From NCBI GenBank assembly GCA_902593445.1, contig CACJIJ010000011.1, forward strand, positions 1-43,202: DNA of 43,202 bases, given 5' to 3'. Source of the DNA: an uncultured Pelagibacteraceae bacterium (lineage in GTDB: Bacteria; Pseudomonadota; Alphaproteobacteria; Pelagibacterales; Pelagibacteraceae). Shown piece after piece: positions 1 through 43,202 of the stretch. Each line of letters opens with the position of its first letter. Positions within the stretch are counted from its first letter, which is position 1. The notes beneath the pieces were generated by a model. That model was not told where the DNA came from, did no database searches, and worked only from the letters and a program-made list of their open reading frames with translations. The position numbers and the translations under genes are program-made.

Positions 1-1112
1 TAGAAAAGAGACTTTTTCAAATTATAGGTGAAGAAGCTGGCTATGTTCACACTGGAAGATCAAGAAATGATCAAGTAATTACTGATTTTAAAATTTGGAT
101 TAAAAATTCAACTAACGAAATAAATAATAATATTAATAAAGTTATTAAGAGCACAATCAAATTAGCTGAAAAAAATATTGAGACTATTATGCCTGGATTT
201 ACACATCTTAAAAATGCTCAAGCTATATCTTTTGCACATTATTTAATGTCTTATGTAGAAATGTTTAATAGAGATAAAAAAAGATTTTCAAATAATTTAA
301 ACAGTTTAAATGAAAATCCGTTGGGTGTTGCGGCATTAGCAGGAACATCATTTAATATAGATAGAAATTATACAACTAGAAAACTTGGTTTTAAAATACC
401 CACAAATAATTCTATTGATACAGTTTCGGATAGAGATTTTGTATTGGATTTTTTATACGCTTCATCTGTGTGTGCTATGCATATTTCTAGAATCGCTGAA
501 GATTTAATTATTTGGAATTCTGATGGTTTTAACTTAATTAATTTGTCTGATAAAGTTGTGACCGGATCATCTATAATGCCTCAAAAGAAAAACCCTGATC
601 TTCTAGAATACTTGCGTGGTAAATCAGGAAGCGCTTATGGAAATTTGTTATCGATGCTAACAATTTTAAAAGGCTTGCCATTGTCTTATTTTAAAGATTT
701 ACAAGATGATAAAGAGATTGTTTTTAAATCTAATGACAATTTAAATAATTGTTTAAAAATTTTTGATGAAATACTAAAAAATTGTAATCCAAATAAGAGT
801 AAAATGTTAGAACTTGCTAATTCTGGATACACTACAGCAACTGATTTAGCTGACTATCTTGTAAAAAATCACTCAATGTCTTTTAGAAAGGCATATCAAA
901 AAACTGCTGCTGTAGTTAATTTTGCTGAAAAAAGAAAAAAAAAATTAAATGAGTTGACTTTAGAGGAATTAAGAAAAATTGAACCTAAACTTAAAGATGA
1001 CGTATTAAAAGTATTTAATTTAAAAAATTCAATTAATTCGAAAAAATCTTATGGTGGAACTTCTTTTGATAATATTAAAAAAATGATAATGAAATATAAA
1101 AAAGAACAATGA
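1..1112 (+). CDS. argH: Argininosuccinate lyase, 5' end missing
   Basis: The reading frame is open from base 3, so the gene starts before the window and about 369 residues are seen. The enzyme cleaves argininosuccinate to arginine and fumarate, the last step of arginine synthesis in the cytoplasm. The conserved GYVHTGRSRNDQV block is encoded at about 51-89, upstream of the first ATG (189), so that ATG is internal. The fumarase/lyase superfamily signature GSSIMPQKKNPD lies at about 564-600 and carries the catalytic-loop serine. The stop codon overlaps the next start as ATGA (1109-1112), implying an operon with the small lipoprotein gene and lysA. This argH-lipoprotein-lysA order is common in alphaproteobacteria. 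Identification is secure; only the N-terminus is unseen. Confidence 0.96.
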   Translation, partial: EKRLFQIIGEEAGYVHTGRSRNDQVITDFKIWIKNSTNEINNNINKVIKSTIKLAEKNIETIMPGFTHLKNAQAISFAHYLMSYVEMFNRDKKRFSNNLNSLNENPLGVAALAGTSFNIDRNYTTRKLGFKIPTNNSIDTVSDRDFVLDFLYASSVCAMHISRIAEDLIIWNSDGFNLINLSDKVVTGSSIMPQKKNPDLLEYLRGKSGSAYGNLLSMLTILKGLPLSYFKDLQDDKEIVFKSNDNLNNCLKIFDEILKNCNPNKSKMLELANSGYTTATDLADYLVKNHSMSFRKAYQKTAAVVNFAEKRKKKLNELTLEELRKIEPKLKDDVLKVFNLKNSINSKKSYGGTSFDNIKKMIMKYKKEQ

Positions 1113-1240
1113 TTAAGAAATTTACTATAATTATATTGTTATTTTGTGCAGTTATTTCTTGTGGAAAGAAAGGTGATCCTAAATACGTAGATCCAGATAA
1201 AAAAGCAGAAATAAAAGAAGTTTTAATTAACTTGGCTTAA
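1109..1240 (+). CDS. lptM: Small LptM-type (YifL-like) lipoprotein, 43 residues
   Basis: This short frame fills the space between argH and lysA exactly: its ATG overlaps the argH stop (ATGA) and its TAA shares one base with the lysA ATG (TAATG). The product has a lysine start, a hydrophobic stretch at residues 5-17 and a lipobox-like VIS-C with the modified cysteine at residue 18. CGKKGDPKYVDP follows, resembling the CG(L/R)KGPLxxP block of E. coli LptM (YifL). LptM is an outer-membrane lipoprotein that aids maturation of the LPS translocon LptDE. In other proteobacteria the same small lipoprotein sits next to lysA or dapF. The tail after the motif is short (about 20 residues). The family call rests on motif plus position; function in this organism is inferred. 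Confidence 0.8.
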   Translation: MIKKFTIIILLFCAVISCGKKGDPKYVDPDKKAEIKEVLINLA

Positions 1241-2454
1241 TGAAATACATAAATAAAAAATTAACAATAGAAAAAGTTAGTCTCCAAAAAATTGCAAATA
1301 AATTTGGAACTCCATTTTATTCTTATTCCTATTCTAAATTAAATGAAAATATTAATAATTTTAAAAAAAGCTTCAGATCTTTTTCACCACTTATCTGCTT
1401 TGCAGTCAAATCCAACACAAATGTTAATATAATTCGAGAAATTAAAAAGTTTGGATTAGGTGCTGATGTTGTTTCAATAGGAGAACTAATGATGGCATTA
1501 AAAGCAGGAATTAATCCAAGCAAAATAGTATTTTCTGGTGTTGGTAAAACAACAAGTGAAATCAGCTTTGCTATTGATAAAAAAATTTTACTTATTAACG
1601 CAGAGTCTTTAAGTGAAATAAAAGAAATAAACCGAATAGCAAAATTAAAAAATAAAATAATAAAAATTGGTGTAAGACTAAACCCGAACACAGATGCAAA
1701 AACATTAAGTCAAATATCTACAGGAAAAAAAGAAAATAAATTTGGTGTAAACAAAAATACATTCTATGAAATTATAAAATATTGTAAGAATTCAAAAAAT
1801 ATTAACCTAAAATGTCTGAGCGTTCACATAGGTAGTCAAATTTTAGACCACGGACCTTATGAAAGAATGCTTAAAGCGGTCAGTCAAATTCTCAATAAAA
1901 CAAATCATAAATTTGAATTTATAGATTTAGGTGGAGGTATGGGCATTACTTACGATGATAAAAATAAAAAACTAAATTATAAAAAATATAACACGGCCAT
2001 ACTTAAATTTTTAAAAAAACACAAAGTTAAAATTATATTCGAGCCAGGTAGATCAATTATTGGCAATACCGGTACATTAGTATCAAAAATAATCTATATA
2101 AAAGATAGCGGAAGTAAAAAATTTATCATTTTAGATGCCGCAATGAATGATTTAATGAGACCTGCTTTGTATGGTGCGTTTCATAAAACCTTACCTGTTA
2201 CAAAATCTAACAAAAAATCAAAAAAACCATATGAATTTGTAGGTCCTATTTGTGAAACCACAGATAAATTTATTACATTAAAAATGTTCCAAGAGTTGAA
2301 AGAAAAAGATTTAATAGCAATATGTGATGTAGGAGCTTATGGAATGTCACTTAGCTCAAACTATAATTTAAGACCTAAACCAGTAGAATTATTAATAAAA
2401 GGATCAAAAATTAAAGTAATAAGAAAAAGACAAAAGCATAAAGATATAATTTAG
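1240..2454 (+). CDS. lysA: Diaminopimelate decarboxylase
   Basis: LysA decarboxylates meso-diaminopimelate to L-lysine, the last step of lysine synthesis, using PLP. The 404-residue product has the usual family length. It shows the PLP lysine in CFAVKSN (K57) at the start of the alanine-racemase-like barrel, followed by VHIGSQI, the phosphate-binding GGGMGI, EPGRSIIGNTG, and the partner-subunit GPICETTDKF with the conserved cysteine. A tyrosine typical of the C-terminal active-site half appears in CDVGAYGMS. The start codon shares a base with the stop of the lipoprotein gene, implying coupled translation. Nothing is missing from the active site as far as I can see. Confidence 0.97.
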   Translation: MKYINKKLTIEKVSLQKIANKFGTPFYSYSYSKLNENINNFKKSFRSFSPLICFAVKSNTNVNIIREIKKFGLGADVVSIGELMMALKAGINPSKIVFSGVGKTTSEISFAIDKKILLINAESLSEIKEINRIAKLKNKIIKIGVRLNPNTDAKTLSQISTGKKENKFGVNKNTFYEIIKYCKNSKNINLKCLSVHIGSQILDHGPYERMLKAVSQILNKTNHKFEFIDLGGGMGITYDDKNKKLNYKKYNTAILKFLKKHKVKIIFEPGRSIIGNTGTLVSKIIYIKDSGSKKFIILDAAMNDLMRPALYGAFHKTLPVTKSNKKSKKPYEFVGPICETTDKFITLKMFQELKEKDLIAICDVGAYGMSLSSNYNLRPKPVELLIKGSKIKVIRKRQKHKDII

Positions 2455-2457
2455 CTT

Positions 2458-3168
2458 TTGATAAAAATGATAAGAAACTTTTTATTTTCAATATTATTTT
2501 TCAGTGGAATTATTTTTATTTCGATAATTTTTTTACCATCATTTTTTTTGCCTAAAAAGATTGTTTTATTAGGAGGTAAATTAATGGGTCATTGGGCTAG
2601 TTTTTGTTTAAGGTTTGTTCTTTCGGTAAAAATCTCCATCAAAGGAAGGGAAAATATTATTAATCATGAAAAATTTTTTATAGCAGCATCTCATCAATCA
2701 ATGTTTGAAACTTTTTATTTACAAACAATCTTTAACTCACCTGTATTTATTCTAAAAAAAGAATTATTGTTAATTCCAATATTTGGTTGGTACTTAAAAA
2801 AAATAGGATCAATTTCGATAAAAAGAAATAAAGTTACAAAAGATAACTTGAGTTTTTTTGATGATATTTCAAAAATGCTGGCTACTTCTAATAGACCTTT
2901 AATTATTTTTCCTCAAGGAACTAGGGTTCTTCCAAATGAAAGACCACCTTTTAAAAAAGGTGCTTCTAGAATTTATGAAGAACTAAATGTTAATTGTCAG
3001 CCAGTTGCAATTAATTCTGGATATGTGTGGCCTAAAAAAGGAGAAAAGAAGTCTAATAAAACGATTACAATCTCTATTCTAAAACCAATTCCTTCTGGGT
3101 TAACAAAAGAAAATTTTATTCAGATTCTTGAAAAAAATATTTATTCAGAGTTAGACTTAATTAATTAA
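2458..3168 (+). CDS. plsC: 1-acyl-sn-glycerol-3-phosphate acyltransferase family protein (PlsC-like)
   Basis: PlsC-family enzymes acylate lysophosphatidic acid to phosphatidic acid at the inner membrane. The 236-residue protein has hydrophobic N-terminal segments at about residues 7-30 and the acyltransferase motif H79-x4-E84 (SHQSMFET). This is the HQSxxET variant common in alphaproteobacteria instead of NHx4D. The second motif FPQGTR is at residues 151-156. The frame can begin at a TTG (2458, three bases after the lysA stop) or at an ATG nine bases later (2467). I kept the TTG because it lies closest to lysA, but the ATG is equally plausible. The 3' end overlaps the convergent dnaN stop by 4 bases. 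The acyl acceptor cannot be read from the sequence. Confidence 0.88.
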   Translation: MIKMIRNFLFSILFFSGIIFISIIFLPSFFLPKKIVLLGGKLMGHWASFCLRFVLSVKISIKGRENIINHEKFFIAASHQSMFETFYLQTIFNSPVFILKKELLLIPIFGWYLKKIGSISIKRNKVTKDNLSFFDDISKMLATSNRPLIIFPQGTRVLPNERPPFKKGASRIYEELNVNCQPVAINSGYVWPKKGEKKSNKTITISILKPIPSGLTKENFIQILEKNIYSELDLIN

Positions 3169-4277
3169 CCCTTCATAGGCATAACAACAAAAATACTATC
3201 AAAATCACCTGGATCTTTTATTAATGCCGGTGAACCAGTATCATTTAGGAAAATTTCAACTCTGTCTCCATCTAATTGTGAGGCAACATCTATCAAATAT
3301 CTAGAGTTAAAACTTATCTCTAAATCATGGTCAAACTTAACACTTAAAGTTTCTTTACCATCTCCACTGTTAGTATTATTTACTGACAGATCTAGAGTAT
3401 CTTTAGATAAATTAAATTTCACACCATCTTTTTTATCTAATGAAACTGAAGCTACTCTATCAACAGAATTTAAAAATAATTTTAAATCTATATCTAATTT
3501 TTTTTGATTATTTTTAGGGATAACTTGAATGTAATTTGGAAATTTTCCATCAATAAGTTTTGAAATTAAAATACTATTATTTAATTCAAATTTAATTTTT
3601 GATTTTACATTTGAAACTTTTACATCTCCATCATAGCTATCTAATAAAGAACAAAGTTGAAAAATTGTTTTTTTTGGCAAAATTATTGGATCAAAATCAA
3701 TTTTTTTCTCTAATCTAATTTTTGAAATAGACATTCTATGACTATCAGTTGCAACCGCAGTTAAATAATTTTTATCCTCAACTTCTGTTTGATGAAAATA
3801 AATACCACTTAGATAATGTCTTGTTTCATCATTAGAAACTGAAAATTTACACTTATTTAATAATTTTAGAAGTTGTTTTGATTTAATTATAAATTCATTT
3901 TGATTAAAATTTTCATCTGTTAATGGAAACTCTGTAGCACTTATACAATTTAAATTAAAAATTGATTTTTCAGACTCTACTTGTAATTTACTAATATCTG
4001 TAAGAAAAAGATTTATTTTTTTTCCTGAGTTAAACTTTCTGATAATATCATACATTATTGAAGAAGTTGTAGTTGTTTTACCCTCCTCTAAAATTTCTAC
4101 ATTATTAAGTTGATGTATGAATATTAAATCTAGATCAGTCGCAGTGATAGTAAGTTTTGAATTATTTACATCTAACAAAATATTAGAAAGTATTGGTAGC
4201 GTACTTCTTTTCTCAATAACACCTTGGCAATAACTTAATGCTTGCTGAAGGTCCTGTTGATTAACGTTAAATTTCAT
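3165..4277 (-). CDS. dnaN: DNA polymerase III sliding clamp, beta subunit
   Basis: DnaN forms the ring-shaped dimer that tethers DNA polymerase III and other clamp-binding proteins to DNA. The 370-residue length is normal for three repeated clamp folds. Recognisable segments are the N-terminal region with KRSTLPILSNIL, the domain-2/3 region with VATDSHRMS, and the C-terminal VVMPMKG, which corresponds to the usual MPMR(L) end of the peptide-binding pocket. The start lies inside dnaA: the two coding regions overlap by 11 bases, so translation of dnaN is probably coupled to dnaA. The usual next gene recF is absent here; dnaN instead runs tail-to-tail into the acyltransferase gene. Confidence 0.97.
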   Translation of the reverse strand: MKFNVNQQDLQQALSYCQGVIEKRSTLPILSNILLDVNNSKLTITATDLDLIFIHQLNNVEILEEGKTTTTSSIMYDIIRKFNSGKKINLFLTDISKLQVESEKSIFNLNCISATEFPLTDENFNQNEFIIKSKQLLKLLNKCKFSVSNDETRHYLSGIYFHQTEVEDKNYLTAVATDSHRMSISKIRLEKKIDFDPIILPKKTIFQLCSLLDSYDGDVKVSNVKSKIKFELNNSILISKLIDGKFPNYIQVIPKNNQKKLDIDLKLFLNSVDRVASVSLDKKDGVKFNLSKDTLDLSVNNTNSGDGKETLSVKFDHDLEISFNSRYLIDVASQLDGDRVEIFLNDTGSPALIKDPGDFDSIFVVMPMKG

Positions 4278-5685
4278 TTTCTTTATTATTATATAAAATC
4301 TGGTTTTTTAATTTATTTATATTATCAATCATTTCAGGATCTTTTTCTTTTATCTTTTCAATAGTTTTTACTGAATGAATTATCGTTGTATGGTCTCTAT
4401 TAGAAAATTCTCTTCCGATTTCAGGTAGTGATTTAGAAGTCAAAATTTTAGTTAAATATATTGCTGTTTGCCTAGGTCTTACTAAGTATCTTGATCTTCT
4501 AGATGACAACATTTCATTTTTGCTAATTTTAAAGAACTTACAAACAATTGTCTGGATTAAATCTATTGTGACCTTATTTTCTGCTAAATTTAGTAAATCC
4601 TTTAGAACTACTTTTATTTCAGGAAGATTTGGGGTTTTATTATAAATTCTTGAAAATGAAACAACTCTGTTTATTGCACCAACTAACTCTCTTACACTTC
4701 CAGTTATTTCATTGCTTATAAAATCTTGAATTTCTCTAGAAACTTGTAATTGTTCTGAATACAAAGCATTTAATTCCTCAGTTTTTTGTTCAACTATTTT
4801 TTTTCTTAAATCAAGATCAGGTTTTTGTATATCAACAACTAATCCACCAGAAAATCTTGATTTAATTCTTTCTTGAATTCTTGATAATTTATTTGGTGCT
4901 CTATCAGCTGATACAATTATTTGAGACCCTTTATCAAGCAATGCATTAAAAGTGTGAAAGAATTCTTCCTGCATAGCTTCTTTTCCACTAATAAACTGAA
5001 TATCATCGATTAATAAAATATCTGTATTTCTAAAATATTCTTTAAACTTAACCATATCATTTGATTTAATTGATTTTACAAACTGATACATAAAACGTTC
5101 AGCAGAAATAAACATTACTTTATTATTTTTTTTAAGCTCTAAACCTATTGAATTTAATAAGTGAGTCTTTCCCATTCCAACACCACCATAAATATAAAGA
5201 GGATTATAATGAGATATATTTTCAGAAACTTTTAAAGAAGCTTCGTATGCTAATTTATTACTTTTTCCTGTTATAAAATTATCAAATCTTTTATTTGGAT
5301 CAATTCGATTATACTGAAGGTAAGAATCTTTTATAAATGAAATATTTTCATTTGTATTGCTCTCTTTTATGTTGCTTTCATTTAAATTAGTGTCCTGAGC
5401 TTTTTCAACTATTTTAAACTCTATTCTAATTATGTCTTTTTTATATAATTTAATAATTTGTAATATTTGGTCTAAATATCTTGAGGTAATCCAGTCTCTT
5501 ATAAATCTTGTTGGAACTGATAATAATAAATAATTATTAAATTCCTCTAGAAAAGAAATCTTTTTTAACCAGCTCTCATATATTTCTAAGCCTAATTTAT
5601 TTTTCATTTCGTTCTGGACTTGCTTCCATTCAAAACTTTCAGGAGAAAAATTATTAATATTTTTTGAATTTATTAATTTGTTCAT
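4267..5685 (-). CDS. dnaA: Chromosomal replication initiator DnaA
   Basis: DnaA binds origin DNA and melts it in an ATP-dependent way. The 472-residue product shows the DnaB-contact domain I at residues 15-90, a short asparagine-rich linker (95-125), AAA+ Walker A GGVGMGKTH (167-175), Walker B DILLIDDIQF (222-231), a sensor/arginine-finger region around RIKSRFSGG (274-281), and domain IV with the DNA-binding signature RDHTTIIHS (430-438). The start codon at 5685 gives a full domain I. Upstream lies the only long gap in the window, a candidate oriC. The gene order mutM-rpsT-dnaA-dnaN is the alphaproteobacterial arrangement. The 3' end overlaps dnaN by 11 bases. Confidence 0.98.
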   Translation of the reverse strand: MNKLINSKNINNFSPESFEWKQVQNEMKNKLGLEIYESWLKKISFLEEFNNYLLLSVPTRFIRDWITSRYLDQILQIIKLYKKDIIRIEFKIVEKAQDTNLNESNIKESNTNENISFIKDSYLQYNRIDPNKRFDNFITGKSNKLAYEASLKVSENISHYNPLYIYGGVGMGKTHLLNSIGLELKKNNKVMFISAERFMYQFVKSIKSNDMVKFKEYFRNTDILLIDDIQFISGKEAMQEEFFHTFNALLDKGSQIIVSADRAPNKLSRIQERIKSRFSGGLVVDIQKPDLDLRKKIVEQKTEELNALYSEQLQVSREIQDFISNEITGSVRELVGAINRVVSFSRIYNKTPNLPEIKVVLKDLLNLAENKVTIDLIQTIVCKFFKISKNEMLSSRRSRYLVRPRQTAIYLTKILTSKSLPEIGREFSNRDHTTIIHSVKTIEKIKEKDPEMIDNINKLKNQILYNNKENEI

Positions 5686-5827
5686 AACGTAAGGGGAAAT
5701 CTCAGTTAGAACTATTTAAAAAAATTTGCAACAAGTTAATAATAAAAATTAAAAAAAAATAAAATCTATGATTGTGATCTATATTTTTAAATTAATTTAA
5801 AATTTAAAATAAATTTAAAATTATAAA

Positions 5828-5846
5828 TTGAATCAAATATAGATTG
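5828..5846 (+). repeat. 19-base direct repeat, copy 1 (dnaA upstream region)
   Basis: TTGAATCAAATATAGATTG. It matches the copy at 5872 at 18 of 19 bases. The start-to-start distance is 44 bases, about four helical turns, so both copies would face the same side of the DNA. The repeat contains GAATC, which fits the CcrM methylation pattern GANTC. Confidence 0.8.
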
Positions 5847-5871
5847 TATCAATAAAGTGATTGGGTTAGTA

Positions 5872-5890
5872 TTGAATCAAACATAGATTG
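5872..5890 (+). repeat. 19-base direct repeat, copy 2 (dnaA upstream region)
   Basis: TTGAATCAAACATAGATTG. It differs from copy 1 by one base. Its CATAGATT part is also found inverted as AATCTATG at 5763-5770, on the other side of the A/T island, which makes chance AT-rich repetition less likely. Confidence 0.8.
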
Positions 5891-5996
5891 AATGACTATA
5901 ATCCAAATATTTACTAAATCTAAATATAGTTATTTAAGACAAAACTTAAATATATAATGTAGATATCAGAAGTTGTTAAAAAATTTAAGCTAACGT

Positions 5997-6257
5997 TTAG
6001 ATTGCAGCAATTTTTTTTGTAATTCTAGACACGTTCCTAGAAGCATTTTGTTTTTTTATTATTCCTGTTTTTGCAATCTTCATCAACTCAGAGTTTAACT
6101 TTGGTAAAAATTTCAGAGCTTCATCCTTCTTTTTACCGTCAATTAGAAAGTTCATTTTCTTAAGAGCATTTCTAAACCTACTCTTTCTAGCTTTATTTAC
6201 TGCAGTTTGTTTAGAAATTCTTCTAATTCTCTTAATTGCTGATTTTGTGTTTGCCAT
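5997..6257 (-). CDS. rpsT: 30S ribosomal protein S20
   Basis: S20 is a primary-binding small-subunit protein that contacts 16S rRNA. The 86-residue product starts MANTKSAIKRIR, the standard S20 N-terminus, and is rich in lysine and arginine throughout, as expected for this helical bundle protein. The frame stays open further upstream to 6329, but that extension runs into the end of mutM and has no S20 similarity, so I place the start at 6257. It follows mutM by 50 bases on the same strand and precedes the dnaA upstream region. Confidence 0.96.
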   Translation of the reverse strand: MANTKSAIKRIRRISKQTAVNKARKSRFRNALKKMNFLIDGKKKDEALKFLPKLNSELMKIAKTGIIKKQNASRNVSRITKKIAAI

Positions 6258-6307
6258 CTGCGCAGGGGTATAGCTTGAGAATTTATAGTGGTCAACTAAA
6301 TATTTAA

Positions 6308-7171
6308 CTATTTTTGACAAGAAACACAAAAAAAAGTTGATCTATTTGATGTTATTTTTTTTTTGATAATACCCTTGCACTTTGGGCGCTTACAATTAGC
6401 TCCGTCTTGCTGATAAACTCTAAACTCTTTTTGAAAGGTACCTTTGTTACCCGAGATATCTTTAAAATCTCTAATGCTTGAACCTCCCTTGTTAATTGCC
6501 TGTTTAAGTATTTTCTTTGAATTTGAAATAATATTTAAACATTCGTTTTTGCTAAGTCGCCCCGCTTTTTTAAAAGGATTTATTTTACTAGCAAAAAGTA
6601 TTTCACTTGCATAAATATTTCCTATTCCTGAAACAAATCTCTGGTCAAGTAAAAAACTTTTTATATCCTTATTTTTATTCTTAAAATAAGAGACTACATA
6701 ATTTATGTTAAATTTATCACTAAAGGGCTCAGGTCCCATTGATTTAAATCTTTTCTCTAAATCCTGATGATTTTTTATTATTTCGAAAAATCCAAATCGT
6801 CTTGGATCATTATAAATTACTTTCAAATTATCAAATACAAACTCTACATGATTGTGTTTTTCAGGTAAAAAAGGTGAATGATAAAAACTAGTATTTGTAA
6901 ATTTTAGAGGCTTTTTCTTATCAAGAATATGGATTGTTCCTGACATTCCTAAATGAATTAAACAATAGTCCTCATTTTGAAAATGAATGATTAAATATTT
7001 AGAAAATCTACTAAGTTTAATTATCTTTTTATCTTTTAAAAAACTTTCGAAATCACCTGGTATTTTAAACCTTAAATTCCTGTTTCTAATTATTACTTTT
7101 TGTATGCTTTTTTTTTTGATCTTTTTCTGAAGGGATTGTCTAACAATTTCTACTTCTGGTAATTCTGGCAT
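6308..7171 (-). CDS. mutM: Formamidopyrimidine-DNA glycosylase
   Basis: MutM (Fpg) removes oxidised purines such as 8-oxoguanine and nicks the abasic site by beta/delta elimination. The 287-residue protein begins MPELPEVE, giving the catalytic P2 and E3 after methionine removal, and contains the HLGMSG strand. It ends with a four-cysteine zinc finger (C260-x4-C265-x16-C282-x2-C285) needed for DNA binding. The start codon lies only 29 bases from the divergent ubiE start. It is probably co-transcribed with rpsT downstream. Confidence 0.97.
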   Translation of the reverse strand: MPELPEVEIVRQSLQKKIKKKSIQKVIIRNRNLRFKIPGDFESFLKDKKIIKLSRFSKYLIIHFQNEDYCLIHLGMSGTIHILDKKKPLKFTNTSFYHSPFLPEKHNHVEFVFDNLKVIYNDPRRFGFFEIIKNHQDLEKRFKSMGPEPFSDKFNINYVVSYFKNKNKDIKSFLLDQRFVSGIGNIYASEILFASKINPFKKAGRLSKNECLNIISNSKKILKQAINKGGSSIRDFKDISGNKGTFQKEFRVYQQDGANCKRPKCKGIIKKKITSNRSTFFCVSCQK

Positions 7172-7200
7172 TTGATACTATATTCAATATATATTTTTTT

Positions 7201-7905
7201 ATGCAACAAAATCTTCAAAATAAAAAAGGCCTTGTAGAAAATGTATTTAATCAGGTCTTCAATAAATATGACTTAATGAATGATTTTATGTCTATGGGTG
7301 TTCATAGATATTGGAAAAAAAGTTTAATTAACATGATGAGTCCAAGAGATAAAAGAAAACTAGTTGATGTTGCATGTGGGACGGGAGATGTTGGAAAGTT
7401 ATTTTTAGATAGCACAAATAAAGAGGCTGAAATTACTTGTGTGGATCCCAATAAAGGTATGATTGGTCAAGGAAAACAAAAATTATCAAATTATAAAAAT
7501 ATAAATTGGGTTATTTCGCCAGCAGAAAAATTACCTTTAACGGAGAACTCATTTGATTATTACACCATTAGTTTTGGACTCAGAAATACCAAAAATTTAA
7601 ATAAAGCACTTTCTGAAGCCTATAGAGTTTTAAAACCTGGTGGACGTTATCTATGTCTGGAATTTTCTAAGATTCAAAATTCAAATCTTGATTTTATATA
7701 TAAAAATTACTCAAAACTTATTCCTATAATTGGTCAGTTTGTGGTTGGAGAAAAAGAACCTTACGAATATTTAATCAAAAGTATTGAACAATTTATTAAT
7801 CAAGACGAATTAATAGACTTGATGGAGAAAAATAATTTTCAAAAATGTTCTTATAGAAATCTTTCTGGTGGTATTGTTTCAATTCATAGTGGTTGGAAAA
7901 TTTAA
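7201..7905 (+). CDS. ubiE: Ubiquinone/menaquinone biosynthesis C-methyltransferase
   Basis: UbiE performs the SAM-dependent C-methylation in ubiquinone (or menaquinone) synthesis. The 234-residue product has the family N-terminus VFNQVFNKYDLMNDFMS, the SAM-binding glycine loop DVACGTGDVG, the SFGLRNTKN signature and VLKPGGRYLCLEFSK. The stop shares a base with the ubiB start (TAATG at 7903-7907), so both ubiquinone genes are translationally linked. Only 29 bases separate its ATG from the divergent mutM ATG and no Shine-Dalgarno is visible, so the mRNA may be leaderless or nearly so. Confidence 0.97.
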   Translation: MQQNLQNKKGLVENVFNQVFNKYDLMNDFMSMGVHRYWKKSLINMMSPRDKRKLVDVACGTGDVGKLFLDSTNKEAEITCVDPNKGMIGQGKQKLSNYKNINWVISPAEKLPLTENSFDYYTISFGLRNTKNLNKALSEAYRVLKPGGRYLCLEFSKIQNSNLDFIYKNYSKLIPIIGQFVVGEKEPYEYLIKSIEQFINQDELIDLMEKNNFQKCSYRNLSGGIVSIHSGWKI

Positions 7906-9473
7906 TGATTAAAAAACTTATTACTCTATTTAAATTAGGAAGAAAAATTGCAAAATCTGATATTTTAAAAATTGCATCAAAATTTAAAAAACCTCCTTTA
8001 GCTGTAACAGTATTATTCCAAATTTTATCAATTTCATTTGAAAAAAAACAACAAAGTAATTTAATTGAAGATGATGGTGAAAGACTATCCAGATCATTAG
8101 AGTCTATGGGTACAACTTTTATTAAACTTGGACAATTTCTCGCTACTAGACCTGATATAATTGGAGAAGAATTATCTTTAAAGTTAGAAAAACTTCAAGA
8201 TCGATTACCACCTTTTTCAATTCATGAAGCAAAAGAAATTATTAAAGTAGATCTTGGAATTGATGCGTTTAATTCAATAATAGATTTAAGTGAACCAGTT
8301 GCTGCTGCATCAATTGCACAAGTCCACAAAGCAAAAATAAACGACAATGGAACAATCAAAGATGTAGCTATTAAAATTTTAAGACCAAACATAAAAAAAA
8401 TATTTAATGAAGAAATAGATGCGATGATGTTGTTTGCATTTATTATTGAATCATTTGTAAAAAAAACAAAAAGATTAAAACTTGTTGAAGTTGTTTTTTT
8501 ACTTAAAGAAATAACTAATCTTGAGATGGATTTAAGATTCGAAGCTGCTGCGGCAAATGAATATGCAGAAAATACTAAAAATGATGCTGGTTTCAAAGTT
8601 CCAGAGATTTATTGGAATTTTACTAGTGAAAATGTAATGACTTTAGATTGGATAGATGGAATTTCAATAAGAGAAGCTGAGGAGTTAAAGAAAAGAAATT
8701 TAAATACTAGTAAAATAGCAGAAGATATTATCCAGCATTTTTTGAGACATGCTGTAAGAGATGGTTTTTTTCATGCAGACATGCATCAAGGAAATATTTT
8801 TGTTGATAATAGTGGCCAAATAGTACCTATAGATTTTGGGATTATGGGTAGACTAGACAAACTTAGTAAAAGGTTTTTAGCAGAAATATTATTTGGATTT
8901 ATTCAAAGAGATTATCGCAAAGTAGCTGAGGTTCACTTAGTGGCTGGATTAGTTCCTAAAGAAGTACCAATTGATGATCTGGCTCAAGCTTTGAGATCAA
9001 TTGGTGAACCTATTTTCGGTCAAGAAGTAAAAGATATTTCAGGGGGTAAATTGCTCAAACAATTGTTTGATGTAACAGAAAAGTTTAATATGCAAACTCA
9101 ACCTCAATTATTAATGTTGCAAAAAACTATGGTTGTTGTTGAAGGTGTAGCAAGAAAATTAAATCCAAACACAAATATTTGGACAACTTCAAAGCCTGTA
9201 CTAGAAAATTGGCTTAAGGAAACAAAAGATCCAATTAATAATTTAAATGAAACTTTAAAAAGTACATCTGAAGTTATTAAACGTTTACCAGAATTTCCTG
9301 AGATTATGGATAAAGCAAATCAAGCATTAACGTTTTTAGCTAGCGGTCAAATTCCACAAAATTCAAATTCTTATACCGCTCTAAATGATAAGAAATCAGA
9401 AATGATAGCATTTAGAAATCAATCTATTATTGGTTTATTACTTCTTGTAATTTTTGGCCTTATAGTATTTTAA
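7905..9473 (+). CDS. ubiB: Ubiquinone biosynthesis atypical kinase/ATPase UbiB
   Basis: UbiB belongs to the ADCK/COQ8 family of atypical kinases and supports assembly of the ubiquinone biosynthesis complex at the membrane. The 522-residue protein shows the KxGQ motif region TFIKLGQFLATRPDI, the alanine-rich loop VAAASIAQVHKA replacing the glycine-rich loop, the catalytic loop HADMHQGNIFVD and DFGIMGRL. It ends in a hydrophobic segment (SIIGLLLLVIFGLIVF) that should anchor it in the membrane. The frame also opens four codons earlier inside ubiE; I chose 7905 because of the TAATG junction and MIKKLI start. Confidence 0.96.
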   Translation: MIKKLITLFKLGRKIAKSDILKIASKFKKPPLAVTVLFQILSISFEKKQQSNLIEDDGERLSRSLESMGTTFIKLGQFLATRPDIIGEELSLKLEKLQDRLPPFSIHEAKEIIKVDLGIDAFNSIIDLSEPVAAASIAQVHKAKINDNGTIKDVAIKILRPNIKKIFNEEIDAMMLFAFIIESFVKKTKRLKLVEVVFLLKEITNLEMDLRFEAAAANEYAENTKNDAGFKVPEIYWNFTSENVMTLDWIDGISIREAEELKKRNLNTSKIAEDIIQHFLRHAVRDGFFHADMHQGNIFVDNSGQIVPIDFGIMGRLDKLSKRFLAEILFGFIQRDYRKVAEVHLVAGLVPKEVPIDDLAQALRSIGEPIFGQEVKDISGGKLLKQLFDVTEKFNMQTQPQLLMLQKTMVVVEGVARKLNPNTNIWTTSKPVLENWLKETKDPINNLNETLKSTSEVIKRLPEFPEIMDKANQALTFLASGQIPQNSNSYTALNDKKSEMIAFRNQSIIGLLLLVIFGLIVF

Positions 9474-9481
9474 TTCTGCAA

Positions 9482-10687
9482 ATGAAAAATTTGTTAAATA
9501 AAAAAATACTATTCATTATCTGCGGGGGGATATCTGCCTACAAAAGTCTAGAAACAATTAGGCTTTTTAAAAAGAATGGAGCAGAAATAAAGACAATTCT
9601 TACCACAAGTGCAAAAGAATTTGTAACCCCACTTTCAGTAACATCGATTTCTCAAGGTAAAGTATATAGCGAATTATTCAGTGTGGAAAATGAAGCTGAA
9701 ATGGATCATATTTCACTTTCAAGATGGGCAGATTTAGTTGTAATTGCACCAGCAACAGCAAATACAATTTCAAAATTAGCTCAAGGAACAACTGATGATT
9801 TAGCATCTACTGTGGTTTTAGCTTCAGATAAAGACATTATTTTAGCACCAGCAATGAATGTAAGAATGTGGGAACATCCAACTACCAAAATGAATTTAAA
9901 AAAATTAAAGGAGTTTGGATATAAACTGATTGGACCAGAGGTTGGTGACATGGCATGTGGTGAATATGGAGAAGGTAAAATGTCAGAACCATCAGTAATT
10001 GCTGAAGAAATTGATAAATATTTTTTAACTCAAAAAAATAACAAAAAATTTAAAGCATTAGTTACAGCAGGTCCAACTAATGAGTACATAGATCCAGTTC
10101 GTTTTATTACTAATAAATCAAGTGGCAAACAAGGATATGAATTAGCAAAATCATTATCGAAAAAAGGTTTTGATACAACATTAATATCAGGTCCAACTAA
10201 TCTTGAAATAACTAAAGATATTAATCTTATAAAAGTCGAAACAGCAGATGAAATGTTAGTTGCCACTCAAGAAAATTTACCTGTTGATATAGCAATTTTT
10301 TCTGCTGCAGTAGCAGATTTTAAAATTAATAAAAAGTATGAAAATAAAATTAAAAAACAAGAGAACTTAAACTTAAATTTAGAAAAGAATATAGACATAC
10401 TTAATTATGTGTCCAACCATAACTCCATGAGACCTAAACTTGTCATTGGATTTGCAGCAGAAACCAGTGAGATCGATAAAAATGCAGAAGAAAAATTAAA
10501 TAAGAAGAATTGTGACTGGATAATTTCCAATGATGTATCAAATAAAAATATAGGATTTAATTCTGATTATAATGAGGTAACAATTCATTACAAAAATAGA
10601 GATGCTAAAAAAGAAAAACTTTCGTACAAAAAAAAATCTGGAATTTCTGATGAAATAGTTGATAGAATAATTGATCAATTAAATTAA
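9482..10687 (+). CDS. coaBC: Bifunctional phosphopantothenoylcysteine decarboxylase / synthase
   Basis: CoaBC carries out two consecutive steps of coenzyme A synthesis: ligation of cysteine to 4'-phosphopantothenate (CoaB) and decarboxylation of the product (CoaC). The 401-residue protein has an N-terminal FMN-dependent decarboxylase half with GGISAYKS, the catalytic histidine in EMDHISLSRWAD, APAMNVRMWEHP and the catalytic cysteine in MACGEYGEGKM. The C-terminal synthase half starts near AGPTNEYIDPVRFITN and contains FSAAVADF. It starts 8 bases after ubiB and ends in a TAATG junction with dut. The coaBC-dut pairing is common in proteobacteria. Confidence 0.97.
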   Translation: MKNLLNKKILFIICGGISAYKSLETIRLFKKNGAEIKTILTTSAKEFVTPLSVTSISQGKVYSELFSVENEAEMDHISLSRWADLVVIAPATANTISKLAQGTTDDLASTVVLASDKDIILAPAMNVRMWEHPTTKMNLKKLKEFGYKLIGPEVGDMACGEYGEGKMSEPSVIAEEIDKYFLTQKNNKKFKALVTAGPTNEYIDPVRFITNKSSGKQGYELAKSLSKKGFDTTLISGPTNLEITKDINLIKVETADEMLVATQENLPVDIAIFSAAVADFKINKKYENKIKKQENLNLNLEKNIDILNYVSNHNSMRPKLVIGFAAETSEIDKNAEEKLNKKNCDWIISNDVSNKNIGFNSDYNEVTIHYKNRDAKKEKLSYKKKSGISDEIVDRIIDQLN

Positions 10688-11124
10688 TGGCAAAAGTTCT
10701 TATCAAAAAGTTAGACCCTGCAGTTGAGTTACCTGCTTACAAATCCGAAGGTGCATCAGGCATGGATTTAATGGCATTAGTAAAAAAACCTATAAATCTT
10801 AAACCAAACTCTTCATGTTTAATTCCTACAGGGCTTGCTGTAGCATTTTCTAGTGATTTTGAAATCCAAATAAGACCGAGATCTGGTTTAGCTGCAAAAA
10901 ACAGCATTAGTGTTTTAAATACACCTGGAACTATTGATAGTGATTACAGGGGAGAAATAAAAGTAATACTTTTTAATCACGGAAAAAGTGATTTTTTAAT
11001 AAATAATAAAGATAGAATAGCTCAAATGATTTTAACTCCTGTAATTAAAATGGAATTTGAAGAAACAGATGATCTTCCAGAAACTGTTAGAGGAGAGGGT
11101 GGTTTTGGCTCGACTGGAAAATGA
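10687..11124 (+). CDS. dut: Deoxyuridine 5'-triphosphate nucleotidohydrolase
   Basis: dUTPase hydrolyses dUTP to dUMP and pyrophosphate, keeping uracil out of DNA and feeding thymidylate synthesis. The 145-residue trimeric-type protein shows all five motifs in order: ASGMDLMA, RPRSGLAAK, GTIDSDYRGEI with the catalytic aspartate, RIAQMI, and the glycine-rich C-terminal RGEGGFGSTGK that closes over the active site. It shares one base with coaBC at its start and overlaps the next gene by 4 bases (ATGA), so the whole ubiE-to-SH3 run is probably one operon. Confidence 0.98.
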   Translation: MAKVLIKKLDPAVELPAYKSEGASGMDLMALVKKPINLKPNSSCLIPTGLAVAFSSDFEIQIRPRSGLAAKNSISVLNTPGTIDSDYRGEIKVILFNHGKSDFLINNKDRIAQMILTPVIKMEFEETDDLPETVRGEGGFGSTGK

Positions 11125-11885
11125 GCAAAGATTTAAGCAAAAAAGAAATAGATAAATTTTCGAGACAAATAATTTTAAAAAACATAGGTCCATTAGGACA
11201 AAAAAAAATTCTAGTCTCAAAGGTTTTAATAATTGGAATGGGTGGTCTAGGATGTCCAGCAGCTGATTTTTTAACCAGGTCTGGTATTGGTACACTGGGA
11301 ATTGTTGATCATGACATCGTTAGCCTATCAAACATTCATAGACAAAGTTTATATGATGAAAAAGATTTAAATCAGTCAAAAGTTATAATTGCTAAAAAAA
11401 AACTAAATAGAATTAATCCAAAAACAAAAATAAATATTTATAACTTTAAAATGAATAGTACAAAATTTAAAAAAATAATAAAAAATTACGACTACATAAT
11501 TGATGGTACTGACAATTTTGAAAGTAAATTTTTAATAAATGATTTAAGTTTAAAGTTTAAAAAATATCTTGTGACTGGAGCAATTAGTAAATTTGATGGT
11601 CATATTTTTACTTTTGATTTTGTAGATAAAAATACTCCTTCTTTAAGAGACTTCTATCAAGAAGATGTTATTAATGATGAAATATTAAACTGTGAATATG
11701 AAGGAATATTAGGACCAGTAGCAGGAATAATTGGCACCATGCTAGCTAATGAAGTTTTGAAAAGAATATTAAAAGTTGGTCAAAATTTAAATGGATTTAT
11801 TCTTATTATAGATTTATTAAATTTGAGCTTTAGAAAAGTTAAATTAAATAAAACAAAAAAAAGTGAAAATAAAAAATTTAATTAA
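11121..11885 (+). CDS. ThiF/MoeB/HesA-family E1-like adenylyltransferase
   Basis: Family members adenylate the C-terminal glycine of ubiquitin-like sulfur carriers (MoaD, ThiS), the first step in sulfur transfer for molybdopterin or thiamine synthesis. The 254-residue protein shows the nucleotide loop GMGGLGCPAADFL, the NIHRQ arginine motif, DGTDNFESKFLIND and NCEYEGILGPVAG, where the cysteine matches the MoeB/ThiF reactive-cysteine region. The usual zinc-binding CxxC pairs of MoeB and ThiF are not seen: the stretch before NCEYEG has no CxxC and the C-terminus lacks cysteines. I therefore give no gene symbol. Its partner carrier is not in the window. The dut-adjacent position is seen in other alphaproteobacteria. 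Confidence 0.85.
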   Translation: MSKDLSKKEIDKFSRQIILKNIGPLGQKKILVSKVLIIGMGGLGCPAADFLTRSGIGTLGIVDHDIVSLSNIHRQSLYDEKDLNQSKVIIAKKKLNRINPKTKINIYNFKMNSTKFKKIIKNYDYIIDGTDNFESKFLINDLSLKFKKYLVTGAISKFDGHIFTFDFVDKNTPSLRDFYQEDVINDEILNCEYEGILGPVAGIIGTMLANEVLKRILKVGQNLNGFILIIDLLNLSFRKVKLNKTKKSENKKFN

Positions 11886-12318
11886 TAATATTTTTATATT
11901 CTTCCTTTTAATACCCTTTATTACCTCAAGTAATGCAGGAGAAATATTCGTTTCTCTTAAAAAAAATAAGGTAAATGTACGTTATGGACCAAGTTTCGAA
12001 TCTGACATTAAGTATGTTTACAAAAAAATAAATTTACCTTTGAAACAAATTGATAAAAAAGAAAATTTCAGGCGAATTATAGATTTAAAAAATAACAGTG
12101 GATGGATTCATATTTCACAATTAAAAAAAAATAATTCAGTAATAGCTACTAAAGATAAAGTTTTATTTAAGAAACCTACATCTTTTGCTAAACCAGTTGC
12201 TCAAATTAAAGAAGGAAGACTATTAATTATAGAAAAATGTCAACAAAATTGGTGTAAAATTACATCAGATGAATTTGAAGGTTGGATTAAAACAGATAAT
12301 ATTTGGGGGCTAAATTAA
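11863..12318 (+). CDS. Secreted bacterial SH3-domain protein
   Basis: This 151-residue protein begins with a lysine-containing N-terminus, a hydrophobic core (IFIFFLLIPFI) and a likely signal peptidase I site at SSNA/GE near residue 25, so the mature protein should be periplasmic. The rest looks like two SH3b-type repeats, about residues 27-85 (with NVRYGPSFESDI) and 90-150 (ending WIKTDNIWG), similar to alphaproteobacterial SH3 proteins of the DUF1058 type. SH3b domains often bind peptidoglycan, but no catalytic domain is present and the target is unknown. The start is a GTG 23 bases inside the preceding gene; no closer in-frame ATG exists. The 3' end overlaps the convergent DUF3501 gene by 4 bases. 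Confidence 0.8.
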   Translation: MKIKNLINNIFIFFLLIPFITSSNAGEIFVSLKKNKVNVRYGPSFESDIKYVYKKINLPLKQIDKKENFRRIIDLKNNSGWIHISQLKKNNSVIATKDKVLFKKPTSFAKPVAQIKEGRLLIIEKCQQNWCKITSDEFEGWIKTDNIWGLN

Positions 12319-12914
12319 CTAAAATCAGCAGATAAAGAGGATATATTTTCTTCAGATAATTTTGTGCTGTGAGAATATTCTTGGTGATCAATACCAAGCT
12401 CAATTTCTGAACTATTAGATTTAAATTTTTCTATTTGATCATCAGTAAAATTAAAATGAATAAACTGTACTGAAGAAGCTTTTCCTTCACTAGAAGTTCT
12501 ATCTACATCTTCTTCTGGAACCGCTTTAATTTTCTCACCATTTATTTTCATAAATACTGTTTCTTCTATTCCACCAACTTTTCCAAGAAACGCCGCTCTT
12601 GAAATAGGATTATCTATTTCAAACATTAGAGTTGCTGTAAGCTCTTTTCCGTTAGGTATTAGAGGATTATACGCAGAAAGCTCATCCTGAAGTTGTTCAT
12701 CACCACCTTTTTCAATGTATAGCATTTCTTGAACTTGAGCTAACATTGTTTCATAACTTTCAAAATAAAAAGTAGCATAAGGACCTAAAGCAACTCTCCT
12801 ATTTTTTTTATAATCAACAATATTTTTTCTTAATTCACGTCTCTTCCCTATATAAACATCTAGAGGCATGATATCTTCTTTTTGGATTTCTCTTTTTTCT
12901 CTAGGCATGCTCAT
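12315..12914 (-). CDS. DUF3501 family protein
   Basis: The 199-residue protein matches what I know of the DUF3501 family (KREIQKEDIMPLDVY, RRVALGPYATFYFESYETM, and the acidic EMLYIEKGG segment). The family has no assigned biochemical role but is repeatedly found next to rubrerythrin and a GlpC/HdrD-like Fe-S protein, as here. It is acidic, has no signal peptide or membrane segment, and should be cytoplasmic. Its start overlaps the Fe-S gene stop by 4 bases (ATGA), indicating translational coupling. A second start two codons downstream (MPREKR) is possible. Function is unknown; a role in peroxide or iron handling is inference from context. Confidence 0.85.
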   Translation of the reverse strand: MSMPREKREIQKEDIMPLDVYIGKRRELRKNIVDYKKNRRVALGPYATFYFESYETMLAQVQEMLYIEKGGDEQLQDELSAYNPLIPNGKELTATLMFEIDNPISRAAFLGKVGGIEETVFMKINGEKIKAVPEEDVDRTSSEGKASSVQFIHFNFTDDQIEKFKSNSSEIELGIDHQEYSHSTKLSEENISSLSADFS

Positions 12915-14242
12915 AAGTTATAACTTTTAGCCATTAATTCGATAGGATGTAGTGCCTCATCATTAGATATATTTGTATCAACTTCTAACTGTTTTAAATG
13001 TTTGCCAGCTAAAGGACAATCAGAAGCCATATACTTATTATTTTTAGTTTTAATTTGTCTAGCTGTAGGTCTTCCGACTTTATTTGCTAAATCATGAGTT
13101 TCTTTCATTACTCCAAAAGTTCCTCCATGACCTGCACATCTTTCAACCACATCAATTTTAATGTTTGGTATCAATTTTAACATATCTCTCGCTTTGTTAC
13201 CAATGTTCTGTGCTCTAGCATGACAGGCGTGATGTACGGTTACTCCTCCATCAATCTCATTTAATCCTTCTTCTAATCCCTCGTTGTTTGAAATATCAAC
13301 TACATACTCGTCAATATCCATAACATTTGCAGATAATTTTTTAATTTTTTCATCATTTGGTAATAACAAAGGCCATTCGAATTTTAACATCAATCCACAA
13401 CTTGCTGTTAAAGTTACCACTTTATATCCTTTATCAATCCATTCGATTAAATCCTTAGAAACTTTTTTTGCTTGTTCAACAACTTTTGGCAGATCTGCTT
13501 GCTCTAGAAATGGCATTCCACAACAACCAGGATAGGCCTCCTGCACCTCTACACCATTTTTTTTCAAAACTTTTAAAGCAGCAACACCAGTATTTTTTTT
13601 ATTAAAATTTACAAAACAAGTTGAATAAATAACAACTTTTCTTTCTTTAGAAGGTGTTTCATAATTAATTTTATCTTTATTTTTTTTAAAGAAATTTGAA
13701 AAAGTTTCGGAGTTATATTTTGGTAATTGAACCCTTTTATCTATTCCAGTAATTATTTCTAAGATTTTTCTAATTAATTTATTTTTAATATTTGATGCCC
13801 AGTTAACTATTTTAGAGAACATGACACCAATTTTAGCGTTTCGGTCTATTTGGGCTAATTGTGTTGGTACGCTTGGTAATTTACCTAATTTTTTTTGAGC
13901 TGTTCTATATCGCAGCATTAAATGTGGAAAATCTAAATCAAAATCATGAGGTGGAACATACGGGCATTTAGTCATAAAACACATATCACACAAAGTACAT
14001 GCATCAACAACAGGGGAAAATTGGTCACTAGATAAGCTTTCAACATCTTCATTTTTAGACTCATCAATCATGTCAAATAGCTTTGGAAATGAATCACAAA
14101 GATTAAAACATCTTCTACACCCATGGCAAATATCAAATACTCTTCTCATTTCAGCATCTAGTTTTTCAGGATTTAGAAAATCAGGATGTTCAAAATCTAT
14201 TGGATGTCGTATAGGTGCACTTAAGCTTCCTTCTTTGCTCAT
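12911..14242 (-). CDS. Two [4Fe-4S] cluster, CCG-domain oxidoreductase (GlpC/HdrD-like)
   Basis: The 443-residue protein has two ferredoxin-type cluster motifs near its N-terminus, C39-x2-C42-x2-C45-x3-C49 and C82-x2-C85-x2-C88-x4-C93-P, then a linker and two cysteine-rich CCG-type domains. The first has PGCCGMPFLEQ; the second has HHACHARAQNIG followed by ERCAGHGGTFG, where the CCG is altered to CAG. This layout is that of GlpC and heterodisulfide-reductase D-like electron carriers. There is no flavin or catalytic oxidase subunit nearby, so it is not an ordinary glycolate or glycerol-3-phosphate dehydrogenase part. It lies between rubrerythrin and DUF3501 on the same strand, so it may pass electrons to the rubrerythrin, which lacks its own rubredoxin. 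That link is inference. Confidence 0.85.
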   Translation of the reverse strand: MSKEGSLSAPIRHPIDFEHPDFLNPEKLDAEMRRVFDICHGCRRCFNLCDSFPKLFDMIDESKNEDVESLSSDQFSPVVDACTLCDMCFMTKCPYVPPHDFDLDFPHLMLRYRTAQKKLGKLPSVPTQLAQIDRNAKIGVMFSKIVNWASNIKNKLIRKILEIITGIDKRVQLPKYNSETFSNFFKKNKDKINYETPSKERKVVIYSTCFVNFNKKNTGVAALKVLKKNGVEVQEAYPGCCGMPFLEQADLPKVVEQAKKVSKDLIEWIDKGYKVVTLTASCGLMLKFEWPLLLPNDEKIKKLSANVMDIDEYVVDISNNEGLEEGLNEIDGGVTVHHACHARAQNIGNKARDMLKLIPNIKIDVVERCAGHGGTFGVMKETHDLANKVGRPTARQIKTKNNKYMASDCPLAGKHLKQLEVDTNISNDEALHPIELMAKSYNL

Positions 14243-14273
14243 ATAATTAAATTATTTTAAATTTGAATTGTTT

Positions 14274-14298
14274 TTAGTGGGCGACTAACGCCCACTAA
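14274..14298 (-). terminator. Strong intercistronic hairpin between rubrerythrin and Fe-S genes
   Basis: A perfect 10-base-pair inverted repeat, TTAGTGGGCG and CGCCCACTAA around a 5-base loop, sits 9 bases after the rubrerythrin stop and 31 bases before the Fe-S gene start. It is exceptionally GC-rich for this genome. No T-run follows on the minus strand (the next bases are AAA), so it is probably not a full intrinsic terminator. It may instead be an mRNA-stabilising or attenuating hairpin that keeps rubrerythrin more abundant than the downstream genes. Confidence 0.7.
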
Positions 14299-14307
14299 GA
14301 AATTTGA

Positions 14308-14724
14308 TTAGCTAATAGATTCTAAAGTTTTTTGAAATTTACCAGCGTGTGATTTTTCAGCTTTAGCTAAAGTTTCAAACCAGTCAGCAATTTCTTCAAA
14401 GCCTTCTTCTCTAGCTGTCTTGGCCATACCAGGGTACATATCAGTATACTCATGAGTTTCACCTTGTACTGCTGAAGCCAGGTTAGCTTTTGTTTCGCCA
14501 ATTGGCATACCAGTTCCTGGATCACCAACTTCTTCTAGATACTCTAAATGACCATGCGCGTGACCAGTTTCACCTTCTGCTGTTGATCTAAAAACTGCAG
14601 CTACATCATTGTAACCTTCTATGTCAGCTTTTTGTGCAAAATAAAGATATCTTCTGTTTGCTTGACTTTCACCAGCAAACGCCTCCTTTAAATTTTCTTC
14701 TGTTTTACTTCCTTTTAAAGACAT
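14308..14724 (-). CDS. Rubrerythrin-type diiron protein without rubredoxin domain
   Basis: Rubrerythrins reduce hydrogen peroxide at a diiron site. The 138-residue protein consists only of the ferritin-like four-helix part. Candidate iron ligands are E19 (AGES), E52 and H55 (GETGH), E89/E92 (GETHEY) and E123/H126 (EKSH). The usual C-terminal rubredoxin domain with its two CxxC motifs is absent; the frame ends after LESIS. An outside electron donor is therefore needed, and the Fe-S/CCG protein encoded next is an obvious candidate. It has one of the few strong Shine-Dalgarno sequences in the window (AAAAGGAG at 14731-14738), suggesting high expression. An Irr-box-like site lies upstream. Confidence 0.93.
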
Positions 14725-14730
14725 TATTTT

Positions 14731-14738
14731 CTCCTTTT
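14731..14738 (-). promoter_or_regulatory. Strong Shine-Dalgarno site of rubrerythrin
   Basis: AAAAGGAG on the minus strand, with 6 bases before the ATG at 14724. Most other genes here have weak or no recognisable ribosome binding site, so this one stands out and supports both the chosen start and high translation. Confidence 0.75.
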
Positions 14739-14782
14739 AAATGATGATAGAGATATAATGCTTATGCAGAATATGTCAACAG

Positions 14783-14799
14783 TTTAGAATTATTATAAT
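14783..14799 (+). promoter_or_regulatory. Candidate Irr box (iron control element) upstream of rubrerythrin
   Basis: TTTAGAATTATTATAAT fits the alphaproteobacterial Irr-box pattern TTTAGAA-N3-TTCTAAA as I recall it: the left half is exact and the right half (TTATAAT) matches 5 of 7. It lies 59-75 bases upstream of the rubrerythrin start. A nearly identical site lies before irr (15263-15279). Binding by Irr is inference. Confidence 0.6.
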
Positions 14800-14828
14800 G
14801 TATATTTTAAGTAATTGATTTAATGGAA

Positions 14829-15257
14829 TTATTTTTGATTTTGATTATCACTCGCAACTCTAACCAAAACTTCAACTGAATTTATTTTTTTTCCGGTTAT
14901 ATTTTTTCTAATATTTATTTTGTCTATATCGCTCTCATCACAATCGATTAGCTCATGCGTGTCTTCATCAAAAAAATGGTGATGTGCTGATGTGTTTGTA
15001 TCAAAATAACTTTTATGACTATCGATTGAAATTTCTTTTAAATATCCTTTTTTTTCAAATGCATGAACTGTGTTATAAACTGTAGCTAGAGATATCTTTT
15101 GACTCATTTCCTCAGATAACATTTTAACCAAATCGTTAATTGTGAAATGGAAAGTTTTTTCTCTATTGTACAAAACTTCGCACATTTTTATTCTTTGCTT
15201 GGTAGGTCTAAGCCCAACTTCTCTTAATTTTTCAATAAAATTGCAGTTTTTTGGCAT
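14829..15257 (-). CDS. irr: Iron response regulator Irr (Fur family)
   Basis: Irr is a Fur-family repressor/activator that senses iron through haem in alphaproteobacteria. The 142-residue protein has the Fur winged helix with LRPTKQRIKMCEVL and the recognition region KISLATVYNTVHAFEKKGYL. It also carries a histidine cluster AHHHFF (H92-H94) that matches the HHH haem-binding motif of Irr rather than the usual Fur HHH(D/E)H site. Position supports this: irr lies divergently next to fabA, an arrangement known from other alphaproteobacteria. A candidate Irr box ends just 6 bases upstream of its start, suggesting self-control. A PerR-like role is the main alternative. Confidence 0.88.
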   Translation of the reverse strand: MPKNCNFIEKLREVGLRPTKQRIKMCEVLYNREKTFHFTINDLVKMLSEEMSQKISLATVYNTVHAFEKKGYLKEISIDSHKSYFDTNTSAHHHFFDEDTHELIDCDESDIDKINIRKNITGKKINSVEVLVRVASDNQNQK

Positions 15258-15262
15258 TGTTT

Positions 15263-15279
15263 TTTATAATTATTCTAAA
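15263..15279 (-). promoter_or_regulatory. Candidate Irr box between irr and fabA
   Basis: On the minus strand the site reads TTTAGAATAATTATAAA. The left half matches the Irr box exactly and the right half (TTATAAA) 6 of 7. It shares 15 of the first 16 bases with the site before rubrerythrin. It starts 6 bases before the irr ATG, where a bound protein would block transcription or initiation of irr. It is also 72 bases upstream of fabA. Confidence 0.6.
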
Positions 15280-15350
15280 GTATGAATAAAAATATAGTGT
15301 TTTATTATATTATATTAGGATTAAATCAAGTATTAAGGGAGCTCAAAATT

Positions 15351-15851
15351 ATGAAAAAAAACTCATACTCCTATGATGATCTTATAACTTGTGGAAATGG
15401 TGACCTTTTTGGTCCTGGTAATGCTAAATTACCACTCCCACCAATGCTTATGTTTGACAGAATAACGGAAATCAATGAAAATAATGGAGCGTTTAATAAA
15501 GGCTCTTTAAAAGCTGAATTAGATATTAAAGATGATCTTTGGTTTTTTGATTGTCATTTTAAAAAAGATCCAGTTATGCCAGGGTGCCTAGGTTTAGATG
15601 CTATGTGGCAACTAGTAGGTTTTTTTCTAGGTTGGCTAGGAAATCCTGGAAAAGGAAGAGCTCTAGGAGTGGGTACTGTGAAATTTACAGGCGAAGTATT
15701 ACAGAGTGTAAAAAATGTAAGATATGAAATAGATATGAAAAAAATTATGTCTCCTGCAGGAACAACTGTTGGGCTTGCAAATGGAATTGTTCTTGCAGAT
15801 AATAAAAAAATATATTCAGCAGAAAGTTTAAAAGTAGGGTTGTTTAAATAA
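15351..15851 (+). CDS. fabA: 3-hydroxydecanoyl-ACP dehydratase/isomerase
   Basis: FabA dehydrates beta-hydroxyacyl-ACP and isomerises trans-2-decenoyl-ACP to cis-3-decenoyl-ACP, the branch point for unsaturated fatty acids. The 166-residue protein has the catalytic histidine in [11 protein letters not shown] (H69) and the catalytic aspartate in LGLDAMWQ (D83), matching H70 and D84 of the E. coli enzyme. The frame opens earlier at 15282, but that extension is unlike FabA; the ATG at 15351 has AAGGGAG at 15335-15341 and a normal N-terminus. The stop shares a base with the fabB start (TAATG). Together with fabB and fabI it forms an unsaturated fatty acid operon. Confidence 0.97.
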
Positions 15852-17062
15852 TGAGAAGAGTAGTTATTACAGGTTTAGGAGTTGTTTCTTGTTTAGGAAA
15901 TAATCAAGAAGAAGTTCATCAATCTTTATTAAATTCAAAATCAGGAATTTCTTATGCTGAAGATTATAAAGAGCATAACCTTAAAAGCCATGTTCATGGT
16001 AAACCAAATATTAAACTTGAGGATCATATAGATAGAAAAACAATTAGATTTATGGGATCAGGCTCAGCTTACAATTATATTGCAATGAAAGAAGCTATTG
16101 AAGACTCTGGATTAGAAGAAAGTGAAGTAAGTAATTTTAAAACTGGAATTGTGATGGGATCAGGGGGACCTTCTATAGAAAATGTAATTTTAGCTGCAGA
16201 TAAAACTAGAGCAAAGACACCAAAATTAATGGGACCTTTTATTGTTCCAAGAACTATGGCCAGTACTGCTTCTGCAACACTTGCCGTACCATTTAAAATT
16301 AAAGGAACCAACTACACAATGAGTTCTGCATGTGCAACTAGTGGACATTGTATAGGAAATTCTATGGAATTAATTCAAATGGGTAAACAGGATGTTGTTT
16401 TTGCAGGAGGTAGTGAAGAAATTCATTGGGCAATGACAGCAATGTTTGATGCTATGACAGCTTTATCATCAAAATATAATGACACTCCACAATCTGCCTC
16501 TAGAGCTTATGATAAAACTAGAGATGGGTTTGTAATTGCAGGTGGTGCAGGCGTATTAGTACTTGAAGAATACGAACATGCTAAAGCAAGAGGGGCTAAA
16601 ATATACGCAGAATTAACTGGTTATGGAGCAACCTCAGATGGATACGATATGGTAGCGCCATCAGGTGAAGGTGCCGTTAGATGTATGAAAATGGCAATGA
16701 CAACTGCTAAGAATAAAATTGATTACATTAATACCCACGGAACATCTACTCCTGTTGGAGATATAACTGAACTTAATGCTATCAAAGAAACTTTTGGAGA
16801 GGACATTCCAAAAATAAGTTCAACAAAATCTTTATCAGGTCATCCTTTGGGGGCAGCTTCAGTGCATGAAGCCATCTATTGCTTGATAATGATGAAAAAT
16901 AATTTCATAACAGGGTCAGCAAATATTACAGATATGGATGATGAGGCAAAGAAATTTCCAATCGTTGCAAAAACTGAAACAGGTGCAACTTTAAATACAG
17001 TAATGTCAAATAGTTTTGGCTTTGGTGGAACTAATGCAGCTTTAATTTTTGAAAAGGTTTAG
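15851..17062 (+). CDS. fabB: 3-oxoacyl-ACP synthase I
   Basis: FabB condenses malonyl-ACP with acyl-ACP and elongates the cis-unsaturated intermediate made by FabA. The 403-residue product has the Cys-His-His triad of KAS I/II enzymes: C161 in [11 protein letters not shown]296 in [11 protein letters not shown] and H331 in [12 protein letters not shown]. The C-terminal [14 protein letters not shown] is also standard. Its ATG shares one base with the fabA stop, and fabI follows 3 bases after its own stop. The pairing with fabA supports FabB rather than FabF. Confidence 0.97.
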
Positions 17063-17065
17063 TTA

Positions 17066-17851
17066 ATGAGTTTAATGAAAGGTAAAAAAGGCTTGATCAT
17101 GGGCGTTGCCAATGAAAGATCTATTGCTTGGGGAATTTCTCAAAAACTTTCAGAAGCTGGAGCGGAATTAGCATTTACTTATTTGGGTGACGCTTTAAAA
17201 AAAAGAGTAGTTCCTTTAGCAGAAAAATTAAATTCAAACGTTACATTTAGTTGTGATGTTGAAAAAAAAGAAGAAGTTGTAAAATTATTTAAAGATATAA
17301 AATCTAAATGGGGTGAAATTGATTTTGTAGTTCATGCAGTTGCTTTCTCTGATAAATCAGAGTTATCAGGTGAATATTTAAATACAACAAGAGAAAACTT
17401 TTTAAGAAGTATGTTAATCTCATGCTTTTCATTTACTGAAGTAGCTAAAGAAGCTTCAAATGTAATGAAACAAGGTGGAAGTTTGTTAACTTTAACTTAC
17501 GAGTCTACTAAAGCAATCCCAAATTATAACGTAATGGGTGTTTGCAAATCAGCTCTTGAGGCAAGTGTTAAGTATTTAGCAAGAGACTTAGGAGCCAAAG
17601 GTATGAGAGTAAATGCTATAAGTGCTGGACCTATCAAGACATTAGCTGCCTCTGCAATAGGAGACGCAAAATTCCTATATAAATGGAATGAAGACCATTC
17701 TTTCCTTAAAAGAAACGTAGATATCCATGATGTTGGAAATTCAGCATTATATCTATTAAGTGATCTTGCTAACGGAGTTACTGGTGAAATCCACTACGTA
17801 GATGCTGGATATAATAAAGTTGGGATGCCAGATCCTAAGAATATCACCTAA
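17066..17851 (+). CDS. fabI: Enoyl-ACP reductase (NADH), FabI type
   Basis: FabI reduces trans-2-enoyl-ACP, the last step of each elongation cycle. The 261-residue short-chain dehydrogenase-like protein has the FabI nucleotide-binding variant GVANERSIAWGIS and the catalytic Y154-x6-K161 (YNVMGVCK), with an additional tyrosine in LTYESTKA. The spacing equals that of E. coli FabI (Y156, K163). It is the last gene of the fabA-fabB-fabI operon and is followed by a bidirectional terminator shared with convergent pnp. Confidence 0.97.
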   Translation: MSLMKGKKGLIMGVANERSIAWGISQKLSEAGAELAFTYLGDALKKRVVPLAEKLNSNVTFSCDVEKKEEVVKLFKDIKSKWGEIDFVVHAVAFSDKSELSGEYLNTTRENFLRSMLISCFSFTEVAKEASNVMKQGGSLLTLTYESTKAIPNYNVMGVCKSALEASVKYLARDLGAKGMRVNAISAGPIKTLAASAIGDAKFLYKWNEDHSFLKRNVDIHDVGNSALYLLSDLANGVTGEIHYVDAGYNKVGMPDPKNIT

Positions 17852-17870
17852 AAATAGTTAAATTTAGTTA

Positions 17871-17907
17871 AAAAAACCCCCAGAATTCTCATTCCAAGGG
17901 TTTATAA
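17871..17907. terminator. Bidirectional terminator between fabI and pnp
   Basis: AAACCC (17874-17879) pairs with GGGTTT (17898-17903), and an inner GAAT/ATTC (17883-17886 with 17891-17894) closes a four-base loop; a 3x3 internal loop separates the stems. The plus strand continues TTTATAATTTT after the GGG, and the minus strand continues TTTTTTAACTAAATTT after the CCC arm. Both convergent operons can therefore end here. Confidence 0.75.
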
Positions 17908-17924
17908 TTTTAAATAGAGCTATA

Positions 17925-19997
17925 TTACTCAGCAGCTTGTTTCATAGAAAGTTTAACTTTACCTCTATCGAAACCAATTACTTTGACTTTTACTTCGTCA
18001 CCTTCTTTGACAACGTCAGTTACTTTAGCAACTCTCTTATCTGCAAGTTCTGAGATATGAACCAGTCCATCTTGTTTTCCTAAGAAATTAACAAATGCAC
18101 CAAACTCCATGATCTTCATTACTTTTCCTGAATAAATTTTATTCAATTCAGCTTTTGCAGTAATGTCTTTAATCATTTGCATTGCGATTTTTCTAGACTC
18201 TTCATCTGGAGCAGCAACAGTTACTACACCTTCATCGTTCACATCTACTTTAGCACCTGATTTTTCAACGATCTCTCTGATTGTTGCACCACCTTTTCCA
18301 ATGACAGCAGCAATATCTTTTTTATCAACATTAACTTGTTCCATTTTTGGAGTGTGTTTTCCAACATCAGATCTTGAAGCTGATAATGCTTTATTCATTT
18401 CTCCTAAGATATGAACTCTTCCATCTTTAGCTTGGCTCAATGCCTGCTCCATGATTTCAAATGTAATACCTGTAATTTTGATATCCATTTGAAGAGAAGT
18501 AATTCCATCTTTAGTTCCAGCAACTTTAAAGTCCATATCACCCAAGTGATCTTCATCCCCTAAAATGTCTGATAAGACACTAAAATCATCACCTTCTTTA
18601 ATCAAACCCATTGCTATACCTGCAACTGGCTCTTTAATTGGTACTCCCGCATCCATTAATGCCAAAGAAGTTCCGCAAACAGTAGCCATTGAAGAAGAAC
18701 CATTAGACTCTGTAATTTCTGAAACTACTCTAAAAGTATATGGAAATGCTTCTTTTGTAGGTAATGAAGAGTTAATCGCTCTCCAAGCTAATTTACCATG
18801 ACCAATTTCTCTTCTACCTGTTCCAATTCTACCAGTCTCTCCAACTGAAAAAGGAGGAAAATTATAGTGAAGCATAAATCGTTCTCTTTGAAGCCCATCC
18901 AAACTTTCAATTCTTTGCTCATCATCAGATGTGCCTAATGTTGCAACAACAATTGCTTGAGTTTCTCCTCTTGTAAACAATGCAGAACCATGAGCTCTTG
19001 GTAAAACACCCACTTCACATTCTATAGGTCTTACATCAGATAAACCTCTGCCATCAATTCTATTTTTGTTTTTTAGAATGTCAGTTCTTACAATTGATTT
19101 TTCTAGATTTTTTAGCTGACTGTTAACATCAAGATCAGTGTAATTTTCATCTTCCTCATAAAGTTTTTTAGCTTTATCAGTAATCTCTGAAATTTGATTT
19201 GATCTATCTTGTTTATCTCTTGTTGCAAAAGCTTTTTTAAGATCTTCTGTAAAAGTTTCCTCAAGTTTTTTCTTAACTTCTGATAGATCTTTTTTCTCAA
19301 CTGTCCACTCAGGTTTTCTGCATTCTTTTGCAAGTTCCTCAATCATTTCAATCACTGGAACAAAACCTTCGTGACCAAATTTAACTGCGTTTAGCATTTC
19401 TTCTTCAGTTAAACCACTTGCTTCAGACTCAACCATAAGTACAGCATCTTTTGTACCTGCTACAACTAAATCTAATTTCGATTTTTCTAACTCTACTTTA
19501 GATGGGTTTAAAACATATTTTCCATCAATAAATCCAACTCTTGAAGCTCCTACAGGACCCATAAATGGCATTCCCGATATAGCCAATGCTGCTGAAGATG
19601 CAGTGATTGATAAAATATCTGGTTCGTTTTCTTTATCGTATGAAATTACAGTTGGTAATAACTGTACTTCATTTTTAAATTCATCAGGAAACAAAGGTCT
19701 GATTGGTCTATCAATTAATCTAGAGATTAATGTTTCGCTCTCAGTTGGTCTTGCTTCTCTTTTAAAATATCCACCTGGAATTTTTCCGGCTGCATAATAT
19801 TTCTCTTGGTAATTTACAGATAATGGAAAGTAATCCATATCAGGATTTACTTTTTTTGCACCCACTACTGTTGCTAGTACGACTGTCTCTCCACATGTTG
19901 CGATTATTGCACCGTCTGCCTGTCTTGCTACTTTACCTGTTTCTAAACTTATCTTCTTTCCCGCTACTTCAATTTCCTTCTTATATACTTTAAACAT
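17925..19997 (-). CDS. pnp: Polyribonucleotide nucleotidyltransferase (PNPase)
   Basis: PNPase degrades RNA phosphorolytically from the 3' end and can add heteropolymeric tails. The 690-residue protein has the full layout: first RNase PH domain from residue 1 (with [20 protein letters not shown]), a helical linker, a second RNase PH domain with [14 protein letters not shown] and the catalytic region including [10 protein letters not shown], then KH ([14 protein letters not shown]) and S1 ([19 protein letters not shown]) RNA-binding domains. It follows rpsO, as in most bacteria. Its leader is unusual (purine-rich tandem repeat at 19998-20040). It is slightly shorter at the C-terminus than many PNPases. 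Confidence 0.98.
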
Positions 19998-20040
19998 TTC
20001 ATTTCCATTTCGTTTCGTTCGTTTCGTTCCATTCCGTTCT
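19998..20040 (-). repeat. Purine-rich repeat leader of pnp
   Basis: The minus-strand leader consists almost wholly of A and G, with a perfect 9-base tandem repeat (AACGAAACG twice, plus-strand 20011-20028) flanked by GGAA words. Two ATGs at 20006-20008 and 20000-20002 precede the pnp ATG out of frame. Purine-only leaders can bind S1 or PNPase-type RNA-binding domains, so it may be a translational control site. This is inference. Confidence 0.5.
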
Positions 20041-20054
20041 ATCTATCTTGATTT

Positions 20055-20303
20055 CTATTTTCTTAAATTCAATTTCGACAGTACATTTTTGTAAGAATCC
20101 ATTTTATTTTTCTTTAGGTATTCTAACAATTTCTTTCTTCTATTTACCGCTCTCAACAATCCAACAGATGAATGCTTATCTTTCTTGAATTGCTTAATAT
20201 GTTTAGAGAGAGTTTCAATTTTCTCTGTTAGCAAAGCGATCTGTATCTCTGAAGATCCAGTATCTTTATCGTGTATTGCTAATTCTTGTGCCTTTTTATT
20301 CAT
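20055..20303 (-). CDS. rpsO: 30S ribosomal protein S15
   Basis: S15 binds the central domain of 16S rRNA and helps form subunit bridges. The 82-residue protein is a few residues shorter at the N-terminus than the usual 88-89, but contains the family blocks DTGSSEIQIALLTEKI, HSSVGLLRAVNRRKKLLEYLKK and the C-terminal LNLRK. It lies directly after rbfA with 12 bases between; the truB gene that usually sits there is absent. pnp follows, as in most bacteria. Confidence 0.96.
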   Translation of the reverse strand: MNKKAQELAIHDKDTGSSEIQIALLTEKIETLSKHIKQFKKDKHSSVGLLRAVNRRKKLLEYLKKNKMDSYKNVLSKLNLRK

Positions 20304-20315
20304 GCCTCTTTCTTC

Positions 20316-20684
20316 CTATTTATTTGTTTGTTTTATTAAGTTTTCTATTTTTTCCGCATACTCAAAAGACTCGTCTTTTCTAAAAAGTAATTTTGGTAAA
20401 AATTTCATGACCACTTTTTGTGATAAAATTTTTCTAATTAAATATGAGTATTCCTTTAAAACATTAATTGTTTCCTCCGCATCTTTCCCTCCTAATGGAA
20501 GAACATATGCTTTAGCAATTTTTAAATCTGGACTCATTCTAACCTCAGTAACAGTTATTGTGTTCGTTTCTAAATTTGGCACCTTAGCCTCATTTCTTAT
20601 AAAAATCATGCTTAAAGACTGTTTAATCATTTCTCCTACTCTAAGCTGTCTTTGAGATACTGGTTTTCCTATTCTATCTGCCAT
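20316..20684 (-). CDS. rbfA: Ribosome-binding factor A
   Basis: RbfA is a KH-like cold-shock and maturation factor that acts on the 5' end of 16S rRNA in the 30S subunit. The 122-residue product starts RIGKPVSQRQLRVGEMIKQ and contains VTEVRMSPDLKIAKAYV, both standard for the family. Its start codon shares a base with the infB stop (TAATG on the minus strand), so it is translated in coupling with infB. Confidence 0.95.
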   Translation of the reverse strand: MADRIGKPVSQRQLRVGEMIKQSLSMIFIRNEAKVPNLETNTITVTEVRMSPDLKIAKAYVLPLGGKDAEETINVLKEYSYLIRKILSQKVVMKFLPKLLFRKDESFEYAEKIENLIKQTNK

Positions 20685-22903
20685 TAAATTGACCTCTCTG
20701 TAGATGTAACACTAAAAGCCTCTATTGTGTCATTTTTTTGGAAATCCATATAATCTTTGACTGTAATTCCACATTCTTGACCACCACTCACCTGTTTTAC
20801 CTGATTTTTTTCTCTAAATATTGATGAAACTTTGCCAGTATAAATTATTGCACCATCTCTAATAATTCTAACATCTGAAGTACTATTAATTTCTCCTTCA
20901 GTTACTTTTGAACCTGCAACTTTTCCAGCACCTGAGACTTTAAATATTTCCAAGATTTGTGCTGTACCAGTAATTGTTTCTTGGACATCAGGCGCCAATA
21001 ATCCTGACATTCTTTGTTTAATATAATCTAAAACTTCGTAAATAATATTGTATGAGGATATTTTTATTTTCTCATTTTCAGCAAGTTTTTTTGCTTCTTT
21101 GCTTGGTTTAACATTAAAGGCTATTAATACTGCGTTCGATGCTTTTGCTAATGTAACGTCTGTTTCTGTTACCATTCCAATATCTGCTAAAATTATTTTA
21201 GGTTTGACTTCGTCATGCTTAATTTGACTAATTGCATTTTTAATTGCTTCTGATGATCCATGAACATCAGATTTTATAATTAAATTTAACTCCTCTGTAG
21301 ATTTATCTGAAAAGGCAGAGTCTTGAGTTGCGAATGTAAGAGGATTTTTTCCATCTTTACTTTCTTGAGCTCTGTTTTCACTTAATATTTTTGCCTCTTT
21401 CTCAGAATCAAGAACAATAAAATCATCTCCAGCTTTTGCTGCACCATTTATACCCAAAATTTCAACTGGAGTTGAAGGTGATGCTTCGTTGATATTTTGG
21501 CCTTTGTCATCAATGATGGCCCTTACTTTTCCCCATTTTAACCCACTAACAAAAAAGTCGCCTTTCTTAAGTGTTCCGGTAGTAACAATTATATTGGCAA
21601 CTGGACCTCTACCAATATCAATCTTTGACTCTAACACTATACCTGTGGCTTTAGATTCATAATCTGTTTTCAAATCTAAAATTTCTGATTGAAGAATTAT
21701 AGACTCAACTAATTTATCTAAATTTTGTTTAGTCTTAGTTGAAATTTCAACCATCAGGGTATCACCAGATAGATCTTCAGCAATCAATTCATGTTCTAAT
21801 AATTGATTTTTAATTTTTAATGGATCTGCTTCTGGTAAATCACATTTATTTATAGCTACAACTATTGGAACATCTGCGGCTTTTGCATGTTTAATTGACT
21901 CAATTGTTTGAGGTTTTACTCCATCATCAGCTGCAACTACTAAAACTACAACATCTGTTAATTTCGATCCTCTGGCTCTCATCTCAGTAAAAGCTGCATG
22001 GCCTGGTGTGTCAATGAATGTTAATTTATTATTTTGGCTTTCAATTTGATAGGCACCAATATGTTGAGTAATTCCACCAAATTCTCCCGAAACTACATTA
22101 GTACTTCTTAATACATCCAATACAGATGTTTTTCCATGATCTACATGTCCCATAACTGTAACAATTGGTGGCCTGTTTTTTAAATTTTCAGTCCTTGAGG
22201 CTTTTATCTTTTCAATTATTTCTTCCGCTTTTTCTTCTCTAAGAGGATTATGACCAAATTCTTTCACTAAGTATTCTGCTGTATCTGCAGCTAATGTCTG
22301 ATTGATAGTAACTGTAACCCCCATTCCAAAAAGGTGTTTGATAACATTGCTTGATTGTTCGGCCATTCTATTTGCAAGCTCTCTTACTGTAATAGCTTCT
22401 GGAATTTTAACATCTCTTTTGACTGATTTTGGATTTTCTTGAGAATTATCTTTTGTCGCATTTTTTATTTCTTTTTGTCTCGCTCTCTTAACTGATGCTA
22501 AACTTCTTTGTTTTGCATCTATTTCATCACTCAGCGCCCTAGAAACTGTTAATTTTAATTCTCTTTTCTTCGTTCCGGATTTAAAATTCTTTTTATCTTT
22601 GCTTTCACTATCTCCTTTAAGCCTTTTAGTAGCTCGTTGCTCTGCTAATTTCCTTCTCTCAAAATCATTTGTTGTTGCTGATGATTTAGAGTTAAATAAA
22701 GGTTTTAAAGATGAACCTCTATTAAATGTCGATACTGGTTTAGTTTTATTTGTTGCTGATCTAAATGATGCTCCCCTAGAAGAAAACTTCCCGGTCTGTT
22801 TTCCAATTACAGTGGAGTTTTTTCCATGATTTTTAGCAATCTCTATATTCTTGATTGATTTTTTGGCTGAGCCTGAAATTGTTAATTTTGTTTTTTTCTC
22901 CAT
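20684..22903 (-). CDS. infB: Translation initiation factor IF-2
   Basis: IF-2 is the GTPase that brings initiator tRNA to the ribosome. The 739-residue protein has a lysine- and serine-rich low-complexity N-terminus (about 1-165), the IF-2 N-terminal helix region with VRELANRMA, then the G domain with [12 protein letters not shown] (G1), DTPGHAAF (G3) and NKCDLP (G4), and the C-terminal beta-barrel and fMet-tRNA-binding domains. It begins 10 bases after the nusA stop; the ylxR (rnpM) gene commonly found between them is missing. The N-terminal region is short compared with many alphaproteobacterial IF-2 proteins. Confidence 0.98.
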
Positions 22904-22913
22904 ACCTCATCAC

Positions 22914-24467
22914 TCAATCTTTATAAACAATATTTCTGGCAGACATAATTAATTCATCTGCCTCTTCCTTCGATAAAGCAAAATCTTCAAGATATCCTTG
23001 AATTTTTACTCTCTCACCTTTTATAATATCAAAACCACCTGTTAATTCATCAGATGCTAGATCTGCAAAATCTTCTAAAGTTAAAATTTTTTGCTCACCT
23101 AAAGTGACTAGCATACCTGGAGTTAAACCTTTTAAATTAATTAAATTATCCTCAAGACCTAACTCTTTAATTCTCTGAGAAATATCCTCTTGATCTTTTT
23201 CGTGAAATTCTTTAGCTCTTTCTATTAACGCTTTAGCAGTATCTTCTTCAATACCCTCAATCTTAATTAAATTTTCAGCTGAGCTATCTTTAATATCATC
23301 AATTGTTGAAAAACCCTCCGCAACAAGTAATTGACCCAATGTTTCGTCTAATTCTAAATTTTTAACAAAATTTTCTGTTTTTTCTTTGAACTCTAACTGT
23401 CTTCTCTCAGAGTCCTCTGCATCTGTCATTATATTAATTTCATAATTTAAAAGTTTAGTTGCAAGTCGTACATTTTGACCTCTTCTTCCTATCGCCTTAC
23501 TTAAATTTTCCTCAGTAAGAATGACGTCAAGCTTTTTTCTTTCACTATCAACGTTTACTCTTTGAACTTCCGCAGGTGATAACGCATTTGAAACCAATAT
23601 AGCAGGATCTTCAGACCAATTCACAATGTCAATTTTTTCACCTTGAAGTTCATTCACAACAGCCTGAACTCTTGAACCTCTCATACCAACACATGCTCCA
23701 ACTGGATCTAAAGATGTGTCAACTGCTTTCACACATATTTTAGCTCTACTTCCAGGATCTCTAGATGAAGATTTAATTTCAATTAGTCCATCATAAATCT
23801 CTGGCACTTCTTGAACAAAAAGCTTTTCCATAAATTTAGGATGAGCTCTGGATAAAAATATTTGTTGTCCTCTTGGTTCTCTTCTGACATCATAGCAATA
23901 CGCTTTTATTCTGTCCCCTGCTTTAATATTTTCACGTGGAATTAATTCATTTTTTTGAATAATTGCTTCAGTTCTTCCTAAGTCAATGATGACATTTCCA
24001 AATTCTAATCTTTTAACAATACCACTTAAAATTGAGTCTTTCTTATCAACGAAATCATTAAATTGTCTTTCTCTTTCTGCCTCTCTTACGTTGAAACTAA
24101 TAACTTGTTTAGCAGTCTGAGCAGCTATACGTCCAAAATCAAAAGAAGGAAGTGGTTGTAATACCTCATCACCAATGGACTTATCTTTATTTGTTTGATT
24201 TAAACTTATAGCGTCTTCTAATTTTATTTCGGTATTTGCATTTTCAGGATTTTCAGCAATTATCAATTTTCTAAAAAGTTCAATATCTCCATTATCTCTA
24301 TTTATTGAAACCTTAATTTCATTTTCCTGGCCGAATTTTGATTTAGCTGCTTTTGCAATACCTGTTTCCATAGAGCTAATAATAAGTTCTTTATCTATAG
24401 ATTTTTCTAAAGCCACTGCTTCAGCAATTCTTAATAATTCAAGTTTATCTGCTCTTTTATTTAACAT
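22914..24467 (-). CDS. nusA: Transcription termination/antitermination protein NusA
   Basis: NusA binds RNA polymerase and modulates pausing, termination and antitermination. The 517-residue product has the N-terminal polymerase-binding domain (from LLRIAEAVALEKSIDKE), an S1 domain (SGIVKRLEFGNVIIDLG), two KH domains (DPVGACVGMRGSRVQAV and LSKAIGRRGQNVRLA) and C-terminal acidic helix-hairpin-helix repeats. The frame stays open to 24506, but that extension runs through a terminator hairpin and is not NusA-like; the ATG at 24467 has a GGAG (24479-24482) 11 bases upstream. The usual upstream gene rimP is not here. Confidence 0.96.
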   Translation of the reverse strand: MLNKRADKLELLRIAEAVALEKSIDKELIISSMETGIAKAAKSKFGQENEIKVSINRDNGDIELFRKLIIAENPENANTEIKLEDAISLNQTNKDKSIGDEVLQPLPSFDFGRIAAQTAKQVISFNVREAERERQFNDFVDKKDSILSGIVKRLEFGNVIIDLGRTEAIIQKNELIPRENIKAGDRIKAYCYDVRREPRGQQIFLSRAHPKFMEKLFVQEVPEIYDGLIEIKSSSRDPGSRAKICVKAVDTSLDPVGACVGMRGSRVQAVVNELQGEKIDIVNWSEDPAILVSNALSPAEVQRVNVDSERKKLDVILTEENLSKAIGRRGQNVRLATKLLNYEINIMTDAEDSERRQLEFKEKTENFVKNLELDETLGQLLVAEGFSTIDDIKDSSAENLIKIEGIEEDTAKALIERAKEFHEKDQEDISQRIKELGLEDNLINLKGLTPGMLVTLGEQKILTLEDFADLASDELTGGFDIIKGERVKIQGYLEDFALSKEEADELIMSARNIVYKD

Positions 24468-24482
24468 AATTTTGTTTGCTCC

Positions 24483-24509
24483 AAAAAAAAATGGGCTAAA
24501 GCCCATTTT
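24483..24509 (-). terminator. Intrinsic terminator directly upstream of nusA
   Basis: On the minus strand AAAATGGGC and GCCCATTTT form a perfect 9-base-pair stem with a TTTA loop. The T-run totals nine Ts with the stem, five of them beyond it, so this is a textbook intrinsic terminator. It lies 58 bases after the metK stop and ends 15-16 bases before the nusA ATG. It either ends the metK transcript or acts as an attenuator for nusA. Confidence 0.85.
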
Positions 24510-24566
24510 GTAAAGTTCAATAATGTAATGGCAATATATTAAAGTTTTTTTTTAATTCAACAGAAA

Positions 24567-25736
24567 CTATTTAGAAAAAATGTCGATTTTATCTGTTTTT
24601 TCCCAAGAAAAAGAGCCGTTTTCTTCTGGCATTCTGCCAAAATGACCGTAAGCAGCTGTTTTTTCATATATAGGTTTATTTAAATTAAGCATTTCTCTAA
24701 TTCCTCTAGGACTTAAATCAAAGTTTTCTTTAATTTTATCTACTACAAATTTATTTTTATCTAAATCATTATCAAACAAATCTATGTATATTGATAGAGG
24801 CTTTGAAACACCAATTGCATAAGCTAATTGAATTAGACATTTTTCTGTAATTTTTGACCCAACAACGTTTTTAGCAATATATCTTGCTGCATAAGCTGCT
24901 GATCTATCAACTTTCGTTGGGTCTTTACCAGAAAAAGCCCCACCACCGTGAGGTGCTGCACCACCATATGTATCAACTATAATTTTTCTGCCTGTAAGAC
25001 CACAATCTCCATCAGGACCACCAATTACAAAATTACCTGTTGGATTTACATAAAATTCTTTTTCATCAAAACCATCAAGAAAATTTTCTGGAATAGATTT
25101 TAACATATAAGGTCTTAACAGATCTCTAACCTGCGCTTGATTAACATCTGCCGAATGTTGTGAAGAGATAACTACTGACTTTACTTTTGAAGGTTTTCCA
25201 TCAACATACTCGAATGTTACCTGACTTTTTGAGTCTGGTTCAATATTTTTTAATTTTCCAGATTTTCTATCTTCAGCCATCAACCTTAAAATTTTGTGAG
25301 AATAATGTATCGGTGCTGGCATTAAAACATCTGTTTCATTACAAGCGTAGCCAAACATAATACCTTGATCTCCAGCTCCTTCATCTTTATTCCCCGAAGA
25401 ATCTACACCCATAGCAATATCAGCAGATTGAGAGTGTAGATGGCTTTCAACTTTTGTAGCTTCTTTCCAAGTAAATCCTTCTTGGTCATAACCAATGTCT
25501 TTTATGCAATTTCTTACTTTTTCAATTAATTCCTCTTCTTTGATTTCAGGTCCTCTTACTTCACCAGCTAAGACAACTTTATTAGTAGTAGTTAATGTTT
25601 CACAGGCAACTCTAGAATATGGATCTCCAGAAATAAAACTATCAACAACCATATCTGAAATTCTATCAGAAACTTTGTCTGGATGACCCTCAGAAACAGA
25701 CTCACTCGTGAAAAGATAATTTTTTAAATTACTCAT
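24567..25736 (-). CDS. metK: S-adenosylmethionine synthetase
   Basis: MetK makes SAM from methionine and ATP. The 389-residue protein shows [20 protein letters not shown] at the N-terminus, the [15 protein letters not shown]-binding hexapeptide region, the [16 protein letters not shown] phosphate-binding loop, and the C-terminal YGHFGR. Its start overlaps the end of lnt by 8 bases. A terminator follows before nusA. I saw no SAM riboswitch ahead of it, and the overlap leaves no room for one. The lnt-metK order is alphaproteobacterial. Confidence 0.98.
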
Positions 25737-27273
25737 TTTTAAGTTTCTTAAATGAAAATATTAAAAAAATATACAATAAAATTATAAATCCAAAAATTTT
25801 ATTTCCAAATTTTGCAAACAGATTGGTCTCTATTTTTCTTGTATCGGTTAAATCAATGTAACCTGATTTATTTATATCAACTTTTTGTTCAATGATTCCA
25901 AGTGGATTGATAATTGCTGTTGTTCCATTATTTGCAGACCTTAGAACATATTTTCCACTTTCTATTGCTCTAAAAATGCTGTGAATAAAATGCTGCTCTG
26001 GACCAATTGATTTACCAAACCAACCATCTTCAGAAATATTTACAATATAATCAAATTCATTATTTGTAAAAATTTTACCCGTATAAATTATTTCATAACA
26101 AATCAGAGGTAAAATTTTCACTGGAAAATTATAATAATTTAGATCAATTAAATCTCTTTCCTCTCCTTTTGAATATGATTGATAATTATTGGTAATTGTC
26201 TTTAAACCAATTACTTTTAACGTTTTTTCAAGAGGTAAAAATTCACCAAAAGGGACAAGATTAATTTTTTTATATGAATTTAATAAATTAAGTTTGTGAT
26301 CAAAAAAAGAGAATGAATTAAAATATTTAACGGTCTGATTTTCATCTTCCTTGCTATTAATTCCAATTGCTAACAAATGATTTTCATTAAACTTTTCTTC
26401 AAATAACCATTTGTATTCTTTTAGTTGATCTTGTGAAATACCTGGAATTATGCCCTCTGGCCAAATAAAAATTGTTTTTTCATTTTTTTCTGGTGAGCTT
26501 ATTTCAATTAATTCCTCAATTGCTAATATTGGATCTATATTGTTATAAAATCTGTCTATATTTATATTTGAACTTACAATTCTTATTTTATAATTTAATT
26601 TTTCAGATTGTTCTTTGTTAAATTTTTCTAAATTTTGATATCCAAAAACATAAAAAGACATAGTCGTTATAAGAAATGCAATACAAACACTAATATCTTT
26701 TTTGTTATCTTTTAAAATAAATAAAGAGGGGCTTGTAAATAGTGAAATACAAAAAAGATTAAAGCTATAAGTTCCAATAATTGATGTAATATTTAAAATT
26801 TCGATTTGATTAGAAAAACTATATGCAATTAAATTCCAAGGAAAACCAGTAAGTATTGATCCTCTTATAAATTCTACTATTCCAAATATTAAAGAAAAAA
26901 GAAAAAATGAACTTAAATTTTTTTTTGGTTTTAAAACAACGAATAAGTAAGAAATAAATGCATAAAATAAAGCTAAGAAACTAGGAACTAAAACTATTGT
27001 AAAAGGAATTAGATAGTTAAAATTTTCATCAAAAGTTAATGATATTGAGATCCAATATAGATTACTCACAAAATAACCAAACCCAAACAACCAACCGTAA
27101 AGAAAAAATATTTTTTTATTTTTATAAAATGTTAATTTTTTAATTAAAAAGATATAAAATAAACTTAAAGTTAAAAAATTTATTATAACATAATTAAAAG
27201 GAGATAAACTCAAAGAGGTAAGTGCTCCTAATATAATTAAAAAAATTAATTCAAGATAAAATTTTATTTTCAA
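25729..27273 (-). CDS. lnt: Apolipoprotein N-acyltransferase
   Basis: Lnt adds the third acyl chain to the N-terminal cysteine of lipoproteins at the inner membrane. The 514-residue protein starts with about six to seven hydrophobic membrane segments (residues 1-200), followed by a periplasmic nitrilase-like domain. The Glu-Lys-Cys catalytic set is visible as [18 protein letters not shown] and [10 protein letters not shown] final hydrophobic helix ([15 protein letters not shown]) closes the protein. It lies between ybeY and metK; the haemolysin-like corC/tlyC gene often found between ybeY and lnt is absent. Substrates in this window include the LptM-type and BON lipoproteins. Confidence 0.96.
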
Positions 27274-27274
27274 T

Positions 27275-27736
27275 TTAATTTATTTTTGATTTTACTGATT
27301 TTAATAAAAGATTTTCTTCTCTTAACATTTTAAAATAATCTTTGTTTTTTTTGTGATCAAAACCTAAAAGATGAAGAAAACCATGTATGAATATTTTAGT
27401 TACCTTTTCCTTAAAAGATTTTAAATCTTGTGATCTTGGTTTATCTAGATAATCATAACTAATAATTATATCTCCCAAATAAGTGTTTTTTGAAATCTTT
27501 ATTTTTTTATCAAGTGGAAAAGATAAAATATCAGTGGATTTATTTTTCTTTCTAAATACCTTATTTAATTTTTTAATATTCTTATTATTTGAAAGTAATA
27601 CCGTAAAAGTTATTTTTTTGTTCAAAAATTTATATTTTTTTGGAAAAGCTTTACATATTTTTTTAAAAAAAATATCTTTGTTTTTAAGCCTTTTAGACCA
27701 AGCCTTCTCCTCGGAGAAGACATTAACATTAATCAT
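27275..27736 (-). CDS. ybeY: Endoribonuclease YbeY
   Basis: YbeY is a zinc-dependent endoribonuclease required for 16S rRNA 3'-end maturation and ribosome quality control. The 153-residue product carries the metal-binding HGFLHLLGFDH motif and the preceding GDIIISYD strand. It overlaps phoH by 8 bases at its start and has a single base before the lnt start at its end. The first codons contain a 7-base-pair hairpin, CTTCTCC/GGAGAAG, at 27704-27719. Confidence 0.95.
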   Translation of the reverse strand: MINVNVFSEEKAWSKRLKNKDIFFKKICKAFPKKYKFLNKKITFTVLLSNNKNIKKLNKVFRKKNKSTDILSFPLDKKIKISKNTYLGDIIISYDYLDKPRSQDLKSFKEKVTKIFIHGFLHLLGFDHKKNKDYFKMLREENLLLKSVKSKIN

Positions 27737-28724
27737 TATTTGAGTATGCTTTAACTATTTTGGAGACAAGTGGATGTCTAACTACATCTGAGTGATCAAA
27801 ATCAACGATCGATATTTCCTTTAAATGTCCTAGCAATTCTTTTGATCGGACTAACCCTGACATGCTTTTATTTGGTAAATCAATTTGAGATGGATCTCCA
27901 TTAACAACTATTTTTGAATTTTCTCCAATACGAGTTAAGAACATTTTGATTTGAGTATCTGTCGCATTTTGTGCCTCATCCAAAATTGCGAAAGAATTTT
28001 TAAGAGTTCTACCTCTCATAAAAGCTAATGGTGCGATTTCTATATCTCCAATCTCAATCATTCTCTGTATTTTTTCAAAATCAAAAAGGTCATATAAAGA
28101 ATCATATAAAGGTCTAAGATAAGGATCTACTTTTTCCTTCATATCACCAGGTAAAAATCCTAAACGTTCGCCAGCTTCTACTGCTGGTCTAGAAAGAATT
28201 ATCCTCTCAATCTTCTTTTCTAAAAGCATTGTTAAACCTACAGCTACTGCTAAAAAAGTTTTCCCGGTACCTGCGGGTCCTGCTGAAATAATAATGTCAC
28301 TTTCCCTTAAAGCTCTGACATAACTTTTTTGTTTTTCAGATCTTGGGATGATAGATTTTTTTGGAGTTTTAATAATATCTGTAACATTATTATTTTTTAC
28401 TTTTTCATTAATCATAAATTTATCAACTGATGAGAGTATATCTTTATTTTCTATACTTCCATTATTAATAAATTGATTAGCTAAGAACTGAATGGCATTT
28501 TTAATTTTTTCATTCGTTTCAGGTGTTGATTTAATTAAAATTGAATTTCCTCTAGAATATAAACTGCAATTTGTGATTTTTTCCAATTCTTGTAAATTTT
28601 TGTTAAACTCTCCAACAACTCCCATTAACAAATTATTATCATGAAATATCACACTTAAAGAATTGTTGTCAGAATAAACAAATTTTAAAGATTGATCGAT
28701 TTTTTTTTTACTTATCCCGCTCAA
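27729..28724 (-). CDS. phoH: PhoH-family ATPase (YbeZ)
   Basis: PhoH/YbeZ proteins are ATPases that work with YbeY in RNA metabolism. The 331-residue protein has an N-terminal KH-like region with low conservation (1-115) and the PhoH domain with GPAGTGKTFLAVAVGL (Walker A), RPAVEAGERLGFLPG and AILDEAQNAT (Walker B). It begins 3 bases after miaB and overlaps ybeY by 8 bases, in the usual miaB-phoH-ybeY cluster. Confidence 0.95.
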   Translation of the reverse strand: MSGISKKKIDQSLKFVYSDNNSLSVIFHDNNLLMGVVGEFNKNLQELEKITNCSLYSRGNSILIKSTPETNEKIKNAIQFLANQFINNGSIENKDILSSVDKFMINEKVKNNNVTDIIKTPKKSIIPRSEKQKSYVRALRESDIIISAGPAGTGKTFLAVAVGLTMLLEKKIERIILSRPAVEAGERLGFLPGDMKEKVDPYLRPLYDSLYDLFDFEKIQRMIEIGDIEIAPLAFMRGRTLKNSFAILDEAQNATDTQIKMFLTRIGENSKIVVNGDPSQIDLPNKSMSGLVRSKELLGHLKEISIVDFDHSDVVRHPLVSKIVKAYSNND

Positions 28725-28727
28725 ATT

Positions 28728-30059
28728 TTACGCAACTTTCTGATTTGAGTTAGTTACAATTTCACCAAATAAAGAATTTCTGTTACTGTCTTTAATTCTT
28801 ACTTTCACAATTTTTCCAATGTCACTACTTTTACCATTAAAAATTACAGATGTCATATGCTCAGATCTTCCAAAAGTTTTGCTTTGATCATCAGTTAGAT
28901 TTTCAACCAAAACATCTACAACTTTATCCTCCAATGATTTGTTTAATTGAATTTGATTTTCAAATAAAATATTTTGAATTTTTTGTAATCTTTCAATTGA
29001 GATTTTTTTTTCAACTAAGTCTAAATTCTCAGCCACTGTTCCGGGTCTCGGGCTAAAAATAAAAGAATAAGAGTTAATAAATTTAACTCTTTCAATTAAG
29101 TTTAAAGTATCTTTAAAATCCTGATCTTCTTCTCCAGGATAAGATATTATAAAATCACTTGAAAATTCTATTTTTGGATTGATTTCTTTTAATTTATCAA
29201 AAGTACTTAAATATTCCTCTATAGTATGTTTTCTATTCATTGACTCTAAAATTTTATTAGATCCGCTTTGAACAGGTAAATGTACCAGTGGCATTAACTT
29301 TTTAGAAGTTTTATATACTTCAATCAAATCCTCTGTCATGTCCTTTGGATGAGATGTTGTATATCTAACTCTTTTTACATCATGTAATTTTTCAATATTC
29401 AATATTAAATCTGATAACCTATATCCTTCATTATCATAAGCATTCACATTTTGACCAAGTAAAATTATTTCTTTAGCTCCACTATCAACTAAATATTTTG
29501 CTTCATCTAAAATTTGTTTAAATGGTCTGGAATATTCTGGTCCTCTTGTATATGGGACTACACAAAAATGACAAAATTTATCACATCCTTCTTGAATCGT
29601 TAAGAAAGATGAAACTTTTCCAGCCTCGTTTTTTATTTTGCTCAGATAGTTAAATTTAGAAACTGCATCGAATTCTGTCTCCTCAATCTTTTTCTTTTTT
29701 TTTTCAGTATAATTTAAAATTGTATCGTTAATTTTGTGATAAGCTTGAGGACCAATTACTAAATCAATATAAGGTTCTCTTTTAAGCATCTCTTGATTTT
29801 CTGCTTGTGCTACGCACCCAGCAATAATTACTAATGGTTTTTTTTTAGATCTGAAAATTTTTTTTACTCTACCTATTTCTGAATAAACCTTTTCTTTAGC
29901 TTTATCTCTGATATGACATGTATTTAAGAGATAACAGTTAGCTTCTTCATATTTTTCTGTTTTTTCATAACCAATTTTTTTAACTGAGTCAAATATTCTA
30001 TTTGAATCATACTCATTCATTTGACATCCAAAAGTTTTGATAAAGATTTTTTGATTCAT
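28728..30059 (-). CDS. miaB: tRNA-2-methylthio-N6-dimethylallyladenosine synthase MiaB
   Basis: MiaB is a radical SAM enzyme that adds the methylthio group to A37 of tRNAs reading UNN codons. The 443-residue product has the N-terminal MTTase domain (KTFGCQMNEYDSNRI, with further cysteines in NTCHIR and IAGCVAQ), the radical SAM CxxxCxxC in EGCDKFCHFCVVPYTRG, and a C-terminal TRAM domain. The frame is open nine codons further up, inside fur; I chose 30059 because it starts two bases after the fur stop and begins MNQKIFIKTFGC. Confidence 0.97.
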   Translation of the reverse strand: MNQKIFIKTFGCQMNEYDSNRIFDSVKKIGYEKTEKYEEANCYLLNTCHIRDKAKEKVYSEIGRVKKIFRSKKKPLVIIAGCVAQAENQEMLKREPYIDLVIGPQAYHKINDTILNYTEKKKKKIEETEFDAVSKFNYLSKIKNEAGKVSSFLTIQEGCDKFCHFCVVPYTRGPEYSRPFKQILDEAKYLVDSGAKEIILLGQNVNAYDNEGYRLSDLILNIEKLHDVKRVRYTTSHPKDMTEDLIEVYKTSKKLMPLVHLPVQSGSNKILESMNRKHTIEEYLSTFDKLKEINPKIEFSSDFIISYPGEEDQDFKDTLNLIERVKFINSYSFIFSPRPGTVAENLDLVEKKISIERLQKIQNILFENQIQLNKSLEDKVVDVLVENLTDDQSKTFGRSEHMTSVIFNGKSSDIGKIVKVRIKDSNRNSLFGEIVTNSNQKVA

Positions 30060-30060
30060 A

Positions 30061-30474
30061 TTATTGGGATTTTTTCTTAACCCCATATAATTCTAATTTA
30101 TGATCTACTAATGTATATCCATATTTTTCTGCAACTTTTTTTTGAAGTTTTTCAATTTCTTCATCTACAAATTCTATAATCTCACCAGTTTTTACGTCTA
30201 TTAAATGATCATGATGACCTTCATTCAGTTCTTCATATCTAGCTTTTCCACCTTTAAACTCATGCTTTGTTAATATTCCCGACTCTTCAAATAATTTTAC
30301 TGTTCTATAAACAGTTGCAATACTTATTTTGGGATCAATTTTAGAAACCCTATTATAAAGCTCATCTACATCCGGGTGATCGGTAGACTCTGACATTACT
30401 TGTGCAATTACTCTTCTTTGATCGGTTAACTTTACTCCTTTAGATAAACATTTTTGTTCAATTGTTTCTGACAT
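30061..30474 (-). CDS. fur: Fur-family regulator (Fur/Mur type)
   Basis: The 137-residue protein is a second Fur-family regulator, distinct from Irr. It has the winged-helix segment LTDQRRVIAQVM, recognition helix KISIATVYRTVKLFEESGIL, and the metal-site block HHDHLIDVKTGEIIEFVDEEIE. In alphaproteobacteria the copy next to miaB is often a manganese-responsive Mur, so the sensed metal is uncertain. No C-terminal CxxC zinc site is present. It lies between tsaB and miaB; rimI, which commonly follows tsaB, is missing. Confidence 0.92.
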   Translation of the reverse strand: MSETIEQKCLSKGVKLTDQRRVIAQVMSESTDHPDVDELYNRVSKIDPKISIATVYRTVKLFEESGILTKHEFKGGKARYEELNEGHHDHLIDVKTGEIIEFVDEEIEKLQKKVAEKYGYTLVDHKLELYGVKKKSQ

Positions 30475-30483
30475 TGAATAATT

Positions 30484-30870
30484 TTAACTTAAATAAATGG
30501 GATTAATCAAATTTTTTTTAATGTTAAATTTATCACACAAATCAGGGATATTTTCGTATTTTATATCCATTTCACCTTTAAAATCCTTAAAACTGTAACA
30601 ATAATAATCAATATTATTAGTTAAATTGAATGCTTTTACTATAGAGAAAGAATTTCTAATTCCAGCAAAGCTACCGGGACCCCTATTTAAATAAATTCTA
30701 TTAATATCTTTTAAATTTAATTTATGTGATTTTAAGAAATCATTAATAATTAAAGTTAATTTTTCGTAATTTATTTTAGTATTCTCTTTAGTAATATTAT
30801 AAATATCATTATTAGTAATGATCATTAAAAAAATTTTTTCACTGGCTACATCAATTATTAGTTTATTCAT
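30484..30870 (-). CDS. tsaB: TsaB-like tRNA threonylcarbamoyladenosine protein, shortened
   Basis: TsaB is the inactive ASKHA-fold partner of TsaD in making t6A at position 37 of ANN-decoding tRNAs. Here only 128 residues are encoded, about half of the usual 230. The N-terminal strand KLIIDVASEKIFLMII and the signature RGPGSFAGIRNSFSIVKAF (normally GPGSFTGLR) are kept. The normal phosphate-loop DTS is changed to DVAS, and most of the second lobe is missing. The frame continues upstream to 30921, but the fold begins at the ATG at 30870. The start region overlaps the divergent deacetylase gene by 53 bases. Context next to nifU-like and fur/miaB supports TsaB. Confidence 0.82.
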   Translation of the reverse strand: MNKLIIDVASEKIFLMIITNNDIYNITKENTKINYEKLTLIINDFLKSHKLNLKDINRIYLNRGPGSFAGIRNSFSIVKAFNLTNNIDYYCYSFKDFKGEMDIKYENIPDLCDKFNIKKNLINPIYLS

Positions 30871-31879
30871 AATTATTTTATTTTCTAATTTTAGTTCTAA
30901 ATCAGATGAAAATAATATCAAATACTATTCTAAAGATGAGGGAATTTTGTCAATAATGTATCACCGTTTTAATGAAAATAAGTATCCTTCGACCAATATC
31001 AAAATGGATATATTCGAGAAACATATAGAAATTATTGAAAACTCAAATTTCAGTTTTCTTAATCCAAATAATTTCGAAAAACAATTTAACATTCCAAAAT
31101 CAAAAAAAGAAATTCTAATAACTATAGATGATGCTTTTGAATCTTTTTTTACTGAAGCATGGCCTTATCTAAAAGAGAATAAAATTCCATTTATTTTATT
31201 TGTTTCTACTGAACCAGTAGGGAAAAATGGTTATATGACTTGGGAACAAATTAGAGAAGTTGAAAGTAATGATTTTGTATATATTGGGCATCATTCTCAT
31301 ACTCATGAATATCTTATCGATGTAAATAATGAAGCTTTTATTTTAGATATAGAAACAGCAAATAAGATTTTTTTGAAAGAGCTTGGCTATATTCCTAGTC
31401 TATTCTCATACCCTTTTGGTGAGTACTCTAAATTTATGAAAGACTATATATCTAAAAATTTTAAATATGCATTTGGTCAACATTCTGGTGTGATTGATTT
31501 AAATAAAGATAAATTCGAACTTCCCAGATTTCCTATTAATGAAAAATATGGTGAATTAAAAAGATTTAAATCAATAATAAATTATTTTCCATTAGAATAT
31601 AAAAAAATACTTCCTGAAGAAAAACAACTATTCAAAAACACAAATCCTCCAAATTTTAGAGTTGAATTTTTTAAGGAACAAAAAAATTTATCTAATATTA
31701 ATTGTTACTCTAATGAAGGAGACGTTTGGGAAAAATCTAAAACAAGCTTTGTCAATAACTTTCTATCAATTGAATTTAGAGAACCTTTCAAACCAAGAAG
31801 AGGAAGAATTAATTGTTCTCTTAACGATAACGGTAAATGGAGATGGTTTGGTATTCAATTCCCTATAAAAGAAAATTAA
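30818..31879 (+). CDS. Secreted polysaccharide deacetylase family protein
   Basis: The 353-residue protein begins MIIKKIF followed by a long hydrophobic stretch (to about residue 27), a signal peptide or N-terminal anchor. The deacetylase fold shows IMYHRF, the catalytic TIDDAFESF (the DD metal/base motif), GHHSHTHEYL (H-x3-H metal ligands) and SYPFGEYS. It probably removes acyl groups from an envelope or extracellular glycan; the substrate is unknown. The C-terminal 100 residues form an extra domain that I do not recognise. The signal peptide supports the ATG at 30818, which lies inside the divergent tsaB. The 3' end overlaps the next gene by 4 bases. Confidence 0.85.
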   Translation: MIIKKIFSLATSIISLFIIILFSNFSSKSDENNIKYYSKDEGILSIMYHRFNENKYPSTNIKMDIFEKHIEIIENSNFSFLNPNNFEKQFNIPKSKKEILITIDDAFESFFTEAWPYLKENKIPFILFVSTEPVGKNGYMTWEQIREVESNDFVYIGHHSHTHEYLIDVNNEAFILDIETANKIFLKELGYIPSLFSYPFGEYSKFMKDYISKNFKYAFGQHSGVIDLNKDKFELPRFPINEKYGELKRFKSIINYFPLEYKKILPEEKQLFKNTNPPNFRVEFFKEQKNLSNINCYSNEGDVWEKSKTSFVNNFLSIEFREPFKPRRGRINCSLNDNGKWRWFGIQFPIKEN

Positions 31880-32940
31880 ATTAAGCTTTCTAAATCTTTA
31901 CTTGAAGGCAACAGTCTAGCCTCATCAAAATCTTTTAAGTTATTCTGTTCAATAATTTTTTGTAAAACAACTATATATTGACTTCCTGTTTCTGCATATT
32001 TATCTAAATGTTTGGATAGAATTAAACTATCTAAAGGTTTGTTTTGATTTCTTAGTTCTGTTCTTGCTTTTCTCAAATTTTTATATGTTGAGTGGGTATT
32101 TAAATTTCTTAAATATGCTCTTACTGATAGCTGTAAGCTATTAAATTTCATAACTTTATGATCTTTACCTTTATCAGCATTTTTAGGTTTTAATCCTTCC
32201 CCAGACCAAGTCCATTGTCCAAATAAAGCATTTCCCTTTAAAGCAAATCTTGAAGTGCCCCACCCGGTCTCTTTAGCGGCCTGGGCTATTGCTAATGAAA
32301 CTGGTATTTCATCCATTCTTACTTTTAAACTGGATAAATCGTTTTTTCTAACACCATATTGCTTATATTTTTTTTCTAACCATTTTTTTTCAATATCAGT
32401 ATTGCTATTCTTATTTAGAATTGTGAATAACCTTTTTCTATCTACTCTAATTTTATTGTTTTCCTTAACTATTAAAGGAAGAACAATTTTTATAAACATA
32501 TCTTTTCTTTTTTTAGTGTTTCCAATATTTTTAATTTCATTTGGTAGAAGACCAATATCTATTGGTTTAACCAATTTTGTATCTCTTACATTTTTTAAAT
32601 TATAATTTATCTCTTTAAACAAAGAGTCAATCTCAGATGTTGTATATCTTACTAAATTAATTTCAGAATTATTCTCCTCTAAAATATCATATAATAAGTC
32701 TCTCTCATCGGTATCTACTGCTACTTCTTCCTCAATTAATTTATCTTTGTTCAGAGTATTATTTAAAATATTTTTTGAATTATTTGTAAATTCTTTGTTG
32801 TTGAAGTTTTTATCAGTGAATTTAATAATTATGGGTGTCACATAAAAGAATGAAATTACGATAAAAGAACTTAAGAAAAACCGTGAAACTATATTGAAGC
32901 TTTTATTTTTCAAAAAACCAGATTTATTTAATCTACTCAT
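31876..32940 (-). CDS. Bax-like glucosaminidase-domain protein
   Basis: The 354-residue protein has one N-terminal membrane helix (about residues 19-40), a low-complexity linker rich in Asn and Lys, and a C-terminal Bax-type peptidoglycan hydrolase domain. This contains PVSLAIAQAAKETGWGTSRF (with the likely catalytic glutamate) and GNALFGQWTW. It should act on the peptidoglycan glycan strand in the periplasm. Pairing with the convergent deacetylase and the nearby murJ suggests envelope remodelling, but the convergent layout does not imply co-expression. Bond specificity is not certain. Confidence 0.87.
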   Translation of the reverse strand: MSRLNKSGFLKNKSFNIVSRFFLSSFIVISFFYVTPIIIKFTDKNFNNKEFTNNSKNILNNTLNKDKLIEEEVAVDTDERDLLYDILEENNSEINLVRYTTSEIDSLFKEINYNLKNVRDTKLVKPIDIGLLPNEIKNIGNTKKRKDMFIKIVLPLIVKENNKIRVDRKRLFTILNKNSNTDIEKKWLEKKYKQYGVRKNDLSSLKVRMDEIPVSLAIAQAAKETGWGTSRFALKGNALFGQWTWSGEGLKPKNADKGKDHKVMKFNSLQLSVRAYLRNLNTHSTYKNLRKARTELRNQNKPLDSLILSKHLDKYAETGSQYIVVLQKIIEQNNLKDFDEARLLPSSKDLESLI

Positions 32941-32946
32941 AAATTA

Positions 32947-33489
32947 TTATTGTATAGCTACAACCTCTTTTACCTCTGGTAAATAATGGCATAAAAGATT
33001 TTGAACACCTTGTTTTAAAGTCATAGTCGAACTAGGACAACCAGAACAACTTCCTTGTAATTGAACTTTTACAACTCCATCTTTAAATTCTTTAAATTTT
33101 ATATCTCCTCCATCTTTAGCAACTGCCGGTCTAATTTTTTCTTCTAAAATTTTTACTATTTTTGATTCTATTTCACTTAAATCCAAATCTTCTTCTTTTA
33201 TATTTTCGTCAATCACAAACTCTTTACCGTCCGCGTAAAAATCATTTATTAAGGAGATTACGATATGTTTTATTTCATCCCAATTAATATTATCGTTCTT
33301 ATTTACTGATATAAAATCTTGGCCTAAAAAAATGCCCTCGACACCATTTATAGATAATATATTTCTTACTAATTCATTTTGAATTTCCTCTTTATTTGTA
33401 ATTTCATAAGGACCGCTATTCGATACTTTCTTCCCAGGAAGAAATTTTAAAGAGTTAGGGTTTGGTGTTACTTCTGTTTGGACGAACAT
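32947..33489 (-). CDS. NifU-like Fe-S scaffold/carrier protein (Nfu)
   Basis: The 180-residue protein joins an Nfu N-terminal domain (MFVQTEVTPNPNSLKFLPG) to a C-terminal NifU domain with the cluster-binding CxxC in GSCSGCPSSTMTLKQGV and the preceding VAKDGGDIKF. Such proteins carry [4Fe-4S] clusters to target enzymes; MiaB, encoded nearby, is a typical client. It lies between trpS and the Bax-like gene. This position next to the tsaB-fur-miaB block is alphaproteobacterial, although here the Bax-like and deacetylase genes come between. Confidence 0.95.
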   Translation of the reverse strand: MFVQTEVTPNPNSLKFLPGKKVSNSGPYEITNKEEIQNELVRNILSINGVEGIFLGQDFISVNKNDNINWDEIKHIVISLINDFYADGKEFVIDENIKEEDLDLSEIESKIVKILEEKIRPAVAKDGGDIKFKEFKDGVVKVQLQGSCSGCPSSTMTLKQGVQNLLCHYLPEVKEVVAIQ

Positions 33490-33541
33490 AATTTATATAT
33501 AGTTAATATTTTAAAAATTAAAACTTGATAATAAATTTTTT

Positions 33542-34543
33542 TTAAAAACCCACTATTTCTTTAATTCTTTCAATCTTTTTTGATGCAATTAAATTAGCTT
33601 TTTCAACTCCATCTAGAAGAATTTCATCCAAATAACTTTTATCTCCTAAAAGTTTTTTTATCTCATTTGAGATAGGTTCAATGTTGTTCACAAGTTCTTC
33701 TGCTAATTTTTCTTTAAATTCTGAAAAATTTTTACCTGCAAAATTTTTAACTGAATTTTCTAATGTAGAATTAGTCAAGCTTGAATAAATTCCTAAAAGG
33801 TTCTTTGCTTCTAACCTTTCCTCAAGATCACTTATATATTGTGGCATAGGTAAGGGATCGGTTTTTGCTTTTTTAATTTTATTAATTATTTGGTCTTTAT
33901 CATCTGTTAAATTTATTCTACTTAAATCTGATAACTCTGATTTACTCATTTTTTTGGAACCATCTTTTAAACTCATTATTCTTGAAAACTCTTTTTGAAT
34001 TAAAGGTTCGGGAACTTGAAGAAAATTTTCTACTTCAAAATCATTATTAAATTTTTGAGCTATATCTCTACATAACTCCAAATGTTGCTTTTGATCATCA
34101 CCTACTGGAACATGCGTAGCATCATATAAAAGAATATCAGCCGCCATTAAAACTGGATAAGAGTATAATCCAATACTAGCTTTCTCTTTGTCTTTACCGG
34201 CTTTCTCCTTAAATTGGGTCATTCTATTTAACCAACCCATTCTAGCCACACAACTTAGTATCCAAGCTCCTTCGGCATGAGCAGCCACGCTTGATTGATT
34301 AAAAATTATACTTTTTCTTGGATCTATTCCACTTGCTATAAAAGTTGCAACAGTTTCTCTTATGTTGTTTTTAAGCTCTTTTGGATCCTGTTTAACGGTA
34401 ATAGCATGTAAATCAACCACGCAAAAAATACATTCATTATCAGTATCATTATTTAGGTCTACGAAGTTTTTTATAGCCCCTAAATAATTTCCTAAATGAA
34501 GATTACCTGTAGGTTGAACACCAGAAAATATTTTTTTGCTCAT
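33542..34543 (-). CDS. trpS: Tryptophanyl-tRNA synthetase
   Basis: TrpS charges tRNA-Trp. The 333-residue class I enzyme has the HIGH-type motif in [16 protein letters not shown], the [18 protein letters not shown] substrate segment and KMSKS exactly ([10 protein letters not shown]). It follows murJ with 4 bases between and is probably co-transcribed with it. 52 bases separate it from the nifU-like start. Confidence 0.98.
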
Positions 34544-34547
34544 AAAA

Positions 34548-36077
34548 TTAATACTTTAATTTAATATCATTCATTTGAAAAGCTTTGATGAAATAACACA
34601 CAATTAAATAAAACAATAATCCCAATATAACAGATAAAACTAAATATAATGATTTAATTGATTGATTAAATGCTAATTCGTTTTGAAAAAAATTTAACAA
34701 AAGGTTAAAAAATAAACCCATCAGAATTGTTGCAAAAACTATTTTAATAAATTTAACAAAAAATATTTTATTAAAATAAAATAATTGTTGATTTTTTAAA
34801 AATAAAAATAGCAATATTGAATTAAACCAAGATGAAATAGATGTGGCTATTGGAATAATTATAAAACCAATTTCATTAAAATAATAAATACTGATAAGAA
34901 TATTTAGTATTACAGAAATCAAAGAAATATAAAATGGGGTTTTTGTATCATGATTTGCAAAGAAAAAACTTGAAAAAACTTTTATTAAAGCAAAAGCAGG
35001 CAGACCTAATGCAAAATAATATAAAGCTAAACTTGAGTTATTAACTGAATTTTCACTGAATGATCCGTAACCAAATAAAGCTGAAATAATTTGTTCTGAC
35101 CCGATTATTAAAGCTATAGTTGCTGGAAGACTTAAAAATAAACTTAATTCAATAGCTTTATTTTGTATAAGCAAAATCTTATTTTTTTTTCTAGATTTTA
35201 TGTGTTTTGAAAGCTGTGGAAGTATAACAACACCAATCGCGATACCAGCTATAGCTAGGTTAATTTGATAAATTCTATCTGCATAATATAAATAAGAAAC
35301 TGCACTTGCTTGGAATGATGCAATTATTGTTCCTATTAAAATATTTATTTGAGTGACTCCTGAGGAAAAAATACTTGGTAGAAGTTTTTTAAAAAAGAAT
35401 TTAACTTTGTTACTTACTTTTAGTTTAAAACTGAATTTAAGAGAATAATATTTTGATACATATTTATATAAAAATATTAATTGCAGAAAACCAGCTAATG
35501 AAACTCCATAAGACAAATAATAAACTAACTGATCACCCAAAGACTTTGAAAAAAACAAAACTAAAATTAGAACAATATTCAAAATAATTGGGGCTGCAGC
35601 TGCAGCTGCAAATTTGTTATGTGAATTTAAAATTGCAGCGAAAAATGAAGCTAAACAAATAAAAAATAAAAAAGGAAAAGTAATTCTTGTTAAATTTATT
35701 GCTACCTCCATTTTTTCTAAATCACTAACAAATCCTGGAGCAATAAGTGAAACAAATGTGGGCATAAATATTTCAATAATTATTATTAAAAATAACAACC
35801 CTAAAAAAAGAAGATTAAAAATATCATTAGCAAATTTATTTGATTGTTTTTTTCCCTTAGTTAATTCTGATGAATAGCTTGGTACGAATGCTGCATTAAA
35901 AGTACCTTCAGAAAACAATCTTCTAAAAGTATTTGGAATTCTAAATGCTACAAAAAAAGCATCTGCCAACATTCCTGTACCAAGAAATATTGCTATTAAA
36001 ATATCTCTTAAATAACCAAGCAACCTACTTACTATAGTATAAAATCCAAATGTACCTGTTGACTTAAGTAAGTTCAT
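34548..36077 (-). CDS. murJ: Lipid II flippase MurJ
   Basis: MurJ (MviN) flips lipid-linked peptidoglycan precursors across the inner membrane. The 509-residue protein is hydrophobic throughout, fitting about 14 membrane helices of the MOP superfamily. It contains the conserved blocks [31 protein letters not shown] and [12 protein letters not shown] near the N-terminus, and [11 protein letters not shown] further on. It lies first in a run with trpS, divergent from maeB across a 127-base gap. Confidence 0.96.
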
Positions 36078-36105
36078 AAATCATATTAGTCTTAATTTTA
36101 CCCTA

Positions 36106-36124
36106 ATTGTAAGCTTATTGTAAG
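36106..36124 (+). repeat. Paired 8-base repeat upstream of maeB and murJ
   Basis: ATTGTAAG occurs at 36106-36113 and 36117-36124, exactly 11 bases apart, about one helical turn. Such spacing suits a dimeric or cooperatively bound regulator. It lies in the 127-base divergent gap, 29 bases from the murJ start and 80 from maeB. A TATAAT at 36177-36182 is a possible -10 for maeB, with no clear -35. The regulator is unknown. Confidence 0.4.
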
Positions 36125-36204
36125 AACATATAGATAAAATATTACGAATATTAAAAATTTTTAAAAAAAGTACAAATATAATTAAATTTAGATAATTAGA
36201 CAAA

Positions 36205-38490
36205 ATGAAAAAAACAAAAATTGATCATTACACTGATAAGGAGGCTTTAGATTTCCACAGTTATAAAAAACCTGGAAAGATTGAAATTATTTCTTCCAAA
36301 AATATGACGACAAAGCGAGATCTCGCTTTAGCATATTCTCCAGGAGTTGCCGCTCCAGTTAAAAAGATTAGTGAAAATCCAGAGGCAGCATATGATTACA
36401 CAAGCAAAGGTAACTTGGTTGCTGTAATAAGTAATGGTTCAGCAATATTAGGTATGGGTAATTTAGGAGCTCTAGCATCAAAGCCTGTGATGGAAGGAAA
36501 GGCTGTATTGTTTAAAAGATTTGCAGACATAGACTCCATTGATTTGGAAATAGATTGTAAAGACTCGAGCGAAATTATTAATTCAATAAAAAATTTCGCA
36601 CCTAGCTTTGGTGGAATAAATTTAGAAGACATCGCAGCCCCAGATTGTTTTATAATAGAACAAAAATTAAAAGAAGTTTTAGATATTCCTGTTTTCCATG
36701 ATGATCAACATGGAACGGCAATTATAACAACTGCAGCATTAATAAATGCTTTAGATATTTGTGGTAAATCAATAAAAAAAATAAAAGTTGTAGTTAATGG
36801 CGCTGGAGCATCAGCGCAAGCTTGTACTGAATTATTTATAAATTCAGGTGTAAAATCTGAAAATATAATAATGCTAGACAGAAAGGGTGTGATTTACAAA
36901 GGAAGAACTGAGAGTATAGATCAATGGAAATCCAGATATGCAGTTAAAACTAAACATAGAACTCTAAAAGATGCTGTAAAGGGTGCAGATGTTTTTTTAG
37001 GATTATCTGCAAAAGGTGTTCTAAAAAAAGAAATGGTTAAGTCTATGGCAAAAAATCCAATTATATTTGCTTGTGCTAATCCGGATCCAGAAATTAAACC
37101 AGAAGAAATTAATGAGGTTAGAAATGATGCAATTGTTGCAACTGGAAGATCGGATTACCCCAATCAAGTAAATAATTTAATTGGGTTTCCTTATATCTTC
37201 AGAGGAGCTTTGGATGTTCGATCCAAGACTATAAATGAAGAGATGAAAGTTGCTGCTGCTAATGCAATAGCTAAACTTGCAAGAGAAGATGTGCCTGATG
37301 AGGTTGTTGCAGCCATGGGTGGAGAAAGACCTCACTATGGAAAAAACTATATAATTCCATCTACATTTGATCCAAGATTGATAAGTGTAATTCCAGCTGC
37401 TGTAGCAAAAGCAGCTATTGAGAGTGGAGTTGCTCGAAAGAAAATTGATGATTTTGAAGTTTATAAAGATCAGCTCAAACAACGGTTAGATCCAACTGTA
37501 ACTATAATGCAAGGTATAAATTCATTTATAAAAAAAAATCAGAAAAGAATTGTTTTTGCAGACGGTGAAGATGAAAATACTTTAAAAGCCGCTATAGCAT
37601 TTAAAAACTCAAAATTAGGAATTCCGATTTTAGTTGGTAAAGAAAGCAAAATTAAAGAACAAATAAAAAAAATTGGTTACAGCGAAAATTTTGATATTGA
37701 AATTGTTAATTCAAAAGATGAAGAAAAAAGAAAAAGATATGTGAAACATTTATTTGAAAAATTACAAAGAGAACAGGGATTATTAGAGAGAGATTGTGAT
37801 AGAATGATCAGAAATGATAGAGTTGTCTGGGCCACAAGTATGGTTTCATGTGGTGATGCTGATGGTGCTGTAACTGGTAATACAAGACGATTTGGTGCTT
37901 CATTAGAAAAAATCAAGCAAGTTGTAGATGTCAGAAAAGGTGAAATAATGTTTGGATTAAACATGATAGTTCATAAAGGAAAAACTATTTTTATTGGCGA
38001 TACTACAGTTCATGAATATCCAACATCAGAACAAATGGCTGAAATAGCAATATCTACAGCAAGAGTAGTTAGACTTTTTGGATTTGATCCAAAAGTTGCT
38101 TTTGTTTCTCATTCTACTTTTGGACAGCCTCTAACCAGCAGAACTAAACATATTCGAAATGCAGTTGAAATATTAAAAGAAAGAAAAGTAGATTTTGAAT
38201 TTGATGGAGATATGCAACCGGATGTTGCTCTAAATTCAGAGTATGAGGAACTTTACCCTTTTGCAAAAATTGTTGGTAAAGCAAATATTTTAATTATGCC
38301 CGGACAACATAGTGCTGCAATTTCTTATAAATTAATGAAAACCATAGGTGATACAAAAGTAATTGGACCATTATTAATTGGACTTGGCCTTCCAATAGAA
38401 ATTGCACCTTTAAGATCATCAACTTCTGAAATACTCAATTTAGCATCAATTGCATCATACTCGTCAGAAGTTATAGATTATAAAAAATAA
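36205..38490 (+). CDS. maeB: NADP-type malic enzyme with C-terminal phosphotransacetylase-like domain
   Basis: MaeB oxidatively decarboxylates malate to pyruvate, supplying pyruvate and reducing power. The 761-residue protein has the malic enzyme N-terminal domain (LAYSPGVAAPVKKI), HDDQHGTAI, the nucleotide-binding VVVNGAGASAQACTELF and ATGRSDYPNQVNN. From about residue 435 it has a phosphate acetyl/butyryltransferase-like domain (RIVFADGEDENTLKAA to the end). In related enzymes the extra domain is regulatory rather than catalytic. It stands alone with its own upstream region. Confidence 0.96.
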   Translation: MKKTKIDHYTDKEALDFHSYKKPGKIEIISSKNMTTKRDLALAYSPGVAAPVKKISENPEAAYDYTSKGNLVAVISNGSAILGMGNLGALASKPVMEGKAVLFKRFADIDSIDLEIDCKDSSEIINSIKNFAPSFGGINLEDIAAPDCFIIEQKLKEVLDIPVFHDDQHGTAIITTAALINALDICGKSIKKIKVVVNGAGASAQACTELFINSGVKSENIIMLDRKGVIYKGRTESIDQWKSRYAVKTKHRTLKDAVKGADVFLGLSAKGVLKKEMVKSMAKNPIIFACANPDPEIKPEEINEVRNDAIVATGRSDYPNQVNNLIGFPYIFRGALDVRSKTINEEMKVAAANAIAKLAREDVPDEVVAAMGGERPHYGKNYIIPSTFDPRLISVIPAAVAKAAIESGVARKKIDDFEVYKDQLKQRLDPTVTIMQGINSFIKKNQKRIVFADGEDENTLKAAIAFKNSKLGIPILVGKESKIKEQIKKIGYSENFDIEIVNSKDEEKRKRYVKHLFEKLQREQGLLERDCDRMIRNDRVVWATSMVSCGDADGAVTGNTRRFGASLEKIKQVVDVRKGEIMFGLNMIVHKGKTIFIGDTTVHEYPTSEQMAEIAISTARVVRLFGFDPKVAFVSHSTFGQPLTSRTKHIRNAVEILKERKVDFEFDGDMQPDVALNSEYEELYPFAKIVGKANILIMPGQHSAAISYKLMKTIGDTKVIGPLLIGLGLPIEIAPLRSSTSEILNLASIASYSSEVIDYKK

Positions 38491-39084
38491 TTATTCTCTT
38501 TGAATTCGTAAATCCTCAACTAATAAAATACTTGCAATTACATTTTCAACATCAAGCACTTCATTAGCTTCACTTATAACTAAATCTTTTTCTTCTGAAG
38601 TTAATGCTATTCCATAAATATATATTTTTTTTTTGTAAGTATCTATTTGATAATTTGTTGCCTTAATATTTTTATTAACTATTAGAGCTGTTCTCAATTG
38701 TGTTGTGATAAGAAGATCTTTTGCTGACTGTTTAAAATTGAATTCCTCTCTAATTTTAATATCATTTCGAACAGATCTAGCTCCCTTAGTTTCCCAGGCT
38801 AATTTTGTAATTTGAAGTTTTTCTTCAGGGTTATCTACCTTACCAGTAATAAAAATTCTTCCATCAAGAACTTTAGTTTTAACAGTTAAAAAATATTTTT
38901 TATCTTTGGCTAAAATTTTTGTTGAGATAGTTTTTTGCATAATTGAATCGTCAATCTGAGTTCCAACCGTTCTTGGATCAAATGCGACTGAAACACCTGT
39001 TCCGACAAGGCCTTTGGATCCAACACCGGTGCAACCAGATAATATAATTCCAAATAAGAAAAGTATTAAAAGTTTATTCTTCAT
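38491..39084 (-). CDS. BON-domain outer-membrane lipoprotein (DolP-like)
   Basis: The 197-residue protein begins with a lipoprotein signal peptide, FLFGIILSGC, giving a lipobox with the modified cysteine at residue 18. Two BON-type domains follow, about residues 50-115 and 120-190, each with the pattern of a short strand, a GKV- or GIA-like turn and a helix (DGRIFITGKVDNPEEK and KKIYIYGIALTSEEK). E. coli DolP (YraP) has the same layout, is near rsmI/lpoA, and supports outer-membrane integrity. Here it overlaps the end of rsmI by 11 bases, so the two are probably one operon. Confidence 0.88.
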   Translation of the reverse strand: MKNKLLILFLFGIILSGCTGVGSKGLVGTGVSVAFDPRTVGTQIDDSIMQKTISTKILAKDKKYFLTVKTKVLDGRIFITGKVDNPEEKLQITKLAWETKGARSVRNDIKIREEFNFKQSAKDLLITTQLRTALIVNKNIKATNYQIDTYKKKIYIYGIALTSEEKDLVISEANEVLDVENVIASILLVEDLRIQRE

Positions 39085-39940
39085 TATTTTTTATTTTTAA
39101 ACAATAGCTGTAAATTTCTTTTTTAGGTATTTTTCTATTTTGGCTTATTAGGTTAGTAATTTCTTTAATTGAAAATTTTTTAATCATTTTTGATATTAGA
39201 TTCATATCTGATTCATTCAAATTTTGAGACAAATTTTTATTTATTTTTTTTTCAGAAATGACAATAGTAAGCTCTCCTTTTACTTCTTTTTTAAACAATT
39301 CTAATTCATCTACATTTTTTCTAATATATTCTTCAAACATTTTTGTAATTTCTCTACAAAAAACTATCTTTCTTCCTATAAAATTTTTTTTAATTTCAGG
39401 TATAATTTTGTTAATTTTTTTGGGAGAAACAAAGAAGACTAAGGTATTTTCGAGTTTAGAAAGTTTTTTTAATTCATTAGATAAATGCTTTTTTTTTTCT
39501 GGAAAAAAACCGCAAAATAAAAATTTGTCCGAAAATCCACTAATAGAAACTGCAGTAGCAACAGCTGAAGGTCCAGGAATAGGAAATATTTTTATCTCAT
39601 TATTAATACACTCATTAACCAATATTGAACCTGGATCTGAAATACTAGGTGTACCAGCATCAGATATTAAAGAAATGATTTTTCCAGATTTAAGATATTC
39701 AATAATTTTTGCTAAATTTTTTTTCTCATTAAATTTATGATTTGAAATCAACTTTGATTTAATTTGATATTTATCCAAAAGATTTTTTGAAACTCTTGTG
39801 TCTTCACATAAAATAAAATCAGATTTTGCTAAAACTTCAATTGCTCTTAAAGTTATATCTTTTAGGTTTCCCAGTGGAGTAGACACTAAATAGAGACCAT
39901 TTTCATATTCTTTTAATTTAAATTGTGGTTTTATGATCAT
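39074..39940 (-). CDS. rsmI: 16S rRNA (cytidine-1402-2'-O)-methyltransferase
   Basis: RsmI methylates the ribose of C1402 in the decoding centre. The 288-residue SAM-dependent enzyme of the tetrapyrrole-methylase fold shows STPLGNLKDITLRAIEVL, CEDTRVSKNLL, SLISDAGTPSISDPG and PIPGPSAVATAVSISG. It is divergent from the LpoA-like gene across 34 bases. The yraN gene usual between rsmI and its lipoprotein neighbour is missing. Confidence 0.97.
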   Translation of the reverse strand: MIIKPQFKLKEYENGLYLVSTPLGNLKDITLRAIEVLAKSDFILCEDTRVSKNLLDKYQIKSKLISNHKFNEKKNLAKIIEYLKSGKIISLISDAGTPSISDPGSILVNECINNEIKIFPIPGPSAVATAVSISGFSDKFLFCGFFPEKKKHLSNELKKLSKLENTLVFFVSPKKINKIIPEIKKNFIGRKIVFCREITKMFEEYIRKNVDELELFKKEVKGELTIVISEKKINKNLSQNLNESDMNLISKMIKKFSIKEITNLISQNRKIPKKEIYSYCLKIKNNEE

Positions 39941-39974
39941 AATTTAGCTTAAAAAATATTATACTAGCATCAAA

Positions 39975-41129
39975 ATGACTAAATTAATTAAAATTATTTA
40001 TTTTATTTTTTTAAGTTTTTGCTTTCTATTTTTTCAAAGTGTTAATGCAAAAGAAAAAATTAAAATAGGATTATTGGTACCTATGAGCGGAGATAATAAA
40101 GAAATTGGAGATTCTATTATTAAAGCAGTTACATTAGCTGTTAAAGATATTGATAATGATTTAATTGAGATTTACCCAAAAGATACAGCAACAAAAGCTA
40201 ACCAGACTTTAAAATCAGCATTTGAATTAAGTGAAATGGGTATAAAAATTATTATTGGGCCTGTATTCTATGAGAGTTTAACTTATTTGGATGAAATGGA
40301 AAATTTAACGTTTTTATCATTGACCAATAAAACCTTAGATCTCCCAAAAAATGTGATTTCGGCAGGTATTAATTCTACATCACAATTTAATACAATTAAA
40401 AAATTTTTAGAAACTAACGAAATTAAAAGAACTATTTTTTTAACACCAATTCAAGATTATGAGTTTGAAGTTAAAAAAGGAATAAAAGATTCAAAAATAA
40501 AAATTTATAAAAATTATGAGTATAACACAGAGCCTACAAAACTGACAAAGCAAATAGAAGAAATTACGAATTATAGAATTAGAAAGCAAAATTTAGAAGA
40601 TGAAATTAAAAGAATAAAAAATTCGAATGAACTGAATAAAGAAAAAAAAATAAAAAAATTAGAAAAAAGATATACATTGGGTGGTTTGAATTTCGATGCT
40701 ATTATGATTGCAGACTTTGATGAAAGTCTAAAAAGTGTAACTACATCACTTTTATATACAGACGTACTTCCCAAAAACAAGTTTTTTATAACTTTAAATC
40801 AATGGTTCGATGAAAGTTTATTAAAGGAAACTGACCTTCAACCATTGTATTATCCATCAATAAATAAAGAAAATTTCGATAAATATAAAATAAAATATTT
40901 CAACGCATTTAATCAAGACCCTACTCATTTATCTTTGTTAAGTTATGATCTTGTTGGCTTGGTTTATTATTTATCCCTAAATACTAATGTAGAAAACCTT
41001 AATAAAATTTTTAAAAGAAAAAATTCATTTAAAGGAAAAATAGGAATTTTTGATATTAAAAATAATAAAATAAATCATAGACTTAATTTTTATAAAATTG
41101 AAAATCAAAAACTCATAGAAATTTTCTAA
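39975..41129 (+). CDS. LpoA/LppC-like periplasmic-binding-fold protein
   Basis: The 384-residue protein has an N-terminal signal sequence (hydrophobic residues 8-22, likely cleavage after SVNA) and a type I periplasmic-binding fold starting IKIGLLVPMSG. LpoA, an activator of penicillin-binding protein 1A, is encoded divergently from rsmI in many proteobacteria, and this gene has that position. It lacks a proper lipobox (the only early cysteine follows Phe) and lacks the TPR-like N-terminal domain of E. coli LpoA, so it may be soluble. A charged, probably coiled-coil insertion is seen at about residues 198-235. A branched amino-acid-binding role is an alternative. Confidence 0.8.
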   Translation: MTKLIKIIYFIFLSFCFLFFQSVNAKEKIKIGLLVPMSGDNKEIGDSIIKAVTLAVKDIDNDLIEIYPKDTATKANQTLKSAFELSEMGIKIIIGPVFYESLTYLDEMENLTFLSLTNKTLDLPKNVISAGINSTSQFNTIKKFLETNEIKRTIFLTPIQDYEFEVKKGIKDSKIKIYKNYEYNTEPTKLTKQIEEITNYRIRKQNLEDEIKRIKNSNELNKEKKIKKLEKRYTLGGLNFDAIMIADFDESLKSVTTSLLYTDVLPKNKFFITLNQWFDESLLKETDLQPLYYPSINKENFDKYKIKYFNAFNQDPTHLSLLSYDLVGLVYYLSLNTNVENLNKIFKRKNSFKGKIGIFDIKNNKINHRLNFYKIENQKLIEIF

Positions 41130-41715
41130 TTTTTTTAAAGGCTTGATACCTATGATCCATCTTATATTTTTGAGATGGCTTCATTTCTCCAAAAGTTTTT
41201 CTTTTTTTTAAAGGAATAAAAATTGGATCATAACCAAATCCATTTTTTCCTTTCGGTTCATTTGATATATAACCCTCGACTTTTCCTGAAACACAAGCAA
41301 TCTTTTTATTAAAATATGAAATAGAAAGAGCACAAATAAATCTTGCTTTAATTTTTTTACTTTTCCAATCTTTGTCTTTTTTTTTTAGCTCTCTATATAC
41401 CCTTCTTATAGCTTTACTAAAATCTCCAAGCCTTCCTCCCCATCTTGCAGAATAAATTCCAGGACTTTTATCTAAAAAATCTATCTCTAAACCCGAGTCA
41501 TCAGCTAAACATATTAATCCTGTTTTTTTTGAAAAATATTTAGATTTGATTAGTGAGTTTTCTTTAAAAGTCTTACCATTTTCAACTGGACTTTTAAGAT
41601 TAAATGTAGATGTAGAATAAATTTTAATTTTTTTGGGCAATAAACTCTTGATTTCACGTAATTTACCCTTGTTATTAGTACCTATTAATAATTTATTAAT
41701 TTTTTGTTTATACAT
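41113..41715 (-). CDS. rdgB: dITP/XTP pyrophosphatase
   Basis: RdgB (HAM1) hydrolyses dITP, XTP and other deaminated purine nucleotides, keeping them out of DNA. The 200-residue protein has the N-terminal IGTNNKGKLREIKSLLP, the metal and substrate segment CLADDSGLEIDFLD followed by GIYSARWGG, and GKNGFGYDPIFIP. The 3' end overlaps the convergent LpoA-like gene by 17 bases. Its start is 36 bases from the divergent grpE start. Confidence 0.97.
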   Translation of the reverse strand: MYKQKINKLLIGTNNKGKLREIKSLLPKKIKIYSTSTFNLKSPVENGKTFKENSLIKSKYFSKKTGLICLADDSGLEIDFLDKSPGIYSARWGGRLGDFSKAIRRVYRELKKKDKDWKSKKIKARFICALSISYFNKKIACVSGKVEGYISNEPKGKNGFGYDPIFIPLKKRKTFGEMKPSQKYKMDHRYQAFKKIRKFL

Positions 41716-41743
41716 CTAGAAATTAAGAAAATGCTTACCATAT
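41716..41743 (+). promoter_or_regulatory. Candidate heat-shock (RpoH-type) promoter of grpE
   Basis: CTAGAAA (41716-41722) and TACCATAT (41736-41743) resemble the sigma-32 consensus CTTGAAA and CCCCATNT with a 13-base spacer. The dnaK site has the same spacing. Transcription would start at about 41749-41751, next to the ATG at 41752, implying a leaderless grpE mRNA. Computation on other heat-shock genes would be needed for proof. Confidence 0.45.
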
Positions 41744-41751
41744 AAGAGACT

Positions 41752-42405
41752 ATGGAAAAAGAAGAAAACCAAAATAACACTTCTGCAGATCAAAACGAAG
41801 ATACTGTAAAAGAAAATGAGAAACCTGAAGAAAATCTAGCCGAAGAAAATAAACAAGAAATAAAGCAAGAAGCTGAAGAAGAAGTTAAAGAACTAACTCC
41901 AGAAGAAAAAATTGCTGAACTGGAAGATAAATTGGCAAGAACTTTTGCAGAAATGGAAAATCAAAGAAGAAGATTTGAAAAAGAAAAAGAAGATGCTTTT
42001 GAATATGGTGGTTATAGTTTTGCAAAAGAAGCATTAAATTTGATTGATAACTTAGATCGATCCAAACATGTTCTTGAAAGCGACGATAAATTAAAAGAGA
42101 CTGAAGCATTAAAAAAGACGCTAGAGCATTTAGATATTATTAAAAAAGATTTAATCTCAATATTTGAAAAAAATAACATTAAACCAATTGATAGCCTTAA
42201 CAAAAAACTAGATCCAAACTTTCATCAAGCAATGATGGAAATTGAGGACGATACGAAAGAACCTGGAACAATAATTCAGGAAATTCAAAAGGGCTTTACT
42301 ATAAAAGACAGATTACTTAGACCCTCTTTGGTAGGAGTGTCAAAAAAAGTTACAGTTAAAGAAGAAAAAACTGAGGAAAATCAGGAAAATCCAGAAAATA
42401 AATAA
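41752..42405 (+). CDS. grpE: Nucleotide exchange factor GrpE
   Basis: GrpE releases ADP from DnaK. The 217-residue protein has a very acidic, low-complexity N-terminus (about 1-55, mostly Glu, Asn, Lys), the long dimer-forming helix with AELEDKLARTFAEMENQRRRFEKE, and the beta-domain with the signature region DPNFHQAMMEIE and GFTIKDRLLRPSLVGVSK. dnaK follows 63 bases downstream. No hrcA gene precedes it and no CIRCE element is visible, so heat-shock control is probably by an RpoH-type sigma factor. Confidence 0.96.
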   Translation: MEKEENQNNTSADQNEDTVKENEKPEENLAEENKQEIKQEAEEEVKELTPEEKIAELEDKLARTFAEMENQRRRFEKEKEDAFEYGGYSFAKEALNLIDNLDRSKHVLESDDKLKETEALKKTLEHLDIIKKDLISIFEKNNIKPIDSLNKKLDPNFHQAMMEIEDDTKEPGTIIQEIQKGFTIKDRLLRPSLVGVSKKVTVKEEKTEENQENPENK

Positions 42406-42417
42406 TTATGAGATCAA

Positions 42418-42445
42418 CTTGTAGTTTCACATTTAAACACTATAT
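42418..42445 (+). promoter_or_regulatory. Candidate heat-shock (RpoH-type) promoter of dnaK
   Basis: CTTGTAG (42418-42424), a 13-base spacer and CACTATAT (42438-42445) resemble sigma-32 promoters. The spacer equals that of the grpE candidate. The start of transcription would fall near 42451, just at the AAGGAG Shine-Dalgarno (42450-42455), which is a point against or a sign of a very short leader. Confidence 0.4.
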
Positions 42446-42449
42446 GACG

Positions 42450-42455
42450 AAGGAG
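42450..42455 (+). promoter_or_regulatory. Strong Shine-Dalgarno site of dnaK
   Basis: AAGGAG, 13 bases before the dnaK ATG at 42469. It decides the start of dnaK and, like the rubrerythrin site, is much stronger than is usual in this window. Confidence 0.65.
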
Positions 42456-42468
42456 AGACATTAATATT

Positions 42469-43202
42469 ATGAGTAAAATTATTGGAATAGACTTAGGAAC
42501 AACAAATTCATGTGTTGCTATAATGGAAGGAACACAAGCTAAAGTTTTAGAAAACGCTGAAGGAGCAAGAACTACTCCATCAGTTGTTGCCTTTACAGAT
42601 GAAAACGAAAAATTAATTGGACAACCAGCAAAAAGACAAGCTGTTACAAATCCAGAAAATACTATTTTTGCAGTAAAAAGACTAATTGGAAGAAATTTTG
42701 ACGATCCAACGGTAAAAAAAGATGTAGAGGCTGCACCTTTTAAAATAATTAATTCTGAAAAAGGCGATGCTTGGATTGAAGCTAAAGGTGAAAAATATTC
42801 ACCTTCTCAAATATCAGCATTCATTTTACAAAAAATGAAAGAGACGGCAGAAAAATATTTAGGTCAGGCTGTAACAAAAGCTGTAATTACTGTTCCAGCA
42901 TACTTTAATGATGCACAAAGACAAGCAACAAAAGATGCAGGAAAAATTGCTGGATTAGAAGTTTTAAGAATTATTAATGAACCAACTGCTGCATCATTAG
43001 CTTATGGTTTGGATAAAAAACAAAATAAAAAAATTGCTGTATATGATTTAGGTGGAGGAACATTTGATGTTTCTATCTTAGAATTGGGTGATGGTGTATT
43101 TGAAGTTAAATCAACTAATGGTGATACTTTTTTAGGTGGTGAAGATTTTGATAATGCTGTTGTTGATTACTTAATTTCTGAATTTAAGAAAGATAATGGA
43201 AT
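42469..43202 (+). CDS. dnaK: Chaperone DnaK (Hsp70), 3' end missing
   Basis: The first 244 codons are in the window; the gene runs off the right edge without a stop. DnaK is the ATP-dependent Hsp70 chaperone working with GrpE and DnaJ. The nucleotide-binding domain is clear: [18 protein letters not shown] (first phosphate loop), [28 protein letters not shown] (Hsp70 signature) and [17 protein letters not shown] (second phosphate loop). It lies 63 bases after grpE with its own Shine-Dalgarno and a promoter candidate. Confidence 0.98.

Follow-up and report, generated by a model that had tools for sequence, protein, structure and literature searches.

Two Irr-type boxes beside irr suggest an Irr-controlled, exchangeable peroxide-defence slot in SAR11 bacteria

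The stretch of DNA analysed here, 43,202 nucleotides from an uncultured Pelagibacteraceae bacterium (hereafter the window), was found to carry two closely similar Irr-type palindromes, one on either side of the irr gene. It is proposed, with a probability of roughly 0.8, that these boxes are Irr operators and that Irr represses itself together with one exchangeable peroxide-defence module. Irr, a relative of the Fur proteins and an expected haem sensor, would bind both the box that abuts the -35 element of the rubrerythrin gene (rbr) and the one within its own leader; the bound protein would repress the rubrerythrin/RFO/DUF3501 module as well as irr itself. Inactivation of Irr by haem, peroxide or both, the predicted inducing signals, would then release the module and irr. 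The place after irr would act as a peroxide-defence slot, occupied in other SAR11 genomes by katG, with the box over the katG promoter. Irr from Rhodobacter sphaeroides is reported to bind the promoters of ccpA and of the rubrerythrin-like mbfA, and loss of irr in that species to raise peroxide resistance (PMC3413700). In Bradyrhizobium japonicum, Irr is degraded in response to H2O2 (PMC4902296), and inactivation of Irr by haem has been described elsewhere (PMC7762939).

Table 1. Features of the irr locus in the window, with small ORFs from three sister-family loci
Feature	Position	Strand	Remarks
DUF3501 protein gene	12315..12914	-	
RFO-like Fe-S oxidoreductase gene	12911..14242	-	CCG domains, GlpC-like
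rbr, rubrerythrin	14308..14724	-	without C-terminal rubredoxin part
Probable rbr -10, TATATC	14752..14757	-	spacer 16; by eye
Probable rbr -35, TTGACA	14774..14779	-	3 nt after box; by eye
Irr-type box before rbr	14783..14799	-	17 bp; 12/14 consensus bases; half TTCTAAA intact, toward -35
irr, Fur-family regulator	14829..15257	-	HHH haem motif; no Cys-Pro motif
Irr-type box in irr leader	15263..15279	-	17 bp; 13/14 consensus bases
irr promoter-like TTAATA-16-TATAAT	15309..15336	-	upstream of box; weak
fabA, divergent	15351..15851	+	irr gap common to both; family match from 15351, ORF-list start 15282
Small ORFs behind canonical box	L151 1580-1765, L154 1579-1764, L171 1241-1444 (minus)		

The gene names given in the first-pass annotation, which had been made from the letters of the window, were upheld by matches to the Rubrerythrin (PF02915) and FUR (PF01475, 5.2e-22) domains. 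Irr was the best NCBIfam match of the regulator, yet below the model cut-offs (133.3 vs 150 bits and 121.2 vs 170 for NF045678 and NF045677, respectively), while the best PerR model gave 63.3 bits where 200 are required and so the protein does not score as a PerR. The HxH haem-binding motif is present as HHH after YFDTN, and a regular expression for it matched 115 of the 124 Pelagibacterales Irr proteins and 29 of 30 from other orders. A Cys-Pro pair was absent from the first 60 residues of all 124 Pelagibacterales Irr proteins. This heme regulatory motif does not define the Irr family, as it is not universal and the R. sphaeroides Irr is without it (PMC3413700). The rubrerythrin (138 aa) aligns to positions 3-145 of a 194-position rubrerythrin model. 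It has no rubredoxin domain and adjoins DUF3501 and GlpC-like CCG Fe-S protein genes, which agrees with the aerobic-type rubrerythrin cluster as defined in PMC5114695. On the plus strand, fabA-fabB diverge from 15351, and the gap before irr is common to them and irr.

Of the two sites, TTTAGAATTATTATAA was located at 14783-14798 (plus strand) and TTTAGAATAATTATAA from 15279 down to 15264 (minus strand), with identity at 15 of 16 bases, reproducing the coordinates and likeness reported in the first-pass annotation. Its further statement that they lie in the two gaps flanking irr also held: the first is in the rbr-irr gap, 58 bp upstream of the rbr start codon, and the second in the irr-fabA gap, 6 bp upstream of the irr ATG. 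Both were scored as 17-mers against the Irr box/ICE palindrome TTTAGAANNNTTCTAAA (14 specified bases, the consensus being taken as worded in that annotation), and the claimed fit to the Irr pattern was borne out at 12/14 and 13/14 bases, with one half degenerate. Rodionov (2006) is the work that other papers cite for predicted Irr sites. The exact form TTTAGAATNATTATAA occurs twice in the genome from which the window derives (1,191,749 bases or 1.19 Mb scanned, 87% complete), at these two places only, either side of irr, compared with 0.13 copies expected under a second-order Markov model of the window. Both boxes are thereby confirmed as real, beyond chance.

Looser pattern scans were dropped as evidence since they gave no excess above chance. 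In the AT-rich window, 30 matches were found with up to three mismatches (26.4 expected), and 6 to TTTAGAANNNTTNTAA with one mismatch (5.6 expected); across the genome, up to two mismatches gave 93 matches against 80 for a reversed control. Nine inexact sites in the genome were inspected (seven with one mismatch, two with two). Four were within ORFs and five in gaps, the latter near genes which, judged by eye, resemble those for solute-binding or transporter proteins, and none of the nine was beside a peroxide gene. One such site, with one mismatch (L268 1281-1296, equal to C20:27180-27195 of the genome), lies 16 nt before an ABC solute-binding-like gene.

Among close kin (the best 80 of 160 relatives, named Pelagibacteraceae), rbr follows irr and both boxes are present at 12/14 or better in 80/80. 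As the whole irr-fabA gap is conserved in these relatives, a wider genome set was needed. Of 147 Pelagibacterales genomes, 127 matched the Irr protein; three weak, Fur-like matches were excluded, leaving 124 irr loci for scoring. A box was called at 12 or more of the 14 consensus bases, a threshold to be read against an average of approximately 9 to 9.5 in shuffled gaps. By this measure, a box stands before irr in 77/81 SAR11-family genomes (70/72 in the genus of the window and 7/9 in another genus). Where rbr directly follows irr, it is preceded by a box in 64/65 genomes (27/28 in the SAR11 family and 37/37 in the sister family), and where katG directly follows irr, the box is found in 53/54 (44/44 and 9/9, both within the SAR11 family, with the site of the sister-family genome G004 falling short). 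The two exceptions, one rbr gap and one katG gap, have 11/14 bases, just below the cut-off; in G004 the irr-katG pair is away from fabA and the 11-base box lies between the two genes. The first-pass annotation had proposed that Irr controls itself and a rubrerythrin/Fe-S/DUF3501 module and had looked to conservation before the same genes in relatives; such conservation was observed for irr in the SAR11 family and for rbr throughout the Pelagibacterales with rbr after irr, and it lends the proposal comparative support. The second half-site is usually TTATAA in the SAR11 family, and the sister family has TTTAGAANNNTTCTAA before rbr, a full 14/14 box being present there in 15/37 genomes. The earlier suggestion that TTATAA is a SAR11-type variant is consistent with this distribution.

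The same site emerged from 7-mer enrichment with no motif supplied. TTTAGAA ranked first before irr (75/81 vs 3.8 expected) and before katG (52/53 vs 4.7 expected). For rbr, with its two sets (28/28 and 37/37), it came third and fifth, behind other words of the same site. The form GTTTAGAAYNRTTATAA gave 79 exact matches in the 147 genomes (13 in total for the reversed control), of which 74 fall no further than 300 bp from irr (34 on its upstream side, 40 on its downstream side). Because GTTTAGAAYNRTTATAA was chosen after the sites had been seen, it is the clustering at irr and not the total that counts as evidence, and the random spread of the pattern considered in the first-pass annotation was not found. 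Of the five other matches, one is approximately 65 bp before a katG match in the sister-family genome G089, two precede an iron-transporter-like binding protein gene in the sister family, and for the remaining two no link is evident. The exact canonical site was found in 27 genomes. In six of these from the SAR11 genus, and in sister-family G025 and G027, it stands apart from irr, rbr, katG and fabA, with no neighbouring gene common to the eight. A full canonical Irr box also precedes a small ORF of 61-67 aa in the sister-family genomes G077, G089 and G004.

A TTGACA-like word (at least 5/6) starts 3 nt after the box in 65/65 rbr promoters; the rbr promoter of the window was unlisted by a consensus scan because its -10 is without the final T. 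In SAR11-family katG promoters, the TTATAA half of the box coincides with the -10 in 45/53 cases, with a TTGACA-like word 14 to 17 bp ahead of it. Service of TTATAA as a -10 may explain the degenerate half at katG, but not at rbr or irr. A promoter scan of the region returned two promoter-like sites, the weak irr one among them, against 4.4 expected, and so no excess; in 70/77 genomes a TATAAT is found upstream of the irr box, at most 60 bp away. Promoter blocking would be the simplest reading of these positions.

It is also conceivable, although unlikely, that the boxes are Irr sites at which Irr activates rbr (perhaps katG as well) in low iron while repressing itself. In Pelagibacter ubique, rbr mRNA rose 1.57-fold (P 0.025) in iron limitation (PMC2864753), which counts against repression because rbr should fall in low iron if Irr were a simple repressor switched off by haem. 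The rbr box, just upstream of the -35, is in a possible activator position, and Irr is reported to activate or repress according to the position of its site (PMC7762939). However, the overlap of the box with the -10 at katG and the location of the irr box in the leader both suit blocking, and R. sphaeroides mbfA, which is bound by Irr, is higher in an irr mutant and yet shows a weak rise in low iron (PMC3413700). The P. ubique irr mRNA itself clusters with stationary-phase genes (PMC2864753).

A site in the irr-fabA gap could instead, or in addition, serve fabA and hence fatty-acid synthesis, as the gap is common to both genes and wholly conserved in close relatives. This is regarded as improbable, since the box hugs the irr start codon and the sister family keeps fabA in place while, G004 apart, having the box before irr in 0/41 scored genomes. 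Likewise, in G090, from which irr is absent, fabA is beside katG and the box is missing.

The boxes were in fact found to follow irr and not the place. Ten genomes have katG and no irr; three of these (G046, G096 and G138) were left out as katG or its upstream DNA is at a contig end, although a 12/14 box is present in G096. In the other seven, from four genera and with enough upstream DNA, the box before katG was absent (0/7), whereas it precedes katG in 3/3 sister-family genomes in which katG is away from irr. Loss of the box with irr and its presence at a distant katG tie it to Irr. It therefore seems quite improbable, more so than a role for fabA, that the boxes are bound by another Fur-family protein (Fur or PerR-like), despite the related proteins and related sites of this family and the weaker Fur-family matches in some of the same genomes. 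The boxes also fit the Irr consensus as worded in the first-pass annotation, and a different repeat is seen at SAR11-family iron-transporter promoters.

In those promoters, an Irr-type box at p<=0.05 was found in only 2/20 (20 chosen from the 77 genomes with the gene, irr-less G090 included), and the repeats they carry are of the GATAATCATT type, which resembles the Fur consensus. In the sister family, iron-transporter promoters have an Irr-type box in 25/25 cases at p<=0.05, 24 of them with at least 12 matches and mostly 14 to 18 nt before the start codon (the gene is present in 40 genomes, of which the best 30 were taken and five cut at contig ends were dropped). The operon thus differs between the families, with Irr-type boxes in L303-L332 and Fur-type repeats in L333-L352, as if its regulator had changed between them. 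The first-pass annotation had proposed a search for the pattern before irr, rubrerythrin and iron-uptake genes; it was present at the first two, and mostly absent at SAR11-family iron uptake. As the iron promoters of the SAR11 family are mostly without an Irr box, Irr there seems to act mainly on its own gene and the peroxide slot, although weaker sites may lie elsewhere.

An accidental likeness within AT-rich gaps can be dismissed. Only the control-like frequency of the pattern at one to three mismatches (window) or two (genome) speaks for it, and it is contradicted by the grouping of matches around irr and the constant distance to the -35, along with the count of the exact form and the presence of boxes in other orders.

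Irr-bearing genomes without rbr have katG in the same slot after irr. Across the 147 genomes, 68 have rbr, 67 have katG, none has both and 12 have neither; among the 124 irr genomes the figures are 65, 57 and 2 for rbr, katG and neither, and 54 of the 57 katG genes directly follow irr. A Fisher value for these counts disregards kinship and was set aside. At least eight rbr/katG swaps are required on a FabA-FabB tree of 121 rows, comprising 120 of the 124 irr loci and irr-less G090, all with usable fabA and fabB. This count should be read with the tree in mind, as it was built by a quick method, 59 of 116 inner branches are weak, and a tree of neighbour genes may count gene exchange between strains. 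Four of the 12 genomes without either enzyme (G019, G082, G108 and G109) are more than 90% complete; they also show no strong match to irr, and may have lost the whole peroxide locus. In L113 (4733-5589), an Asp/Asn beta-hydroxylase-like gene and a gene for a DUF2061 membrane protein come after katG in this slot.

It appears somewhat more probable than the contrary that SAR11 Irr has been cut down from a global iron regulator to a dedicated switch for itself and one peroxide slot, filled either by KatG or by the rubrerythrin-RFO-DUF3501 set, each of which excludes the other, with Fur having iron uptake. If this is true, the rubrerythrin-RFO-DUF3501 set would be the functional equivalent of catalase-peroxidase. 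The roles of the DUF3501 and RFO proteins would become testable, because the rubrerythrin found with them swaps with a well-understood enzyme at a single Irr-linked place.

Several known systems resemble this locus. In B. japonicum (mbfA, bfr) and R. sphaeroides (mbfA, ccpA), the same regulator family acts with ICE/Irr-box sites of the same 17-bp palindrome type, and the targets likewise handle peroxide or iron, one being rubrerythrin-like (PMC3413700, PMC4902296). Irr acting through ICE sites at genes for peroxide and iron handling is an already known kind of system. Unlike in those species, the predicted SAR11 target is not MbfA but a free rubrerythrin of the aerobic type, accompanied by RFO and DUF3501 and adjoining irr; katG replaces it in many relatives; one half-site is TTATAA; and SAR11-family irr has its own site, with few other sites seen. 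The RBR-DUF3501-RFO cluster described by Cardenas et al. (2016; PMC5114695) has the same three adjoining genes and a rubrerythrin without the rubredoxin part. A term search of the text of that paper gave no occurrence of Irr, whereas in SAR11 the cluster stands after irr, behind an Irr-type site. Rubrerythrin has been reported in 4/28 SAR11 genomes and KatG in the clade, in passages that contain no statement of exclusivity (PMC11366302).

In PerR-type peroxide regulons, a Fur-family regulator is encoded beside peroxide-scavenging genes and has a site before its own gene. The SAR11 locus is like these in its regulator-gene layout and own-gene site, but the window protein scores higher on the Irr models than on PerR and the site is of the Irr type. 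Within the parts of the open-licence literature searched, no report was found of the rbr/katG exchange or of Irr with an RBR-DUF3501-RFO cluster, and both a class-wide irr-rubrerythrin site and a narrow Irr locus in which two peroxide enzymes can replace each other seem to be new to that literature. SAR11 cells, which have few regulators, belong to the most abundant in the ocean. A predicted regulator, operator and target can now be named for their peroxide defence, and the slot predicts which SAR11 genomes depend on KatG and which on rubrerythrin.

The rubrerythrin site was also sought in 142 genomes across the class, 87 of which match the Irr model (the genome of the window included). Outside that genome there are 90 irr places, and 87 were examined after three weak second copies had been left out. 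The next gene is rbr in 57, katG in one and neither in 29, some of these being cut by contig ends. In the irr-rbr/katG gaps of other orders, a box was found at p<=0.05 in 49/58 and with at least 12 bases in 34/58, and a smaller set of such gaps gave 21/26 at p<=0.05. The rubrerythrin site is accordingly older than SAR11 and not a SAR11 invention, and these sites suggest that Irr control over this rubrerythrin goes far back in the Alphaproteobacteria and is probably ancestral. Before irr itself, a box reached p<=0.05 at 3/30 loci tested outside the order. This site is confined to SAR11's own family, and judging from these comparisons the self-site and the repeated katG exchange probably belong to SAR11. 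A divergent fabA lies within the retrieved stretch at 25 of the 87 irr places. The one katG in these other orders (L397, in genome G254) follows irr with a box of 13/14 bases, and is possibly an independent exchange.
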